From: Pelagibacterales bacterium SAG-MED47 | GTDB lineage: Bacteria; Pseudomonadota; Alphaproteobacteria; Pelagibacterales; Pelagibacteraceae | Length of the DNA stretch: 64,000 nucleotides | Assembly: GCA_014653355.1 (NCBI GenBank) | Contig: JACWEO010000002.1 | Location: forward strand, 62,001 to 126,000 | Direction of reading: 5' to 3' | Shown here: in pieces, positions 1 to 64,000 of the stretch | Position numbering within the stretch: position 1 is the stretch's first letter | Layout: each line of letters starts with the position of its first letter | The notes under the pieces: generated by a model | Database searches by the model: none | Told to the model about the DNA's origin: nothing | What the model saw: the letters and a program-made list of their open reading frames with translations, nothing else | Made by a program: the position numbers and the translations under genes

Positions 1-1470
1 TTTAAAAATGTATTTACAGGTTTAGAGAAAAGAGACTATCAAAGAGCAACTACCTCGCAAAAATGTGTAAGAGCGGGTGGTAAACATAATGATTTAGAAA
101 ATGTTGGGTATACACCGAGACATCATACATTTTTTGAAATGTTAGGAAATTTTTCTTTTGGTGATTATTTTAAAGAAAAAGCAATTCATTATGCGTGGGA
201 TTTAATTACAAAAGACTTTGGAATAGATAAAAATAAACTTTATGTAACAGTTTTTCATGAAGATGATGAAGCATTCAATTTATGGAAGAAAATAGCGGGT
301 TTAAGTGATGATAGAATAATAAGAATTTCTACATCAGACAATTTTTGGTCAATGGGAGAAATGGGTCCTTGTGGACCATGTTCAGAAATTTTCTATGATC
401 ATGGAGATCATTTAAAAGGAGGTTTGCCGGGCACCAAAAATGAGGATGGAGATCGATTTATCGAGATTTGGAATTTAGTTTTTATGCAATATGAGCAAGT
501 AACAAAAGATAAAAGAATAGATCTTCCAAAACCATCTGTTGATACTGGTATGGGTTTAGAGAGAATTGCAGCACTATTACAGGGAACACATGATAATTAT
601 CAAACTGATCATTTTAAAAAATTGATTAGTTCTATATCAGATGTAACAAAGGTTGATCAGGTAGACAATAATATTTCAAGTTTTAGAGTTATAGCTGACC
701 ACTTAAGAGCAAGCTCATTTCTTTTAGCAGAGGGCGTGTTACCATCAAACGAAGGACGTGGGTATGTACTTAGAAGAATAATGAGAAGAGGAATGAGACA
801 TTCTCATTTATTAGGATCTAAAGAACCAATTTTTTATAAAATATTTGACTCACTTAAAAAAGAAATGTCGGGCAGCTATCCTGAACTAAAAAGATCTGAA
901 TCTTTAATCAAAGAAACTCTAAAAATGGAAGAAGAAAAATTTTTGGTCTTACTTGATAGAGGAATAAAAATTTTGAATGAAGAAATTTCTAAAATAGATA
1001 AAGTTTTATCAGGTGAAGTAGCATTTAAATTATATGATACTTTTGGTTTTCCTTTAGACCTAACTGAAGATATTTTGAAAAATAAATCTTTAAAAGTTGA
1101 TCACAATAAATTTGATGATCTGATGAAAAAAAGTAAAGAGTTAGCAAAAAAAAACTGGAAAGGTTCTGGTGATAGCTCTGAAGAAGCTATTTGGTTTTCA
1201 ATAAAGGATAAAACAGGACCTACAGAATTTTTAGGCTACAAGTCCAATCAATCTGAGGGAGTAATATTAAATCTTTTAAAAGATAATAAAGAATTAAAAA
1301 AATTATCAACTAATGAAAAAGGTATTATTATAACAAATCAAACACCATTTTACGGAGAGTCAGGTGGTCAGCTCGGAGACCAAGGTACAATAGTTTCTGG
1401 AAACTCTGTATTTGAAGTTGAAGATACTCAAAAAAACTTGGAGATTTATTTGTGCATTATGGATCAGTAA
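1..1470 (+). CDS. alaS: Alanyl-tRNA synthetase, catalytic part (5' partial, ends at frame break)
   Basis: AlaRS charges tRNA-Ala with alanine. The frame is open from base 1, so the start codon lies outside the window; by comparison with E. coli AlaRS roughly the first 45 residues are missing. Class II catalytic-core motifs are clear: [20 protein letters not shown], then [18 protein letters not shown], then [14 protein letters not shown] and [12 protein letters not shown]. The frame ends early at 1468-1470, just after VEDTQKNLE, where the editing domain should follow. That domain continues in another frame from about 1437. The fragment contains the aminoacylation and tRNA-recognition parts but not the editing or C-terminal domains. 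It is either a base-call error, a real mutation or a -1 frameshifting gene; the family identity is certain. Confidence 0.95.
1431..1437 (+). other. A-AAA-AAC slippery heptamer at the alaS frame break
   Basis: In the upstream alaS frame the codons here are CAA AAA AAC, so the bases 1431-1437 form a canonical X-XXY-YYZ -1 slippery heptamer. A slip by one base after AAC makes the next codon CTT at 1437 and restores the AlaRS sequence. The zero-frame stop follows 31 bases later at 1468-1470. I see no strong stimulatory hairpin downstream and no clear Shine-Dalgarno-like stimulator upstream, so a single missing A in the 7-A run is the simpler explanation. Confidence 0.6.
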
Positions 1471-2525
1471 AAAGCGGTGAAGTAAAAATTAAAGATGTAG
1501 TAGAAATGAAAATTGATGTTGAAAGAAGAGACAATCTTAAAGCTTACCATTCAGCAACACATTTACTTCATGAATCTCTTAGAAGAACTTTAGGAAAACA
1601 TGTTATGCAAAAGGGTTCATTAGTTGCACCTGATAGACTTAGATTTGATTTTAGTCATATGAAACCCATTACTAGTGAAGAGTTACAAAAAATTGACAAA
1701 CTTGTTAATGAATATGTTCAAGCAAATACCGAGGTTACAACCAGAATTATGACCCCAAAAGCTGCAATTGATAAGGGTGCCTTAGCATTCTTTGGGGAAA
1801 AATATGGAGAAGAAGTAAGGGTAGTTTCAATGGGTAAAGAAAAAGAAACTTATTTTTCAACAGAATTGTGTGGTGGAACACACGTTCAAAATACTGGAAA
1901 TATTGGTAAATTTAGAACAATTAGTCAGGCTTCTATTGCTGCAGGTGTCAGAAGAGTTGAAGCATTAAGAGATAAGCAGTTAGAAGATTATATTAAAAAC
2001 AAAAAGAAATTATCAAATTTATCAACTCAAAAAGATGAAGAAAATATAAAAGAATTATCATCTCAAATAATTAAATTAGGTGGAAAGCCAAATATTGATA
2101 ATAAAGATCTTAAAGAGCTTATAAAAAATCTCACAAAACAACTTGATCAATTAAATGTTAGTTATGTGCTCAAAGATAAAACCAAAAACATTATTAATGA
2201 TGAAATAATAAATGGTGTAAAAGTCAGATTTCAAAAAGTTCAAGATTTACCGCCTAAAGATTTAAGAAAATTAGTTGATAGTGGAAAAAAAGACCTAGGA
2301 GAAGGTATTGTTGTTGTTTTCGCTAGTAGTTATAATAAAGTTGGTCTTGCAGTTGGTATAACAGAAAAATTGATTAGCAAATATGATGCAGTAAAATTTG
2401 CTAAATTAGGATCTGAGATAATTGGTGGCAAAGGCGGGGGTGGAAGAAAAGATTTTGCTCAAGCTGGAGGCCAAGACCAAAATAAAATTGATGAAGCTTT
2501 TGAAAAAATAAAGGCTTTAATTTAA
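1452..2525 (+). CDS. alaS: Alanyl-tRNA synthetase, editing and C-terminal domains (continuation in -1 frame)
   Basis: This is the second half of AlaRS in the -1 frame relative to the upstream part. Homologous sequence can be read from 1437 ([17 protein letters not shown]), before the first ATG at 1452, so the piece is a continuation and not an independent gene. It carries the editing-site motif [12 protein letters not shown], the second zinc/editing motif [15 protein letters not shown] and [18 protein letters not shown], and ends with the DHHA1 glycine-rich signature [16 protein letters not shown]. There is no ribosome binding site of note at 1452. The 3' end overlaps the convergent icd gene by 9 bp. 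Confidence 0.93.
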
Positions 2526-3731
2526 TTTCTTTTTTAAATTACTATCTATTACATCTAAAAATTGATTAGTCGTAAGGTATTTACTAGATGGGCCAACTAG
2601 TATTGCTAAGTCTTTTGTCATTGATCCGCTCTCAACACAACCAATACAAACTTCCTCTATAGTATTAGCAAACTTTATAAGTTCTTGATTTCCATCTAGC
2701 TTACCTCTATGTGCTAATCCTCTAGTCCAAGCAAAAATTGACGCTATTGGGTTAGTTGACGTCTCTTTACCTTGCTGGTGCATTCGAAAGTGTCTAGTTA
2801 CTGTACCATGAGCTGCTTCAGCCTCCATTATTTTTCCATCTGGAGTTAGTAGTGTACTAGTCATTAATCCTAGCGAGCCATATCCTTGAGCCATTGTATC
2901 AGATTGAACATCACCATCATAATTTTTACACGCCCATATATATTTTCCACTCCACTTCATTGCACATGCTACCATGTCATCAATTAATCTATGCTCATAT
3001 GTTAATTTATGTTTCTCAAAATCTTTTTTATACTCTTTATCAAAAACCTCTTGAAATATATCTTTAAATCTTCCATCGTATTTTTTTAAAATAGTATTTT
3101 TAGTGGACATATAGACTGGCCATTTTTTTATAAGACCATAACTAAAACAAGATTTGGCAAAATCCTCTATTGATTTATCTAAATTATACATTGAAAGAGC
3201 AACTCCAGGTCCAGTAAAATTAAAAACTTCATACTTAATTTCATCTTTACCATCTTCTGAAGTCCATTTAACTTCCATTTTACCTTTACCAGGAACTTTA
3301 AAGTCTGTAGCACGATATTGATCACCAAAGGCATGTCTTCCAATCACAACAGGATCCGTCCATGAAGGAACTAATTTTGGAATATTTGAACAAATTATTG
3401 GCTCTCTAAAAACAGTACCACCAATAATATTTCTTATAGTACCGTTTGGAGACCTCCACATTTTTTTTAAATCAAATTCCTCAACTCTGGCTTCATCTGG
3501 AGTGATAGTTGCACATTTTATCCCAACCCCAATTTTTTTAATTGCGTTTGCAGAGTCAATTGTGATTTGATCATCAGTGTTATCTCTACTTTTCATTCCA
3601 AGATCATAGTATTTAATACCCAGATCCAGATACGGTAGAATTAATTTGTTTTTAATAAAATCCCAGATGATCCTGGTCATTTCATCCCCGTCTAACTCAA
3701 CAACAGGGTTTTTTACGTTAATTTTGCTCAC
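2517..3731 (-). CDS. icd: NADP-dependent isocitrate dehydrogenase
   Basis: Oxidatively decarboxylates isocitrate to 2-oxoglutarate in the TCA cycle with NADP+. The 404-residue length and the sequence are those of the eukaryotic-like homodimeric IDH type common in alphaproteobacteria (N-terminus [12 protein letters not shown], then [36 protein letters not shown] and [17 protein letters not shown]). The Mg/isocitrate-binding region includes [20 protein letters not shown] and [15 protein letters not shown]. The C-terminal NADP region has [12 protein letters not shown]. Translation starts with GTG at 3731; no ATG is available nearby. The gene is divergent from psd across 77 bp and its 3' end overlaps alaS. 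Confidence 0.96.
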
Positions 3732-3808
3732 TTATTTTATATTTATCTTATTAATTGAATTTCGCGATTTTATATACATATTAATGAAAAATTATCAAAT
3801 AGAAGAAT

Positions 3809-4456
3809 ATGTTTAGTAAAATATTTCCAAAAATTCACGCAGAAGGATACAAGTTTTTAGTTATAGCAGGAATAATAACAATAATATTTTATATTTTTAG
3901 TGATTTTCTAGGATTAGTAGGTTTTGTTTTAACTATATGGGTTTACTATTTTTTTAGAGATCCTGAGAGAGTTATCATCAATGATGATAACTTCCTTGTT
4001 AGTCCTGCTGATGGAGAAGTAATAAAAGTTGAAGAAGTAGATGGTCCTAAAGAACTGAATTTGGTGAATAAAAAATTTAAAAAAATTAGTATTTTCATGA
4101 ATATTTTTGATTGTCATGTAAATAGAAGTCCTTGTGGTGGAAAGATTGAAGAAATTTTATATAAACCTGGTAAATTTTTTAATGCTTCACTTGATAAAGC
4201 GAGTGAAGATAATGAGAGAAACTATTATAAGATAAAAGATAATCAAAATAACGATATCGTATTAGTCCAAATTGCTGGTTTAGTTGCTCGTAGAATAGTT
4301 TGTGAAGCAAACAAAGATCAAGAATTAAATCAAGGTGATAGAGTTGGAATGATAAGATTTGGAAGTAGAGCTGATGTTTATTATGAAAATTATGAACCAT
4401 TAGTTAAAGTAGGCCAAATAGCTGTTTCAGGAGAAACATTGTTAGCTAAAAAGTAA
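3809..4456 (+). CDS. psd: Phosphatidylserine decarboxylase, small proteobacterial type
   Basis: Makes phosphatidylethanolamine from phosphatidylserine at the inner membrane. The 215-residue size matches the short Psd class found in alphaproteobacteria. A hydrophobic N-terminal hairpin (about residues 14-50) is followed by the core motifs FRDPERV, SPADGEV, FMNIFDCHVNRSP and the self-cleavage site RFGSRADVY, where the Gly-Ser bond is processed to give the pyruvoyl group. It is followed 1 bp later by pssA, the preceding enzyme in the same pathway, so the two are surely one operon. A weak promoter-like pair (TTGAAT near 3755, TATTAA near 3779) lies upstream. Confidence 0.96.
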   Translation: MFSKIFPKIHAEGYKFLVIAGIITIIFYIFSDFLGLVGFVLTIWVYYFFRDPERVIINDDNFLVSPADGEVIKVEEVDGPKELNLVNKKFKKISIFMNIFDCHVNRSPCGGKIEEILYKPGKFFNASLDKASEDNERNYYKIKDNQNNDIVLVQIAGLVARRIVCEANKDQELNQGDRVGMIRFGSRADVYYENYEPLVKVGQIAVSGETLLAKK

Positions 4457-4457
4457 A

Positions 4458-5261
4458 ATGGAACAACCAAAGAATAATTTAAAAATTGTAGCAGATAAAA
4501 AAAGTGCTAGGATGCTTTTACCAAATATGCTCACTTTAATTGGTGTTTGTATTGGCCTAACTTCAATCAGATTTGCTTTAGATGGAAGGTTTGAATTAGC
4601 AATCATAGCAATAATGTTTGCGGCGTTGATTGATGGTCTAGATGGAAGGATTGCCAGATTAATTAAGGGTACATCTAAAGTTGGTAAAGAATTAGATTCA
4701 CTCACTGACATGATAAGTTTTGGAGTAGCTCCAGTATTTATAATGTATTTTTGGAAATTAAATACGTTAGGACGGTTTGGATGGTTACTGTGTTTAGTAT
4801 TTGTGATTTGTGTAGCATTACGTCTCGCAAGATTTAATATTAATTCAAATCAAGAACCTTCTTGGAGAGACAACTTTTTTGAAGGTGTCCCATCTCCAGC
4901 AGGTGGTATATTAGTACTAACTCCATTAATTGTAAGCTTAAGTGGATTTGATTTTTTTGAATTAAACTATGATTTAATTGTACCCATTTTTTTTGTAACA
5001 ACTTCTTTTCTATTAATTAGTAAATTTCCTAGCTATTCATTTAAAAAGATAGTCATACGAAGAAGAACTACAATATTTCTATTATTTGGAATTGTTTTAT
5101 TTTTTGGACTTTTATTAATTTATACTTTTAACGTAATAGCGATAAGTGCAATAATTTATCTATTATTATTACCTATTAGCTACGTTCATTATCAAAAAAT
5201 AAAGAATAAACATGAAAAAGATAAAATTCAGGACGAAGATGATCTTGAAGACGTACTTTAA
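4458..5261 (+). CDS. pssA: CDP-diacylglycerol-serine O-phosphatidyltransferase
   Basis: Membrane enzyme that joins CDP-diacylglycerol and serine to give phosphatidylserine, the substrate of the adjacent Psd. The CDP-alcohol phosphotransferase signature DG-x2-AR-x8-G-x3-D-x3-D is visible as DGLDGRIAR...GKELDSLTDMISFG near residues 55-80. Several hydrophobic segments follow (about 6-8 TM helices), with an acidic cytoplasmic tail (DKIQDEDDLEDVL). The start ATG is 2 bp after psd stop, and its stop shares TAATG with the next gene. Confidence 0.96.
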   Translation: MEQPKNNLKIVADKKSARMLLPNMLTLIGVCIGLTSIRFALDGRFELAIIAIMFAALIDGLDGRIARLIKGTSKVGKELDSLTDMISFGVAPVFIMYFWKLNTLGRFGWLLCLVFVICVALRLARFNINSNQEPSWRDNFFEGVPSPAGGILVLTPLIVSLSGFDFFELNYDLIVPIFFVTTSFLLISKFPSYSFKKIVIRRRTTIFLLFGIVLFFGLLLIYTFNVIAISAIIYLLLLPISYVHYQKIKNKHEKDKIQDEDDLEDVL

Positions 5262-6172
5262 TGAAAAAAAATGTAATTGTTTCTTTGGCTGATGCCAATT
5301 ATTTTCCATTATTAGAAGAGCTAATTAATTCAATTAAGAGATTTAATGATAGTGAAAGTATTGCGATCTGTATTCTAGATGCAGGACTTACTGAACAGCA
5401 AAAAGAAAAACTATCAAACAAAGTAGATGAAATAAAATCTGCAGAATGGGATATTGAAGTTCCAGAATTTAAAGTAAAAGGAAAAGAGTGGCTAAAAAGC
5501 CAGGTCTCTAGAGCTTTTTTACCAAAATATTTTCCTAACTACGAAAAATATCTCTGGATTGATTGTGATGCCTGGGTCAACGATTGGAATTGTATAAAAT
5601 TATATTTTAAAGCTTGTGAAAACGGAAAATTGGGAATTACACAAACAATTGGCCCAGGATATAAAGTTTTATCAAAGGTTAGTTGGTTACTAGGAAAATT
5701 AGCAATTATAAAATCACAAAATTTTAAACATGCTGTTAAATCAGGGATTAGTTATAACAATGCAAGAAAATTAGCTTTTGCACCTCATATAAATATTGGA
5801 GTATTTTCACTAGAAAAAAATTCTGAAGCTTGGGGTTCTTGGCAAAAAAATTTAGTGAAAACTTTAAAAGCTGGTAATATTTTTGGATCAGAAGGATTAG
5901 CAATAAATATGTCAGTTTATATTGATAATCTAGAGACAGAATTCTTACCTTTAAATTGTAATTGGATTACAAGTAATTTGCTTCCAAAATATGATCAACA
6001 ACAAAAAACATTTGTTGAACCATATTTACCAAACTATAAAATTGGAATAATGCATCTTGCTGCCGGAATATGGAAAGATGGTAAAGATATGAGGGTTGAT
6101 AAAACTATACAAATAGAGATTGAGACTTTAAGTAAAAATAAAATTACTAAAAGTCTTAGATACGATAATTAA
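5261..6172 (+). CDS. Putative glycosyltransferase, GT8/GT-A-like
   Basis: A 303-residue protein without signal peptide or membrane segments. The N-terminus (KKNVIVSLADANYFPLLEELINSIK) looks like a nucleotide-sugar-binding fold that opens with a beta strand and a helix. Residues 97-105 read YLWIDCDAW, placing a DxD-type metal/sugar-nucleotide motif (D101-C-D103) where GT-A enzymes carry it. FAPHINIGVFSL and GSEGLAINM resemble the acceptor-side segments of GT8-like enzymes. It starts on the pssA stop codon (TAATG), so it is translationally coupled to the phospholipid genes; a glycolipid or LPS sugar acceptor is plausible but not shown. Exact substrate is unknown. Confidence 0.6.
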   Translation: MKKNVIVSLADANYFPLLEELINSIKRFNDSESIAICILDAGLTEQQKEKLSNKVDEIKSAEWDIEVPEFKVKGKEWLKSQVSRAFLPKYFPNYEKYLWIDCDAWVNDWNCIKLYFKACENGKLGITQTIGPGYKVLSKVSWLLGKLAIIKSQNFKHAVKSGISYNNARKLAFAPHINIGVFSLEKNSEAWGSWQKNLVKTLKAGNIFGSEGLAINMSVYIDNLETEFLPLNCNWITSNLLPKYDQQQKTFVEPYLPNYKIGIMHLAAGIWKDGKDMRVDKTIQIEIETLSKNKITKSLRYDN

Positions 6173-6784
6173 TTGAAAAAAAATAAAATTTCAAAAAATT
6201 GGGTAAACAAACAAAGAAGAGATATATATGTACGTCAGTCTAAAGTTGACGGTTATCGTGCAAGATCAGTATATAAACTAATTGAACTAGATGAAAAATT
6301 TAAAATTTTTAAGGGAGGTATCAATGTTATTGATATAGGTGCTGCCCCGGGTAGCTGGTCTCAATATGCCTCAAAAGTTATTAAAAATGGAAAATTATTT
6401 TCTATAGATCTTAAACCTATGGATAAAATTGAACACACTATCCAGATAAAAGGTGATTTTACCGAACTTAGTACTAAAAATCAAATTAAAGAAATTCTTA
6501 CAAAAAAAATAGACGTTATCATGTCTGACATGGCTGTTAATACAACAGGTATAAAAAATATAGATGCAATTCAAACTGGAGAATTATGTATAGAAGCTAT
6601 GCTTTTTTCGAAAGATGTAATTTCTGAAAAAGGTTTTTTTATTTCAAAAATTTTTATGGGAAGTTCATTCAATGAAATTGTCGCACTTGGAAAAAAAATT
6701 TACAAAGAAGTTAAGGTTTTTAAACCTAAATCAAGTCGTAAAGACTCAAAAGAAAGTTTTATCATTTGTAAAAATCTAAGATAG
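6173..6784 (+). CDS. rlmE: 23S rRNA (uridine-2'-O)-methyltransferase RlmE/FtsJ
   Basis: Methylates the 2'-O of U2552 (E. coli numbering) of 23S rRNA late in 50S assembly, using SAM. The Rossmann SAM motif DIGAAPGSWSQYA is present, and the K-D-K-E catalytic tetrad can be matched to Lys in RARSVYKL, Asp in IMSDMA, Lys in FFISKIF and Glu in KESFIIC. The 203-residue length is normal. The start is TTG at 6173, directly after the stop of the upstream gene, with an N-terminus rich in Lys and Arg (KKNKISKNWVNKQRRD), as is usual for an RNA-binding methylase. Confidence 0.95.
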   Translation: MKKNKISKNWVNKQRRDIYVRQSKVDGYRARSVYKLIELDEKFKIFKGGINVIDIGAAPGSWSQYASKVIKNGKLFSIDLKPMDKIEHTIQIKGDFTELSTKNQIKEILTKKIDVIMSDMAVNTTGIKNIDAIQTGELCIEAMLFSKDVISEKGFFISKIFMGSSFNEIVALGKKIYKEVKVFKPKSSRKDSKESFIICKNLR

Positions 6785-6815
6785 ACACTTTAAATTTTAA
6801 AGGAATCATATATAA

Positions 6816-7892
6816 ATGATCATGGTTCCTATAAAAGAAGCACTCACCTTTGATGACGTTACACTTGTACCAAAGTATTCTGAAATACTTCCATCTGAAG
6901 TAGATACTAGCATCAAATTAACTAACAATTTAAAGTTAAGGATTCCTCTTTTATCTTCTGCGATGGATACTGTTACAGAAAGTAAAATGGCAATTGCCAT
7001 AGCTAAAACTGGAGGATTGGGTGTAATACATAGAAATTTAGATATTAAGACTCAAATATCGGAAATTAAAAAAGTAAAAATTAAAAAACTTTTAGTTGGT
7101 GCAGCAGTAGGTGCAGGCCCAAGAGAATTTAAGAGGGCTGACGCTATTTTAAAAGAAAATATAGACATGATTGTTGTTGATACTGCCCATGGTCACACAA
7201 AAAAAGTTTCAGAGATAATCAAATTCATTAAAAAAAGAAAAAATAAAAAGACAGCACTGTGTGCTGGAAATATAGCTACACCAGAAGCTGCAAAATTTCT
7301 TTTAAAATTAGGAGTAGATGTAATCAAAGTTGGTATAGGTCCTGGATCTATCTGTACCACACGATTGGTGGCAGGTATTGGAGTTCCTCAGTTAAGTGCA
7401 ATTTTAACTGTTAGAAATGGAATTAAAAATAAAAATGTTAAGATTATCTCTGATGGAGGTATTAAATACTCTGGTGATTTAGCAAAAGCTTTTGCTGCAG
7501 GAGCAGATGCTGTGATGGTAGGTTCACTATTTGCAGGCACCGATGAGACCCCAGGTAAATTAATTAGAAGAGGTGGAAAGCTATTTAAAAGTTTTAGAGG
7601 CATGGGATCAGTGGGTGCTATGAACAAAGGTTCAGCTGATAGATATTTTCAATCAAAACAAAAAGATATCTCAAAATATGTACCTGAAGGTGTAGAAGGA
7701 TTTGCTAAATATAAAGGTAAGGTAGAAAAAATAATTTTCAAACTTATTGGTGGTTTGAAATCATCGATGGGTTATCTTGGCTCTAAACAAATTAAATATT
7801 TAAGAAATAAACCACGTTTTGTAAAGATTACAAAAGCTGGATTCTATGAAAGCATGGTACATAACGTTGATATAGTAAAAAGTGATGATTGA
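6816..7892 (+). CDS. guaB: IMP dehydrogenase without the CBS (Bateman) domain
   Basis: Oxidises IMP to XMP with NAD+, the first committed step of GMP synthesis; guaA follows one gene later. The TIM-barrel core is intact: [30 protein letters not shown], substrate loop [11 protein letters not shown] with catalytic Cys180, [21 protein letters not shown] and the flap region KYVPEGVEG. At 358 residues it is about 120-130 short of the usual 485-500. The missing part is exactly the CBS pair: sequence runs from [17 protein letters not shown] straight into KLLVGAAVG near residues 85-95. A ribosome binding site AAGGA is seen near 6800. CBS-less functional IMPDHs are known in a few organisms. Confidence 0.95.
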
Positions 7893-7897
7893 TAATA

Positions 7898-8335
7898 ATG
7901 ATTAAAATTTTAAAAAAAACTGTATTAATTTATTTTTTCATAAATTTAGTAAGCATTTCCTTTGGTAATGAGAATTATTTTGATAAAGGCTTAGAACTTT
8001 ATAAAAATAAAAAATATGACGATGCAAAATTTATGTTTGAAAAAAGTATTGTTTTTAATCCTAAAGACTCAAGTTCATATTTGTACTTGGCTAAGATTTA
8101 CAATTTTGAAGAAGATCAAAAAAAAGAAAAAAAAAACTTAGAAACAACATTATTAATCGAACCTGATAACGAAGAAGCCATATTAATGTTAATGAAGATT
8201 GCCTTAGAAAAATCAAATTATTCAAAAGTAAAAGATCTATCAAATATTTTTACAAAAGTTTGTAAAAAACTATGTGATGATAATAAGGATATTTTGGAGA
8301 CTCTGGTAAATATAGAGCCAAAAAATGATTCTTGA
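7898..8335 (+). CDS. Small exported TPR-repeat protein
   Basis: A protein of about 145 residues with an N-terminal hydrophobic stretch ([17 protein letters not shown]) that fits a Sec signal peptide, followed by tetratricopeptide-like repeats: [34 protein letters not shown] and a related unit ending in [10 protein letters not shown]. This suggests a periplasmic protein-protein interaction role. ATG at 7898 is preferred over the longer reading that begins with TTG inside the guaB end. The 3' end overlaps guaA by 11 bp, so it is translationally tied to the guanine nucleotide genes, although no functional link is evident. No specific function can be assigned. Confidence 0.75.
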
Positions 8336-9887
8336 TCAAAGTTTAAATAAAATATTAATCATAGATTTTGGTTCTCAGTTTACACAATTGATTGCCAGAA
8401 GAATAAGAGAACTAGGGGTGTTCTCAGAAATTATTAGTCATAAAAAGATTAAAAAAAAAAATATTGATATTAGTATTAAAGGTATCATTTTATCAGGAGG
8501 CCCCCTTAATGTTTATGAGATCAATAGATATTCTTTCGATAAAGAAATACTTAAAAACAATATACCAATATTAGGTATTTGTTTTGGTCACCAAATCTTG
8601 TCAAAATTAAATGGTGGTAAGGTCAAACAATCAAAGCATCGAGAGTTTGGTTTAGCTAATGTCTATAAAAAAAAAGATAGTCTTTTAATAAAAAATTTCT
8701 TTAATCAAAAAAAAATTCATAAAGTATGGATGAGTCATGCTGATCAAGTTTCGAAATTACCTAAAAATTTTAGAGTAATTGCATCAAGTCAAAATTCAAA
8801 ATATGCAATTGTCGAAGATAAGATAAATAAATTTTATGGTGTTCAATTTCATCCTGAAGTTACGCATACAGAAAATGGTAAAAAAATTATAAAAAATTTT
8901 ATTTTTTTAATATGTAAAATTAAAAAAAACTGGTCATCAAAAGATCAAAAGATGAAATTAATTAAAGAGGTTAGAAATCAAGTTGGCGAATATAAAGTTA
9001 TTTGTGCCCTTTCAGGAGGAGTTGATAGTACTGTAGTTGCTCAATTATTAAATAAAGCTATTGGTAAAAAGTTATATTGTATTTTTGTTAACACTGGTCT
9101 TCTTAGAAAAAATGAGGAAAAACAAGTAGTTGATACTTTTAAGAAAAGACTCAAGATTAATTTAATATACGTTAATGCGGAAAAAGAATTTTTAAAAAAG
9201 TTAACAAACGTTTCAGATCCAGAAAAAAAAAGAAAAATAATTGGAAATTTATTTATTAAAATTTTTGAAAGATATGCAAAAAAAATTAAGAATGTAAAAT
9301 TTTTAGCTCAAGGAACACTTTATCCAGATCTTATTGAAAGCAGATCAGTAACAGGAAGCCAAACATCAAAAATTAAATCTCATCATAATGTAGGTGGATT
9401 ACCAAAAAAAATGAAATTAAAATTAGTCGAACCTCTTAAATTCTTATTTAAAGATGAAGTAAGAAATTTAGGTTTAGAGCTTAATTTGAATAAAGAAATT
9501 ATCTCAAGACACCCGTTTCCAGGTCCAGGTTTAGCAATTAGAATGCCTGGTATTATAACTAAAGAAAAAATTAACATTTTAAAAGAAGCTGATTATTATT
9601 TTATACAGGGTCTTAAAGAACATGGTCTTTATAATAAAATTTGGCAAGCTTATGCAGCCTTACTTCCAGTAAAAACTGTTGGGGTAATGGGTGATAATCG
9701 AACCTATGAATATTTGTGTTTACTGAGAGCTATAACTTCAGAAGATGGTATGACTGCTGATTTTTATGAGTTTAAAAAATCATTTGTACAAATGATTTCA
9801 AATAAAATAGTAAATAGCATAAGAGGAATAAATAGGGTAGTTTACGATATAACTTCAAAGCCACCGAGTACTATTGAATTAGAGTAA
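8325..9887 (+). CDS. guaA: GMP synthase (glutamine-hydrolysing)
   Basis: Converts XMP to GMP using glutamine and ATP. The N-terminal class I glutaminase domain has the nucleophile region [11 protein letters not shown], and the His/Glu pair in [11 protein letters not shown] (about residue 180). The ATP pyrophosphatase domain has the P-loop-like [12 protein letters not shown], followed by [10 protein letters not shown] and the C-terminal dimerisation region ending [16 protein letters not shown](E). The 520-residue length is normal. With CBS-less guaB two genes upstream, this gives the whole IMP-to-GMP route in one operon. Confidence 0.97.
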
Positions 9888-9896
9888 TTTAATAAA

Positions 9897-10673
9897 ATGA
9901 ATACTAAGATTAAGAATATTCTTAAAAAAAAAAATAAATCTAAAATTTTGTGTCTTACAGCATATTCAAAAAATTTTGCTGAGCTAATAGATAAATATGT
10001 TGATATCACTTTAATCGGAGACTCATTGGGATCTGTTTTATATAATTACGATACTACAAAAAAAGTAACGTTGACTAATATGATTGATCATTCAAAAAGT
10101 GTTAGGCTTGGTGTCAAGAAAAGTTTAATGGTTGTAGATATGCCTTTCAATACATATAGGTCTAATTTATCTGCTTATAAAAATGCTAAAAGAGTTATTA
10201 AAGAAACAAAATGTGACGCAGTTAAATTAGAGGGTGGAAAAAAAATTATTACACAAATTAAATATCTTATTAAAAAAAAGATTCCAGTTATGGGCCATTT
10301 AGGTCTTCTTCCCCAATCTGCCAAAGGAAAATTTAAGTCAAAAGGTAAATCAACTAGGGAAACAAAACAATTAATAAAAGATGCTCTTCTACTTCAAAGT
10401 AGTGGGGTATTTGCTATAGTCATTGAATGTGTAAAAGGAGCTACTGCGAAAAAAATTACGCAATCCTTAAAAATTCCAACAATAGGTATTGGATCATCAG
10501 TTCATTGTGATGGCCAAGTGCTTGTTACAGATGATTTAATTGGATTAAATAGCACAAAAATAAGATTTGTTAAAAAATTTATTAATATTAAAAAATACAT
10601 AAATATAGGATTAAAAAAGTTTTCTGAAGATGTTAAATTTAAGAAATATCCAACAAAAAAACACTCTTATTAA
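9897..10673 (+). CDS. panB: 3-methyl-2-oxobutanoate hydroxymethyltransferase
   Basis: First enzyme of pantothenate synthesis: transfers a hydroxymethyl group from methylene-THF to 2-oxoisovalerate to give ketopantoate. Family motifs: LTAYSKNFAELIDKYVD, IGDSLGSVLY, LMVVDMPFNTY, VKLEGG, PVMGHLGLLPQS and GIGSSVHCDGQVLV. The 258-residue length is normal. It starts 9 bp after guaA. Its TAA stop and the stop of the convergent terC-like gene share one TTAA palindrome (10670-10673). No panC is visible nearby. Confidence 0.95.
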   Translation: MNTKIKNILKKKNKSKILCLTAYSKNFAELIDKYVDITLIGDSLGSVLYNYDTTKKVTLTNMIDHSKSVRLGVKKSLMVVDMPFNTYRSNLSAYKNAKRVIKETKCDAVKLEGGKKIITQIKYLIKKKIPVMGHLGLLPQSAKGKFKSKGKSTRETKQLIKDALLLQSSGVFAIVIECVKGATAKKITQSLKIPTIGIGSSVHCDGQVLVTDDLIGLNSTKIRFVKKFINIKKYINIGLKKFSEDVKFKKYPTKKHSY

Positions 10674-11281
10674 AAATATTTTTTAAATTGTTCGTTGATA
10701 GATAGAATATCTAGGTCAACTAATCCACCGATAACTAACTGAATTGCCACTAATAATATGAAGCCTAATCCAATATATGCAATCCATAAATGTTTTTGAA
10801 TATAATTAGCAAGATATGTAGCCATCGCTCCTGTAAGAATTACAGAAAGTACTAGACCAAAGATCATAAAACTAAAATTACCTTTAGCAGCTCCCACAAC
10901 ACCTATAACATTATCAAAACTAATTGTAATATCGGCAAATAAAACTTTATATACACTCTGAATATATGATGGTTCTTTTGATTTTTTAGTTGGAGATTTA
11001 ACTTTCTTGATTTCAAAAAGATCTTTTCTTAAATCGTTTACAATCCAAATTAAAAGTAATCCTCCTAAAATTTTAATGAAATAGAATTCAAACAAGTATG
11101 TGGCAAATACTGCAAAAATAACTTTAAATATCAAAGCTCCAGCAACACCCCATAATATAATCTGTTTTCGATTTTTTGGCGCAAAACTTGCAGCGATAAG
11201 ACCAATAATTATTGCATTATCGGCTGCTAAGATTATGTCGATGAAAATAATCTGAAGTAATATGAGTGATTGTTCTAACAA
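10670..11281 (-). CDS. TerC-family integral membrane protein (YjbE-like)
   Basis: A 203-residue protein of about seven hydrophobic segments with the TerC-family signatures: IDIILAADNAIIIGLIA near the N-terminus and LFADITISFDNVIGVVGAAKGN in the second half. The paired acidic/Asn residues inside membrane segments (ADNA and FDNV) are characteristic and thought to bind metal ions. Members are linked to Mn2+ export or metallation of exported proteins; the substrate here is unknown. Start is TTG at 11281. The 3' end overlaps panB by 4 bp. Confidence 0.88.
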   Translation of the reverse strand: MLEQSLILLQIIFIDIILAADNAIIIGLIAASFAPKNRKQIILWGVAGALIFKVIFAVFATYLFEFYFIKILGGLLLIWIVNDLRKDLFEIKKVKSPTKKSKEPSYIQSVYKVLFADITISFDNVIGVVGAAKGNFSFMIFGLVLSVILTGAMATYLANYIQKHLWIAYIGLGFILLVAIQLVIGGLVDLDILSINEQFKKYF

Positions 11282-11385
11282 AGTACAAACATAATATTAG
11301 ATATTTCTAATAATTCAATCAAAAGTAGTATTATTTTTTTATTGATAATCTTTTTAATACATAATGAAATACATTTAAACAAATT

Positions 11386-11390
11386 GGAGG
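11386..11390 (+). promoter_or_regulatory. Strong Shine-Dalgarno of dctP
   Basis: GGAGG lies 4 bases before the ATG of the substrate-binding protein gene (AATTGGAGGAAAAATG). It is one of the few textbook Shine-Dalgarno sequences in the window and suggests high translation of the periplasmic binding protein relative to the permease genes behind it. Confidence 0.75.
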
Positions 11391-11394
11391 AAAA

Positions 11395-12366
11395 ATGAAA
11401 TTCATAAAATACTTAATAACTGTTTTAGTTTCATTAATTTTGTCAATCAATCTTGCGATTGCAGAGAAATGGGACATGGCTCTTGCTTATGGAGCGGGAA
11501 ATTTTCATTCTGCAAACGCAACTGAATTTGCAAAAAATGTAACTGAAAAAAGTGGTGGTAAACTAACAATCGTTACTCATCCAGGTGGATCACTATTTAA
11601 AGGTGGAGAAATTTTTAGAGCAGTGAGAACTGGACAAGCACAAATCGGTGAAAGATTTATGTCTGCTTTAGGAAAAGAAGATCCATTATTGGAAATAGAC
11701 TCGCAACCATTCCTGGCATCATCTTACTCAGATGCTATGAAATTATATAAAGCATCAAAAGATGAAATTATAAAAGGTTTGGATGCTAAAGGGCTTGTTT
11801 TCCTATATGCTGTACCGTGGCCAGCACAAGGCTTGTATAGTAAGAAAGAAATTAATTCAGTTAATGATTTGAAAGGCTTAAAATTTAGAGCATACAATTC
11901 TGCTACAATAAGAATTGCTGAATTAACTGGAATGGCTCCTACCAAAATAGAAGCAGCAGAAATAAGTCAAGCATTTTCAACAGGTGCTGTTGAAAGTATG
12001 ATTACATCTCCAACGACTGGAAAAAATTCTAAGATATGGGAGAATGGTGTGAAATATTTTTATGACATTGCAGCTTGGTTTCCAAAAAATATGGTGATCG
12101 TGAATAAAGAGTCTTGGAATAAATTGGATAAAGCAACTAAGGATTTAGTAATGAAGCAAGCAGCCTTAGCAGAAAGAAAAGGTTGGCAATTATCAAAACA
12201 AGGAAATGTTGGAGATAAAAAAGCTCTAGCAGATGCTGGTATGGTAGTTGGAAAAGTTAATGCATCTTTACAATCTCATTTTGAAAAAGTTGGAGAGACA
12301 ATGGCTAAAGAATGGTCTCAAAAAGCTGGATCAAGAGGAGCGTCTGTTTTATCAGCTTATAAATAA
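11395..12366 (+). CDS. TRAP transporter substrate-binding protein, DctP family
   Basis: Periplasmic solute receptor of a TRAP transporter. A clear signal peptide (KFIKYLITVLVSLILSINLAIA, cleavage before EKWDMAL) precedes the DctP fold: AKNVTEKSGGKLTIVTHPGGSLFKG, VRTGQAQIGE, and the ligand-Arg region LKGLKFRAYN with the usual TGMAPTKIEAAEISQAFSTGAVES. The 323-residue length is typical. It is followed by a hairpin and then the small and large membrane subunits. Substrate is unknown; the close 5-oxoprolinase genes hint at a carboxylate such as 5-oxoproline, but that is inference. Confidence 0.94.
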   Translation: MKFIKYLITVLVSLILSINLAIAEKWDMALAYGAGNFHSANATEFAKNVTEKSGGKLTIVTHPGGSLFKGGEIFRAVRTGQAQIGERFMSALGKEDPLLEIDSQPFLASSYSDAMKLYKASKDEIIKGLDAKGLVFLYAVPWPAQGLYSKKEINSVNDLKGLKFRAYNSATIRIAELTGMAPTKIEAAEISQAFSTGAVESMITSPTTGKNSKIWENGVKYFYDIAAWFPKNMVIVNKESWNKLDKATKDLVMKQAALAERKGWQLSKQGNVGDKKALADAGMVVGKVNASLQSHFEKVGETMAKEWSQKAGSRGASVLSAYK

Positions 12367-12382
12367 TTAAATTAAATATATC

Positions 12383-12415
12383 TTAAGGCCACTTAAAAAT
12401 TTTAAGTGGCCTTAA
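12383..12415 (+). other. Intra-operon hairpin between dctP and dctQ
   Basis: TTAAGGCCACTT (12383-12394) pairs perfectly with AAGTGGCCTTAA (12404-12415), and the loop bases AAAAATTTT can extend the stem. It begins 16 bp after the dctP stop and ends 6 bp before the dctQ ATG. No T-run follows on the plus strand, so it is more likely an mRNA-stabilising or processing structure, or a leaky terminator, that raises binding-protein dose over permease. It also covers the place where the dctQ ribosome binding site should be. Confidence 0.75.
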
Positions 12416-12421
12416 ATTATT

Positions 12422-12904
12422 ATGTTAAGTACTATCAATAAAAATCTAAATAAACTTTATAAATTTTCTGGCTATATTGCTGCAATTTTTTTAATATTAG
12501 TTGCAGTTTTTATTCTTATAGGTATTTCGTCAAGAATATTTGGTTTTTATATAAGAGGTTTAGCAGAATATTCTGGTTATTGTATGGCTTCAGCATCTTT
12601 CTTTGCACTAGCTTATACTTTTGTAGAGGGTGGACATATACGAATTACTCTTTTTTTAGAAAAACTTTCAGGTAGGAAAAGATGGTTGATTGAAATTTGG
12701 TGTTTGAGTTTGGCCAGTTTTTTTTCAGGATATTTAGCATTCTATTTTGTTAAAATGTTAATAATATCTTACAAATTTCAGGAAAGAAGTGAGGGTGCGG
12801 ATGAAATATTAATATGGATACCTCAAACAAGTATAGCAATAGGTTCAACAATATTTTTTATATGTGTTTTTCATCAATTTATCCTAAATATAAAAAAAAG
12901 ATAA
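12422..12904 (+). CDS. TRAP transporter small permease subunit, DctQ family
   Basis: A 160-residue protein with four predicted membrane helices, the DctQ layout: FSGYIAAIFLILVAVFILIGISSRI, the second helix with AEYSGYCMASASFFALAYTF, the conserved GGHIRITLFLE loop, and two further helices. It bridges DctP-loaded substrate to the large DctM channel at the inner membrane. It sits between the hairpin and dctM, with dctM starting on the base after its stop. Confidence 0.92.
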   Translation: MLSTINKNLNKLYKFSGYIAAIFLILVAVFILIGISSRIFGFYIRGLAEYSGYCMASASFFALAYTFVEGGHIRITLFLEKLSGRKRWLIEIWCLSLASFFSGYLAFYFVKMLIISYKFQERSEGADEILIWIPQTSIAIGSTIFFICVFHQFILNIKKR

Positions 12905-14215
12905 ATGGCTGAGATATTTTTAACAATTTTTTTTATTAGTGTTTTATTGTTTTTTTTAGGTTCTGGTATCTGGGTTGCATTAAGCATGATAGGGGTATCA
13001 GCAATTGGCATGATGTTATTTACTTCTAGACCAGTAGGTGATGCAATGGCTACTACAATATGGGGAACTGCATCCTCATGGACTTTGACCGCATTGCCCT
13101 TATTTGTTTGGATGGGTGAAATTCTTTTTAGAACTAAGCTCTCAGAAAATTTATTTAAAGGCCTATCTCCTTGGATGCAAAAGCTTCCAGGAGGCTTAAT
13201 TCATGTAAATGTTGTTGGATGCGCTCTATTTGCTGCAATATCAGGATCATCAGCGGCAACTGTAGCTACAGTTGGAAAGATGTCTATCCCTGAGTTAAGA
13301 AAAAGAAATTACCCAGAAAAAATTTTAATAGGTAGCTTAGCTGGCTCAGGTACTTTGGGACTATTAATACCTCCATCAATTATTTTAATTATTTATGGTG
13401 TAGCTGTTCAAGAATCCATAGCAAAATTATTTATAGCAGGAATCATTCCAGGGATAATGATTGCACTAATATTTATGTCATATGTTATTATATGGTCTTT
13501 AATTAATAAGGAAGAAATGCCAAAAATTCTTGAGGAATATTCTTTTTTAGAAAAAATCAAGAGATCAAAACAACTTTTACCAGTAATATTACTTATCTCT
13601 GCAGTTATAGGGTCTATATATACTGGAATAGCAACTGCAACTGAGGCAGCTTCACTTGGTGTTGTTGGGTCTTTGATTTTATCATATTTTCAAAAAAGTT
13701 TAAATTTAGAAACATTCAGATCTTCTTTGTTAGGTGCAACAAAAACTTCTTGTATGATCGCTTTTATCTTAGCTGGATCAACTTTTTTATCTTTAGCTAT
13801 GGGTTTTACAGGATTACCAAGAAATTTAGCAATATGGATACAAGGCATGGAACTTTCTCCATATGTTTTAATTTTAGTTTTAATGATTTTTTATATTATT
13901 TTAGGAATGTTTCTTGATGGTATATCTGCCGTCGTGCTAACAATGGCAATAATAGAGCCAATGATAAGACAGGCTGGTTTTGATATGATTTGGTTTGGTA
14001 TTTTTTTGGTTATTGTAGTTGAGATGGCGCAGATAACACCTCCTGTTGGATTTAATTTATTTGTTCTTCAAGGCATGGCAAATAAAGATATGGGATATAT
14101 TGCAAGAAGTGCCTTTCCATTATTCTTATTAATGGTATTTGCAGTAATACTAGTGGTGTTATTTCCGGAGATTGCTTTATGGATGCCTGAGAAAATGGTG
14201 CAAAATTTAAATTAG
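12905..14215 (+). CDS. TRAP transporter large permease subunit, DctM family
   Basis: The Na+-coupled transport channel of the TRAP system. A 436-residue protein with about 12 hydrophobic segments and DctM landmarks: GSGIWVALSMIGV, ALPLFVWMGEIL, NVVGCALFAAISGSSAATVATVG, GSLAGSGTLGLLIPPSI, ATATEAASLGVVG, GMFLDGISAVVLTMAI and the C-terminal EMAQITPPVGFNLFV motif. Its end overlaps the convergent Gly-rich TPR gene by 4 bp (shared TTAG). Confidence 0.95.
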   Translation: MAEIFLTIFFISVLLFFLGSGIWVALSMIGVSAIGMMLFTSRPVGDAMATTIWGTASSWTLTALPLFVWMGEILFRTKLSENLFKGLSPWMQKLPGGLIHVNVVGCALFAAISGSSAATVATVGKMSIPELRKRNYPEKILIGSLAGSGTLGLLIPPSIILIIYGVAVQESIAKLFIAGIIPGIMIALIFMSYVIIWSLINKEEMPKILEEYSFLEKIKRSKQLLPVILLISAVIGSIYTGIATATEAASLGVVGSLILSYFQKSLNLETFRSSLLGATKTSCMIAFILAGSTFLSLAMGFTGLPRNLAIWIQGMELSPYVLILVLMIFYIILGMFLDGISAVVLTMAIIEPMIRQAGFDMIWFGIFLVIVVEMAQITPPVGFNLFVLQGMANKDMGYIARSAFPLFLLMVFAVILVVLFPEIALWMPEKMVQNLN

Positions 14216-14817
14216 TATTTTGAAACTTCTTCTCCTGCAATTATTTTTTCAAGTTGTTCATATTCTTCACAATTACAACCTTTTAAGACTTGTAATCTTT
14301 CTACTGCAAGGTTGTGTCGACCAGTTGCAACATAAAGCTCTCCAAGATATTCGTTAATACCTATATGATCTGGATCTATAGTCAGTCCTAACAAATAATA
14401 TTTCTCTCCTTGCTCGAAATCACCTAATTTTCTGGTAGTAAATCCCAAATAGTTTAATGTATTAGGGTTATTTGGATTCTTTATATTTGATTTAATTAAA
14501 AGTTTCTGAGCCTTTGCAAATCTTTTTTTTGCTTTATCTAATTTTCCTTTAGTTTCAAATTTTTTTGCTCTTTTTATATGATAGACTGCTTTATCATAAT
14601 TTGTTTTAACTTTAGTCGAGTTACCTTCACCTCCTCCAGAGCCACTGTCACCTCCGCTACCGCCGCCGCTGCCACCGCCGCCGCTTTCGCCGCCGCCGCC
14701 GCCGCCTTCGCCGCCACCGCCGCCTTCGCCGCCACCGCCTTCGCCACCACCAGCAGCAAAAACATTAGCAGTTAAAAAAAAGCAGGTAATAATTAAAATA
14801 ATAAACTTTTTAAACAT
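14212..14817 (-). CDS. Exported Gly/Glu-rich TPR protein
   Basis: About 201 residues with three parts: a Sec signal peptide (MFKKFIILIITCFFLTANVFA), a run of about 45 residues that is almost all Gly with interspersed Glu and Ser (AGGGEGGGGEGG... to GGGEGN), and a C-terminal TPR region (YHIKRAKKFETKGKLDKAKKRFAKAQ, then NTLNYLGFTTRKLGDFEQGEKYYLLGLTIDPDH). The Gly region is encoded by a GC-rich codon repeat quite unlike the rest of the window. ATG at 14817 gives a proper signal peptide; a TTG two codons upstream is possible. The 5' end overlaps pxpA stop by 8 bp, so it may be co-transcribed with pxpA. Probably periplasmic or surface-exposed; function unknown. Confidence 0.8.
   Translation of the reverse strand: MFKKFIILIITCFFLTANVFAAGGGEGGGGEGGGGGEGGGGGGESGGGGSGGGSGGDSGSGGGEGNSTKVKTNYDKAVYHIKRAKKFETKGKLDKAKKRFAKAQKLLIKSNIKNPNNPNTLNYLGFTTRKLGDFEQGEKYYLLGLTIDPDHIGINEYLGELYVATGRHNLAVERLQVLKGCNCEEYEQLEKIIAGEEVSKY
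14651..14752 (-). repeat. GC-rich degenerate GGC/GGT/GAA codon repeat
   Basis: On the coding strand the tract consists of Gly codons, largely GGC, broken by GAA and AGC at irregular 3-6 codon intervals, with near-copies of GGCGAAGGCGGTGGC. Base composition switches abruptly from very AT-rich to mostly G and C and back within about 100 bases. The pattern suggests growth by replication slippage within the Gly-rich gene. Confidence 0.8.
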
Positions 14818-15595
14818 TAACAAATTTTTTCATTTTATTTAATGGAACTAAATTATATCCATTATTTTGTAAGTTTTCTCTTATAGATTTTGCAGTTTCC
14901 AGAGAACTCATATTATCCCCATGTATACAAACTGAGTCTATTTCACAAGGTATCAACTTTCCACTGTGACAATTAAGAGCCTGATTTTTGACCATACTAA
15001 GTACATGCTTTTTTGCTATTTCAGGGTCAGTTATCAACGCATTTGGTTTCTTTCTAGAAACTAGATTACCATCATCTTCATAGTTTCGGTCTGCAAAAAT
15101 TTCACAAGCTATTTTCATATTAAGTTTCTTTGCAGCCTCTTCCATTTTAGAACCTGTGGGTACTAAATAAATTAGATCTTTATTGATTTCTTTAACCGTT
15201 TTTGCCAAAGTTCTAGATAATTCAATATCCTCGCAAGCCATATTATTTAGTGCTCCATGTGGTTTTATATGGCTTACCTCCTCATTATATTTTAGAGCTA
15301 TAGTCTGTAAGATTTCAAATTGATCAATTATTAATTTTCTAATTTCATTTGATGATAAATTCATTCTACTTCTTCCAAAATTTTCTGGGTCATTGAAAGA
15401 AGGATGGGCTCCTACACTTACACTATTTTCTTTTGATATAGCAATTACTTGATTCATTGTTTCCTCATCACCAGCATGATAACCGCAAGCTATATTTGCT
15501 GAATTAACAATTTTTAACAATTCTGGATCATGTTTGTTGGAATGATGTTTAGATTTTTCACCCAAATCACAATTTATATTAATTTCCATACTCAT
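14810..15595 (-). CDS. pxpA: 5-oxoprolinase subunit A (LamB/YcsF family)
   Basis: Subunit of the ATP-dependent 5-oxoprolinase PxpABC, which opens 5-oxoproline (pyroglutamate) to glutamate. Family motifs: INCDLGEKSKHH at the N-terminus, NIACGYHAGDEETM, VGAHPSFNDPENFGR, SHIKPHGALNNMAC, IFADRNYEDDGNLVSRK and DSVCIHGDNMSS. The 261-residue length is normal. Unlike the usual operon, it is divergent from pxpB and pxpC, with only 21 bp between start codons, so both promoters must lie within or overlap the coding regions. Confidence 0.94.
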   Translation of the reverse strand: MSMEININCDLGEKSKHHSNKHDPELLKIVNSANIACGYHAGDEETMNQVIAISKENSVSVGAHPSFNDPENFGRSRMNLSSNEIRKLIIDQFEILQTIALKYNEEVSHIKPHGALNNMACEDIELSRTLAKTVKEINKDLIYLVPTGSKMEEAAKKLNMKIACEIFADRNYEDDGNLVSRKKPNALITDPEIAKKHVLSMVKNQALNCHSGKLIPCEIDSVCIHGDNMSSLETAKSIRENLQNNGYNLVPLNKMKKFVNV

Positions 15596-15616
15596 AAATT
15601 AAAAGTATAACATGGC

Positions 15617-16291
15617 ATGATAAAAAATATATCAAATCTTGGTGACGCAGCTTTATATTGTGATTTTGGAACTGAGGTAAACAAAGAGGTAAATAATAAA
15701 GTAATACGTTATTTTAAAAGTATTCAAAAAGAAAATATTGATGGTATTAATAACCTAACTCCATCTTATAATAAATTAATAATTTCATTTGATATACGTA
15801 AAAAAAATTTTCAAACTATTAAAAAATTAATAGAAAATTTAGATGTTATCAATGATGATATATTAGAAAGTAAAAAAATTAAGATACCAGTTTGTTGTGA
15901 TGAAAAATTTTCACTTGATATAATAAGATTAGAGAAAAAGTTAAAGATAAATCGAGATAAGATTTATGAAAAATTTTTTGGTAAAGAATTGTTTTGTTAT
16001 ATGACTGGTTTTATAGCAGGGATGCCTTTTTTGGGTGACCTAGAAAATGAACTACGAGCAAACCGTTTAGAAACACCTAGAGTAAAAGTGCCGAAAGGTT
16101 CAGTTGGACTTACAGAACAATTCGCAAATGTTTATTCTTTTGAAAGTCCTGGTGGATGGAATATTATCGGGAACACACCAAGTGTTATTTTTAATAGCTC
16201 TAAGGAGAATAATCCAAATTTAATCAACCCAGGTGATGCAGTCACCTTTGAGCAAATTACAAAAGACCAATACAACAATTACAATGAATAA
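15617..16291 (+). CDS. pxpB: 5-oxoprolinase subunit B (KipI/AHS1 family)
   Basis: The AHS1-domain subunit of PxpABC. Motifs include NLGDAALYCDFG at the N-terminus, the PVCCDEKFSLDI segment (matching the family's I-P-V-x-Y), YMTGFIAGMPFLGDL, PRVKVPKGSVGL and SPGGWNIIGNTPS near the C-terminus. At 224 residues it is typical. It overlaps pxpC by 8 bp (ATGAATAA), indicating coupled translation. Some relatives (KipI) inhibit a sporulation kinase in Bacillus, but the neighbourhood with pxpA and pxpC points to oxoprolinase. Confidence 0.93.
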   Translation: MIKNISNLGDAALYCDFGTEVNKEVNNKVIRYFKSIQKENIDGINNLTPSYNKLIISFDIRKKNFQTIKKLIENLDVINDDILESKKIKIPVCCDEKFSLDIIRLEKKLKINRDKIYEKFFGKELFCYMTGFIAGMPFLGDLENELRANRLETPRVKVPKGSVGLTEQFANVYSFESPGGWNIIGNTPSVIFNSSKENNPNLINPGDAVTFEQITKDQYNNYNE

Positions 16292-17228
16292 AAATTATTT
16301 TGAGATTAAAAGAGCTGGAATAAACACAACATTTCAAGATCAAGGTAGAAGCAACCTTTATCATATTGGCATTCCATTTAGTGGGGCAATGGATAATAGA
16401 AATTTCCAAATTTCTAATAAGCTTGTTGGGAACGAAACAAATTCACCAGTAATTGAATTTGCTTATCAAGGTCCATTGTTGAAGTATTTTGGTGACAAAA
16501 TTAAATGTGCAATTGCAGGGGATGTAAAATTTATAATTAAAAAAAATGATAATGATATCGAGGGAGACTGTTATAAATCTTTCACATTAGAAAATGGGGA
16601 TGAAATAGATATTATGACAACTAACAAATCTGTTTATGGATATCTAGCAATTAGTGGTGAATTTAATTTAGAATATCAATGGTCTAGTTGCTCTATTAAT
16701 ACAAAAGCAAATATAGGATCGAATAATGGAAAAAGACTAGAGGATGCACAAAAAATATATATTTCTAAAATTAATAAAAACTTAAATGATAAAAAGCTAA
16801 ATTACATAAATACAAAAATAGAAAAAATTAGAGTTATTAAAGGAACAAATTTTAATTATTTTTCTGATGAGGGAAAAAATTTTTTTTTTGATAAGGAATT
16901 TATTGTATCGAAATTATCAGATCGTATGGGTATGAGATTAAATGGACCACAAATTGAAAATATTGTTGATACCAACATAAAATCCGAAGGTTTAATAAAA
17001 GGAGTAATTCAGGTACCTGCAGATGGAAATCCAATTATTATGCTTTCTGATCATGGGACTATTGGAGGTTATCCCAAAATAGGAGTTGTTATCAGTGCTG
17101 ATTATGACAAATTAGTCCAACTTGCGCCTGGTTCAAAAATTAAATTTCAAGAAGTCGAATTATCTAGCGCAGAAACTTTATTTAAACTATATGACTTAGA
17201 GACTCAAAAACTAATTTCACAAATATAA
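16284..17228 (+). CDS. pxpC: 5-oxoprolinase subunit C (KipA/AHS2 family)
   Basis: The AHS2-domain (urea-amidolyase-related) subunit of PxpABC. Motifs: IKRAGINTTFQDQGRSNLYHIGIPFSG shows the family's typical start, then AMDNRNFQISNKLVGN, IEFAYQGP, SDRMGMRLNGP, IQVPADGNPIIMLSDHGTIGGYPKIG. ATG at 16284 is chosen because the family begins about there; a start at 16233 would add 17 non-conserved residues inside pxpB. The stop shares TAATG with the next transporter gene. Confidence 0.93.
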   Translation: MNKNYFEIKRAGINTTFQDQGRSNLYHIGIPFSGAMDNRNFQISNKLVGNETNSPVIEFAYQGPLLKYFGDKIKCAIAGDVKFIIKKNDNDIEGDCYKSFTLENGDEIDIMTTNKSVYGYLAISGEFNLEYQWSSCSINTKANIGSNNGKRLEDAQKIYISKINKNLNDKKLNYINTKIEKIRVIKGTNFNYFSDEGKNFFFDKEFIVSKLSDRMGMRLNGPQIENIVDTNIKSEGLIKGVIQVPADGNPIIMLSDHGTIGGYPKIGVVISADYDKLVQLAPGSKIKFQEVELSSAETLFKLYDLETQKLISQI

Positions 17229-18106
17229 TGACTTTTATAAGAAACTTACCTGGCCCGTTATTAATTTTTTTAGGAGCTTTGAGTTTAAGTTTTGGGGGAT
17301 TACTTGTTAAATCATTTGAGGGTGCAACTTTATGGCAAATTTTATTTTGGAGATCTTTATTTTTTTCTCTTACTATTTTAGCTTTCTTAATTATTAGCTA
17401 TAAAGGAAAAACTTTGAAATCATTTTACATTTCAGGTTTACCAGGATTTTTTGGTGGAATAATATTATCTATTGGTTTCTGTGGTTATGTTTTTGCAATG
17501 TATAATACGACAGTTGCAAATACTAATTTTATCATTTCACTTCAAATACTATTTCTTTCATTATTTGGGTATTTTTTTTTAAAAGAAAAAATAAGCATTA
17601 CAACTTTAACTTCAATTATTTTAGCAATGATAGGTGTTTTATTAATGGTTGGTAATTCACTCACACCAGGAGAGTTATCTGGAAACCTAGCAGCATTTTC
17701 AATGCCGATAGTTTTTGCAATTTTAATCATAATAATTAGAAAATACCCAACTGTGGACATGGTCCCAGCTCAATTTGTAGCTGGAGCATGTTCATGTTTA
17801 TTTGGGTTTTTGCTCTCAACTAAAATAGTGATATCCCCTCATGATATTTTTTTAGGTTTTCTAGCCGGTTTTTTTCAGGTTGGTTTTGGTTTTATATTTA
17901 TTACAATTGGAGCAAGAACAACTCCCTCTGCTACGGTTGGAATAATTATGCTTTCCGAATCTGTGCTTGGTCCGATATGGGCATTTCTATTTGTAAGTGA
18001 AAGACCCTCAATGTTTGGATTAATAGGAGGTGTAATTATATTTTTTGCTGTATTACTTCAGTTTTATTCACTTTTGAATAAGAGAAAAAAAATTGTTTCT
18101 GATTGA
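17228..18106 (+). CDS. EamA/DMT-family transporter
   Basis: A 292-residue protein with about ten TM helices in two EamA repeats: first repeat LLIFLGALSLSFGGLLVKSFE... with NTTVANTNFIISLQILFLSLFGYFFLKEKI, second repeat ending ARTTPSATVGIIMLSESVLGPIWAFLFVSERPS. Members export or import metabolites such as amino acids. It is coupled to pxpC by a TAATG overlap, so the substrate may relate to 5-oxoproline or glutamate; this is inference. The stop codon overlaps the -35 box of the gcv promoter. Confidence 0.88.
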   Translation: MTFIRNLPGPLLIFLGALSLSFGGLLVKSFEGATLWQILFWRSLFFSLTILAFLIISYKGKTLKSFYISGLPGFFGGIILSIGFCGYVFAMYNTTVANTNFIISLQILFLSLFGYFFLKEKISITTLTSIILAMIGVLLMVGNSLTPGELSGNLAAFSMPIVFAILIIIIRKYPTVDMVPAQFVAGACSCLFGFLLSTKIVISPHDIFLGFLAGFFQVGFGFIFITIGARTTPSATVGIIMLSESVLGPIWAFLFVSERPSMFGLIGGVIIFFAVLLQFYSLLNKRKKIVSD

Positions 18107-18131
18107 CTTTTTCACATACATGTAAGATTAT
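18103..18131 (+). promoter_or_regulatory. Sigma70-like promoter of the gcv operon
   Basis: TTGACT (18103-18108) and GATTAT (18126-18131) are separated by 17 bases and precede the riboswitch by 6 bases, placing a start site at about 18138, at the 5' strand of the first aptamer. The -35 box overlaps the TGA stop of the upstream transporter. Confidence 0.6.
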
Positions 18132-18137
18132 TCTTTC

Positions 18138-18298
18138 ACGGGAGAGACTACAAAATATCGTAGCGCCGAAGGAGCAACCACCCAGGAATCTCTCAGGTAA
18201 AAAGGACCGTAAAATATTAACTCTGGAAAGAGATTTAATTCTCGCCGAAGGAGCAAAACTCTCAGGCAAATATACAGATGGGTATAAAGAGTTAATAT
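18138..18298 (+). promoter_or_regulatory. Tandem glycine riboswitch controlling gcvT
   Basis: Two consecutive glycine aptamers are visible. Aptamer 1 (about 18138-18210) has GGGAGAG, GCGCCGAAGGAGCAA, TCTCTCAGGTAAAAAGGAC and closing stem ACGG/CCGT. Aptamer 2 (about 18221-18280) has CTCTGGAAAGAG, TCGCCGAAGGAGCAA, ACTCTCAGGCAAA and a short closing stem TCTG/CAGA. The linker ATATTAACTCT (18214-18224) is exactly complementary to AGAGTTAATAT (18288-18298), which includes the translation start region and the first two bases of the gcvT ATG, so control is probably at translation initiation. No intrinsic terminator is seen. Confidence 0.93.
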
Positions 18299-19400
18299 GG
18301 AAATTAAAAAAACTTCGCTGCATCAATTACATCAAGATAATAAAGCAAAATTTGTAGAATTTGCAGGTTATCAAATGCCAATACAATATTCTGAAGGTAT
18401 AGTAGAAGAGCATAAATACACAAGAAATCACTCAGGGATTTTTGATGTTTCACATATGGGCCAATTATTTATTTATGGTGGTGAAGATTTAATGAAAGAT
18501 TTAGAAAAAATCTTTCCTTTAGATTTAAAAAATTTAAAACTAAATCGTTCAAAATATAGTTTCTTAATGGATAAAGATGCTGGGATTTACGATGATCTGA
18601 TTATCACAAAAATTAATGAAGGTTTTTTAATAATTCTTAATGCGGCATGCAAAGACAACGACTTTAAAATGTTAAAGGAATTATTAAAGAACAAGTACAA
18701 AATGGTTTTGGATCATAATAGATCATTAATTGCAATTCAGGGCCCTAAATCATCACAAATTCTAAATGATGTTGTTAATGGAGTAAAAGATTTAAACTTT
18801 ATGTTAGGAAATTGGTTTTCATTTGAAAATCAGAAAGTCTACATTACACGGTCTGGGTATACGGGTGAAGATGGGTTTGAAATATCAATCCCAAATGATC
18901 TTGCAGATAAATTTACTAGAGAATTAATTAATAAAGGTTCTAAGTTAATAGGCTTAGGAGCAAGAGATACTTTAAGATTAGAAGCTGGTTTATGTTTATA
19001 TGGTCATGATCTTGATAAAGATAAAACTCCAGTGGAAGCAAATTTAAAATGGGCGATCTCAAAAGAAAGAATATCTCAAGGAGATTTTATAGGTTCCGAT
19101 ATAATCATAGAACAATTAAATAATGGTGTCAGTAAAATTAGAGTTGGGATTAAACCTGAGGGAAGAATAATTGCTCGGGAAAAAACAAAAATATTTAATC
19201 AATTAGATGTGCATATTGGAGAGATTACTAGTGGTACTTTTGGACCAAGTGTAAATGGGCCTGTAGCAATGGGATATGTAGAAAATGAATTTTCAAAAAA
19301 AAATACTAAAGTATTATTGGAGGTAAGAGGAAAAAAGCATCCAGCAAGTGTTTGTAGTTTACCATTTTATAAAAAAAGTTATGTCAAAGGAGTAAATTAG
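18297..19400 (+). CDS. gcvT: Glycine cleavage system T protein (aminomethyltransferase)
   Basis: Transfers the aminomethyl group from lipoyl-GcvH to tetrahydrofolate, giving 5,10-methylene-THF and ammonia. Sequence landmarks: [34 protein letters not shown]-like ([14 protein letters not shown]), [38 protein letters not shown] and [17 protein letters not shown]. The 367-residue length is normal. It lies just behind the glycine riboswitch, is first of gcvT-gcvH-gcvP, and its stop overlaps the gcvH start by one base. Confidence 0.97.
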
Positions 19401-19780
19401 TGAGTGAGGTAAAATATTCAAAAGAACACGAGTGGATTAAGTTAGATGGAGATGTAGCAACGATTGGTATTACGAAACATGCAACTGAAATGTTAGGTGA
19501 TATAGTTTTTGCAGAACTTCCAGAAAAAGGTTCAAATGTTGAAAAAGATGGAACAGCTGGTGTAGTTGAGTCGACAAAAGCAGCAAGTGATGTGTATACC
19601 CCTGTTAGTGGTGAAGTGGTTGATACTAATCAAGCTATAGTAGATGATCCATCAAAAATTAATGAAGATCCAGAAAATACAGCATGGTTTTTTAAACTCA
19701 AAATAAAAGATTTATCAGAAATGGATACTTTAATGAACAAAGATGATTATGATAAATTTGCAAAGGAGACATCGGCATAA
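19400..19780 (+). CDS. gcvH: Glycine cleavage system H protein
   Basis: The lipoyl carrier of the glycine cleavage complex. The lipoylation site is the Lys in [14 protein letters not shown], within the standard 126-residue fold that starts [20 protein letters not shown]. Start is GTG at 19400, overlapping the gcvT stop. Its own TAA stop overlaps the gcvP ATG. The L protein (lipoamide dehydrogenase) is not in the window and is normally encoded elsewhere. Confidence 0.97.
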
Positions 19781-22650
19781 TGTTACCAAATTCAGAGAAA
19801 GATTTTTTAAAAAGACACATTGGACCTTCTAAAGAAGATCAATCAAAAATGTTAAAAGAATTAAATTATAAATCACTAGATGATTTAATTGACAACACTG
19901 TTCCAGAAAAAATAAAGTTTAAAGGTGAATTAAATATTGGTGAGTCGAATTCAGAATATGAAGCTTTAAGAAAATTAAGAGTAATTTCAAAAAAAAATCA
20001 GGTTTACTCAAATTTTATTGGAATGGGTTATTATGGAACATATACACCATATGTAATTTTAAGAAATATATTAGAAAATCCAGGTTGGTATACTTCCTAT
20101 ACGCCTTATCAACCAGAGGTAGCACAAGGAAGATTGGAAATGCTATTAAATTTTCAACAAATGATTGTTGATTTTACAGGAATGGATATTGCAAATGCAT
20201 CTTTACTAGATGAAGGCACAGCAGCAGCAGAAGCTATGGGTCTTAGTCACAGATTAAATAAGAAAGATGGTAATTTAGTCTTTGTATCTGAGGATTGTCA
20301 TCCTCAAACTATTAATGTAATTCAAACAAGAGCTGAACCAATGGGTTTAAAAGTTTTAGTTGGTAATGAAGACGAGGTATTAGTTCAATTAAAAGAGGAC
20401 TTAGTTTGTGGAATTTTACAATATCCAGGAACTTTAGGAAATATTAAAGACCCAAGTGAAGCAATTAGCAAAATTCATAAAAAGAATGGAAAGGCTATAT
20501 TAGCTTGTGATCTATTAGCATTAGCAAAATTAAAAACACCTAGGGAACTTGGTGCTGATATAGCAGTTGGAAGCTCTCAACGATTTGGTATTCCAATGGG
20601 ATATGGAGGTCCACACGCAGCCTTTTTTGCAACGAAAGATGAATATAAAAGATCTATGCCAGGTAGAATTGTTGGAGTGTCAGTTGATAGACATGGCAAT
20701 AAGGCATATAGATTATCACTACAAACTAGAGAGCAGCACATCAGAAGAGATAAGGCAACTAGTAATATTTGTACTGCCCAAGCTCTATTAGCAATTGTGT
20801 CAGCAGCATATGCTATTTATCATGGTCCAGCAGGAATCAAAAATATTTCTGAACGAGTATCCCAATTAGCAAAAAGCTTTGCTGATAAAATTAAACAGTC
20901 TGGATATGAACTATACTCTAATTATTTTTTTGATACTGTAACAATTGTTACTAAAGAAAAAACTGATCAAATTTATAATAATGCTTTAGATCAAAAAGTT
21001 AATATACGAAAAGTGAATTCTGAAATGCTTGCAGTTTCATTTGATGAAAGAAAAAATGTTTATAGAGTAAATCAACTATTAAAAATTTTTAATTCAGCAG
21101 AATCAATCAAAAAAGAGGATCCTTCAGTAAGTTTACCAAATCTACCAAAAAACTTATTAAGAATTTCAAAATATTTAGAACACCCAGTTTTTAACTCTTA
21201 TCATTCAGAAACTGAGATGCTTAGATATCTTAAAAGGTTAGAGGATAAAGATATAGCATTGAATAGAACGATGATAGCACTTGGCTCATGTACAATGAAG
21301 TTAAATGCTGCTGCTGAAATGATCCCAATTTCTTGGAAAGAATTTGCAGAGCCTCATCCATTTGTTCCAATCGAACAAATGGAAGGGTTTAGAGATTTAT
21401 TTACTGATCTAAAAAATTGGTTGAGATCAATAACTGGTTTTTCAGGTGTATCTCTACAGCCTAATGCAGGTGCTCAGGGTGAATATGCTGGTTTAATGGT
21501 TATCCGTAAGTATCACTTAGATAGAGATGAGGCTAATCGTAATATATGTTTAATTCCAAGTTCAGCTCATGGTACTAATCCGGCAAGCGCACAGATGGTT
21601 GGAATGAAAGTGGTTGTTGTTAATTGTGATAAAGATGGAAATGTTGATTTTGATGATTTAAAGAAAAAAGCTGAACAACATTCTGGAAACCTTGGTGCAT
21701 TAATGGTGACTTACCCATCTACCCATGGAGTATTTGAGGAAAAAATAATCGATATTTGTGAATTAGTCCATAAACATGGTGGTCAAGTTTACATGGATGG
21801 GGCAAATTTAAATGCCCTAGTTGGAGTTGCAAAACCAGGAAATTTTGGTCCAGATGTTTGTCATATTAACTTACATAAAACTTTTTGTATTCCTCATGGT
21901 GGAGGAGGACCTGGTATGGGGCCTATTGCCTGTAAAAGACATTTACAAGCTTATCTTCCTAATCATCCAGTAATAAAAGATTGTGGACCAACAACTGGAA
22001 TTGGAGCAGTATCAGCAGCTCCTTGGGGTAGTTCAAGTATTCTTTCAATTTCTTGGATGTACATTAAAATGATGGGGTCAGAGGGATTAAAGCTTGCTTC
22101 TCAAGTTGCAATATTAAATGCGAATTATATTGCTCATAGGCTTAAAGATCACTTTCCGATTTTGTATAAAGGGTCAAATGGTAACGTTGCACATGAATGT
22201 ATTATTGATATCAGAAATATAAAGTCAGAGACAGGGGTAACAGAAGAAGATATCGCAAAAAGGTTAATAGATTTTGGATTTCATGCTCCAACAATGTCGT
22301 GGCCTGTAGCTGGTACTATGATGATAGAACCAACTGAAAGTGAAGGTTTATCAGAACTTGATAGATTTTGTGACACTTTAATTATGATTAAAAAAGAAAT
22401 AGAAAAAATTAAGTCAGGTAAATTTGACAAGATAGATAATCCAATTAAAAACGCACCACACACAGATAGTGAACTAGCTTCTGACAATTGGAAACATAAA
22501 TATTCAAGAGCAGAAGCGGCTTATCCAGCAAAATTCTTACGAACTAGTAAATTCTGGCCTCCAGTTGCAAGAGTAGATAATGTTTATGGCGACAAGAATA
22601 TATTCTGTACTTGCCCAAGCATAGATGAATTTAAAGAAGATGCAGCTTAA
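19780..22650 (+). CDS. gcvP: Glycine dehydrogenase (decarboxylating), P protein, single-chain
   Basis: PLP enzyme that decarboxylates glycine and loads the aminomethyl group onto GcvH. The 956 residues contain both halves that are separate genes in many bacteria: N-terminal half with RHIGPSKEDQSKML, GMGYYGTYTPYVILRN, LDEGTAAAEAMG and C-terminal half with LGSCTMKLNAA, SSAHGTNPASAQM and the PLP-lysine region HINLHKTFCIPHGGGGPGMGP. The next gene starts 6 bp after its stop with no terminator, so transcription likely continues. Confidence 0.97.
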   Translation: MLPNSEKDFLKRHIGPSKEDQSKMLKELNYKSLDDLIDNTVPEKIKFKGELNIGESNSEYEALRKLRVISKKNQVYSNFIGMGYYGTYTPYVILRNILENPGWYTSYTPYQPEVAQGRLEMLLNFQQMIVDFTGMDIANASLLDEGTAAAEAMGLSHRLNKKDGNLVFVSEDCHPQTINVIQTRAEPMGLKVLVGNEDEVLVQLKEDLVCGILQYPGTLGNIKDPSEAISKIHKKNGKAILACDLLALAKLKTPRELGADIAVGSSQRFGIPMGYGGPHAAFFATKDEYKRSMPGRIVGVSVDRHGNKAYRLSLQTREQHIRRDKATSNICTAQALLAIVSAAYAIYHGPAGIKNISERVSQLAKSFADKIKQSGYELYSNYFFDTVTIVTKEKTDQIYNNALDQKVNIRKVNSEMLAVSFDERKNVYRVNQLLKIFNSAESIKKEDPSVSLPNLPKNLLRISKYLEHPVFNSYHSETEMLRYLKRLEDKDIALNRTMIALGSCTMKLNAAAEMIPISWKEFAEPHPFVPIEQMEGFRDLFTDLKNWLRSITGFSGVSLQPNAGAQGEYAGLMVIRKYHLDRDEANRNICLIPSSAHGTNPASAQMVGMKVVVVNCDKDGNVDFDDLKKKAEQHSGNLGALMVTYPSTHGVFEEKIIDICELVHKHGGQVYMDGANLNALVGVAKPGNFGPDVCHINLHKTFCIPHGGGGPGMGPIACKRHLQAYLPNHPVIKDCGPTTGIGAVSAAPWGSSSILSISWMYIKMMGSEGLKLASQVAILNANYIAHRLKDHFPILYKGSNGNVAHECIIDIRNIKSETGVTEEDIAKRLIDFGFHAPTMSWPVAGTMMIEPTESEGLSELDRFCDTLIMIKKEIEKIKSGKFDKIDNPIKNAPHTDSELASDNWKHKYSRAEAAYPAKFLRTSKFWPPVARVDNVYGDKNIFCTCPSIDEFKEDAA

Positions 22651-22656
22651 AAATAA

Positions 22657-23895
22657 ATGAAAATTGCTGTTGTTGGTTCAGGCATTTCAGGATTAAGTGC
22701 AGCATATTACTTATCGAAAAAACACCATGTAGATCTTTTTGAGAAAGAGAATCATTTTGGTGGCCACTCTCACACCATTGATTTATTATTTGGCATAAAA
22801 AAGATTTCGGTAGATATAGGATTTATTGTATTCAACTTTGCAACTTACCCTCACTTAATAAATTTTTTTGATGAGAATAATATTGCTATAGAAAAAAGTG
22901 ATATGTCTTTTTCTGTGTCAGTAGAAAATTCTTCATTTGAGTATTGTGGCAAAGGATTAGATGGAATTTTTTCAAATAGAAATAATTTATTTAATCTTAA
23001 ATTTTTAAAAATGTTTTTTGATATTGTTAAGTTTTACAAAAAATTTGATAATTTGAAAGAAATTCATGAAGAGATAACGCTAGGTGATTATTTGAATAAA
23101 GAAAGTCTCTCAAAAGAGTTCATTAACTACCACATAATACCAATGGTTTCAGCAATATGGTCAATGCCACCTAGTGCTGCCAGCCAAATGCCATTAAGAT
23201 TTTTTTTAAAGTTTTTTCAAAATCATGGTTTATTCAAATTAAAAAATAGGCCTCAGTGGTATACTGTTTCAAATCGGAGTAGAACCTATGTTCAAAATAT
23301 ACTTTCAAAAATTAGTGGTGAACATTTTAAAAATTATCCAATTAAAAAAATAAAAACCAAATCAAATGGTATTGATTTATATTATGGTAGAGAAAGTGAG
23401 TATTTTGATTACGATAAAGTTGTTATAGCAACACATGCAGATGAAGCTTTATCAATAATTGATAATCCTACTGATCATGAAAAAAGTGTACTATCAAATT
23501 ATAAATATAAAGAAAATATTGCTTATATCCATACAGATGAAAAAGCTATGCCAAAAAATAAAAAAGCTTGGTGTTCATGGAACTCTTCAATCAAAAAAGA
23601 TGAAATTGAAAAAAATTCAATTACATATTGGTTAAATTTGTTACAAAACTTAAAATGTGAAGAAAATATTTTTCTAACCTTAAATCCCCATTTTGAAATT
23701 AATGAGTTAAAAATTTTGAAAAAAGTAAGATTTACTCACCCATATTTTGATCAATCTGCACTAAATTTTCAAAGTAAGCTAAAAAATTTACAAAATAAAA
23801 GAAATATCCTTTTTTGTGGTAGTTATTTTGGTTACGGTTTTCATGAAGATGGAATAAAATCATCTATTGAAATGCTTAAAACCCTTAATGACTAG
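22657..23895 (+). CDS. FAD-dependent amine-oxidase-like oxidoreductase
   Basis: A 412-residue flavoprotein: the N-terminal dinucleotide fold GSGISGLSAAYYLSKKHHVDLFEKENHFGGHSHT is the classic FAD-binding motif of the amine oxidase/phytoene desaturase group, with a C-terminal FAD contact in FCGSYFGYGFHEDGIKSSIEML. This family (COG2907-like) is regularly encoded with DUF1365 and a cyclopropane synthase, as here; it may modify the methylated fatty acyl chain. Reaction not established. Start ATG lies 6 bp after gcvP; the end overlaps the DUF1365 start by 8 bp. Confidence 0.85.
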   Translation: MKIAVVGSGISGLSAAYYLSKKHHVDLFEKENHFGGHSHTIDLLFGIKKISVDIGFIVFNFATYPHLINFFDENNIAIEKSDMSFSVSVENSSFEYCGKGLDGIFSNRNNLFNLKFLKMFFDIVKFYKKFDNLKEIHEEITLGDYLNKESLSKEFINYHIIPMVSAIWSMPPSAASQMPLRFFLKFFQNHGLFKLKNRPQWYTVSNRSRTYVQNILSKISGEHFKNYPIKKIKTKSNGIDLYYGRESEYFDYDKVVIATHADEALSIIDNPTDHEKSVLSNYKYKENIAYIHTDEKAMPKNKKAWCSWNSSIKKDEIEKNSITYWLNLLQNLKCEENIFLTLNPHFEINELKILKKVRFTHPYFDQSALNFQSKLKNLQNKRNILFCGSYFGYGFHEDGIKSSIEMLKTLND

Positions 23896-24646
23896 TTGTA
23901 TTTATAATGGCACTGTAATTCATAAAAGATTCAAACCAAAAATACATTTTTTTAAATATAAAGTATTTTCACTTTTAATTGATCTTTCCGAATTAGAAAA
24001 GTTGGATAAAGCAATTAAGTTTTTTTCATATAATAGATTCAATTTAATAAGTTTTTTTGATAAAGATCATGGTGATAGAGACGGTTCACCACTAATCAAT
24101 TGGGTTAAAAAAATTCTTAAACAAAACAATATAAGCTATGAAAATATTAAAATTAAACTTTTGTGTTACCCAAGAATATTTGGATATGTTTTTAATCCTT
24201 TAAGTGTTTTTTATGTTTATGATGCTAATAATGATCTAATATCAATACTATATGAAGTCAAAAATACTTTTGGTGAGCAACATACCTATTTCTTTAAAGT
24301 GAAAAATGATAATTTATTACAACATAATTGTGAAAAAAAATTTCATGTATCACCATTTATTGAGATGAATTGTAATTATTTTTTCAGAATTTTAAAACCT
24401 GCAGATAAAATTTTAGTCGTAATAGATCAATATCAATTTAATGAAAAAATATTATACGCTTCTCAAGAGGGCAAAAAAACAGATTTTACAACTTCAGAAT
24501 TAATCAAATCCTATTTAAAACATCCATTAATGACCTTTAAAATTATTGGAGCGATACATTTTGAAGCGTTTAAATTATGGGCCAAGGGAATAAAGTTCAT
24601 CAAGAAAAAATTTAAAATAAAAAATAATATATCTTTTGAGAATTAA
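23888..24646 (+). CDS. DUF1365 family protein
   Basis: DUF1365 proteins occur beside cyclopropane-type fatty acid methyltransferases but have no proven function. Recognisable elements: IYNGTVIHKRFKPKIHFFKYKVF at the N-terminus, DHGDRDGSPLINWV, LLCYPRIFGYVFNPLSVFYVYD, VKNTFGEQHTYF, KKFHVSPFIEMNCNYFF. ATG at 23888 is chosen over a TTG 21 bases upstream because it gives the standard N-terminus. TAATG overlap with cfa. Cytoplasmic, no signal peptide. Confidence 0.88.
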   Translation: MTSCIYNGTVIHKRFKPKIHFFKYKVFSLLIDLSELEKLDKAIKFFSYNRFNLISFFDKDHGDRDGSPLINWVKKILKQNNISYENIKIKLLCYPRIFGYVFNPLSVFYVYDANNDLISILYEVKNTFGEQHTYFFKVKNDNLLQHNCEKKFHVSPFIEMNCNYFFRILKPADKILVVIDQYQFNEKILYASQEGKKTDFTTSELIKSYLKHPLMTFKIIGAIHFEAFKLWAKGIKFIKKKFKIKNNISFEN

Positions 24647-25824
24647 TGGCATTATATAAACTTGCAGACAAAATTATTTTTAACATACTAAATAGTATTA
24701 ATGTTGGGTATTTAGAAATTACAAATTATCAAGGTGAGGTTTTAAGAATAGGTAATCCTCAAGATTATTTAAAAGCTAAATTAATAATTAAAAAACCAAA
24801 TTTTTCTTTAAATCTTATTAAGGGAGGCAGTATTGGTTTTGCCGAGTCTTATATGAGAGGAGAATTTGAAACTGATAATTTATCTAATTTGATAGAAATA
24901 ACTGCCCGAAATATTAAAATTATTTACAAATTTTCAGGTTTACTCGATTTTCCAATTGTAAATTTTTTAAAGAACATATTTATAAAAAATACAAAAAATA
25001 GAAGTAAAAAAAATATTGCAAAACATTATGACTTGGGTAATGATTTCTTCTCATTATGGCTTGATGAAACTTTGACTTATTCAAGTGGAATTTTTAATGA
25101 GAATACTAAAGATCTTTCTGATGCTCAAAATAACAAATATCAAAAAATGATTGATTTAATAAGACCAAATAATGGTGATAGAGTTTTAGAAATTGGATGT
25201 GGATGGGGTGGTTTTGCCGAATACCTAGGAAAAAAATATGATGTAAAACTGGATTGTATTACTATTTCAAAAAAACAATTTGAGTATGCAAAAAAAAGAA
25301 TTTACAAATGTGGTTTAAATGAAAAAGTAAATATTGAAATTAAAGATTATAGAGATTTAAAGAATAAATATAATTCAATAGCCTCCATTGAGATGATAGA
25401 AGCAGTAGGGCAAAATTATTTGGAAAGTTATTTTAAAACAATTAAGAAAAATTTGTCTACAAATGGAAAGGCAGCTATTCAAGCAATTACTATAGATGAT
25501 AATTTATTTGATAGATATAAAACTAAACAAGATTTTATTCAAAAATATATTTTTCCAGGGGGATTTCTTCCAAGCAAAAATAGCTTGAATAAATATATTT
25601 CAGAAAACGGTTTAACAATTAAGTCTTATGATTCTTATGCTGACCATTATGCAAACACATTAGCAATCTGGAAAAATGAATTTAATAGAAAATGGGATCT
25701 TATTAAAAATCAGGGTTTTGATTTGACGTTTAAAAGAATGTGGGAGTTTTACCTATCTTATTGTGAGGCTGGATTTAAATCTAAAAATATAGACCTGATA
25801 CAATTTTCAATTCAAAATAAATAA
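24646..25824 (+). CDS. cfa: Cyclopropane-fatty-acyl-phospholipid synthase-like methyltransferase
   Basis: SAM-dependent enzyme that adds a methylene or methyl to double bonds of membrane phospholipid acyl chains. The SAM motif VLEIGCGWGGFAEYLG lies at about residues 180-195, preceded by NIAKHYDLGNDFFSLWLDETLTYSSG; the segments IASIEMIEAVGQNYLE and FIQKYIFPGGFLPS are CFA-family hallmarks. 392 residues is normal. Because it is embedded with a flavoprotein, DUF1365 and DUF3833 it might belong to the variant that makes methylated or furan-type fatty acids; I cannot tell from sequence. Confidence 0.9.
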   Translation: MALYKLADKIIFNILNSINVGYLEITNYQGEVLRIGNPQDYLKAKLIIKKPNFSLNLIKGGSIGFAESYMRGEFETDNLSNLIEITARNIKIIYKFSGLLDFPIVNFLKNIFIKNTKNRSKKNIAKHYDLGNDFFSLWLDETLTYSSGIFNENTKDLSDAQNNKYQKMIDLIRPNNGDRVLEIGCGWGGFAEYLGKKYDVKLDCITISKKQFEYAKKRIYKCGLNEKVNIEIKDYRDLKNKYNSIASIEMIEAVGQNYLESYFKTIKKNLSTNGKAAIQAITIDDNLFDRYKTKQDFIQKYIFPGGFLPSKNSLNKYISENGLTIKSYDSYADHYANTLAIWKNEFNRKWDLIKNQGFDLTFKRMWEFYLSYCEAGFKSKNIDLIQFSIQNK

Positions 25825-25839
25825 GAATTAAGGAAAAAT

Positions 25840-26388
25840 ATGTTCAAAAAAAAAATGATTAATTCAATTTTATTGATAATTGTATTATTCTTAATTACAA
25901 GTTGTTCAAATACTAGCTCTATGAAACCTGAAGATTTTAAAAATAAAGAACCAAGACTTATTATAGAAAATTATCTATCAGGAAATGTAAAAGCCTGGGG
26001 AGTACTCCAAAATAGATCTGGTAAAGTTACAAGACAGTTTTCAGCTGATCTAAATGGAAAATGGGATGGCAAAAATTTGATACTTGATGAAAAATTTAAC
26101 TGGGATGATGGTGAAGTTCAAAATAGACAATGGCAAATTACAAAAATTGATGACAATAACTATGAGGGTACAGCAGGTGATGTTGTGGGAAAAGCAAAAG
26201 GATATTCTTACGGTCCAGCTTTCAAGTTTGAATATGTATTATTAGTACCAGTTAAAGGTAAAGAGATGAAAATAACTTTTGATGATTGGATTTTCAAACA
26301 GGATGAACGTGTTGCAATTAACAAAGCAACAATGACTAAGTTTGGGTTTAAAGTAGCAGAATTGACTGTTGTATTCGTTAAAGATTAA
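25840..26388 (+). CDS. DUF3833 family lipoprotein
   Basis: A 182-residue exported protein. The N-terminus is a lipoprotein signal peptide (MINSILLIIVLFLITSCSN, Cys at the lipobox). The rest is a compact beta-rich domain typical of DUF3833, including GNVKAWGVLQNRSGKVTRQFSADLNG and DDWIFKQDERVAINKATMTKFGF. It is probably anchored in the inner or outer membrane and works with the CFA cluster; function unproven. A ribosome binding site AAGGA is at about 25830. Ends in a TTAA palindrome shared with the convergent SDR gene. Confidence 0.85.
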   Translation: MFKKKMINSILLIIVLFLITSCSNTSSMKPEDFKNKEPRLIIENYLSGNVKAWGVLQNRSGKVTRQFSADLNGKWDGKNLILDEKFNWDDGEVQNRQWQITKIDDNNYEGTAGDVVGKAKGYSYGPAFKFEYVLLVPVKGKEMKITFDDWIFKQDERVAINKATMTKFGFKVAELTVVFVKD

Positions 26389-27149
26389 TTTTTTTTTTGA
26401 TGTTTTGTCATTTTTCCTATCAATCCAAAATAAATTTTACTAGGTAAAAAACTTAGTATTTTTAGTGTTATTGTAAGAGCTTTTGGGAAATGAATTTCAA
26501 AAGTATTTTTATTTATCAAACCGTCGTAAATTTTTTCTGCTGCATACTCAGTAGTTTTTAAAAAAGGCATTTTAAAATCATTTTTATCTGTCATAGGCGT
26601 CTTAATAAATCCAGGACTAACTAAACAAATACGTACGTTCGATCTTTTAAAATCAAAATATAAACTTTCAGCTAAATTGTTTAAAGCAGATTTAGACGGA
26701 CCATAACCTGTAGAATTAGGTAAACCCCTATATCCTGCTATAGATGAAACAACACAAATAGTACCATTTTTTTTGTTTTTAAAATATTCTTCAACAGCCT
26801 TTATGCTATTTAAGGTACCAAAAAAATTTACTTTAAATACATTTTCAATTTGGTCTACATCGATATCTTTTTCTTTTTTAGGATCCCAAGTCCCAGTTGA
26901 AAAGAAACAAATATCAATATTTCCAAATTTATTTTTAATTTCTTCAAATACTTCTTTACTTTTTTTTTTATCAGTTACATCTAAAGGAAACCCATGGATA
27001 TTTTGCTCTTTATTAGAAATCTCATTGAGAAGATTTTCTCTTCTTGCAGAAATAGCTACATTCCATCCTTTGCTGGCAAATTTAATTGCTAATGCTTTTC
27101 CAATACCTGTGCTACCACCGGTTATCCAAATAGTTTTTTTATTAATCAT
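26385..27149 (-). CDS. Short-chain dehydrogenase/reductase
   Basis: A 254-residue SDR with the NAD(P) motif TGGSTGIGKALA near residues 10-21, the NVKVNFFGTLNSIKAVE-type segment and catalytic VSSIAGYRGLPNSTGYGPSKSAL (Ser, Tyr, Lys). Arg in SARREN suggests NADPH preference. Together with the DUF3833/CFA genes and TspO it forms a cluster seen in photooxidative-stress regulons of other alphaproteobacteria. The C-terminus is basic (KMTKHQKKN). Substrate unknown. Divergent from tspO-like gene across about 21 bp. Confidence 0.88.
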   Translation of the reverse strand: MINKKTIWITGGSTGIGKALAIKFASKGWNVAISARRENLLNEISNKEQNIHGFPLDVTDKKKSKEVFEEIKNKFGNIDICFFSTGTWDPKKEKDIDVDQIENVFKVNFFGTLNSIKAVEEYFKNKKNGTICVVSSIAGYRGLPNSTGYGPSKSALNNLAESLYFDFKRSNVRICLVSPGFIKTPMTDKNDFKMPFLKTTEYAAEKIYDGLINKNTFEIHFPKALTITLKILSFLPSKIYFGLIGKMTKHQKKN

Positions 27150-27170
27150 ATCTTGATGTATAATACTTAT

Positions 27171-27638
27171 ATGTTAAAAAACAAATTTATATCATTTGTT
27201 CTATTTTTTTTTATAACGTTTTCAGCTTCATTTGTTGGGCGGCAAGTAACAATGAGCTCTAAAGAACCTTGGTATTCACAATTAATTAAATCAAATTATA
27301 ATCCACCAGATTGGATTTTTGCTCCAATTTGGATAACTTTATACTTGATGATGACTATAGCGATTTGGCTTTTTTGGCATAGTAAAAAAAGAGACATGAA
27401 CACTATTTATATTTATTTCATTCATGTAGTTTTTAATACAACTTGGAGTATTGTTTTTTTTGGATTACATAAGATTTTCTTAGCTCTTGTTGTGCTTATA
27501 GGATTAATTTTTTTGATAATTGTTCTTATTCAAAGATTTAAACGTGTCAATTTACTTAGTTATTACTTGATGATTCCCTATTTACTTTGGACTGTCTATG
27601 CACTATTTCTAAATTTTAACTTACTGGTTTTAAATTAA
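27171..27638 (+). CDS. TspO/MBR family membrane protein
   Basis: Five predicted TM helices and the tryptophan-rich TspO pattern: EPWYSQLIKSNYNPPDWIFAPIWITLYLMMTIAIWLFW, then HVVFNTTWSIVFFGLHK, and YYLMIPYLLWTVYALFLNFNL at the C-terminus. TspO binds tetrapyrroles and cholesterol-like ligands and in Rhodobacter acts in oxygen/photosynthesis-linked stress signalling. ATG at 27171 is taken as start; a longer reading from 27156 is possible. A TATAAT box at 27159-27164 lies so close that a leaderless or near-leaderless mRNA is likely. Confidence 0.9.
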   Translation: MLKNKFISFVLFFFITFSASFVGRQVTMSSKEPWYSQLIKSNYNPPDWIFAPIWITLYLMMTIAIWLFWHSKKRDMNTIYIYFIHVVFNTTWSIVFFGLHKIFLALVVLIGLIFLIIVLIQRFKRVNLLSYYLMIPYLLWTVYALFLNFNLLVLN

Positions 27639-27640
27639 AT

Positions 27641-28744
27641 ATGGATGATGTTGTTATAGTTGGTGGAGGAATAATAGGCACAGCAACAGCATATTTCTTG
27701 TCTAAAGAAGGTAGAAAAGTAAAAGTTATCGAGAGAGATCCAACATATAAAACAGCTTCATTTCCATTATCATTAGGAGGTTTCAGACGGCAGTTTTTTC
27801 AAACAGAAAATATTATGCTAGGTAAATTTGCAAGAGAATTTATATCTCAAATTCCAGAACTACTCAAAACTGAGAAAAATCCAAAACCAACAGCAAGTAT
27901 GGTTACCAATGGATATTTATTAATGTTTGGACCTGAACATGCAGAAGAGCAATATAAAGCCTTAGAGAACCATAAAGCTTGTGAAGCTGGAACAAAAAAT
28001 ATAAAGGGATCCGAATTAAGAAATTTTTTTCCTTACATAAATGATGATGGTATAGAAACTGCAACTTTTACCGATAATCAGAGCGAAGGTTGGATAGATC
28101 CTTTTATGTTTCATAATGCATTAAAAAGTAAAGCAGTTGAATTAGGCGCAGAATTTATAAAAGGAAAAATTAAAAATCTCTCAGAAATAAAAGCTAAAAC
28201 AATTATTTCTGCTGCAGGTTGTTGGACTAAAGAACTTCTAGAAGATATTCCAGTTGAACCTCAAAAGCACACAGTGTTTAGAGTAAAATGTCCAAAACAT
28301 ATCCCAGAAATGCCTCTCACAGGGGATTTAACTACAGGGGTTTATTGGAGACCGGAGGGAAAAGAGTATTTAGCTGGTTCACCAAAGTCAGTTTTTGATG
28401 CTAAAGATCTTGAGCCCGCTTGGGAGGATTTTGAGGAACTTGTTTGGCCTGCTTTAGCACATAGAATACCAGAAATGGAAGAACTAAAGTTAACAGGTGG
28501 ATGGGCTGGTTATTATGATTGTAATAGACTAGATAATAATGCTGTGGTTGGAAAACATCCAAAATTTGAAAATGTTTATCTTGCTACAGGTTTTACAGGA
28601 AGAGGTTTAATGCAAGCCCCAGGTATTGGAAGAGCATTGACAGAATTGATTACTACAGGAAATTATCAATCAATAGATATTTCGAATATGGCTGTTGAAA
28701 GAGTTTTGGGTAAAAAAGCAAGACCCGAACCTTATGTTTTATAA
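27641..28744 (+). CDS. FAD-dependent oxidoreductase, DAO family
   Basis: A 367-residue D-amino-acid oxidase/sarcosine-dehydrogenase-type flavoprotein. N-terminal FAD motif VVIVGGGIIGTATAYFLSKEGRKVKVIERDP; SLGGFRRQFFQTENIML is the usual DAO substrate-channel entry; C-terminal ATGFTGRGLMQAPGIGRALTELI closes the FAD site. Relatives oxidise N-methylated glycines or other secondary amines, which would feed C1 metabolism, but substrate is not determined. It starts 2 bp after tspO and shares TAATG with the next gene. Confidence 0.88.
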   Translation: MDDVVIVGGGIIGTATAYFLSKEGRKVKVIERDPTYKTASFPLSLGGFRRQFFQTENIMLGKFAREFISQIPELLKTEKNPKPTASMVTNGYLLMFGPEHAEEQYKALENHKACEAGTKNIKGSELRNFFPYINDDGIETATFTDNQSEGWIDPFMFHNALKSKAVELGAEFIKGKIKNLSEIKAKTIISAAGCWTKELLEDIPVEPQKHTVFRVKCPKHIPEMPLTGDLTTGVYWRPEGKEYLAGSPKSVFDAKDLEPAWEDFEELVWPALAHRIPEMEELKLTGGWAGYYDCNRLDNNAVVGKHPKFENVYLATGFTGRGLMQAPGIGRALTELITTGNYQSIDISNMAVERVLGKKARPEPYVL

Positions 28745-29439
28745 TGGGACAAATATTTAATTTTTTTCCACTTTCAGTTTTAAAATCTAAGATACATCTC
28801 TCGGAAGATCAAAAAAAAAAGATGTTAGATGAAATTTTTGCTATGGAAAAAGAGAGTAAAAATGAAGAATACAAAAATAAATCTAGCGCTTGGACTGGAG
28901 ACACCCAAGGTTTTGAATATATTCATAATAATCCTGCGTTTGAAGATTTTTTTATTGAAGTTAAAAAAGTAATAATTGAATATTTAGAGGCTATAGAAGT
29001 AGACAGTAAACAATTAAATATTTTTGTGCAAAGATCATGGGCTACAATTTCAAATGAAAAAGAAAATATAGCTCTTCATAAACACCTACAATCACATTTA
29101 TCTTTTGCTTACTATCTAAAAAAAATTCAGTCAGATGCAAATTTACTTTTTATTGACGAGACAAAACACAATGAATTTTTACCAGGCTTATTTTTATCAC
29201 CCACCTCTAACAAAAAACAGATAATAAAAAAAAGAAACATATCTAATTCTGCGGCAATAGTTTTTGAAGCACAAGAGAACGATATAGTTGTATTTCCATC
29301 AAAAACATCTCATCAAACACAACCGAATATAAAAAATAATAATAGAGTGTCGATTTCTGCTGATATTTTTATTACTGCAAAAGATACTGAAAATTTAGAA
29401 AATTTAGTTACTCCTTTTGAAAATTGGAAAAGTATTTAA
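28744..29439 (+). CDS. Putative 2OG-Fe(II) oxygenase, TIGR02466-like
   Basis: A 231-residue soluble protein. The C-terminal half fits a double-stranded beta-helix oxygenase: candidate metal ligands His in IALHKHLQSHLSFAYYL, then DIVVFPSKTSHQTQPN with His, followed by the Arg in NNNRVSISADIF that would bind 2-oxoglutarate. This matches the TIGR02466 group of predicted oxygenases with unknown substrates, also found in phages and cyanophage-related bacteria. It starts on the stop of the DAO flavoprotein gene, so the two are coupled. Confidence 0.65.
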   Translation: MGQIFNFFPLSVLKSKIHLSEDQKKKMLDEIFAMEKESKNEEYKNKSSAWTGDTQGFEYIHNNPAFEDFFIEVKKVIIEYLEAIEVDSKQLNIFVQRSWATISNEKENIALHKHLQSHLSFAYYLKKIQSDANLLFIDETKHNEFLPGLFLSPTSNKKQIIKKRNISNSAAIVFEAQENDIVVFPSKTSHQTQPNIKNNNRVSISADIFITAKDTENLENLVTPFENWKSI

Positions 29440-29461
29440 TTCTATCAAAGAATATTATAAA

Positions 29462-30916
29462 TTATGTTCCACAAAATGTTTGATATTTTTCATTTGATGA
29501 TAGTGGTCTCTGAAAATTGATAATACTTTCTTGCCTAGTATATGGTTTTTTTAAAATCTTTAATAATCGATTAATTGGTTTAAGATTATTTCGTTCAGTT
29601 TCTTTTAAAGAATTTTCTACTAAATGATTTCTAGGTATTACTAAAGGGTTAACACTTCTCATTAGTTTATTGAATTTGTTGGGAGTATTATTTTTATATA
29701 AGAGTCTTTTTTTCCAAGTTTCTTTCCATATTATAAAATCTTTGTTTTTATATTTTTTGTCCTCTTTAATTTTTTCACCCATTAAATGACAGAATGTATT
29801 TGTGTAATCTGCTTTGTTTTGATGCATCCAAGTTAGTAAATCTATAATCAAAGATTTATCTTTTTCATTTTCACCTACCAAACCTAACTTATCTCTCATC
29901 ATTTGAAGCCATCTTTTCTCATATTTTTTTTCAAAGGAATTGATTATTTCTGATGCCAATTCAACAGCTTTATTTTGATCTCTGTCTATAAATGGTATTA
30001 GACATTCAGCAAATCTAGCTAAATTCCATTTCGTTATAACGGGTTGATTGCAATAAGCATATCTTCCCATTTTGTCTATAGAACTAAATACTGTTTTTGG
30101 ATCATAAATATCCATAAAGGCACAAGGACCGTAATCGATTGTCTCCCCTGCAATACTCATATTATCTGTATTCATTACCCCATGAACAAAACCAACTCTC
30201 ATCCAGTGAATCACAAGATCAATTTGTTTATCTAAAACTTTCTTCAAAAGATCTACGACTTTGTTTTTAGATTTTTCAATTTCTTGATAATGTCTTTTAA
30301 TTACATAATTTATTAGTAATTCAAGTTCATCTTTTTTATTCCTTGCAGCAATATACTGAAAAGTACCTACTCTAATATGACTTGAAGCTACTCTTGTAAG
30401 GATACCACCCTCTAAAGTTGTCTCTCTAATAACGTCCTCACCAGTTTTTACAACAGCCAAACTTCTTGTTGTTGGTATTTTTAAGTTATACATCGCCTCA
30501 CTTATTATGTATTCTCTTAACATAGGCCCTAGAGCAGCTCTGCCATCTCCATTTCTAGAAAAAGCAGTTTTACCAGATCCTTTAAACTGAATGTCATATC
30601 TATCTTTAGTTTTAGTTAAATGTTCACCAATTAATACTGCCCTTCCGTCTCCTAGCATTGTAAAATGACCAAATTGATGACCAGCATAGGCTTGAGCAAT
30701 AGAGTTACTTTTTTCAGGTAATTTGTTTCCAGAAAATAATGTGGATAACTTAGACTTACTTATATTGGAAAATTCTAAATTAAGACTTTTAGCTAAATTT
30801 TCATTAAGTAAAATCAATTCAGGATTTTTAACACTTACTGGTTTTATGTTTTCTCTAAATATTTCAGGTAGCCTAGAATATGTATTATCAAAATTCCAAT
30901 TAATGTTATTTTTCAT
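29462..30916 (-). CDS. selO: SelO (YdiU/UPF0061) protein AMPylase pseudokinase
   Basis: A 484-residue SelO. Family members have an inverted ATP orientation and transfer AMP to protein hydroxyls; E. coli SelO acts in oxidative stress response. Motifs: AQAYAGHQFGHFTMLGDGRAVLIGE, DIQFKGSGKTAFSRNGDGRAALGPMLREYI, RSLAVVKTGEDVIRE, FVHGVMNTDNMSI with metal-binding Asp-Asn, DYGPCAFMDIYDP. The C-terminus QTFCGT keeps the conserved Cys used for disulfide control in the E. coli enzyme. Starts 6 bp after msrA, so the two form an operon. Confidence 0.96.
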   Translation of the reverse strand: MKNNINWNFDNTYSRLPEIFRENIKPVSVKNPELILLNENLAKSLNLEFSNISKSKLSTLFSGNKLPEKSNSIAQAYAGHQFGHFTMLGDGRAVLIGEHLTKTKDRYDIQFKGSGKTAFSRNGDGRAALGPMLREYIISEAMYNLKIPTTRSLAVVKTGEDVIRETTLEGGILTRVASSHIRVGTFQYIAARNKKDELELLINYVIKRHYQEIEKSKNKVVDLLKKVLDKQIDLVIHWMRVGFVHGVMNTDNMSIAGETIDYGPCAFMDIYDPKTVFSSIDKMGRYAYCNQPVITKWNLARFAECLIPFIDRDQNKAVELASEIINSFEKKYEKRWLQMMRDKLGLVGENEKDKSLIIDLLTWMHQNKADYTNTFCHLMGEKIKEDKKYKNKDFIIWKETWKKRLLYKNNTPNKFNKLMRSVNPLVIPRNHLVENSLKETERNNLKPINRLLKILKKPYTRQESIINFQRPLSSNEKYQTFCGT

Positions 30917-30922
30917 AAAATA

Positions 30923-31498
30923 TTATCTATTCCAGATTTTATCTAAGGTTTCATCTCTTTTACATGCTTTTTTATATCTTAAATAATTTTGAAAATATAC
31001 TTTATAAAAATTTTGATGACGTTCTTCAGCTTCATAGAATTTTTCAAATTTTCTTATGTATGTGACAACTATTTTATTAAACTTTTTTTCTAATTTTTTC
31101 ATATCTCTTTCTATAAAATTTTTTTCTTTATTATTTTGATAAAAAGCAACAGATCTATAACTATATCCTTTATCACAAAACTGACCATAAGCATCGAATG
31201 GATCAATATTAATCCAAAAATTTTCTAGTAATTTTTCGTAGGATATGATTTTATTATCATATATTATTTCAACAACTTCAAAGTGACCCGAATCACCATA
31301 TGTAACTTCTTTGTAAGTTGGATTTTCAGTAGTGCCGCCTGAGTATCCTGAAATTACCTCTTTAACTCCATCTAACTTTTCAAAAGATTCTTCTACACAC
31401 CAGAAACAACCACCGGCAAAATAAGCTTTACTTTTTTCAAGCGCTAAAGCTTCTATTATGGTTACAAAATTTAAAATTAAGACTATTATAAACCTCAT
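30923..31498 (-). CDS. msrA: Peptide methionine-S-sulfoxide reductase MsrA, exported
   Basis: Reduces methionine-S-sulfoxide in proteins. Catalytic Cys lies in YFAGGCFWCVEESFE, followed by GVKEVISGYSGGTTENPTYKEVTYGDSGHFEVVEI and FDAYGQFCDKGYSYRSVAFYQ. With ATG at 31498 the protein is 191 residues and begins MRFIIVLILNFVTIIEALA, a plausible signal peptide, suggesting action in the periplasm. A longer reading from 31627 would extend into the end of fdh and lacks homologous features. Operon with selO. Confidence 0.93.
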   Translation of the reverse strand: MRFIIVLILNFVTIIEALALEKSKAYFAGGCFWCVEESFEKLDGVKEVISGYSGGTTENPTYKEVTYGDSGHFEVVEIIYDNKIISYEKLLENFWINIDPFDAYGQFCDKGYSYRSVAFYQNNKEKNFIERDMKKLEKKFNKIVVTYIRKFEKFYEAEERHQNFYKVYFQNYLRYKKACKRDETLDKIWNR

Positions 31499-31540
31499 GA
31501 GGTATCGTATACAATAAAGATAAATTGAGTCTATAATACT

Positions 31541-31570
31541 AAAGGTAGCTACTTTCGGTAGCATACCTTT
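31541..31570 (-). terminator. Hairpin downstream of fdh
   Basis: AAAGGTA-GCTAC (31541-31552) pairs with GTAGC-TACCTTT (31558-31570) with one bulged A and a 5-base loop. It begins about 20 bases past the formate dehydrogenase stop on the minus strand. The following bases are not a clean T-run, so it may act as an mRNA 3' stabiliser or weak terminator before msrA. Confidence 0.6.
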
Positions 31571-31589
31571 GATAAAATTTAAGAAAGTT

Positions 31590-32789
31590 TTATTTTTTCT
31601 TATATTTCGCAGCCTCCTCAGATCCACCTGTTGCTGAACCTTTACTATAAGAGTGGGCTCCCATACCTGCTAATTGGCCATCTTTAACAATAAGATATTG
31701 GTCTCTGATCTCTTTTCCCTCAAAAAAGCATTCTAGAATTTCTCTAACTCCATCTGCATACCTAGTCTGAGCTGACAAAGATGTTCCAGATGTGTGAGGA
31801 GTCATTCCATGATTTGGCATTGTTCTCCATACGTGGTCGTTAGGAGCTGGTTGAGGAAACCATACATCGCCAGCATATCCACTTAGTTGACCACTTTTCA
31901 ACGCTTTTGCAATTGCTTCTCGATTACAGATTTTCCCTCTAGCAGTATTTACAATATATGCACCTTTTTTCATTTTACCGATCAAAACATCGTCAAATAA
32001 ATTTTCAGTTTCAGGATGAAGAGGGCAATTTATAGTTACTACATCACAAACTTTTACCATTGACTCAACTGACTCATGGAAAGTTAAGTTTAATTCTTTC
32101 TCGACACTGTCAGGTAATTTGTGTCTATCGAAATAGTGTAAGTGTACATCAAAAGGTTTCATTTTTCTTAATGCATCTAGTCCTATACGTCCAGCAGCCA
32201 CAGTCCCAATATGCATTCCTTCAACGTCATAAGATCTTTGAACTGCATCAGCAATATTCCAACCACCTTCATTTACTATTCTGTGTTGGTTATGGTAATC
32301 TCTTACCATAGAAACTATCATCATAACTATATGTTCAGCAACAGATCTTGAATTACAAAAAGTTACCTCAACAACATCAATTTTATTATCCATAGCAGCT
32401 TGTAAATCAACATGATCTGATCCTATTCCAGCTGTAATAGCCATTTTTAAATTTTTAGCTTTTGAAATTCTTTCTTTAGTGAGATAATATGGAAAAAAAG
32501 GCTGCGATATAACTATATCAGCATCAATGATATGTTTATCTGCTTCACATCCGTCGCCATCTTTACTATTTGTAACTATTAACTCATGACCATTACTCTC
32601 TAAAAATTTTCTTAGACCTAGCTCTCCTGAAACACAACCTAATAATTCTCCAGGTTTAAAATCCCTACCTTTTGGTGAAGGTAAAGTCATTCCATCAGGA
32701 TATTTTTCCAATTTAGGCAAATCTTTTAAAGGGTATGACCCAGGCATTCCACCTTTTGGATCATCATACAATATACATAATATCTTCAT
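31590..32789 (-). CDS. fdh: NAD-dependent formate dehydrogenase
   Basis: A 399-residue single-subunit D-2-hydroxyacid-dehydrogenase-type FDH that oxidises formate to CO2, giving NADH. FDH-type features rather than glycerate/phosphoglycerate dehydrogenase: N-terminus LYDDPKGGMPGSYP, ISQPFFPYYLTKER, AGIGSDHVDL, TFCNSRSVAEH, NAD fold GTVAAGRIGLDALR, catalytic Arg in NTARGKICN and His in MTPHTSGTSLSAQ, QPAPNDHVWR. In SAR11, C1 oxidation to formate and CO2 is used for energy. A GGAGAG Shine-Dalgarno precedes the ATG. The C-terminus is KYKKK. Confidence 0.94.
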   Translation of the reverse strand: MKILCILYDDPKGGMPGSYPLKDLPKLEKYPDGMTLPSPKGRDFKPGELLGCVSGELGLRKFLESNGHELIVTNSKDGDGCEADKHIIDADIVISQPFFPYYLTKERISKAKNLKMAITAGIGSDHVDLQAAMDNKIDVVEVTFCNSRSVAEHIVMMIVSMVRDYHNQHRIVNEGGWNIADAVQRSYDVEGMHIGTVAAGRIGLDALRKMKPFDVHLHYFDRHKLPDSVEKELNLTFHESVESMVKVCDVVTINCPLHPETENLFDDVLIGKMKKGAYIVNTARGKICNREAIAKALKSGQLSGYAGDVWFPQPAPNDHVWRTMPNHGMTPHTSGTSLSAQTRYADGVREILECFFEGKEIRDQYLIVKDGQLAGMGAHSYSKGSATGGSEEAAKYKKK

Positions 32790-32863
32790 CCGCTCTCCAG
32801 TGTTAACTCAATATTAATTTATTTGAGATATCTAACATTATTTTAAAGCTGCTAGCAAACAAA

Positions 32864-33328
32864 TTATTTTGAGTTTGGATAACTTTTTTTTAAAATATAA
32901 CGATTAATTATTATACCAAAAATTATAATAATTATTGATCCTATAATAATAGGATTCAATAAATAGTCTGGAGATACACTACCGATAATTACAATAATTG
33001 GATTTCCACCTGCGGGCGGATGAGTTACATTAAATAAGATCATTAAACCCACACCAAACCCAACTGCCAAAGGTATTACTAGATATAATGGTATGGGTAA
33101 AAAATTTAGAAAAACTATGCCAACCATTGCAGTAAGAAGATGACCAAAAAAAATATTTTTGGGTTGGGCAAATGGACTTTCAGGATAGCCATAAAGCAAA
33201 ACCATAGAGGAGCCGAACGAAGCAATTAAAAATATACCAAACTCAGTTTTATAGGTTAAGATTGTTAAAATACCTATTGTTATTATAGAAAAAAAACCTG
33301 CAATTAAGGATTGTTTGATGTTACCCAT
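32864..33328 (-). CDS. HPP family integral membrane protein
   Basis: About 154 residues with four or five TM helices. The defining HPP-family segment THPPAGGNPIIVIIG is present, as are FGSSMVLLYGYPESPFAQPKNIFFGHLL and VGFGVGLMILFN. Family members were linked to nitrite transport in cyanobacteria, but most are uncharacterised. ATG at 33328 is preferred because it lies just behind the stop of the IscU-like gene (33333) and gives the family-like start MGNIKQSLIAGFF. Confidence 0.87.
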   Translation of the reverse strand: MGNIKQSLIAGFFSIITIGILTILTYKTEFGIFLIASFGSSMVLLYGYPESPFAQPKNIFFGHLLTAMVGIVFLNFLPIPLYLVIPLAVGFGVGLMILFNVTHPPAGGNPIIVIIGSVSPDYLLNPIIIGSIIIIIFGIIINRYILKKSYPNSK

Positions 33329-33332
33329 AAAA

Positions 33333-33731
33333 TTAATTAGATACAATCTTTTTAAGGGTTTTAAAAGGCAATAAAATACATTCTTTACGATTAAAATTTT
33401 CTTGGTTGAGTAACTTTTTTAAAAAAACCCATTTTTTTTTAATAATATCATCGTTCTTTTCAAAATAAGATCTTACATCATCACACAATTCATTGATCTT
33501 CAATTTTTGTTGATTAATCGAATTTTTTGCTAACAAACTTGCTGATGCCTTACAATAAATACAAGATTTATCTTCATATCCAAAATCTAAAATTTTATTA
33601 CCTTTAATTATTAGTTTTATCTGTATTTCATCTCCACATAATGGATTTTTTAGTTTTGACGAATGGGTATAGTTTTTAATATACCTATTATTGTTTGTAT
33701 CTGATGCAATTTTTAATACCTCTAAGTCCAT
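33333..33731 (-). CDS. IscU/NifU-like Fe-S cluster scaffold
   Basis: A 132-residue protein resembling IscU/SufU scaffolds: three Cys sites for cluster assembly sit in LKNPLCGDEIQI (first Cys, with Asp), EDKSCIYCKASASLL (second) and RKECILLPFKTLKK (third). The three-Cys plus Asp layout is that of the SufU type. Here it stands alone with no sufBCD or cysteine desulfurase adjacent; the SUF genes are presumably elsewhere. It precedes the HPP gene with a 4-bp gap, in one transcript. Confidence 0.85.
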   Translation of the reverse strand: MDLEVLKIASDTNNNRYIKNYTHSSKLKNPLCGDEIQIKLIIKGNKILDFGYEDKSCIYCKASASLLAKNSINQQKLKINELCDDVRSYFEKNDDIIKKKWVFLKKLLNQENFNRKECILLPFKTLKKIVSN

Positions 33732-33876
33732 ATTGTTCTAATAAGCTAAAATATATAATATTCAAATTAAAATACTTGTGAAATTACAGTTTTTTATAAC
33801 AAATGCAGTACAACTAAAAATAGTAAATTAGTAAGAATATTATTAATAACTCATTTTTGTTGTAGTTCCATCTTTT

Positions 33877-33882
33877 TATAAT
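33877..33882 (+). promoter_or_regulatory. -10 box upstream of EamA gene
   Basis: A perfect TATAAT lies 13 bases before the ATG at 33896. With a TTTTTG -35-like sequence at 33854, the spacing is 17. The RNA start would be about 7 bases before the ATG, so the transcript is nearly leaderless. The rest of the 164-bp gap (33732-33895) shows nothing else that I can name. Confidence 0.5.
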
Positions 33883-33895
33883 TAAATATCTATAA

Positions 33896-34801
33896 ATGAT
33901 AGAGCTAAGAAATGAAAAAATAGCAGTGCCTATTGTTTTGCTCGCTGGTATTCTTTGGTCTTTTGGCCCACTTGTTGTTAGATATATGAATGATCCTCAT
34001 TTGGTTCCTTGGCAATATATTTTTGGAAGAGGTTTAACAATTTTTATTATTTTAAATTTATACTTATATTTTGAAGAAGGAATAAATTTTTATAAAAATT
34101 ATAAGAAAATAGGAAAATCAGGGATCATAGGTGGTATTGGTTTAGGTATTGCTATGATTTCTTTTATTTATTCAATAACAAATACAACTGCAGCAATTAC
34201 TCTTTTATGTTTAGCTGCAATGCCTTTCTTCACAGCATTACTAGCTTTTTTATTTTTAAAGGAAAAAATATCTTTAAATGTTTGGATTTCAATTTCTATT
34301 GCAACTATTGGTATAATAATTATGGCTTTAGGAAATACTGAAAAAAGTTCATTAGTGGGTTTTATATTTGGTATCACTTCGTCAATTGGTTTTTCAATCT
34401 TTTCAGTAACTTTAAGGTGGAGAAAAGAAACTCCAAAATTTACTACAGTTGCGGTAGCAGGCTTATTTTGTTTTGTTTTTGCTGCTATAATCATTTTAAT
34501 AAAAAATCAAACTTTTTTTTCTTCCAGTTATAATGGTACAATGTTTTCTTTACATGGTACTTTAGTTTGTTTTGGCCTAATATTATATTCAATTGGCTCT
34601 AAAGCTATTCCGGCTGCAGAATTAACTTTGCTATCTTTGACAGAAGTAATTGGTGGAATTTTCTGGGTTTGGTTACCTCTTTTTGGAATAAATGAAATAC
34701 CATCTACAAACACAATAATAGGGGGTTTTTTTCTTTTTATATCACTTGTTTATTATAGTCTCATTATGAGATGGAATAAAAGATATATAGCTCTTAATTA
34801 A
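33896..34801 (+). CDS. EamA/DMT-family transporter
   Basis: A 301-residue permease with ten predicted TM helices in two EamA halves: VPIVLLAGILWSFGPLVVRYM, NTTAAITLLCLAAMPFFTALLAFLFLKEKI in the first, and KAIPAAELTLLSLTEVIGGIFWVWLPLFG in the second. It lies 20 bp upstream of the amidinotransferase gene, in the same direction, so it may move a guanidino compound or amino acid. Substrate unknown. Confidence 0.88.
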   Translation: MIELRNEKIAVPIVLLAGILWSFGPLVVRYMNDPHLVPWQYIFGRGLTIFIILNLYLYFEEGINFYKNYKKIGKSGIIGGIGLGIAMISFIYSITNTTAAITLLCLAAMPFFTALLAFLFLKEKISLNVWISISIATIGIIIMALGNTEKSSLVGFIFGITSSIGFSIFSVTLRWRKETPKFTTVAVAGLFCFVFAAIIILIKNQTFFSSSYNGTMFSLHGTLVCFGLILYSIGSKAIPAAELTLLSLTEVIGGIFWVWLPLFGINEIPSTNTIIGGFFLFISLVYYSLIMRWNKRYIALN

Positions 34802-34821
34802 ATTTTTTAACAAAAATTATA

Positions 34822-35937
34822 ATGAATAATAACAAAAAGATCGTAAATAGTTGGAATGAATGGGATCCCCTCAAACACGTAATAGTTGGAAAAGCTGATG
34901 GAACTTGTATACCAGCACCAGAACCAGCTTTAGATGCTAAGGTCCCTGAGGACTCTGATATGAGAGGAAAATTTGGTCCTAGAATGAAAGATACAATAGA
35001 CAAGGCAAATCAATTATTAGATGACTTTTCTAATATTTTGAATAAACGTGGGATAAAAGTTGATAGACCTTCACCAATAAACTTTAACCAAAAAATATCA
35101 ACTCCAGATTGGAAAGCAGAAACGATGTTTGGCTGTATGCCACCAAGAGATGTTTTATTAACAGTTGGAAATGAAATTTTAGAAGCAACGATGAGCTATA
35201 GATGTAGATGGTTTGAATATCTCTGTTATCGACCTTTATTAAAAAAATATTATGATTTGGACAAAAATATGAGACACGAGTCTGCTCCAAAACCAAGATT
35301 AACTGATGATGATTATAGAAAAGATTATTTATCAGATAAAATAGGAATTCAAAAAAGACTCAAATGGACTGAGGATAAATTTTTTGTAACAACAGAGGAG
35401 GAGCCTTTATTTGATGCAGCTGATGTATTGAGATTTGGTAAGGATTTAATTGTTCAGCATGGCTTTACAACCAATTTAAAGGGTATCGATTGGCTTCAAA
35501 GACATTTCAAAAATCATCGAGTTCATGCTGTAAATTTCCCAGGGGATCCCTATCCAATTCACATTGATGCAACTTTTACCCCAATTAAAGAAGGGTTAAT
35601 AATTAATAATCCACAAAGACGTTTGCCAAAAGAACAACGGAAATTATTCGAAAATAATGGATGGGAAATAATTGATGCTGCTCAGCCTGCACATAATGAG
35701 CCACCCCCATTATGTTATTCGTCAGTTTGGCTTTCAATGAACATTTTAATTTTAGATAAAAAAACAATCTGTGTTGAAAAAAGTGAAAAATACCAAGCTG
35801 AACAATTAAATAATCTTGGAATAGAAGTAATTCCTGTTGATCTAAGAGATGCATATGCATTTGGAGGAGGTTTACATTGTTGTACTGCAGATGTTTACCG
35901 AGAGGGTGAATTAAAAGATTACTTTCCTAAACAATAA
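34822..35937 (+). CDS. Glycine amidinotransferase (AGAT-like)
   Basis: A 371-residue guanidino-group transferase of the AGAT/StrB family, which moves the amidino group of arginine to an acceptor such as glycine, giving guanidinoacetate. N-terminus WNEWDPLKHVIVGKADGT is typical. Active-site elements: LFDAADVLRFGKDLIVQHG (Asp), DPYPIHIDATFTPI (His/Asp) and the C-terminal Cys in AFGGGLHCCTADVYR (residues 353-354). ETMFGCMPPRDVLLTVG and SYRCRWFEY match the family too. Acceptor may be glycine or another amine. Co-oriented with an EamA permease. Confidence 0.9.
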   Translation: MNNNKKIVNSWNEWDPLKHVIVGKADGTCIPAPEPALDAKVPEDSDMRGKFGPRMKDTIDKANQLLDDFSNILNKRGIKVDRPSPINFNQKISTPDWKAETMFGCMPPRDVLLTVGNEILEATMSYRCRWFEYLCYRPLLKKYYDLDKNMRHESAPKPRLTDDDYRKDYLSDKIGIQKRLKWTEDKFFVTTEEEPLFDAADVLRFGKDLIVQHGFTTNLKGIDWLQRHFKNHRVHAVNFPGDPYPIHIDATFTPIKEGLIINNPQRRLPKEQRKLFENNGWEIIDAAQPAHNEPPPLCYSSVWLSMNILILDKKTICVEKSEKYQAEQLNNLGIEVIPVDLRDAYAFGGGLHCCTADVYREGELKDYFPKQ

Positions 35938-35951
35938 AGCTAATTTGGATT

Positions 35952-35982
35952 ATTCTTTAAGATAAGAATTTAGTTTTTTTTT
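35952..35982 (+). terminator. Rho-independent-like terminator of the amidinotransferase gene
   Basis: ATTCTT (35952-35957) pairs with AAGAAT (35964-35969) across a 6-base loop, followed by TTAGTTTTTTTTT. It starts 14 bases after the amidinotransferase stop. The stem is short and AT-only, and the T-run lies in the 3' end of the convergent coiled-coil gene. Confidence 0.5.
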
Positions 35983-36719
35983 GTCTTATCAACATCAAAC
36001 TTTTTAAGACCTGAAGAAAAATTATTTTCAACTACATCCTCTTTTTTTTCAAAAGTTCTTAGTTTTTCTAATTCTTTCTCTCTTAGTTTTTGTTCTCTTA
36101 AATTTTCTTGATGTTCTTTGGCTTTTTGTTCTCTATCAAATTTTTCTTCCCATTCCTTAATTTTTATATTCTCTAATTGTCTTTGTTTTTCCTCTTCCTC
36201 TTTAATTATTTTTAATGCTCTATCTCTTCTTCTTTTTTCTTTGAGTTCTAGATTTTTTTGTTCTTCTTCTCTTGCTTTTAAATCAATATCTTTTCTGTTC
36301 TGTTCTTCTTCTCTTAATTTAATACCTTTTTCTTTATTTCTTAAATCATTGGCAACTAAAAGTAAATTTTCATCTTTTTTTACTAATCTTTCATTTTCGA
36401 TTTTTTGATTTTCTTCTTTTAACTTAAGTGATTTTTCATTATTTCTTAATTCCTCTTCTTTTAATCTTAATTTATTATCTTCTTTTTTTAATTTTTCTTC
36501 CCATACTTTTAGTTCCTTTTTTTCTTTAGCAAGTTCATTGTTTTCTTGAAGCTTTTTTAATTTGATCTCTTTTATTTTTCTTAACTCTTGATTTTTTTTA
36601 AAGTTTACATAAGCATTACTTAATGACTTAGTAGTAATAGTTGCAATTTTAGCTAAACCATTATCTCGTTTAGTACTATTTTTTTTAATTTTAATTTTAA
36701 ATTTTTTTTTCTTAGTCAT
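35970..36719 (-). CDS. Highly charged coiled-coil protein
   Basis: About 249 residues, very rich in Lys, Glu, Arg and Gln. A basic head (MTKKKKFKIKIKKNSTKRDNG) is followed by a long alpha-helical region with regular acidic/basic heptads and repeated short units of the type LRxKEEExxxKExxLKxREEE, such as LRNKEKGIKLREEEQNRKD and LKAREEEQKNLELKEK. No signal peptide with the ATG at 36719, which I prefer over a longer start at 36767. No enzymatic motif. It may be a structural or nucleoid/RNA-associated protein; function unknown. Confidence 0.65.
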   Translation of the reverse strand: MTKKKKFKIKIKKNSTKRDNGLAKIATITTKSLSNAYVNFKKNQELRKIKEIKLKKLQENNELAKEKKELKVWEEKLKKEDNKLRLKEEELRNNEKSLKLKEENQKIENERLVKKDENLLLVANDLRNKEKGIKLREEEQNRKDIDLKAREEEQKNLELKEKRRRDRALKIIKEEEEKQRQLENIKIKEWEEKFDREQKAKEHQENLREQKLREKELEKLRTFEKKEDVVENNFSSGLKKFDVDKTKKN

Positions 36720-36890
36720 TTTTACAAATACTATTTGAGCAAAAAATTGCTGATGATTCAATACCAAGTATGTAAAAAATTTGTTTGAGTGGTTAATTTG
36801 AGTTTCAACCTATAAGTGTTTATCTTTATAAACTTCATAATTATTAATATTTTTTTTGCATTAAACCATTCGAAATATTATTAAGTTTTA

Positions 36891-37526
36891 GTGAAAAGAT
36901 TTAAAAAATTAATAATTGCCTGTGATGGGGAGTCAGCTAGCGGCAAAAGCACTGCAGCAAAACTTATTTCAAAAAAATATGATTTATTATTAATTAATTC
37001 TGGATTGATTTATAGATTTTGTAGTAAGCTAATAATTAGACATAAACCAAAAAATTTTATTTCTTTCTTAAATAATAAATTAAGTAATATTTCTTATAAA
37101 AAGATTGCTAAACTCAATTTACATTCAGAAGAAATAAGTAATCATGTATCTATTTTAGCAAAAAATATAAAGATACGAAAAATTGTAAATAAGTTTCAAA
37201 AAAAAATTATTAAAGGTAACAATAGGATCTGTGTTGAGGGAAGAGACATTGCAAGTAAAATTTTAGCAAAAAATCCAAAATATGATTTAGCATTTTATTT
37301 TAAATGCAATCTTAAAACTGCAAGTTATAGGAGATGGCTTGATATTAAAAAAAAAATTTCTTTAAGTAATGTTAAAAAATCTCTTCGAAAAAGAACACTT
37401 ATGGATAAGAAACGAAAAAATAGTCCTTTAATCCAAGTCAAAGATTCAGTTTTGATAAGAACTGATAGATTGTCAAAAAAACAAGTCTTAATAAAAATGT
37501 CTAATTATATAGAGAGGATAAATTGA
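36891..37526 (+). CDS. cmk: Cytidylate kinase-like protein
   Basis: Phosphorylates CMP/dCMP with ATP. The P-loop IACDGESASGKSTAAKLISKKY is at residues 9-30, the region INSGLIYRFCSKLI takes the place of the usual D-T-G-x-x-Y-R, VEGRDIASKIL matches the G-R-D-I segment, and RTLMDKKRKNSPLIQVKDSVLIRTDRL is the family's C-terminal signature. The protein (211 residues) is somewhat divergent and very Lys-rich. Start is GTG at 36891. It is not next to rpsA or aroA as in many genomes. A 171-bp gap upstream shows only a weak GTTTAT/ATAAAC hairpin. Confidence 0.85.
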   Translation: MKRFKKLIIACDGESASGKSTAAKLISKKYDLLLINSGLIYRFCSKLIIRHKPKNFISFLNNKLSNISYKKIAKLNLHSEEISNHVSILAKNIKIRKIVNKFQKKIIKGNNRICVEGRDIASKILAKNPKYDLAFYFKCNLKTASYRRWLDIKKKISLSNVKKSLRKRTLMDKKRKNSPLIQVKDSVLIRTDRLSKKQVLIKMSNYIERIN

Positions 37527-37530
37527 TTAT

Positions 37531-38808
37531 TTACTCATCTTTAACAGGTTCTTCAATTGGTTCTGTTATTGGATTCAGTTCAATTCCTGCTGGTGTTATA
37601 GTAGAAGGCATGGCAACAAATTGAGAGTCTGGATTTTCTACTGTCTTTCTAATTTTCATTCTATAAATTCCAAAAATACCAATTACTCCGTGAAAGAAAA
37701 ATAAAAAAATAAAAAAACCATTTGAACCTACTATGTCCATAAATACCGAACACAAAAATGGTCCACTCATAGCACCTAATCCAAATACAAATTGTAAACC
37801 AGCACCTGCTGCTACAAATTTTTCTTTAGGAATATAATCATTAGTATGAGCTAAAATTTGTGAAAACATTGGTAAACTACAAAAAGAAAAAAGTATCAAA
37901 AAAATATAAAACCAAGTTTTACTTGTTGCTAGTCCGTCAGGTAAATACATTTGTCCAGAAACTAAAATCGCAAGAAGGGCAAATAATGATGCCCCAAATG
38001 TTGAAATAACAATTACTTTTCTTCTATCATACATATCTGATATTTTTCCAATAGGAAATTGTGAAACTGCACCAGAAATTGCTAAAAGGAATGTAACAAT
38101 GGATATTTCAAATATAGTAAAGTTCATTGAAGTTGCGTAAACAGCTAATAAAGTAAATAAAGCAGCCTGAATTGTTCCATAAAAAAAAGAACTAACCATA
38201 CCAAAAGGAGATGCCTCATATAGATCATTTAGTGTCATAGCTTTAATTCTTTTAAAAGTTGGTGGTTTTTTTTTAGTGAGAAGTATTGGTATTAAAGCTG
38301 CAGATGTAATTACAGAAACTAAAATAAATGGCTGAAAATTTTCTGGGCTACTGAAATTAAGAAGAAACATTCCAGTACCCATAGAACCATATAAAATTAC
38401 CATGTATATTGATAAAACACTTCCTCTATTCTTATTATTCGATCTATCATTTAACCAACTTTCAGCAACAGTATATATACAAACCATACTTATCCCAGTT
38501 AACACTCGTAACAAAAACCAAATAAATGGATTTATCAAAACAGAATGAACTAAAATAACCAAAGAAGCTAAGGACGCAAAAGCAGCAAAAACTCTGATAT
38601 GACCAACTCTAGAAATTATATTTGGAATTGTTGCTGCACCGATAAAGTAACCAACAAAATATCCTGACATCATAAATCCTGTAGCAGTCAAACTAAATTC
38701 TTCTTGAACAGCTCGAACTCCTAAAAGGGAACCTTGAAAACCATAAGCCATCATAAGGAAGCCCATTCCCAAAAATAATGCCCAAGAATTTTTTAAAACT
38801 TTATTCAT
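37531..38808 (-). CDS. MFS transporter, YcaD-like
   Basis: A 425-residue major facilitator with about 12 TM helices. Typical MFS signals: GYFVGYFIGAATIPNIISRVGHIRVFAAF (motif A-like), LTGISMVCIYTVAESWLNDRSNNKNRGSVLSIYM and the second-half PIGKISDMYDRRKVIVIS. The sequence resembles the YcaD group of uncharacterised MFS proteins. C-terminal tail is acidic and Pro-rich (ELNPITEPIEEPVKDE). Substrate unknown. Confidence 0.88.
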   Translation of the reverse strand: MNKVLKNSWALFLGMGFLMMAYGFQGSLLGVRAVQEEFSLTATGFMMSGYFVGYFIGAATIPNIISRVGHIRVFAAFASLASLVILVHSVLINPFIWFLLRVLTGISMVCIYTVAESWLNDRSNNKNRGSVLSIYMVILYGSMGTGMFLLNFSSPENFQPFILVSVITSAALIPILLTKKKPPTFKRIKAMTLNDLYEASPFGMVSSFFYGTIQAALFTLLAVYATSMNFTIFEISIVTFLLAISGAVSQFPIGKISDMYDRRKVIVISTFGASLFALLAILVSGQMYLPDGLATSKTWFYIFLILFSFCSLPMFSQILAHTNDYIPKEKFVAAGAGLQFVFGLGAMSGPFLCSVFMDIVGSNGFFIFLFFFHGVIGIFGIYRMKIRKTVENPDSQFVAMPSTITPAGIELNPITEPIEEPVKDE

Positions 38809-38866
38809 AAAATCTGATGTAACTATTCGCGATGTATTATTAAATCAAGACTTAATTGTGACTAGC

Positions 38867-39745
38867 TTAATTTTTTCTTAGTTTTAAAAATGAGTGAATT
38901 GCAATGGTAGTTACAATTATTACACCTCCTTGAAGAGTTTCAATGCTTGGCTGTTCCTTGATTATTAGCCAAACCCAAATTGGACCTATAATTGTCTCCA
39001 ATAAAAAGAAAAGATTGACTTCTGCTGCTTGAATGAATCTCGGCGCTATAGTGACTAAAACAAATGGTATTGCAACACAAAGAATACACATCAGAGGGAT
39101 AATTATCTGGTCGTTCTTATTAAGAACAAAACTTTCAACAAAGAATAAAGCAAAAATAGCTACAAAAAGCTTGCCTACAACAGCAGCTGGAACTAAATTT
39201 TTAGATTTTGCTAGACGTATAGTAACTGCTCCTACGGCGAGACCTATCGCAGTAACAAAACCTAAAATGTCACCATAAAAATTTCCTAATTTTAAGGAGT
39301 CGAAGAAAATATAAATTATTGCAAGAAAAGTAATAATTATTGACAACCATGTTTTCTTATCTGGTGTTTCTTTCAGAAAAATAGCAGAAAGAATAGCAGA
39401 TAACATTGGAGCAGTAGCAATCATTACAAGAGTATTTGCTACATTTGTATTTTGGATAGATACGACAAAGGTAATATTAGTAATACTAAAAGTTAGTACA
39501 TAAATAAAACCATAAATCCCACTTGTAAAAAGAATTTTAAAAAAATTTAATTTATAGATTAGCAACATCCCTAGGAACACAGTAAAAAAGGGGATAGCTC
39601 CTCTATAAAAAACAAGTCCCCAGGTTTCTAAATTAGAAAGTCTTATGAATAACGAATCTGGAGTAATAAACATCACTGCAATAAAAGCAAGCAAAGAACC
39701 TTTTTGTTGATCTGTAAAATTTCTCAAGCTTTTAATTCTTTCCAA
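38867..39745 (-). CDS. EamA/DMT-family transporter
   Basis: A 292-residue permease with ten predicted TM helices. First EamA half: GSLLAFIAVMFITPDSLFIRL with NTNVANTLVMIATAPMLSAILSAIFLKETP; second half: RFIQAAEVNLFFLLETIIGPIWVWLIIKEQPS. Both start codons available are TTG: 39745, or 39727, which would overlap the gshB stop as TTGA. It follows gshB directly, so a role in thiol or glutathione transport can be imagined but is not shown. Confidence 0.86.
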   Translation of the reverse strand: MERIKSLRNFTDQQKGSLLAFIAVMFITPDSLFIRLSNLETWGLVFYRGAIPFFTVFLGMLLIYKLNFFKILFTSGIYGFIYVLTFSITNITFVVSIQNTNVANTLVMIATAPMLSAILSAIFLKETPDKKTWLSIIITFLAIIYIFFDSLKLGNFYGDILGFVTAIGLAVGAVTIRLAKSKNLVPAAVVGKLFVAIFALFFVESFVLNKNDQIIIPLMCILCVAIPFVLVTIAPRFIQAAEVNLFFLLETIIGPIWVWLIIKEQPSIETLQGGVIIVTTIAIHSFLKLRKN

Positions 39746-40650
39746 AAAGTTTTAGCTAGGTTTACTTTTGATAGTTCAAAAAAAGTTTTTAACCCAGTAG
39801 GGGAGGTGACGTTAATATCTCCATTTAGTTTTTGATCAATAAAATCAATTCCAGCAAAAAAAATATTTTCTTTTTTTAAATTTTTAGCAATTAATTTCGA
39901 TATTTTATTTTCAATCTTCGTTAATTGAGTTCTTACTGGTTTTGCACCTTTGCTCATATTACTTAAAAAGGAACCTTTTTTTGGAATTCTTGATATTGCA
40001 CCAACAATTTCACCATTAATCAAAAAAACACGTTTATCACCTTTATTTATTTTAGGTAGGTATTTTTGACAAACTATATGATCATGTTTTTTAATAAATC
40101 TTTTTATAAATTTTAAATTTAATTTTTCCAACAAATAGATATCATTTCCGCCATGACCATGAATAGGTTTTATGATTATACTTTTGTTTTTGTTAAAGAA
40201 TTTCTTTATCTCTTTAATATTTTTTGTGAAAATAGTATCAGGCATAAATTTTAAATATTTTGATGAGTATAGTTTTTCTGAAATATTTCTAATTGATGTT
40301 GGGTCGTTAATAATTCTCACTTTATTTTTTATCTTATCCAAAATATAAGTTGTAGATATATATTCGAGATTAAAGGGGGGGTCTTGTCTTATTAATATAA
40401 ATCTACATTTTGAAAGATCTAATATTTGTTTTTTTAACTTCTTGTAAAATTTTTTTTTTGAATAATTGAATTTTATAAAAAAACCTTCAGCTACAACTTT
40501 ATAATTAATTATTGATATATCTTTTGGTTCATAATAAAAAATTTTATAATTTTTATTTTGTATCTCATGAGCTAAAAAAATACTTGTATCAGTCTTAGGA
40601 TTAAGTTTTGAGGGATGGTTCCCTTGAATAGCAACAATTTTACTTATCAT
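39724..40650 (-). CDS. gshB: Glutathione synthase
   Basis: ATP-grasp ligase that adds glycine to gamma-glutamylcysteine. Family landmarks: FILIRQDPPFNLEYISTTYILD, IINDPTSIRNISEKLY, IIKPIHGHGGNDIYLLEK, KINKGDKRVFLINGEIVGAISRIP, and FAGIDFIDQKLNGDINVTSPTG. The 308-residue length is normal. The start overlaps gshA by 11 bp, so the two enzymes are produced together; the protein is Lys- and Ile-rich, in line with the AT bias. Confidence 0.95.
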   Translation of the reverse strand: MISKIVAIQGNHPSKLNPKTDTSIFLAHEIQNKNYKIFYYEPKDISIINYKVVAEGFFIKFNYSKKKFYKKLKKQILDLSKCRFILIRQDPPFNLEYISTTYILDKIKNKVRIINDPTSIRNISEKLYSSKYLKFMPDTIFTKNIKEIKKFFNKNKSIIIKPIHGHGGNDIYLLEKLNLKFIKRFIKKHDHIVCQKYLPKINKGDKRVFLINGEIVGAISRIPKKGSFLSNMSKGAKPVRTQLTKIENKISKLIAKNLKKENIFFAGIDFIDQKLNGDINVTSPTGLKTFFELSKVNLAKTFWKELKA

Positions 40651-41935
40651 ATAATATTGTTAAATCTTCATTTTTTGAAAATTTACTGATCATATGATCT
40701 GCATTTGTAGCTTTGTTATCAATAATTTTTTGTAAATGATTAAGAAATATAGTTTCATTTTTTCTGCTTTTATTGAGATTATCCCTAATTTCTAAACCTT
40801 TTCTAGAAAGATTAATAAGATATGAAGCCCAATAAAGAAGATCTTTACCCATAAGCTGTGTATTAAATCCTTTTTTTGGTGCCTCTAGATAAGCATTAAT
40901 AATTTTGTCTTTATCCCATTTAGAGATTAATTCGTAAACCTCACATAGATTTCCATACAATAACCCGGTATTAAATGCAGGACCTGCACATAGGCAGTCC
41001 CAACCACAGGTGTCCATCGATCTAATTTCTATGTACTTTTTCAATCTATTTTCTGTAAAAATTGTACTAAGATGTGTAGATAGGTCATCTTCATTTGGTA
41101 CTCGATTCCTAATTTCACTGATTTTTCCATCCATAAAATCTTTGAAAGTATAGTTTTTTCCAGAAATATAGTTGTTACCCTCTTTAATAAATAAAATAGG
41201 AAAATTGATTATAAATTCAGCATATTTTTCGAAATTTAAATCTTCTAAAAATATTTTTGGAAGTCCTGCTCTAGAAGTATTTTGCCATACTTTTGATCTA
41301 TAAGACAAATACTTACTATTTTTTTTTTCAATAATAGATGAGTTTGCAAACAAAGCGATTGTAATAGGAACGATTGAATTTATTATCTTAAATTTCTTTC
41401 TGAAATCTTCCTCTGAACTATAATCAAGATTAATTTGGGTTCCACAAGTTCGATACATCATATCCAAACTCAATTCTCCTCCTAATGGCATGTCTTTAGT
41501 CATTATTTCATATCTCTTTTTTGGATTATTTGGTATCTCATTAAGTTTAGAAATAGGGTCAAACCCCACACTCACAATATTAATATCTAACTTTTTTGTA
41601 ACTTGTCTTAATTCAAATAAATAATCCTGAGCTTCTGCACAAGCTTCATGAATATTATTTAATTTATCTCCAGATAATTCTATCTGATTTCCAGGTTCAA
41701 GAGTTATGTTTTTTCCTTCTTTATTTAGTCCAATTATATTTTCTTTCTCCAATACCGGATTCCAGCCAAATTCTAATAATGCCTTGAACATTTCTTTTAC
41801 TTTTGCATAATTAATTCTCTTATTATTATTATTATCAAACAAAAATTTTTCATGTTCTATCCCAATTTTAAAATCTTTTGTCTCTTTGATTCCAGAGTAA
41901 AAATGTGCGATTATTTTTTCTTTTGAATTGATCAT
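40640..41935 (-). CDS. gshA: Glutamate-cysteine ligase, plant/alphaproteobacterial type
   Basis: Makes gamma-glutamylcysteine, the first step of glutathione synthesis. It belongs to the GCS2 class found in alphaproteobacteria and plants: FKIGIEHEKFLF, LEFGWNPVLEKENIIGLNKEGKNITLEPGNQIELSGD, MYRTCGTQINLDYSSEEDFRKKF, YLSYRSKVWQNTSRAGLP, LKKYIEIRSMDTCGWDCLCAGPAFNTGLLYG. 431 residues. Upstream of gshB with an 11-bp overlap. Confidence 0.95.
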   Translation of the reverse strand: MINSKEKIIAHFYSGIKETKDFKIGIEHEKFLFDNNNNKRINYAKVKEMFKALLEFGWNPVLEKENIIGLNKEGKNITLEPGNQIELSGDKLNNIHEACAEAQDYLFELRQVTKKLDINIVSVGFDPISKLNEIPNNPKKRYEIMTKDMPLGGELSLDMMYRTCGTQINLDYSSEEDFRKKFKIINSIVPITIALFANSSIIEKKNSKYLSYRSKVWQNTSRAGLPKIFLEDLNFEKYAEFIINFPILFIKEGNNYISGKNYTFKDFMDGKISEIRNRVPNEDDLSTHLSTIFTENRLKKYIEIRSMDTCGWDCLCAGPAFNTGLLYGNLCEVYELISKWDKDKIINAYLEAPKKGFNTQLMGKDLLYWASYLINLSRKGLEIRDNLNKSRKNETIFLNHLQKIIDNKATNADHMISKFSKNEDLTILYDK

Positions 41936-41965
41936 TAGTTATTAGATAATTTTTAATTGATAAAT

Positions 41966-42523
41966 TTAAAGCAAAGAATATGGCTTTCTAGAAAAAATTT
42001 TTTTGACTATTGGTTTAAAAAACTTTAGTGAGAATGATTTATAATTTGGATCAAATGAATTCTGATCGTACTTTTCACAGAAGTTTATAGTCTCTTGGTA
42101 ATATTTGTGACCTTTGTATTCATCTCTTTTATTTTTATTTCCACCTAGATGATGAGCATAATAATACATTTGAAATTCTCCATGCTTTTCAATTATCCAG
42201 TGGGTTTTTTTTGAGACATACGGTTTCAAAATTGCAGCGGCATATTCTGAGTGATTCATAGGTGCTAATTCGTCACCAATATCATGAAGTAAAGCAGCAA
42301 CAACCATCTCCTCACTTTCACCATTTTTATAAGCTCTAGTAGCGCTCTGAAGTGAATGTTCTAATCTAGAAATCTGATACCCTTTAAGTGTTTCTGTAAG
42401 GTTAGACATGAACTCTATTATTCTTTCTGCAGTTTTGTTGGCAAAATCTTTTTCATATTTATCTAAAAAGAGATAATCTTCCCTCGTTCCATTTTTCATT
42501 TCAATAAAACTTACTTTTTTCAT
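41966..42523 (-). CDS. HD-domain protein, possible diiron oxygenase of the PhnZ/TmpB type
   Basis: A 185-residue metal-dependent HD protein. Candidate ligands are H56 (RLEHSLQSA), the H80-D81 pair (ALLHDIGDEL), H91 (MNHSEYAA), H114 (EKHGEFQ) and D153 (EKYDQNSF): a six-ligand two-metal pattern rather than a mononuclear HD. The LEHSLQ helix and LLHDIG element look like those of HD-type mixed-valent diiron oxygenases (PhnZ, TmpB) that cleave organophosphonates, but ordinary HD phosphohydrolases cannot be excluded. Placed between purF and gshA on the same strand, with 2-bp and 30-bp gaps. Confidence 0.72.
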   Translation of the reverse strand: MKKVSFIEMKNGTREDYLFLDKYEKDFANKTAERIIEFMSNLTETLKGYQISRLEHSLQSATRAYKNGESEEMVVAALLHDIGDELAPMNHSEYAAAILKPYVSKKTHWIIEKHGEFQMYYYAHHLGGNKNKRDEYKGHKYYQETINFCEKYDQNSFDPNYKSFSLKFFKPIVKKIFSRKPYSLL

Positions 42524-42525
42524 AA

Positions 42526-44007
42526 CTAATTATTTGAAGCTGTACTTAATAGTGATAATTGAGTTATCTTGTTATCTCCAAGTTCATCAACTGGTTTAAC
42601 AGGGTAATCACCCGTAAAATAGTGATCTGTAAGTTGTGGATAGGTTTCATTCCTTTTATCAAAACCAATTGCTCTATATAAACCATTTATTGATAAGAAT
42701 TTTAAAGATTTTGCTGCAATGTATTTGCATATTTCATTGTTTGATTTATTTGCTGCCAGCAATTCCTTTTTAGTGGGTGTATCAACTCCATAAAAATCTG
42801 GATATTTTATTTCTGGGCAAGCAATCCTTACATGAACTTCTTTTGCTCCAGCATCATACAACATTTTAACTATTTTGTGTGATGTAGTCCCTCTAACGAG
42901 TGAGTCATCTACAAGTATTATTTTTTTATTTCTTATGGTAGTTTCATTTGCATTGAGTTTTAATTTAACTCCTAAACTTCTAATTTTTTGACTAGGTTCA
43001 ATAAAAGTTCGACCAACATAATGATTTCTTATTAATCCATGCTCAAAATTAATCTTTAATTTTTGAGAAAAGCCAAGAGCTGCTGCATTTCCAGAGTCTG
43101 GGACTGGCACAACTATATCAGCATCAATATCATTTTCTTTTGCAAGTTCTTTACCTAAATTTTTCCTGTGTTCATAAGCAGTTTTGTTATCTATAATACT
43201 ATCTGGTCTTGCAAAATAAATATATTCAAAAACACATGGTCTTACTTTTTTTAGTGGAAATGGTTTAATACTTCTTAATTCATTGTTCTCTATTAAAACA
43301 ATTTCTCCATTCTCAACTTCTCTTAAGAATTTTGCTCCAATGATATCTAAAGCACAAGTTTCAGATGCTAGCACAAAACTTTTACCTAATTTACCAATAA
43401 CTAAGGGTCTTATACCATAAGGGTCTCGTACCCCTATTAAGGAAGTTTGGGTTAGCATTACTAAAGCATATCCACCTTGTATTTGAAATATTGCATCTAC
43501 AATTTTATCAATTGTTTTTGGTCTTTTAGATTTTGCTATTAGTTGAACAATTGTCTCAGTATCTGAGGTAGTATAAAAAATAGCTCCATCTTCAACTAAT
43601 TTATTCCTCAAAGAAATTGAATTTGTTAAATTTCCATTGTGAGCAACACCAATTCCTCCAGCGTTAGTGTCAGCAAAAAAAGGTTGAATATTTCTAAGAG
43701 TATTATTTCCTGTTGTACTATAACGATTATGACCAATAGCGTAATTACCTTTAAGATTATTAAGAACTTTTTCTTTGTTAAAGTTATCACCTACAAGACC
43801 AAATCTTTTTTCAGAATAATATTTTTTACCATCGAATGAGACAATTCCACAACCTTCTTGGCCACGATGTTGAAGAGCATGGAGTCCAAGTGCTGTTAAA
43901 GCAGAAGCATCTTTGGTGTTTGAAACACCAAATATACCACATTCTTCCTTTAATTTAGGATCAAAGATCCTCAATTTTTTCTTTTGAATCTTTATATGTT
44001 TTTTCAT
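42526..44007 (-). CDS. purF: Amidophosphoribosyltransferase
   Basis: First enzyme of purine synthesis: PRPP plus glutamine to phosphoribosylamine. An N-terminal propeptide of about 22 residues precedes the nucleophilic Cys in KEECGIFGVSN. Then HALQHRGQEGCGIVSFDG, AIGHNRYSTTGNN, AHNGNLTNS, YEHRKNLGKELAKE, and the PRPP site KIILVDDSLVRGTTSHKIV. 493 residues. The 5' end overlaps cvpA by about 47 bp if the ATG at 44007 is used; a TTG at about 43974 would shorten the propeptide. Confidence 0.97.
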   Translation of the reverse strand: MKKHIKIQKKKLRIFDPKLKEECGIFGVSNTKDASALTALGLHALQHRGQEGCGIVSFDGKKYYSEKRFGLVGDNFNKEKVLNNLKGNYAIGHNRYSTTGNNTLRNIQPFFADTNAGGIGVAHNGNLTNSISLRNKLVEDGAIFYTTSDTETIVQLIAKSKRPKTIDKIVDAIFQIQGGYALVMLTQTSLIGVRDPYGIRPLVIGKLGKSFVLASETCALDIIGAKFLREVENGEIVLIENNELRSIKPFPLKKVRPCVFEYIYFARPDSIIDNKTAYEHRKNLGKELAKENDIDADIVVPVPDSGNAAALGFSQKLKINFEHGLIRNHYVGRTFIEPSQKIRSLGVKLKLNANETTIRNKKIILVDDSLVRGTTSHKIVKMLYDAGAKEVHVRIACPEIKYPDFYGVDTPTKKELLAANKSNNEICKYIAAKSLKFLSINGLYRAIGFDKRNETYPQLTDHYFTGDYPVKPVDELGDNKITQLSLLSTASNN

Positions 44008-44506
44008 TAGGAAAATCTTTTACTAAGTAATTACTACCTTTTTCCAAATATGGAAAGATGTATGATTTGTTAACATTTATTGGCCATTTTTCATAATTAT
44101 ATACTATATCTGTACCAGAAAAGATGCATACAGAGATAATATATGCTCTCACAAATCCAAAGAAAAATCCAAATACAGTATCTAAACTCCCAATTCCTGT
44201 ATAACTTACCGCTTTACTAATTCCTTTATTTACCATCAGAACTAAAAATATAACTATAACAAAAATTGTTATTCCAAGGCCAATATCAAGAATATATTCA
44301 TTATCAATAACATCTTTTAAATAAGGTTTTAATTTAGGAAATATAATTAAAGTTATCACATAAGCTAATAACCATTTTGCCATTGAAAGAATACTTAAAA
44401 CAAAACCTTTTTTGTAACATTTTATTAAAGATAGGATAGTGATAAATATATAAGCTATGTCAATAATTGAAGTTGTTGCATAAAAATTTTTAAAAAATTC
44501 TTGCAT
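43961..44506 (-). CDS. cvpA: CvpA family membrane protein
   Basis: About 181 residues with four TM helices, upstream of purF as in many proteobacteria. Motifs fit the colicin V production family: IDIAYIFITILSLIKCYKKGFVLSILSMAKWLLAYVITLI, then AVSYTGIGSLDTVFGFFFGFVRAYIISVCIFSGTDIV. ATG at 44506 is preferred over the TTG at 44521. Role unclear; needed for colicin V production and envelope homeostasis in E. coli. The start overlaps the end of the MMPL exporter. Confidence 0.88.
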   Translation of the reverse strand: MQEFFKNFYATTSIIDIAYIFITILSLIKCYKKGFVLSILSMAKWLLAYVITLIIFPKLKPYLKDVIDNEYILDIGLGITIFVIVIFLVLMVNKGISKAVSYTGIGSLDTVFGFFFGFVRAYIISVCIFSGTDIVYNYEKWPINVNKSYIFPYLEKGSNYLVKDFPNEKTYKDSKEKIEDL

Positions 44507-46904
44507 TAGAAGATTTTTCAAATGGTTTAATCAATAGTATTAAAGATGGAAGTAAAGTTAAAACTGAAATCATTGCTAACAACATTGCTAAACCAGTAAA
44601 AATTCCGAAATATATTGTTGGTATAAATTTAGATAAAACCAATATTGAAAACCCAAAAACAATTGTTATGGACGTATTTAAGATTGCCCTACCCACTGTT
44701 GAGTGACATAGATTGATTGTTTTGTTATAGTCACCTAAATTCTTAAATTCCTCTTGGAATCTGTAGATATAATGAATACTATTATCTACAGCAATTCCAA
44801 TAGTAATTGCTGCGATAGTAATAGTCATCATATCAAGTGGAATTTCTAATAATCCTATAATTCCCAATATAAAAAAAGCAGCTATAAAATTTGGAACTAC
44901 ACCGATGAGTGATAATTTTATATTTTTAAAAAGTATTACAAACATTATAAATATACCGATCATTACTAAACCGAGTGTTAAAATTTGAGATTTAAAAAGA
45001 CTTTGAAGTAAATTATTGAATAATATCAAAACACCTGCTAATTTGAATTCATCTTTACTTAAACCAATTTTATTCTCCAAGTCTAAATTAATTTTTTTAA
45101 TTAAATCGTTTCTTCTTAAATTTTCTTGAGAGTCTATAATTCTAAGATTAATTCTTGCTTCATTATCTTTAATAGAAATATAAGGATCAACAATCTCTTT
45201 TTTAATACTAAGAGGTAGTTTGGAGTATAATACTCCCATCTCTAAAGTACCAAGAGGTTTATTATCGTTTAATAATGTAGCTACATCAATAATTGATGAA
45301 AATGATAAAACTTTTCCAACTTGAGGCAAACCGTCAAGATAATTATGCACTGAAGAAATTTTATCAATTTTATCTTTAGTAAACCAATACTTTTCATCAC
45401 TAATTTCCTCATTTTCGGTTTCGTTATCCCAATCGTCAAATTCATCATCTTCAAGAATTATTTTTTTATCTTTTGGAAATTTAAGAATAATTTCGAGGGG
45501 TGTAGTTCCACCTAGCTTTTCGTCTATAAGTTTCATGCCTTTGTAAATCTCAGTTTTTTTACTAAAATAATTTATAAAACTATTCTCTACTTCAAGACGG
45601 CTGATTCCAATTAAACTAAGGACCATTATTATTCCTGTAATAATAAAGATTATTTTATTTTTCTCTTGAGAAACTTTTGCAAAAAAACTTGTAATTACTG
45701 ACTCTTCATATTTTTTCAAATAAATATTTTCTTTAGGCACAAAGTTAATCAAAGTAGGTAGTAATGTAAAAGTTATAGTGAAAGAAGTAATTAGTCCTAA
45801 AGTCATCATCCAGCCAAAATCTATAATAGGTTTAATTTCACTAAAAATTAAGGAAAGGAATGCAATAATCGTTGTTAAAACGGTATATAGAACTGGCCAA
45901 AACATCTTCGATGTTGTTAAAGTTATTAAATCTAATACTGATTTATCAGGATGACTTTTTCTAAGTTGCAAAAATCTAGTGCTGATATGGATATTCATTG
46001 CCATTGTAAGGATTAACATTAAAGCAATAAAGTTTGAGGATATTACAGTTACTTTCCATCCCAACAAACCTAACAGCCCCATCATGATGATTACAGAAAA
46101 AAAGCAACTACTTATAGGTACAATAATCCAAATTAATTTTCGAAAAACTAACCATAATGTTCCGACAATAAATAAAAGAACACCAATTCCGAAAACTATA
46201 ATGTCGCTTTTAATGAATGACATCATATCATCCGCAATCATTGGTATTCCTCCCAAATGTATTTTTCCAATGTTCTCATAACTTTTAATAATATCTCTAA
46301 TTTCGAGAATATTTTGATGATTTTTTTTTTTTAAAAAATCTTTGTATTTTTCAATCTCTTTGTTAGATTTATTATTAATATCTTTGAGCTCATCATTTTT
46401 TTTTATATTAACAATAATTCCACTAGTTTTCCCATCTTCGCTAATAACAAAATTTCTAAAAACTGGACTGCTGACTATTTCTTTAAAACCTCTCTCTCTA
46501 TCTATTTCTTCATCTTTAAGTGTTTTAAAACTTTCTAGCCTTTCTTGTAAAGGGGCATCAGAACTGTTTAACAAAGGAATGTCGAGCAAAGTAATTACAC
46601 TATGAACCCAATTTAAACTTTGGATTTTGTATTTAAGACTTAAAAGATTATTTATAGACTCATCAGAAACCATTTTATTATTAGGGGTGTAAGTTAAAAT
46701 TAAAAAATCTTTAGATCCGTATTTTTTAGTTATTTCTTGCAGATATTTTAGATCAGGATCTCCTTCTATTAATAAAGTCTCAGATGAAGCGTCTAGTCTA
46801 AAATCTTTTGAATAATACCCAAAACTTAATAATGAAATTATTAGAATAACAAAAACGAATTTTGGATTTCTAAGTATTGTATTTTGATAAAATTGGGTGA
46901 ACAT
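44490..46904 (-). CDS. RND/MMPL-family exporter
   Basis: An 804-residue inner membrane protein with the RND duplicate plan: a TM segment at the N-terminus, a large soluble loop (about residues 30-230), TM bundle (about 230-400), a second loop and a second TM bundle (about 630-795). The signature GIAVDNSIHYIYRFQEEFKN in the second half is the conserved RND motif with the proton-relay Asp. No partner periplasmic adaptor or outer membrane channel is adjacent; relatives (COG1033-like) are thought to move lipids or hydrophobic molecules. Lies between dnaB and cvpA. Confidence 0.88.
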   Translation of the reverse strand: MFTQFYQNTILRNPKFVFVILIISLLSFGYYSKDFRLDASSETLLIEGDPDLKYLQEITKKYGSKDFLILTYTPNNKMVSDESINNLLSLKYKIQSLNWVHSVITLLDIPLLNSSDAPLQERLESFKTLKDEEIDRERGFKEIVSSPVFRNFVISEDGKTSGIIVNIKKNDELKDINNKSNKEIEKYKDFLKKKNHQNILEIRDIIKSYENIGKIHLGGIPMIADDMMSFIKSDIIVFGIGVLLFIVGTLWLVFRKLIWIIVPISSCFFSVIIMMGLLGLLGWKVTVISSNFIALMLILTMAMNIHISTRFLQLRKSHPDKSVLDLITLTTSKMFWPVLYTVLTTIIAFLSLIFSEIKPIIDFGWMMTLGLITSFTITFTLLPTLINFVPKENIYLKKYEESVITSFFAKVSQEKNKIIFIITGIIMVLSLIGISRLEVENSFINYFSKKTEIYKGMKLIDEKLGGTTPLEIILKFPKDKKIILEDDEFDDWDNETENEEISDEKYWFTKDKIDKISSVHNYLDGLPQVGKVLSFSSIIDVATLLNDNKPLGTLEMGVLYSKLPLSIKKEIVDPYISIKDNEARINLRIIDSQENLRRNDLIKKINLDLENKIGLSKDEFKLAGVLILFNNLLQSLFKSQILTLGLVMIGIFIMFVILFKNIKLSLIGVVPNFIAAFFILGIIGLLEIPLDMMTITIAAITIGIAVDNSIHYIYRFQEEFKNLGDYNKTINLCHSTVGRAILNTSITIVFGFSILVLSKFIPTIYFGIFTGLAMLLAMISVLTLLPSLILLIKPFEKSSNARIF

Positions 46905-46925
46905 TTAACCCTTTTATATTAAAAT

Positions 46926-48350
46926 TTAACGGATTTGAGTATCTTTAAATTTGGTAAACATCGCCTCAAATTCAAGCATAACATTTCCAGTTGGACCATG
47001 TCTTTGTTTACCGATTATAATTTCTGCCAAATTAGAAACTTCATTCATTTTTGCCTGCCATTCCGCATGTTCTACTGTGGCAGGCCTTGGTTCTTTTCTC
47101 TCTAAATAATAAGCTTCTCTGTATACAAACATAACTACATCTGCATCTTGTTCAATTGATCCAGACTCCCTTAAATCTGAAAGTTGAGGCTTTTTATCGT
47201 CACGTTGTTCTACAGCTCTTGATAGTTGCGATAAAGCAACAACAGGAACTGATAATTCTTTTGCGATTGCTTTAAGACCTTGAGTTATTTCTGAAATTTC
47301 CTGAACTCTTCCATCTTTATTATTAAAATTACCTCTCATCAATTGTATATAATCAACAACAAGCATATCTAAACCAAATAATCTTTTGATTCTTCTAGAT
47401 CTGTTGCTCATAGCAGCAATACTTATAGCAGGAGTTTCATCTATATATAAAGGAAGTTCTGATATATTTTTTGACGTTTCTATAAATTTATCAAATTGCT
47501 CATCCGAAATTCTACCACGTCTTATGTCATTAGATTTAATTCTTGATTGTTCAGCTAATATTCTTGTTGATAATTGTTCAGAGGACATTTCTAAAGAAAA
47601 AAAAGCTATAGAGGATTTTTTACCATTTTCTTGTAATTTTTGTGCTGCGTTAAAAGCTATATTTGTTGCTAGAGCAGTTTTTCCCATTGATGGTCTTCCT
47701 GCAATTATAACCAGGTCTGACTGATGTAGGCCACCAAGTCTATCATCTAAATCTCTTAACCCTGTAGGCACTCCTACTATCCCTTCTTCATTTTTATATG
47801 CAGCTGAAGCCATTTCGATTGTCTGTTTCATAGCCTCATCAAATTTAATCAATGATGAATTAAATGTTCCTTTTTCTGCAAGATCAAATAATAATCTCTC
47901 AGACTGCTCAATAATGTCCTGTCCATTTGTATTTAAATCATTTAATTTTGCAGTATCAATCGTCTGTTCAGAAATTTTTATTAATTCTCTTCTTACAAAC
48001 ATATCATAAATTATTTTTGAGTATTCAGTAGCTTGTCTAGCCGATGTAGAAAATTTAGTTATTTTGACTAAATATTCAGGAATATTTAAATCATCTTTTT
48101 CATCTTCAAAAAAATTTTTTAAGGTGATCGGATTAGCTAACATACCCTTATAAATAAGATTCTCAATGGCAGAAAAAATTTTTTGATGCATCGGATCATA
48201 AAAATTAGCACTAGAAATCATAATATTAATCTCATCAAATATTTCATTAGCAACTAATATTGTGCCAATTACAGCTTGCTCAGCTTCAATATTATTTGGA
48301 AGTTCTTTAAAATTATTTTTTACGATACTTAATTTATTTTCCACACACAT
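46926..48350 (-). CDS. dnaB: Replicative DNA helicase DnaB
   Basis: Hexameric helicase of the replication fork. The N-terminal domain (NNIEAEQAVIGTIL, ANFYDPMHQKIFSAI) and the RecA-like C-terminal domain with Walker A VIIAGRPSMGKTALATN, the AFFSLEMSSEQLSTRILA segment, LDMLVVDYIQLMRG (Walker B) and LSQLSRAVEQRDDKKPQLSDLRESGSIEQDAD are all present. 474 residues. It is downstream of the rpsF-rpsR-rplI ribosomal genes, as in many bacteria. Confidence 0.97.
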   Translation of the reverse strand: MCVENKLSIVKNNFKELPNNIEAEQAVIGTILVANEIFDEINIMISSANFYDPMHQKIFSAIENLIYKGMLANPITLKNFFEDEKDDLNIPEYLVKITKFSTSARQATEYSKIIYDMFVRRELIKISEQTIDTAKLNDLNTNGQDIIEQSERLLFDLAEKGTFNSSLIKFDEAMKQTIEMASAAYKNEEGIVGVPTGLRDLDDRLGGLHQSDLVIIAGRPSMGKTALATNIAFNAAQKLQENGKKSSIAFFSLEMSSEQLSTRILAEQSRIKSNDIRRGRISDEQFDKFIETSKNISELPLYIDETPAISIAAMSNRSRRIKRLFGLDMLVVDYIQLMRGNFNNKDGRVQEISEITQGLKAIAKELSVPVVALSQLSRAVEQRDDKKPQLSDLRESGSIEQDADVVMFVYREAYYLERKEPRPATVEHAEWQAKMNEVSNLAEIIIGKQRHGPTGNVMLEFEAMFTKFKDTQIR

Positions 48351-48411
48351 AAATTATATGAAAATTTAATTAAAAAAAATTTTAAAAAAGGCTGGGGAGA
48401 AAATTGTATAA

Positions 48412-48870
48412 TTATTGAATATTTTCTGCTGATTCAACATTGATAATTATTTCAGCATCAACTTCAGAGTGTAAAGAAATCTTTACTTTAAACTTTCCAA
48501 GAGATCTTATTTCTTTTAAAGGTTGTATCATTGATGGCTTTATCTCAATTTGGTCAGTTTCTAAAATTAATTTGGAAATTTCTGTCGGTTTAACAGACCC
48601 ATATAATTCTTTGTTTTCAGTGCTAAGTTTATTAATGTTATACTCTTTTTTATTAACCTTTTCAGAAATTAGTTTAGCATCTTTTTTCTTTTCACTGTCC
48701 TTTTTGGATAGCTGAGATTTAATTTTTTCTACTTCAGAAATATTTTCCTTTGATGCGTATAAAGCTTTTTTATTTGCTATCAGGAAATTTCTAGCAAAAC
48801 CTCTTTTAACATCAATAATTTCTCCAATTGATCCAATTTTTTTTATATTTTCTAATAAAATAACTTTCAT
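48412..48870 (-). CDS. rplI: 50S ribosomal protein L9
   Basis: Binds 23S rRNA with its N-terminal domain (MKVILLENIKKIGSIGEIIDVKRGFARNFLIANKKALYA) and reaches out with a long helix to a C-terminal domain ending in KVKISLHSEVDAEIIINVE. 152 residues, normal. Last of rpsF-rpsR-rplI; the 61 bp to dnaB contain no clear terminator, so dnaB is likely co-transcribed. Confidence 0.97.
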   Translation of the reverse strand: MKVILLENIKKIGSIGEIIDVKRGFARNFLIANKKALYASKENISEVEKIKSQLSKKDSEKKKDAKLISEKVNKKEYNINKLSTENKELYGSVKPTEISKLILETDQIEIKPSMIQPLKEIRSLGKFKVKISLHSEVDAEIIINVESAENIQ

Positions 48871-48871
48871 T

Positions 48872-49144
48872 TTATAATAGTGCTAAGCTTCTAGCTCTTT
48901 TGATAGAAAGAGATAATTCTCTTTGTTTTTTTTGGCTCACATTAGTAATTCTTGATGGTAATATTTTACCATTTTCGGAAATATATTTTTTTAAAAGTTT
49001 TATATTTTTATAGTCAATTTTTGGTGCACCTTTAATGGATAGAGGACATCCTTTTTTAAATCGATTTCTATTAGGTTGAAAAATACTAAGCTTTGAAAAG
49101 TTACTTTGTTTATTTTTTTTATTTCTATTTTGTCTTTTGGGCAT
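48872..49144 (-). CDS. rpsR: 30S ribosomal protein S18
   Basis: A 90-residue basic 16S-rRNA-binding protein. It shows the family core [47 protein letters not shown]. The N-terminus is unusually Lys/Asn-rich ([18 protein letters not shown]), fitting the AT bias. It binds next to S6 (rpsF, immediately upstream, 2 bp gap) on the small subunit platform. Confidence 0.97.
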
Positions 49145-49146
49145 AA

Positions 49147-49500
49147 TTAGTTATTAAGAATTTCTTTTCTCTCTTTATCTTCTTTTTTAGAAAAGTAATC
49201 TGTATCTAAATCAAATTTTTTAACTCTTACACTCAAATATCTTAAAAGTTTTTTATCGATTGACTCACTTTTTTCTAATTCTTTAATTACATTACCTTTA
49301 CTTTTGATTTTAAAATGAATATAGCTACCTTTTTTATTCTTTTTGATTAGGTAAGATAAATTCAATAAACCCCAATTTTCAGTTTGAACAATTTCTCCAT
49401 CATTTTTTTCAACGATTTTTGTATATTTTTCTATCAATTGCTTTATTTCACTTGGAGAAGTGTCTTGTCTTGCTATAATTGTATGCTCGTATAAATTCAT
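49147..49500 (-). CDS. rpsF: 30S ribosomal protein S6
   Basis: 117 residues with the S6 fold: [67 protein letters not shown], and ending with a variable acidic/basic tail. It starts the ribosomal operon rpsF-rpsR-rplI, whose promoter probably lies in the 87-bp divergent region shared with fabD. Confidence 0.97.
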
Positions 49501-49532
49501 TTAAGTTATTTAATAAAAAATGAGGATATACT

Positions 49533-49559
49533 ATTATAAATCTTCAATTACAATAACAA
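49533..49559 (-). promoter_or_regulatory. Putative rpsF promoter
   Basis: On the minus strand a TTGTTA (49559-49554) and TATAAT (49538-49533) are separated by 15 bases, about 33 bp before the rpsF ATG. The -10 matches consensus; the spacer is short. This is the likely promoter of the ribosomal block, in the region divergent from fabD. Confidence 0.45.
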
Positions 49560-49587
49560 AATGCTCAAAAAAAATAGATTATTTTAG

Positions 49588-50514
49588 ATGTTTTCAGTAA
49601 TTTTTCCTGGACAAGGATCTCAACTGGTTGGAATGGGAAAAGAGTTTTTTGAAAAATATGATTTAGTAAAAGAATTATTTAAAGAAGCAGATGATACTTT
49701 AGGTATATCATTGTCAAAAATTATTCTAGATGGCCCAAAAGAAAAATTAGATTTTACAGAAAATACTCAACCAGCAATATTTCTAATTAGTTACTCTATA
49801 TTCAATGTAATAAAAAAAGAATATAAGATTAATTTGAACAATGCAAAATATTTTGCAGGGCACTCTCTTGGAGAATATTCAGCCTTATCTGCTGCTGGTT
49901 TTTTGAGTTTTTCAGATACTATAAAGCTTTTAAGAATAAGAGGAAGAGCTATGCAGAATTCTGTTCCCAAAGGTGAGGGTGGAATGTTAGCTATTTTAGG
50001 TTCAACAATTGAAATAGTAGAAAAAATCTTAAAAGAAAATATTAATGATTCCGAGGTACAAATAGCAAATGATAATTCTGAGAATCAAATTGTTATAAGT
50101 GGTAAAAATACTGATTTAATAAATTTAATAAAAGTTTTGGAGGTAAATAATATTAAAAATTTAAAATTACCAGTGAGTGCTCCTTTTCATTGTAAATTAA
50201 TGAGTAAAGCTACAGAAACTATGAAAGAAGAAATAAAAAATGTAAACTTTTTAGACTCAAAAAATACATTAATATCAAACGTTACTGCTAATGAAATTTT
50301 AAATAAAGAAGAATTAAAAAAACTTTTGATTGAACAAATAGAAAAAAGAGTAAGATGGAGAGAAAGTGTAATAAATATGATTGAGAAAGGGGTTAATCAA
50401 TTTATAGAAATAGGACCAGGAAGGGTATTGTCAGGCCTTATTAAAAGAATAAATAAAAGTGTAAAAATAAATACAATTAATAATGAGAGTGATATAAAAG
50501 ATTTAAAGATATGA
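49588..50514 (+). CDS. fabD: Malonyl-CoA:ACP transacylase
   Basis: Loads malonyl groups onto ACP for fatty acid synthesis. Motifs: IFPGQGSQLVGMGKE, the nucleophile in FAGHSLGEYSALSAAG, QIANDNSENQIVISG, APFHCKLM with the active His, and FIEIGPGRVLSGL. 308 residues. The stop overlaps the fabG start (ATGA), making fabD-fabG-acpP-gmk one operon. Confidence 0.97.
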   Translation: MFSVIFPGQGSQLVGMGKEFFEKYDLVKELFKEADDTLGISLSKIILDGPKEKLDFTENTQPAIFLISYSIFNVIKKEYKINLNNAKYFAGHSLGEYSALSAAGFLSFSDTIKLLRIRGRAMQNSVPKGEGGMLAILGSTIEIVEKILKENINDSEVQIANDNSENQIVISGKNTDLINLIKVLEVNNIKNLKLPVSAPFHCKLMSKATETMKEEIKNVNFLDSKNTLISNVTANEILNKEELKKLLIEQIEKRVRWRESVINMIEKGVNQFIEIGPGRVLSGLIKRINKSVKINTINNESDIKDLKI

Positions 50515-51248
50515 ATAATTTAAAAGGAAAAAATATTATTGTAACTGGTGCTACAGGAGGTATAGGAAACTCAATTATTGATAAATTAAATGAAACTGGT
50601 GCAAATTTACTAGCAACGGGTACTAAGGATGAAAAATTAGATAATTTAAAATCAAAATTTAAAACTATTCAAATTTTAAAATTTGATATTTCGCAAATCG
50701 ACGGCATCGAAGAATTTATTGAAAATGCAACATCTAAACTAGGAGGAAAGTTAGATTGTATTATTAATAATGCTGGAATTACTCAGGATAATTTAGCAAT
50801 AAGAATGAGTTTAGAAGAGTGGAAAAAAGTAATTGATATTAATTTAACTTCTACTTTTTTATTAAGTAAATTTGCGATAAAAAAAATGTTGAAGAATAAA
50901 TCGGGTAAAATTATTAATATAACTTCTGTTGTTGGTCACACTGGTAATTTAGGTCAAGTTAATTATACGGCTTCTAAAGCAGCAGTTGTGGCTATGTCTA
51001 AGAGTTTAGCAATTGAGTATGCAAAAAAAAATATTAATGTTAACTGTATATCTCCAGGTTTTATCAAAACAGCTATGACTGATAAAATAGATGAAAAATT
51101 TAAGGAAAAAATAATATCAAATATCCCCTCAGCAAGATTGGGAGAGCCAAGTGATATTGCAAATGCTGTAGTTTTTTTAGCCTCAAACCAATCAGATTAT
51201 ATTAATGGTGAAACTCTTCATGTTAATGGAGGTATGTATATGGCTTGA
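50511..51248 (+). CDS. fabG: 3-oxoacyl-[ACP] reductase
   Basis: NADPH-dependent SDR of the fatty acid elongation cycle. NADP motif VTGATGGIGNSII, INNAGITQDN, the catalytic Ser/Tyr/Lys in INITSVVGHTGNLGQVNYTASKAAV, and the C-terminal YINGETLHVNGGMYM typical of FabG. 245 residues. Its TGA stop lies inside the -35 box of the acpP promoter. Confidence 0.96.
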   Translation: MNNLKGKNIIVTGATGGIGNSIIDKLNETGANLLATGTKDEKLDNLKSKFKTIQILKFDISQIDGIEEFIENATSKLGGKLDCIINNAGITQDNLAIRMSLEEWKKVIDINLTSTFLLSKFAIKKMLKNKSGKIINITSVVGHTGNLGQVNYTASKAAVVAMSKSLAIEYAKKNINVNCISPGFIKTAMTDKIDEKFKEKIISNIPSARLGEPSDIANAVVFLASNQSDYINGETLHVNGGMYMA

Positions 51249-51272
51249 CAAACCATGTATTTAAACTAATAA
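51245..51272 (+). promoter_or_regulatory. Putative acpP promoter
   Basis: A perfect consensus TTGACA (51245-51250), overlapping the fabG stop codon, is followed after 16 bases by TAATAA (51267-51272). It would start RNA about 17 bases before the acpP ATG, whose ribosome binding site AAGGAA is at 51287-51292. It fits the need for abundant acyl carrier protein. Confidence 0.55.
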
Positions 51273-51296
51273 CAAATTAAAACAATAAGGAATAAA

Positions 51297-51536
51297 ATGT
51301 CTGAAGATATTTCAAATAAAGTAAAAAAAATAGTTGCAGATCACTTAGGTATAGATGAAGCAAAGGTAACAGAGGAATCAAGTTTTATAGACGACTTAGG
51401 TGCTGATAGCTTAGATACAGTTGAATTAGTTATGGCCTTTGAGGAAGAGTTTGGCTCAGAAATTTCTGATAGCGAAGCTGAAAAAATTTTAACAGTTGGT
51501 GATGCTGTGAAATTTATAGAAGGAAAAGCAAACTAA
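51297..51536 (+). CDS. acpP: Acyl carrier protein
   Basis: A 79-residue acidic carrier. The phosphopantetheine Ser is in [21 protein letters not shown], preceded by [24 protein letters not shown]. It has its own promoter-like sequence and a good ribosome binding site, in keeping with high demand. Confidence 0.98.
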
Positions 51537-51543
51537 ACTTTTG

Positions 51544-52176
51544 ATGCCCGCAGACAATGATGGGGTAATGATTATTTTGTCCTCACCTTCTGGTGCAGGA
51601 AAAACCACTTTAGTAAGTTTACTCTCAAAATTAGAGAATTTCGACGTTTCAATCTCACATACAACACGAAAACCAAGACCTGATGAGACTCGAGATAAGG
51701 ATTATTATTTTGTAACTGAAGAAAAATTTAAGAAACTAATACAAAATGAGGAATTTTTAGAATATGCAAAGGTTTTTGATAATTTTTATGGAACAACTAG
51801 AACCCCAGTTATTGATAAATTAAATAATGGTAGAAATGTATTATTTGATATTGATTGGCAAGGCGCTGATCAAATTAAAAACAAGAAACTAAATTATAAA
51901 TTAATTACTTTTTTTATTTTACCACCTAGCAAAGATGTTTTGTTCAAAAGGTTATCTAATAGAGATATGAAAGATAAACTAATTGCTGATGAAAGAATGA
52001 AGCAGTTTAGTAGAGATGTGTTACACTGGATAAATTATGACTATGTAGTAATAAATGAAAATTTACAGGATTGTTATCTTAAAATTCATAATTTAATTAA
52101 AGCAGAGATAGATAACGGTTCTAAAGATTATGATCTTGATTATATTAGAAGGCACGTTGAAAAATTAACCTCTTAA
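51544..52176 (+). CDS. gmk: Guanylate kinase
   Basis: Phosphorylates GMP to GDP with ATP. P-loop [17 protein letters not shown] at about residues 13-30, followed by [25 protein letters not shown], the YGTTRTPV segment and [13 protein letters not shown]. 210 residues. ATG at 51544 is preferred over TTG at 51541. It lies 7 bp after acpP, with no fabF or mltG between. The end overlaps rsmA by 12 bp. Confidence 0.96.
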
Positions 52177-52953
52177 TTTTTCGTATTCACTAGTTAATTT
52201 GTAATAAGTCTCAAAATCTAAATTTTGTGGCCTTGAATTTAAATTAATATTAAGTTTATTAGAAATAGTTGAATTTCCTGAAAATAGTTGGTTGTATGGT
52301 TTTTTTATCATTTTTCTTCGGTGATTAAAAAAGATTCTTGTTATTTTTTCTAAATTTAATGGATTTTTGAGTTTTAAATAATCTCTCTTCATTGAAAAAA
52401 ATAACAATGAACTGTCTATTTTTGGCTTTGGGTAAAAGCTAGATGGTTTGATTTCAGTAATCTTCTTTATATCTAATTTCCAGTTAGCAATAATTGATAA
52501 TCTTCCATATTTTGACGAATTATATTTTGAAATAATTCTATCAGCAACTTCTTTTTGAAACATCAATATAAGATTGCTAAACCAAATTTTTTTATCATTA
52601 AGGTTTATAATCCATTTACATAAGATTTCAGTCGAGATGTTATAAGGCAAGTTTCCAAAAACTATTAATTTTTCATCACAAAGTAAATTTTCATCAAATT
52701 TTAAAATGTCCTCGTTTATAACAGTAACTTTATCTTTAAACTCTTCTTTTAATAGTAAGGCTAATTTATTATCTTTTTCTATAAGAAAAATTTTTTTTGG
52801 ATTTTTTTTAATTAAAGATTTAGTTAAATTTCCTGTTCCAGGACCAACTTCTAATATTGATTTGTCTTTAATTTCTATAGAATTTGTTATTTTATTAATT
52901 ATATTTTCATCTATTAAAAAATTTTGACCTAAACTTTTTTTTGCTTGAATCAC
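52165..52953 (-). CDS. rsmA: 16S rRNA dimethyladenosine transferase
   Basis: Dimethylates A1518 and A1519 (E. coli numbering) of 16S rRNA near the end of 30S assembly. SAM motif [16 protein letters not shown], the [17 protein letters not shown] start, the active-site [11 protein letters not shown] and [12 protein letters not shown] segments, and [16 protein letters not shown]. 262 residues. GTG start at 52953 overlaps the pdxA stop as GTGA. Confidence 0.96.
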
Positions 52954-53915
52954 TTTTTATCTAAAAATTCTATTGATTTAATAAGACTAAGAGGATTGGA
53001 TAAGTTTTTATTAACCATTTTTTCATTAGGACCATGGTCTGGAGAAATTCTATAAAAAGGTAATCCCAAGGTAATATTTATTGCATCATATTCTTTTAAT
53101 GCCTTAATAGGTGCAAGAACTTGATCATGATACATTCCCAATATAACATTGTACTTTGTCCTATTTTGCTTCAAAAAAACTGTATCAGCTGGAATTGGAC
53201 CATAGACATTATAGCCCTTTTTTTTCAAACGCCTTATAGTTGGAAGAAGTATTTTGGTATCTTCGTTTAATTTTAAGATGCTCTCACAATGTGGGTTTAT
53301 ACCGGTTATTGCAATTTTTGGTTTTAAACCGATATTCTTAATATAAAAATTATTTATCAATTCTACCTTATCCTTTATTAACAAATAATTAATTTTTTTT
53401 GTGACTAATTTTAAAGGTAAATGCGTTGTAACCGGACATACTGAAATTTCATCATTATAGATTAACATTGCAACTTTTTTCACTTTAAAACTTTTTGATA
53501 TATATTCTGTTATTCCCAGAAATTTTTTATTTAAAAATTTTGACTTATTTACTGGGCCATTAATCAATTTGTGAGAAAAACCTGATTTAATAATTTTAAA
53601 TGCTAATTTAAAACTATTTTTAATATAAAGGTTGGAAATTATAATCTTATTTTTTTTAAAATGACTAAAATTAGAAGGAACATGAATTAGATTAATAGAC
53701 TTATTATTTAATTTCTGTTTTTTAAGGTTTTTTAAGCCTAGTAACTTTATTTTTTTTTTAAAATTTAACCTTTTCATTTGAGAATTAAGTATTCTCAAAG
53801 ATGCAATTAAAATTAATGGACTTTTAAATTTCTTTTTTTTTAGAGCTTTAAAAAAGACTTCAAAAAAAATACTGTCTGGCTGACCAGCAACTATAATTAT
53901 AGGTTTAAAATTCAT
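52950..53915 (-). CDS. pdxA: 4-hydroxythreonine-4-phosphate dehydrogenase-like protein
   Basis: Likely an enzyme of pyridoxal phosphate synthesis. Recognised by VTTHLPLKLV, ITGINPHCESI with a metal-binding His, ILGMYHDQVLAPIKAL with a second His and ISPDHG with a third. The usual N-terminal G-D-P-x-G-I-G-P-E motif is altered to GQPDSIFFEVFFKAL. Thus the metal-binding His residues are kept, but the N-terminal loop and the area after ISPDHG (PNEKMVNKN) depart from the family. 321 residues. Sits between surA and rsmA as in many proteobacteria; activity less certain. Confidence 0.85.
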   Translation of the reverse strand: MNFKPIIIVAGQPDSIFFEVFFKALKKKKFKSPLILIASLRILNSQMKRLNFKKKIKLLGLKNLKKQKLNNKSINLIHVPSNFSHFKKNKIIISNLYIKNSFKLAFKIIKSGFSHKLINGPVNKSKFLNKKFLGITEYISKSFKVKKVAMLIYNDEISVCPVTTHLPLKLVTKKINYLLIKDKVELINNFYIKNIGLKPKIAITGINPHCESILKLNEDTKILLPTIRRLKKKGYNVYGPIPADTVFLKQNRTKYNVILGMYHDQVLAPIKALKEYDAINITLGLPFYRISPDHGPNEKMVNKNLSNPLSLIKSIEFLDKK

Positions 53916-54843
53916 TTACAGTCAAATTATTTTTAACTTTATTATAATAAAGAACAGAATAATTATTAAGTTGTGTATTAGTCTCATACTGAATAATTTT
54001 TTTTAATTCCTCATCTAAATTGGTATCAAGTTTTTCGAGTTTTTTATCATCTATTTTTAAGATCAAAGCACCCGCAGGTACCAATATAGGATCGGTAATT
54101 TCTCCAATATCTAAATTATCTAATTTTTCTTTAATTATTTTTGATAAAGTATTTTTGTTTACCCAACCTATCAAACCAAAATTATTTTTAGAATCAGCAT
54201 TGCTGTATTTAATAACAGCTTCCTTAAATCCAATAGACTGAATATCCATTAAAATTTTTTGATATTTTTCTTTAATTTCTTCTTGGTTTTTAAAGTCGTA
54301 AATTAATTCACTTAGAAGAAATACTTCATTTTTTTTTGGATTTTCTCTAATTTTTTTTTTTATTTTTTCCTGATTAATTATAACTTTGTTACGATATTTA
54401 CTATATATCATTTGATTCCAAACTCCCTCTATTTCTATTTTTTTGTAGATTTTGTCAAAATCTAAATCTAAAGTTTTTAAATATTTTTTAAATTCATCCT
54501 TAGAATTTATTCCAATATTCTGATATAAATTTTTAATCATAACATCTATCATTTCATTTTTTTTATTTAACTCATGATATTTCACAATTTCTATTTTTTT
54601 TATTTTTTCTTTTATCAAAGATTCTTTTGCAAATTTATAAACTTTTTCTCTGTTCATCTCTTGAAGAGATTTATTGAAAGTAATCAAATATTTATACTCA
54701 TTTTCAATATCAATATTTGTAATTATTTCATTTTCAATTTTTGTAACTATTTTTACTTCTTTTGAATAAAGATTATCTGATGTCAATATTAATATAAAAT
54801 ATACAATTACCAAAAAATATTTCTTAAAATCGAAAAAGATCAT
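53905..54843 (-). CDS. surA: SurA-like periplasmic peptidyl-prolyl isomerase/chaperone
   Basis: A 312-residue exported chaperone for outer membrane proteins. Signal peptide KYFLVIVYFILILTSDNLYS, then the SurA N-domain (KIVTKIENEIITNIDIENEYKYLITFN...) and one parvulin domain with VFLLSELIYDFKN, YSNADSKNNFGLIGWVNKNTLSKIIKEKLDNLDIGEITDPI. Compared with E. coli SurA (two parvulin domains) it is shorter. It follows lptD with a 3-bp gap and overlaps pdxA by 11 bp, the usual lptD-surA-pdxA-rsmA order. Confidence 0.9.
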   Translation of the reverse strand: MIFFDFKKYFLVIVYFILILTSDNLYSKEVKIVTKIENEIITNIDIENEYKYLITFNKSLQEMNREKVYKFAKESLIKEKIKKIEIVKYHELNKKNEMIDVMIKNLYQNIGINSKDEFKKYLKTLDLDFDKIYKKIEIEGVWNQMIYSKYRNKVIINQEKIKKKIRENPKKNEVFLLSELIYDFKNQEEIKEKYQKILMDIQSIGFKEAVIKYSNADSKNNFGLIGWVNKNTLSKIIKEKLDNLDIGEITDPILVPAGALILKIDDKKLEKLDTNLDEELKKIIQYETNTQLNNYSVLYYNKVKNNLTVNEF

Positions 54844-54846
54844 AAT

Positions 54847-57273
54847 CTATTTTGTATTAAGGCCTAATATATTGTCACTTTTCGTAGAGCCAAGAGGAAT
54901 TAATGTGATATTAAAAAATAATTCCTCTTCAGGTTTTAAAATATTATTTGAGTAATATTCTTTATTGTATTTAATTGATGCTGTAAGACAATCATTTTTA
55001 TATTCATAAATTAAATTATAATATTCAGTTAAATTGTCAGTTTTATTTTCTCTTGTTTTGAAGATCAAACTATTTTTTGTGTCAAAATTGTAAGTAATAT
55101 TATTTTCATAATAACTTTTTTTCCCAATTAGATTATTTTCTTCATAAAAAGAAAAAGTATTAATGAAATTATTTACTGTAAATACATTTTCAATTTTATG
55201 AAAGTTAAATTCATCAAAATCATTATTTAATGAATAATTATAATTAAACTGAAAAATTTCATTGGGTTTGAAATCAATTTCTCCGACATAATCTGATTGT
55301 TTTTTACCTAGAGTACTTGTTTCGGGTAAATTTTCATTAGCCTTATCTCTAAAAACAGTACCAATTTTAGAACTAAAAATAGTATCGTTTTCACTATTCT
55401 TTTTTTCAAAATCTAATCCTATTGTCAAAGACGTCCCTGTTTCAAATGTTTCATTAAAACCAATTCTATTTAAACTAAAAATATTATCTGAATTTAAGAA
55501 TCTTGACTCAGTTTTTAAATTTTTACCATCATTTGGGCTATGTCTTAAAGATATTTTAGGTATTAAATAATTTTTAAAATTCTGATTTTCCTTGATTAAT
55601 GGTAAATTGAAGTCATATGAAAATAAAGATAGAATTTCACTTTGACTTTTGTCTTTAAGTTTTGATGAATTTTTAGCATCACTATTAACATTTTTGAAAG
55701 CTACCTTGAGACTATTATTAAAACCAAAATTATTTATGAAATTTTCAGTAGATAATACTAAGTCATTTATTTGTACTGCTTCATAAGTGTTTGTTGAGTA
55801 TTTTTTTTGATTACCACTTGAAGAAATTTCTAAATTATTTAATAGTTTATCCTCTAAAGCAATAGTTTTCGTAAGTGAATAATTAGGATATACAAATTCA
55901 TATCTATCGCTATTAAGTTTATTCATTGTCTCATAACTTTCTAAGGAAAGATCAATAGAAAAGTTGTCTTGAGAACCAGAAAATTCAACAACGTTTTCTA
56001 AAACATCTGTATCATTAATTATTGAATCTGCTAACTCTAATGAGTACAATTTTGTATAATTATCGTTTGAAACTCTTTCTATTTTGATATCAAGATTACT
56101 TTCTTCAAATAAAATTGAGTCCAGATCAAATTTAGAATTAGAAAAAAAATGAGTTTTCCGTCCATCACTTGAATCTGTGTCACTTTTATTAATACTAAAG
56201 TCAGCAATATGAGATGAGTTTTTTGTAAGTTTTCTATACTCAGATTGTAAAAGATATTCAGTGTTAGAAAAAAATCTTGGTTTAAAAGTAAAATCTTCCG
56301 ACTCAGAAATTACTTGAAAATAGGGAATATTAATTGAAGCTCCCAAGTTTTTTGACTCTCCAAAAGTTGGCATTAAAAAACCAGATCTTCTATCAACAGT
56401 TGGATCTGGGTGAAAAAATTTTGGAAAATATAAAACTGGAATATTATACAGTTTCAACAAAGCATTTTCATAGTGAATTTCTCTTTTATTCTTGTCATGA
56501 GTTATTTTTTTTGATGTAATTGACCAAGGAGGACAATTATTATTTTCCTTACATGAAGTAAAAATTCCCTTTTTTATAATAGTTTTATTGTCAAAATAAT
56601 ATACAGAATTTCCTTTTAACTTAGGTTCGTTTTGAGGTATTCCAAAAGTATCATTTCTCAAGAATATTCTTATATCCTTTCCTAAAAGCTCATAATTATC
56701 TAATTTTATTTTGCCAATATTCACGTAATACTTATTTTTTTCATTATCAATTAACTCTATTTTCTCTCCATCCAAAATCTGATCTTCATTTGAATACTTA
56801 AATGATGAAGTATTTATGTAGTTGCCTAAGTAATCCTCTAAAGTAGCAGAATTATCTGATGAAATGATTGATTTATTAATATCAAAATTTACATCACTGG
56901 AGTTTATTTTATATTTATTTTCAATTTCAAAAAATGTCTTATCATAAGAAATTATTAAATTATTTAATTTGTTATATGTTATTTTTTTTGAATTGATTTT
57001 TATTTTATTAATAATATCAAATACAACCACATTTCCTTCAGCAATTAATAAATTCTTCTTTTTATAATATATAAATTCATCTGCAAAAATCTCAATTTCA
57101 CCCTCAATTTTTGCTTCAGCATTATCTTTTCCAATAATCTTTTCCTCTTCATCATAAGTAAGAATTTCAGTTGCCTTGATATTTAATTCTTTAGCATAAA
57201 TTTTATTAATATTTATAGTAAAAAAAATAAATATTATTGATAAGAACTTTAATATAATAAGATTATTCTTCAT
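54847..57273 (-). CDS. lptD: LPS-assembly protein LptD
   Basis: Outer membrane beta-barrel that inserts LPS into the outer leaflet. Signal peptide (KFLSIIFIFFTININKIYA), then an OstA-like beta-jellyroll (IEIFADEFIYYKKKNLLIAEGNVVVFDIINKIKINSKKITYNKLNN) and a long C-terminal barrel domain with FTSCKENNNCPPWSITSKKITHDKNK and IPVLYFPKFFHPDPTVDRRSGFLMPTFG. 808 residues. In one operon with lptF and lptG upstream and surA downstream, all LPS transport. Confidence 0.94.
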   Translation of the reverse strand: MKNNLIILKFLSIIFIFFTININKIYAKELNIKATEILTYDEEEKIIGKDNAEAKIEGEIEIFADEFIYYKKKNLLIAEGNVVVFDIINKIKINSKKITYNKLNNLIISYDKTFFEIENKYKINSSDVNFDINKSIISSDNSATLEDYLGNYINTSSFKYSNEDQILDGEKIELIDNEKNKYYVNIGKIKLDNYELLGKDIRIFLRNDTFGIPQNEPKLKGNSVYYFDNKTIIKKGIFTSCKENNNCPPWSITSKKITHDKNKREIHYENALLKLYNIPVLYFPKFFHPDPTVDRRSGFLMPTFGESKNLGASINIPYFQVISESEDFTFKPRFFSNTEYLLQSEYRKLTKNSSHIADFSINKSDTDSSDGRKTHFFSNSKFDLDSILFEESNLDIKIERVSNDNYTKLYSLELADSIINDTDVLENVVEFSGSQDNFSIDLSLESYETMNKLNSDRYEFVYPNYSLTKTIALEDKLLNNLEISSSGNQKKYSTNTYEAVQINDLVLSTENFINNFGFNNSLKVAFKNVNSDAKNSSKLKDKSQSEILSLFSYDFNLPLIKENQNFKNYLIPKISLRHSPNDGKNLKTESRFLNSDNIFSLNRIGFNETFETGTSLTIGLDFEKKNSENDTIFSSKIGTVFRDKANENLPETSTLGKKQSDYVGEIDFKPNEIFQFNYNYSLNNDFDEFNFHKIENVFTVNNFINTFSFYEENNLIGKKSYYENNITYNFDTKNSLIFKTRENKTDNLTEYYNLIYEYKNDCLTASIKYNKEYYSNNILKPEEELFFNITLIPLGSTKSDNILGLNTK

Positions 57274-58342
57274 TTATTTTAATTATTCCTATAATTGATG
57301 AAAATATTAGAATTACGATAGGAAACCAAACAGATAAAATTAGAGGCAATCTACCATTTTCACCTAACAAATTTGAAAAATTACCTAAATAATAAATTAA
57401 TACTGAAAAAAATATTCCGATAAATAGATTTAATAAAAGATTTTTTTTAAATTTATTATATACCATTATGATTGATGCAATTATTGTCATTATACATAAC
57501 AATATAGGAAAAGAATAAATTCTATGTTTTTGAATCTTTATTTCATCAATCGAGTAACCTATTGATTTATAGTCTTTCTCTAATTTTAAGAGCTCAAAAT
57601 ATGTTAAAGATGTTAAATCTGAAAAAAGGTTACTTATTTTTTCTAAATCAAAGTTACTTTTTAAAGAGTATCTATCGTATTTTTTTGATACATTTTCTAC
57701 CTCAGTTACAATAACATCAAATAATTTCCAATTTTTACTTTTTATATCTATCTTTTTTGCAATAATATTTTTCTTTATATCGAAATTTTTATCAAAATGG
57801 GTTATTGATGTATTAATCAAAAAGTTATTTTGAATTTTATCAGAATTTATTATTATTGAGCCCTCACTAGAATTATCTTTAATCCAAATTCCATTTTTGG
57901 TTATAACTGCTAAATATTTTTTATCTCCAGCAAAATCATTTTTGATTTTAAGGTATTGATTCTTTAGAGTAGAGGAGAAATTATAGAACAAAGATATTAT
58001 TAAAACACCAAAAAAAAATGAAGTAAAAGAAATAAATCTTAACATAGAAAAATTATCTACTCCAAATTGTTTTAAAGTATCTATTTCTCTATTCTCATAA
58101 ATCTCAATATAAAAAAATTGAGTTGAAATCAAAAAAATAAAAGGAAACATTTCATATAACAATGAGGGAGCATTTAAAAAAGTTAATAAAATTGGAGTTG
58201 AAAAACTTGTATTAGATTCCTTTAAAAAATTTGCTTCTTCTATTAGATTTATGATCATCACTAAAACTAAAAAAATACATGATATTAATATAATTTTTTT
58301 TGAAAATTTTTTTAAAAGATATAATTTATGGATATCAATCAT
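57263..58342 (-). CDS. lptG: LPS export permease LptG
   Basis: YjgP/YjgQ-family inner membrane subunit of the LptB2FG ABC exporter; 359 residues with six TM helices split by a periplasmic jellyroll domain. N-terminus IHKLYLLKKFSKKIILISCIFLVLVMIINLIEEANF, coupling helix NREIDTLKQFGVDNFSMLRF, and C-terminal helices IMTIIASIIMVYNKFKKNLLLNLFIGIFF. Identified as LptG because it comes after lptF; 11-bp overlap with lptD. Confidence 0.92.
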   Translation of the reverse strand: MIDIHKLYLLKKFSKKIILISCIFLVLVMIINLIEEANFLKESNTSFSTPILLTFLNAPSLLYEMFPFIFLISTQFFYIEIYENREIDTLKQFGVDNFSMLRFISFTSFFFGVLIISLFYNFSSTLKNQYLKIKNDFAGDKKYLAVITKNGIWIKDNSSEGSIIINSDKIQNNFLINTSITHFDKNFDIKKNIIAKKIDIKSKNWKLFDVIVTEVENVSKKYDRYSLKSNFDLEKISNLFSDLTSLTYFELLKLEKDYKSIGYSIDEIKIQKHRIYSFPILLCIMTIIASIIMVYNKFKKNLLLNLFIGIFFSVLIYYLGNFSNLLGENGRLPLILSVWFPIVILIFSSIIGIIKINEE

Positions 58343-58349
58343 CAGTTTA

Positions 58350-59489
58350 CTATCCTTTAAAAGTCCTCAAATTAAAATATACGTAAGAATATATTATTAA
58401 AAAAAATAATAATGGTATTAAAAAATAAAACTTAATATTTAATATACTAATTCCTGAATGTGTCATTACCATTTCAGAGGATATAATAATTATAATTCCA
58501 AATATGAATTTTAATATATTTTGAAGTTTATAATTATCTTGATTCTTGCTTGAGGTAATAACAAGAGATGAAGCAAGACCTATTAAAATTATAAATATTG
58601 GAGCTAAAAATCTTTTTAAGAATTCTTCGATGATAGGTCCTGAAATTTGGTAATTACAACCAATGAAAAATTGTTTATCTATTATATTTTCATTTACTAA
58701 TTTATGGTTAGTGATTAATTTTAAACATTTTAACAAATTTGGAGTATTCATCTCTTGTGTCTTAGGATGAGTAATTGTATTTGTGGTAAACTTACTTAAA
58801 TTTAAATTAAAACTTGAAAAATCTATAATATTTTGGTTATCTTTTTCTGTATTAATTATTTTTCCGTTATTCAAAACAATTCTGTCTGTCTTATCATCTT
58901 CAGTAATGATTACTCCGCTTTTTGCTAAAATAATTTTAGACTGAGTATCACTAATTCTTTCTTTAATAATAATTTTTTGTAAAGAATTTTGATTTCTTTT
59001 TTCTACAAATATAGTTAAGTCCTCAACTGTATCAATAAACTTTTTTTCTTTTATGATTGAAGTAAATAAATCTATATCTGAGTCTCTAAAATATGATCTT
59101 CCTTTATCCAATGTATAAGGAACTATAATTGTAGTCAAAACTATTTGTAATATGAAATACAAAAAAGAAATTTTAAGCAATACATTTACAAAATTTAATT
59201 TTGTAATTCCATTTATCCAAAAAATGATTAACTCATTATTCAATTCGTAATTTATTATTACATAAAATAAAGATATCATATAAACAAACGGAAGAATTTT
59301 ACTTATTATTTTTGGTAAAGAAAATAAGGTATAAGCAAAGTAAACTTTTAAGCCATGACCATCTTCAGAAATTAAATCTAAATAATTTACCGCTTGTATA
59401 ATCCAAACAATTGTTGCAATGGATATGATTAAAATAAAAAAGAAAAGACTGATATCTTTTGTAAATTTTTTAAAAATTAATTTTTTCAT
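58350..59489 (-). CDS. lptF: LPS export permease LptF
   Basis: YjgP/YjgQ-family inner membrane subunit, first gene of the block lptF-lptG-lptD-surA. 379 residues; six TM helices with a central periplasmic domain. FTKDISLFFFILIISIATIVWIIQAVNYLDLISEDG at the N-terminus, NELIIFWINGITKLNFVNVLLKISFLYF as the coupling region, and RFLAPIFIILIGLASSLVITSSKNQDNYKLQ. The order of the two permeases is the basis for naming. Confidence 0.92.
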   Translation of the reverse strand: MKKLIFKKFTKDISLFFFILIISIATIVWIIQAVNYLDLISEDGHGLKVYFAYTLFSLPKIISKILPFVYMISLFYVIINYELNNELIIFWINGITKLNFVNVLLKISFLYFILQIVLTTIIVPYTLDKGRSYFRDSDIDLFTSIIKEKKFIDTVEDLTIFVEKRNQNSLQKIIIKERISDTQSKIILAKSGVIITEDDKTDRIVLNNGKIINTEKDNQNIIDFSSFNLNLSKFTTNTITHPKTQEMNTPNLLKCLKLITNHKLVNENIIDKQFFIGCNYQISGPIIEEFLKRFLAPIFIILIGLASSLVITSSKNQDNYKLQNILKFIFGIIIIISSEMVMTHSGISILNIKFYFLIPLLFFLIIYSYVYFNLRTFKG

Positions 59490-59572
59490 TGAAATCTATC
59501 GAAATTGTACATATATATTCTCAACAATTAGTTTACGAATTTAATACAACCTTAAGTACATATTTATTAAAA

Positions 59573-59640
59573 ATGTCAATAAAAACAAGCTTAAAAAGGA
59601 ATATTAACCATAAAACTATCAATAATCATGTCAATAAAAA
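59573..59640 (+). repeat. Direct repeat of the pepA start site
   Basis: ATGTCAATAAAAA occurs at 59573-59585 and again at 59628-59640 (the pepA start). The first copy opens a 23-codon reading frame (59573-59644) whose peptide starts MSIK and carries NNHV at residues 17-20, as does PepA. Between the ends the two copies differ, so it may be an old short duplication or partly chance. Confidence 0.5.
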
Positions 59641-61085
59641 TTAATTTTAAAAATACTGCTCAAAAAAATCGCTTAAATAACCATGTGTTATTTACAGATG
59701 AAAAATTTAATATAAAACCTCTAAAAAAGTACCTCTCTAGTTCTGAATTCTCTTACGTGGGTGACTTATTAAAATCAGCCGATTTAAATAAAAATTTATT
59801 TATGTTTGAGCTTAATGCAAAAAAAAAAATTATCCTTGTTTCAATAAAAAAAAATATTAAAAATTTTAACATAGAAAATTTAGGATCTGAGTTTTATGGA
59901 CGTATAAATTATGGAAAAAATTGTGAATATTTCATTAACTCTGATAGCATAACTAGCAAAAATAAAGATTTTTTAGGGTTCTTTCTTCATGGATTAAAAT
60001 TGAAATCATATGAATTTTTAAAATATAAGTCAAAAAAAAATACAAGAATTATTCAAATTAGTGTGTTTGGAAACAAGAATAAACCTTCCACTAATAATTT
60101 ATTAAGATTCAAAGCACTAGAAGAAGGAACTTTTTTTGCCAGAGACTTAGTTTCTGAGCCAGGAAATGTTTTACACCCAGATGAATATGCAAAAAGATTA
60201 AGTTTACTTAAGAAACATGGTTTAAAAGTAAACATTTATGATAATAAAAAATTAAAAAAATTAGGTATGAACGCTTTGCTAGGGGTAGGGCAAGGAAGTG
60301 TAAAAGGTTCATATCTTGTTACAATTGAATGGAATGGCGCAAAGAATGGTTCAAAACCACTAGCATTTATTGGAAAAGGAGTTTGTTTTGATACAGGTGG
60401 TTACTCACTCAAACCAGCAAAATTTATGGAAGATATGACTTATGATATGGCAGGTTCTGCAGTTGTTGTAGGGTTAATGAAAAATCTAGCTTTAAGAAAA
60501 GCTAAGATTAATGCTGTTGGTGTTGTAGGTCTTGTAGAAAATATGGTTAGTGGAAATGCTCAAAGACCTGGTGATATAGTCAAATCTTACAGTGGTAAAA
60601 CAATAGAAGTATTAAATACAGATGCTGAAGGTCGGTTAGTTTTAGCTGATGCTTTAACTTTTACTGAGCGAAAATTTAAACCAAAATTTATGGTTGATTT
60701 GGCAACTTTAACTGGTGCAATTATAGTTTCTTTAGGATCTGAGTATGCAGGACTTTTTTCAAATGATGATCGATTATCAAAACAATTGCTTGAAGCTGGT
60801 GAAAAAGTAGAGGAAAAATTGTGGAGAATGCCTCTTCATAAAAATTATGATAAGTTAATTGATTCTAAAAATGCTGATATGCAAAATATAAACTATGTTG
60901 GAGGCGCTGGCTCTACAACTGCAGCCCAATTTTTACAAAGATTTATTCTTAATAAAACTCCTTGGGCTCACTTAGATATTGCTGGAATGGCATTTTCAAA
61001 ATATGGAGGAGCATTAAATTCTGGAGGAGCAACTGGTTATGGAGTGAGATTGTTAAACCAATTAATCAAGGATAACTATGAGTAA
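59628..61085 (+). CDS. pepA: Leucyl aminopeptidase (M17)
   Basis: Zn/Mn aminopeptidase, hexameric, cytoplasmic. 485 residues: the catalytic domain has GKGVCFDTGGYSLKPAKFMEDMTYDMAGSAVVVG and the signature NTDAEGRLVLADALT, followed by MVDLATLTGA and C-terminal AHLDIAGMAFS. In some bacteria PepA also binds DNA. The start ATG at 59628 is one of two near-identical start sites. Stop overlaps ndk by 8 bp. Confidence 0.95.
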   Translation: MSIKINFKNTAQKNRLNNHVLFTDEKFNIKPLKKYLSSSEFSYVGDLLKSADLNKNLFMFELNAKKKIILVSIKKNIKNFNIENLGSEFYGRINYGKNCEYFINSDSITSKNKDFLGFFLHGLKLKSYEFLKYKSKKNTRIIQISVFGNKNKPSTNNLLRFKALEEGTFFARDLVSEPGNVLHPDEYAKRLSLLKKHGLKVNIYDNKKLKKLGMNALLGVGQGSVKGSYLVTIEWNGAKNGSKPLAFIGKGVCFDTGGYSLKPAKFMEDMTYDMAGSAVVVGLMKNLALRKAKINAVGVVGLVENMVSGNAQRPGDIVKSYSGKTIEVLNTDAEGRLVLADALTFTERKFKPKFMVDLATLTGAIIVSLGSEYAGLFSNDDRLSKQLLEAGEKVEEKLWRMPLHKNYDKLIDSKNADMQNINYVGGAGSTTAAQFLQRFILNKTPWAHLDIAGMAFSKYGGALNSGGATGYGVRLLNQLIKDNYE

Positions 61086-61488
61086 TATTGAACAAACTTT
61101 GTCAATAATAAAACCTGATGCTGTTGAAAGAAATTTAGATATTGAAATTAAAGAAATATTTAAGAATAATGGTTTTTTAATTTTAAAAGAGAAAAAAATT
61201 CAAATAGAAAAATCTGAGGCTGAAAAATTTTATAAAGTTCATGAAATAAAGCCTTTTTACAAAGATTTATGTGCCTATCTATCCTCAGGTCCTATAGTTG
61301 TTATGGTTCTTGAAAAAGCCAATGCTGTAATTGCAAACAGAGAGTTGATGGGATCTACCGACCCAAAGGATGCTAAAGAAGGAACTATCAGGAAAAAATA
61401 TGGGATTTCAATAGATAAAAATTCAGTACATGGTTCTGATAGCTTGGATAATGCTATAATTGAGATTGATTTCTTTTTTAAAGATTAA
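61078..61488 (+). CDS. ndk: Nucleoside diphosphate kinase
   Basis: Transfers the gamma-phosphate between nucleoside triphosphates and diphosphates through a phospho-His. 136 residues with TLSIIKPDAVERN, FYKVHEIKPFYKDLCAYLSSGPIVVMVLEK, MGSTDPKDAKEGTIRKKYG and the active His in NSVHGSDSLDNAIIEIDFFF. Overlaps pepA by 8 bp and convergent purN by 11 bp. Confidence 0.97.
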   Translation: MSNIEQTLSIIKPDAVERNLDIEIKEIFKNNGFLILKEKKIQIEKSEAEKFYKVHEIKPFYKDLCAYLSSGPIVVMVLEKANAVIANRELMGSTDPKDAKEGTIRKKYGISIDKNSVHGSDSLDNAIIEIDFFFKD

Positions 61489-62062
61489 TTAATACTTTTT
61501 TAATTGCTAGAGGATACAAGTAATGTTCTTGTTTTAATATTCTTTTTGCTAGAACCTCAGATGTATCTTTTTTAACTATCTTAACCTTTTTTTGTAAAAT
61601 TATTTTACCAGAGTCTACTTTAGAATTTATGAAATGAACTGTGCAACCTGAAAATTTGTCTCCATTGTTAATTGCTCTTTTGTGAGTATTTAAACCTTTA
61701 TATTTTGGCAAAAGAGATGGATGAATATTAATTATCTTACCTTTAAATTTCTTAATAAAATTTTTTGATAAAATTTTCATAAAACCCGCTAAACAAACTA
61801 AGTATATTTGGTTTTTATTTAAGTCATCTAAAATTTTTTTTTCAGCAGATTTCTTTTGATCGAACGAGTATACTTTATTTTTTATCTTATATTTTTTAGA
61901 GATATTTAAACCCTTTGCTTTTTTATTATTAGATATGACCAATTGTATTTTAATAGGAGAACTTTTTTTATGTGAAAATTTAATAAGACTTTTTAGATTA
62001 CTTCCTGTTCCAGAAATGAATACTGCTGTTTTAACTTTTTCTAAACCAAGAAATTTTTTCAT
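61478..62062 (-). CDS. purN: Phosphoribosylglycinamide formyltransferase
   Basis: Transfers the formyl group from 10-formyl-THF to GAR in purine synthesis. 194 residues: VFISGTGSNLKSLI, LVCLAGFMKILSKNFIKKFKGKIINIHPSLLPKYKG with the catalytic Asn-His, and GCTVHFINSKVDSGKIILQKKV. It overlaps purM by about 32 bp, so translation is coupled. Confidence 0.96.
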   Translation of the reverse strand: MKKFLGLEKVKTAVFISGTGSNLKSLIKFSHKKSSPIKIQLVISNNKKAKGLNISKKYKIKNKVYSFDQKKSAEKKILDDLNKNQIYLVCLAGFMKILSKNFIKKFKGKIINIHPSLLPKYKGLNTHKRAINNGDKFSGCTVHFINSKVDSGKIILQKKVKIVKKDTSEVLAKRILKQEHYLYPLAIKKVLINL

Positions 62063-63068
62063 AAAATTTTATTTTATCTTTGCTCTGAGATATTTTGCCT
62101 ATTATATAAGGTTCGTATTGTTTTGAAAAATATTTTTTAATTTTATAAAAATTATTTGGACTTATAATTAAACAAAATCCAACACCACAATTGAAAGTCT
62201 TTAACATTTCTTCATCACTGATTCTGTTATTTTTTAACCATTGAAAAATTTTTAAGGTTTTAATTTTGTCTAAATATATTTCTGCACAAAGTTTTTTTGG
62301 AATTATTCTTTTTATATTATCTGCTAGGCCACCACCAGTTATATTTGCACAACCATTAATCAAATTTCTTTGAATTAGATTAAGCACCTCACTTACATAA
62401 ATTTTAGTCGGTCTAATTAATTCTTTTTTGAGAAAATAATTTTTTTTAACATCAATTTTTTTTTGTTTGATTATATTCCTAACAAGCGAATAACCATTAG
62501 AATGTAACCCACTAGAAGGTATAGCTATTATGTAATCATTTTTTTTTATTTTATTTTTATTTAAAATTTTTTTTTCATCGACTATCCCTATAGCAAAACC
62601 AGCCATATCAAATTTATTTTTTTCATAAGTTCCAGGCATCTCAGCTGTTTCACCGCCTACTAAATCACAATTTGAAATATTACAACCCTTTACAATACCT
62701 TTGATAATAGATTTTAATTTTGACAAATTAACTTTATTAATAGAAATATAATCTAAAAAAAAAAGTGGCTTTGCACCTTGGACAATTAAATCGTTTACAC
62801 TCATTGCAACAAGATCTATCCCAATAGTATCGTATTTATTAATTAGATTAGCAATTTCAATTTTAGTACCAACACCATCAGTACAAGCTACGATTTTTGG
62901 TTTTTTAAAGTTCTTAGGAATACTGTTTATAGAACCAAAACCACCTATATTATTAAACTTTTTTTTGCCTTTTTTTTTTGATGTAATTTCAGATATATAT
63001 TTTATGAACTTGTCGGCAGCATTTATATCAACACCACTTTTTTTATAGGTAAATAAGTTTTTATTCAT
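62031..63068 (-). CDS. purM: Phosphoribosylformylglycinamidine cyclo-ligase
   Basis: Closes the imidazole ring (AIR synthetase). 345 residues from ATG at 63068: YKKSGVDINAADKFI, ACTDGVGTKIEIA, NDLIVQGAKPLFFLDYIS, DLVGGETAEMPGTY, SGLHSNGYSLVR, NGCANITGGGLADNI. A TTG reading from 63083 would add five residues and run into the divergent start; ATG is preferred. Only about 14 bp separate the start codons of purM and the DUF2066-like gene. Confidence 0.97.
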   Translation of the reverse strand: MNKNLFTYKKSGVDINAADKFIKYISEITSKKKGKKKFNNIGGFGSINSIPKNFKKPKIVACTDGVGTKIEIANLINKYDTIGIDLVAMSVNDLIVQGAKPLFFLDYISINKVNLSKLKSIIKGIVKGCNISNCDLVGGETAEMPGTYEKNKFDMAGFAIGIVDEKKILNKNKIKKNDYIIAIPSSGLHSNGYSLVRNIIKQKKIDVKKNYFLKKELIRPTKIYVSEVLNLIQRNLINGCANITGGGLADNIKRIIPKKLCAEIYLDKIKTLKIFQWLKNNRISDEEMLKTFNCGVGFCLIISPNNFYKIKKYFSKQYEPYIIGKISQSKDKIKFYEKISWFRKS

Positions 63069-63082
63069 TATTATAAGATACA

Positions 63083-63871
63083 ATGACTAATAATAAATTT
63101 AATCATCTTAAAAACTTATATAATTTTTTTTTATTTCTATCTCTAATTATATTTTTTTTTTCCACAGATAATGTTCAAGGAAAACCTTTTGATATAAATA
63201 ACATCGAAATTTCAAGACCTTTTGAAATGAATTTTAATAAAAATGAGGTAATTGACGAAGGTTTCGAAAAAGCTTTTTCTGAATTAATCTTGTTAACTGT
63301 CAATTCAACTGATCAAAAAAAGATAAGAAAAGTAAAATTAAATGAAATTAAAGGTATGATTGAAACTTTCACAATCAAAGAGGAAAAATTTGTAAATGAA
63401 ATATATTTTGTAAATTTGGGTGTTTCTTTTAATAAGAAAAAATTTTTTAATTACTTAGAAACAAAGAATATATTTCCTTCTGTACCAGAAAAAAAAAAAT
63501 TTTTATTTGTACCCATAATAATTGATGAGAATAAGAGAGAATTATTAATTTTTTCAAAAAATAAAATTTTTGATGAATGGAATGATAACAAAGAAAAATT
63601 TCATCTTATAGAATACATTTTACCTAGTGAAGATCTTGAAGACTTGAATTTGATTATGAATCAATTTGACTCAATCGAAGAATATGATTTTAAAGAAGTA
63701 ATTGATAAATACTATTTAGAAGACTCTATAATTGCTTTAATCTTTAAAAATGAAAATGAAGTAAGAGTTTTATCTAGAATTACTATTAAAAAAAAACATT
63801 ATTTTGAAAAACCAATCTTTTTTAGTTTCAGAAATGAATTCAAAAAAAATAATAAATCAATTAAAAATTAA
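63083..63871 (+). CDS. DUF2066-like exported protein, N-terminal part
   Basis: About 262 residues: signal peptide (NLYNFFLFLSLIIFFFSTDNVQG) followed by a mixed alpha/beta domain with EGFEKAFSELILLTVN and MIETFTIKEEKFVNEIYFVNLGVSFNKKKF. The position just upstream of purM in the divergent direction is common for DUF2066 proteins in alphaproteobacteria. The frame ends in NEFKKNNKSIKN at an 8-A run, but the +1 frame continues with residues resembling the family's C-terminal part (next entry), so this is probably a truncated reading of one gene. Function unknown. Confidence 0.65.
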   Translation: MTNNKFNHLKNLYNFFLFLSLIIFFFSTDNVQGKPFDINNIEISRPFEMNFNKNEVIDEGFEKAFSELILLTVNSTDQKKIRKVKLNEIKGMIETFTIKEEKFVNEIYFVNLGVSFNKKKFFNYLETKNIFPSVPEKKKFLFVPIIIDENKRELLIFSKNKIFDEWNDNKEKFHLIEYILPSEDLEDLNLIMNQFDSIEEYDFKEVIDKYYLEDSIIALIFKNENEVRVLSRITIKKKHYFEKPIFFSFRNEFKKNNKSIKN

Positions 63872-64000
63872 CTATGAGGATCACTGGAAAAATTTGAATC
63901 AAATTAATACTTCGATTAAATTAAATTTAAATATTCAAGTTAAGAATAACGATAATTTTAAAATTGAAAATTTTGAAAAGAAACTAAATAAAATAAACCT
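63834..64000 (+). CDS. DUF2066-like protein, C-terminal part in +1 frame (3' partial)
   Basis: An open frame that overlaps the end of the previous gene and runs off the window. Reading through an A-run at 63842-63849 with one A removed joins NEFKK to IINQLKINYEDHWKNLNQI, giving a continuous protein. The segment W-K-x-L-N-x-I followed by alternating hydrophobic residues resembles the C-terminal part of DUF2066 proteins. There is no ribosome binding site at 63834. Likely the same gene with a +1 break at the A-run. Confidence 0.5.
   Translation, partial: MNSKKIINQLKINYEDHWKNLNQINTSIKLNLNIQVKNNDNFKIENFEKKLNKIN

Follow-up and report, generated by a model that had tools for sequence, protein, structure and literature searches.

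The window, the whole 64,000-nucleotide stretch of DNA that was analysed, carries a gene for an exported TPR protein in which a polyglycine tract directly follows the signal peptide. The gene, its parts and its neighbours are as follows.

11395–14215 (+): TRAP transporter genes, DctP, DctQ and DctM (Pfam)
14212–14817 (−): TPR protein gene, 201 aa; ATG at 14817, stop at 14212–14214
14236–14601 (−): TPR-type helical domain, residues 73–194, seven predicted helices (Pfam, AlphaFold2)
14623–14751 (−): Gly/Glu/Ser tract, codons 23–65
14752–14817 (−): Sec-type signal peptide MFKKFIILIITCFFLTANVFAA, codons 1–22, read from the sequence
14810–15595 (−): pxpA (LamB/YcsF family, 5-oxoprolinase subunit A; Pfam PF03746, E 1.4e-86)
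15617–16291 (+): pxpB, carboxyltransferase-domain subunit of 5-oxoprolinase (Pfam CT_C_D and CT_A_B for the pxpB/pxpC pair)
about 16287–17228 (+): pxpC, carboxyltransferase-domain subunit of 5-oxoprolinase (same Pfam pair)

The TPR gene, whose translation could alternatively begin at a TTG (14823), lies downstream of pxpA on the same strand with an overlap of 8 bases, and pxpB and pxpC are divergent from pxpA. At its stop, the TPR gene overlaps the convergent TRAP transporter genes by 4 bases. It adjoins pxpA, with the order unchanged, in 40 of the 41 loci with a usable flank; the 41st ends at a contig edge. Judging by gene neighbourhood only, the TPR protein may be tied to 5-oxoproline use. 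The relatives that bear the gene are Pelagibacteraceae (SAR11). Within the genus, 294 of 399 genomes have it; across the family it is present in 113 of the 147 genomes sampled, spread over 13 of 14 genera. As 56 of the 57 high-quality genomes of the genus encode it, the protein belongs to the core set, and what is new is the tract. Further along the window lies a glycine riboswitch aptamer (18129–18219, plus strand; Rfam RF00504, 64.9 bits), followed downstream by glycine-cleavage ORFs, gcvT-, gcvH- and gcvP-like (18297–22650), named from sequence.

The original prediction of an exported TPR protein agrees with the sequence. A putative Sec signal peptide can be read from it, with MFKKF, a hydrophobic run and then VFA-A as judged by eye, and TPR motifs score above the Pfam gathering thresholds (TPR_17, 29.6 bits against 24.4; TPR_2, 27.2 against 27; TPR_8, 26.9 against 25.7). 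The signal peptide is likely cut after VFA (A21) or after A22; A22 and G23 are almost invariant across 68 homologues. The signal peptide ends without a valid lipobox ([LVI][ASTVI][GAS]C), and a lipoprotein tether was rejected on that ground; an IITC at residues 9–12 lies inside the hydrophobic stretch, and its Cys is not conserved among the homologues. If the signal is indeed cut after VFA, as the small-residue rule applied by eye suggests, the tract would be the free N-terminus of the mature protein. The tract is predicted to be a flexible tail; the flexible linker proposed at the outset, if it were to join two domains, does not fit the likely cleavage site.

AlphaFold2 modelling with the 68 homologues left residues 33–64 disordered (tract pLDDT mostly below 50) and gave seven confident helices from residue 73 to about 193 (pLDDT about 97). 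The best PDB matches of the predicted fold are TPR domains. The protein shares the tetratricopeptide helical-hairpin fold with solved structures such as designed CTPR and MamA, but the likeness is generic, with no close functional match. A MamA identity was rejected (NCBIfam NF040959, 28.1 bits against a cut-off of 200), and so was identity with PilW or a type III chaperone, for which scores are far under the curated cut-offs. Near the C-terminus, a CxC motif (C181 and C183; site entered as 14184–14189) is invariant in the 68 homologues and suggests a disulphide or metal site.

Composition and repeat structure of the tract

The tract comprises 129 bases encoding 43 residues (32 Gly, 5 Glu, 5 Ser and 1 Asp). 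It had initially been placed at 14629–14757, six bases off at both ends, but the tract itself is real, and so is its description as a GC-rich polyglycine repeat in AT-rich DNA: its GC content is about 76%, compared with 28.0% for the window. The richest 129-base segment, at the tract, reaches 77.5% GC, and among segments that do not overlap it the window has none above 47.3%. Glycine is encoded in the tract by GGC 20 times, GGT nine times and GGA three times, whereas the other Gly codons in the 60 window ORFs that served as reference are GGT (44%), GGA (40%), GGC (8%) and GGG (8%). The excess of GGC (20 of 32 against 8% elsewhere) is highly significant (binomial p = 1.5e-14). Codon choice is not strictly opposite to that of the window, as had been claimed, since GGT is used freely; the enrichment of GGC is the part that stands.

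The tract is built of imperfect units, GGC GGY GGC GGC GAA, of 15–21 nt, with Glu spaced regularly every 4–7 residues. Tandem Repeats Finder (TRF) detected arrays with periods of 6–21, and the longest exact internal repeat spans 23 nt, its copies being offset by 18 nt. The tract thus has the look of a simple repeat that has expanded, in keeping with the original prediction of an expanding one. The units differ synonymously, so the tract is not freshly duplicated, and they consist of whole codons, so that slippage by units would preserve the frame. Across the 1.13 Mb assembly, a 17-base pattern for six Gly codons has a single occurrence, at the tract.

Tail length among relatives

We measured tail length from the signal-end Ala to the first aromatic residue in 128 distinct homologues, each species being represented by a single genome. 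Homologues with the same TPR domain and no Gly tract, which the original prediction had proposed to look for, were found, and tail length differs greatly between species: it spans 10 to 51 residues, the protein of the window having 51 against a median of 13, typically AGSSDSGSSKTKTQ. Repeat length and codon use are not fixed in all relatives. The short Gly/Ser/Asp tails of the Pelagibacteraceae proteins (e.g. AGSSDSGSSKTKTQY) share with the tract the gene, the site, the neighbours and the small flexible residues, but they have about 13 residues, about 40% GC and no GGC runs.

The second-longest tail, of 34 residues, belongs to L077 (RIS_SAG_17) and is built of a repeated 18-base unit, GGA GGT AGC GGT GGA TCT. 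Another expanded tail, that of L102 (genome G292), consists of five or six GGS units; it was measured as 22 residues, being cut at a Phe, and has about 29 up to Tyr. The rule also mis-measures two other rows (L152 as 4 and L144 as 10), which, as with L102, leaves the conclusion unaffected. Both L077 and L102 are built on GGA and GGT, and GGC is thus not required for expansion. In a tree of the TPR domain, the window protein and L077 are apart, with two changes in all bootstrap trees, which indicates separate expansion events. In the sampled clade nearest to the window protein, a placement with weak support (95/22), tails are 15 residues long. No intermediate tail lengths were seen among the sampled close relatives of this species, and the steps of the expansion are accordingly unseen.

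Outside the family, mature homologues in other families of the class likewise begin Gly/Ser-rich. One of them, the alphaproteobacterial TPR protein L185, has AGGSGGGGGGGGGAEGGGGK at the tract site. It belongs to the same protein family and, like the window tract, combines poly-Gly with Glu and is GGC-rich, but its tract is shorter and lies in a genome segment of 68% GC, where GGC codons are unremarkable. Low-complexity tracts have thus grown several times at this site, which marks it as permissive. As tails across the class are always Gly/Ser-rich at their start, flexibility is likely to be under some selection, and drift alone is not demonstrated.

Origin and role of the tail

We consider it probable that the tract is a length-tolerant, disordered N-terminal tail that grew longer in this lineage through slippage or unequal exchange, with the conserved work being done by the TPR domain. 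The protein, a conserved TPR protein of alphaproteobacteria, would begin with this tail once mature in the periplasm. Between signal peptide and first helix, any short flexible Gly/Ser/Asp sequence appears to be accepted, so that length would drift. A Gly-rich seed may then have grown to 43 residues through replication slippage or unequal exchange of units containing GGC and GAA. GC richness and GGC codons would be by-products, namely copies of a GGC-rich unit not yet worn down by AT-directed mutation. If the tail acts at all, it may do so as an entropic spacer that holds the TPR domain off the translocon or membrane, and conserved function would be carried by the TPR domain with its invariant CxC.

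Published surveys are consistent with such an origin. In the low-complexity regions of bacteria, GGC is significantly prevalent as the codon for Gly, which has been related to slippage bias (PMC6821194), and in fungi homopeptides lean towards GC richness even where the genome is AT-rich, which has been attributed to slippage of CGG/GCC-type repeats (PMC8113271). Given this prevalence and the slippage-prone nature of CGG/GCC-type repeats, the codon bias of the tract needs no codon selection. The tract resembles the prokaryotic low-complexity regions described in PMC6821194 in being Gly-rich and GGC-dominated, in its length-tolerant position and in its slippage-prone units; it differs from them in standing alone of its kind in a 28% GC SAR11-like genome, at the start of an exported mature protein. 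Very unlikely, in our judgement, is a GGC tract kept on purpose, whose length would vary between cells of the species and thereby tune how a conserved periplasmic TPR protein, tied to 5-oxoproline use, is exported or how far it reaches. If true, such a cell-variable tract would be one of few such coding repeats in a streamlined SAR11 genome.

Folding of the nucleic acid bears on whether GGC could be kept for an effect at the RNA level, with a CGG-type hairpin or a two-layer G-quadruplex slowing the ribosome and aiding Sec targeting. The tract had been described as pairing poorly with itself. This holds for the C-rich DNA strand (−4.4 kcal/mol) and is wrong for the mRNA strand, for which the predicted fold is −51.3 kcal/mol; when the same peptide is recoded with the codon usage of the window, the mean is −12.0 (SD 4.3, lowest −27). 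Moreover, the tract contains 23 overlapping two-G-run quadruplex motifs. However, the fold is not clearly better than those of dinucleotide shuffles (z −1.5), and the structure thus follows from GGC content. Per base, the other expansions at the site reach only −0.18 to −0.22 kcal/mol, compared with −0.40 for this tract; such weaker folding speaks against an RNA function common to them all, and most relatives lack the tract. We therefore regard an RNA effect as improbable. An adaptive role for the long tail in this species, as an acidic Gly tether through the periplasm or outer membrane or as a binder of metal or peptidoglycan, seems to us unlikely as well. The regular spacing of Glu and the similar Gly-plus-Glu tract of L185 speak for it, but neither length nor composition of the tail is conserved, the acidic residues vary between expansions (Glu, Asp or only Ser), and the protein has neither a lipobox nor a known binding motif.

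That the tract is an assembly artefact or foreign DNA in a metagenome-derived assembly is, in our view, very unlikely. It is true that its GC content is extreme, that the genome is a draft of 43 contigs in which repeats are prone to collapse or mis-extension, and that a related contig, G003:C21, stops exactly at the tract site. Yet the reading frame runs unbroken from the signal peptide into the TPR domain, the flanks are conserved and gene order agrees with that of relatives. In addition, a longest internal repeat of 23 nt is short for an assembler, the pattern of six Gly codons has no second source in the assembly, and similar tracts occupy the same site in other genomes. The contig in question (5518 bp; L016, L101) ends two bases past the first codon matched beyond the tract site, and genome G003 yielded no pxpA. 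The contig end may reflect a GC-rich tract that went unassembled, a single case that proves nothing. A mobile or phage origin was also rejected: the TPR protein has no match in phage records, and the one other place with the DNA pattern for Gly-Gly-Gly-Glu is a MORN-type protein of genome G055, which is unrelated.

Expansion of a length-tolerant tail thus remains our preferred reading. The tract is most likely a striking but ordinary change, a low-complexity tail expanded at a tolerant site and no new system; as a low-complexity expansion, it is a further case of a kind already known. A streamlined, 28% GC SAR11-like genome can nonetheless harbour a 76% GC coding repeat, and the codon bias of such tracts would mirror repeat growth, not genome-wide preference. 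With one core gene, one site and several separate expansions, the locus offers a comparative series for bacterial repeat growth, and the tract marks a site that short-read assemblies may miss.

Other polyglycine proteins in SAR11

None of the papers searched joins Pelagibacter with polyglycine. Seven large exported SAR11 proteins, subtilase- or Calx-beta-like (L032, L034, L035, L038, L040, L041 and L046), have one or two poly-Gly runs, each of 8–9 residues; one lies close to the N-terminal hydrophobic segment, the other past the protease-like part. Exported SAR11 proteins such as L033 (LSACGGGGGGGGGG) and L040, with poly-Gly after a lipobox or a transmembrane segment, place a poly-Gly spacer beside a membrane-proximal segment, as the TPR protein does, but are unrelated to it, being lipoproteins or large proteases that use mixtures of GGA, GGT and GGC. 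In two SAR11 proteins, L033 and L037 (around position 1500), a lipobox is followed immediately by 9–10 Gly, which is possibly the spacer of a lipoprotein anchor.
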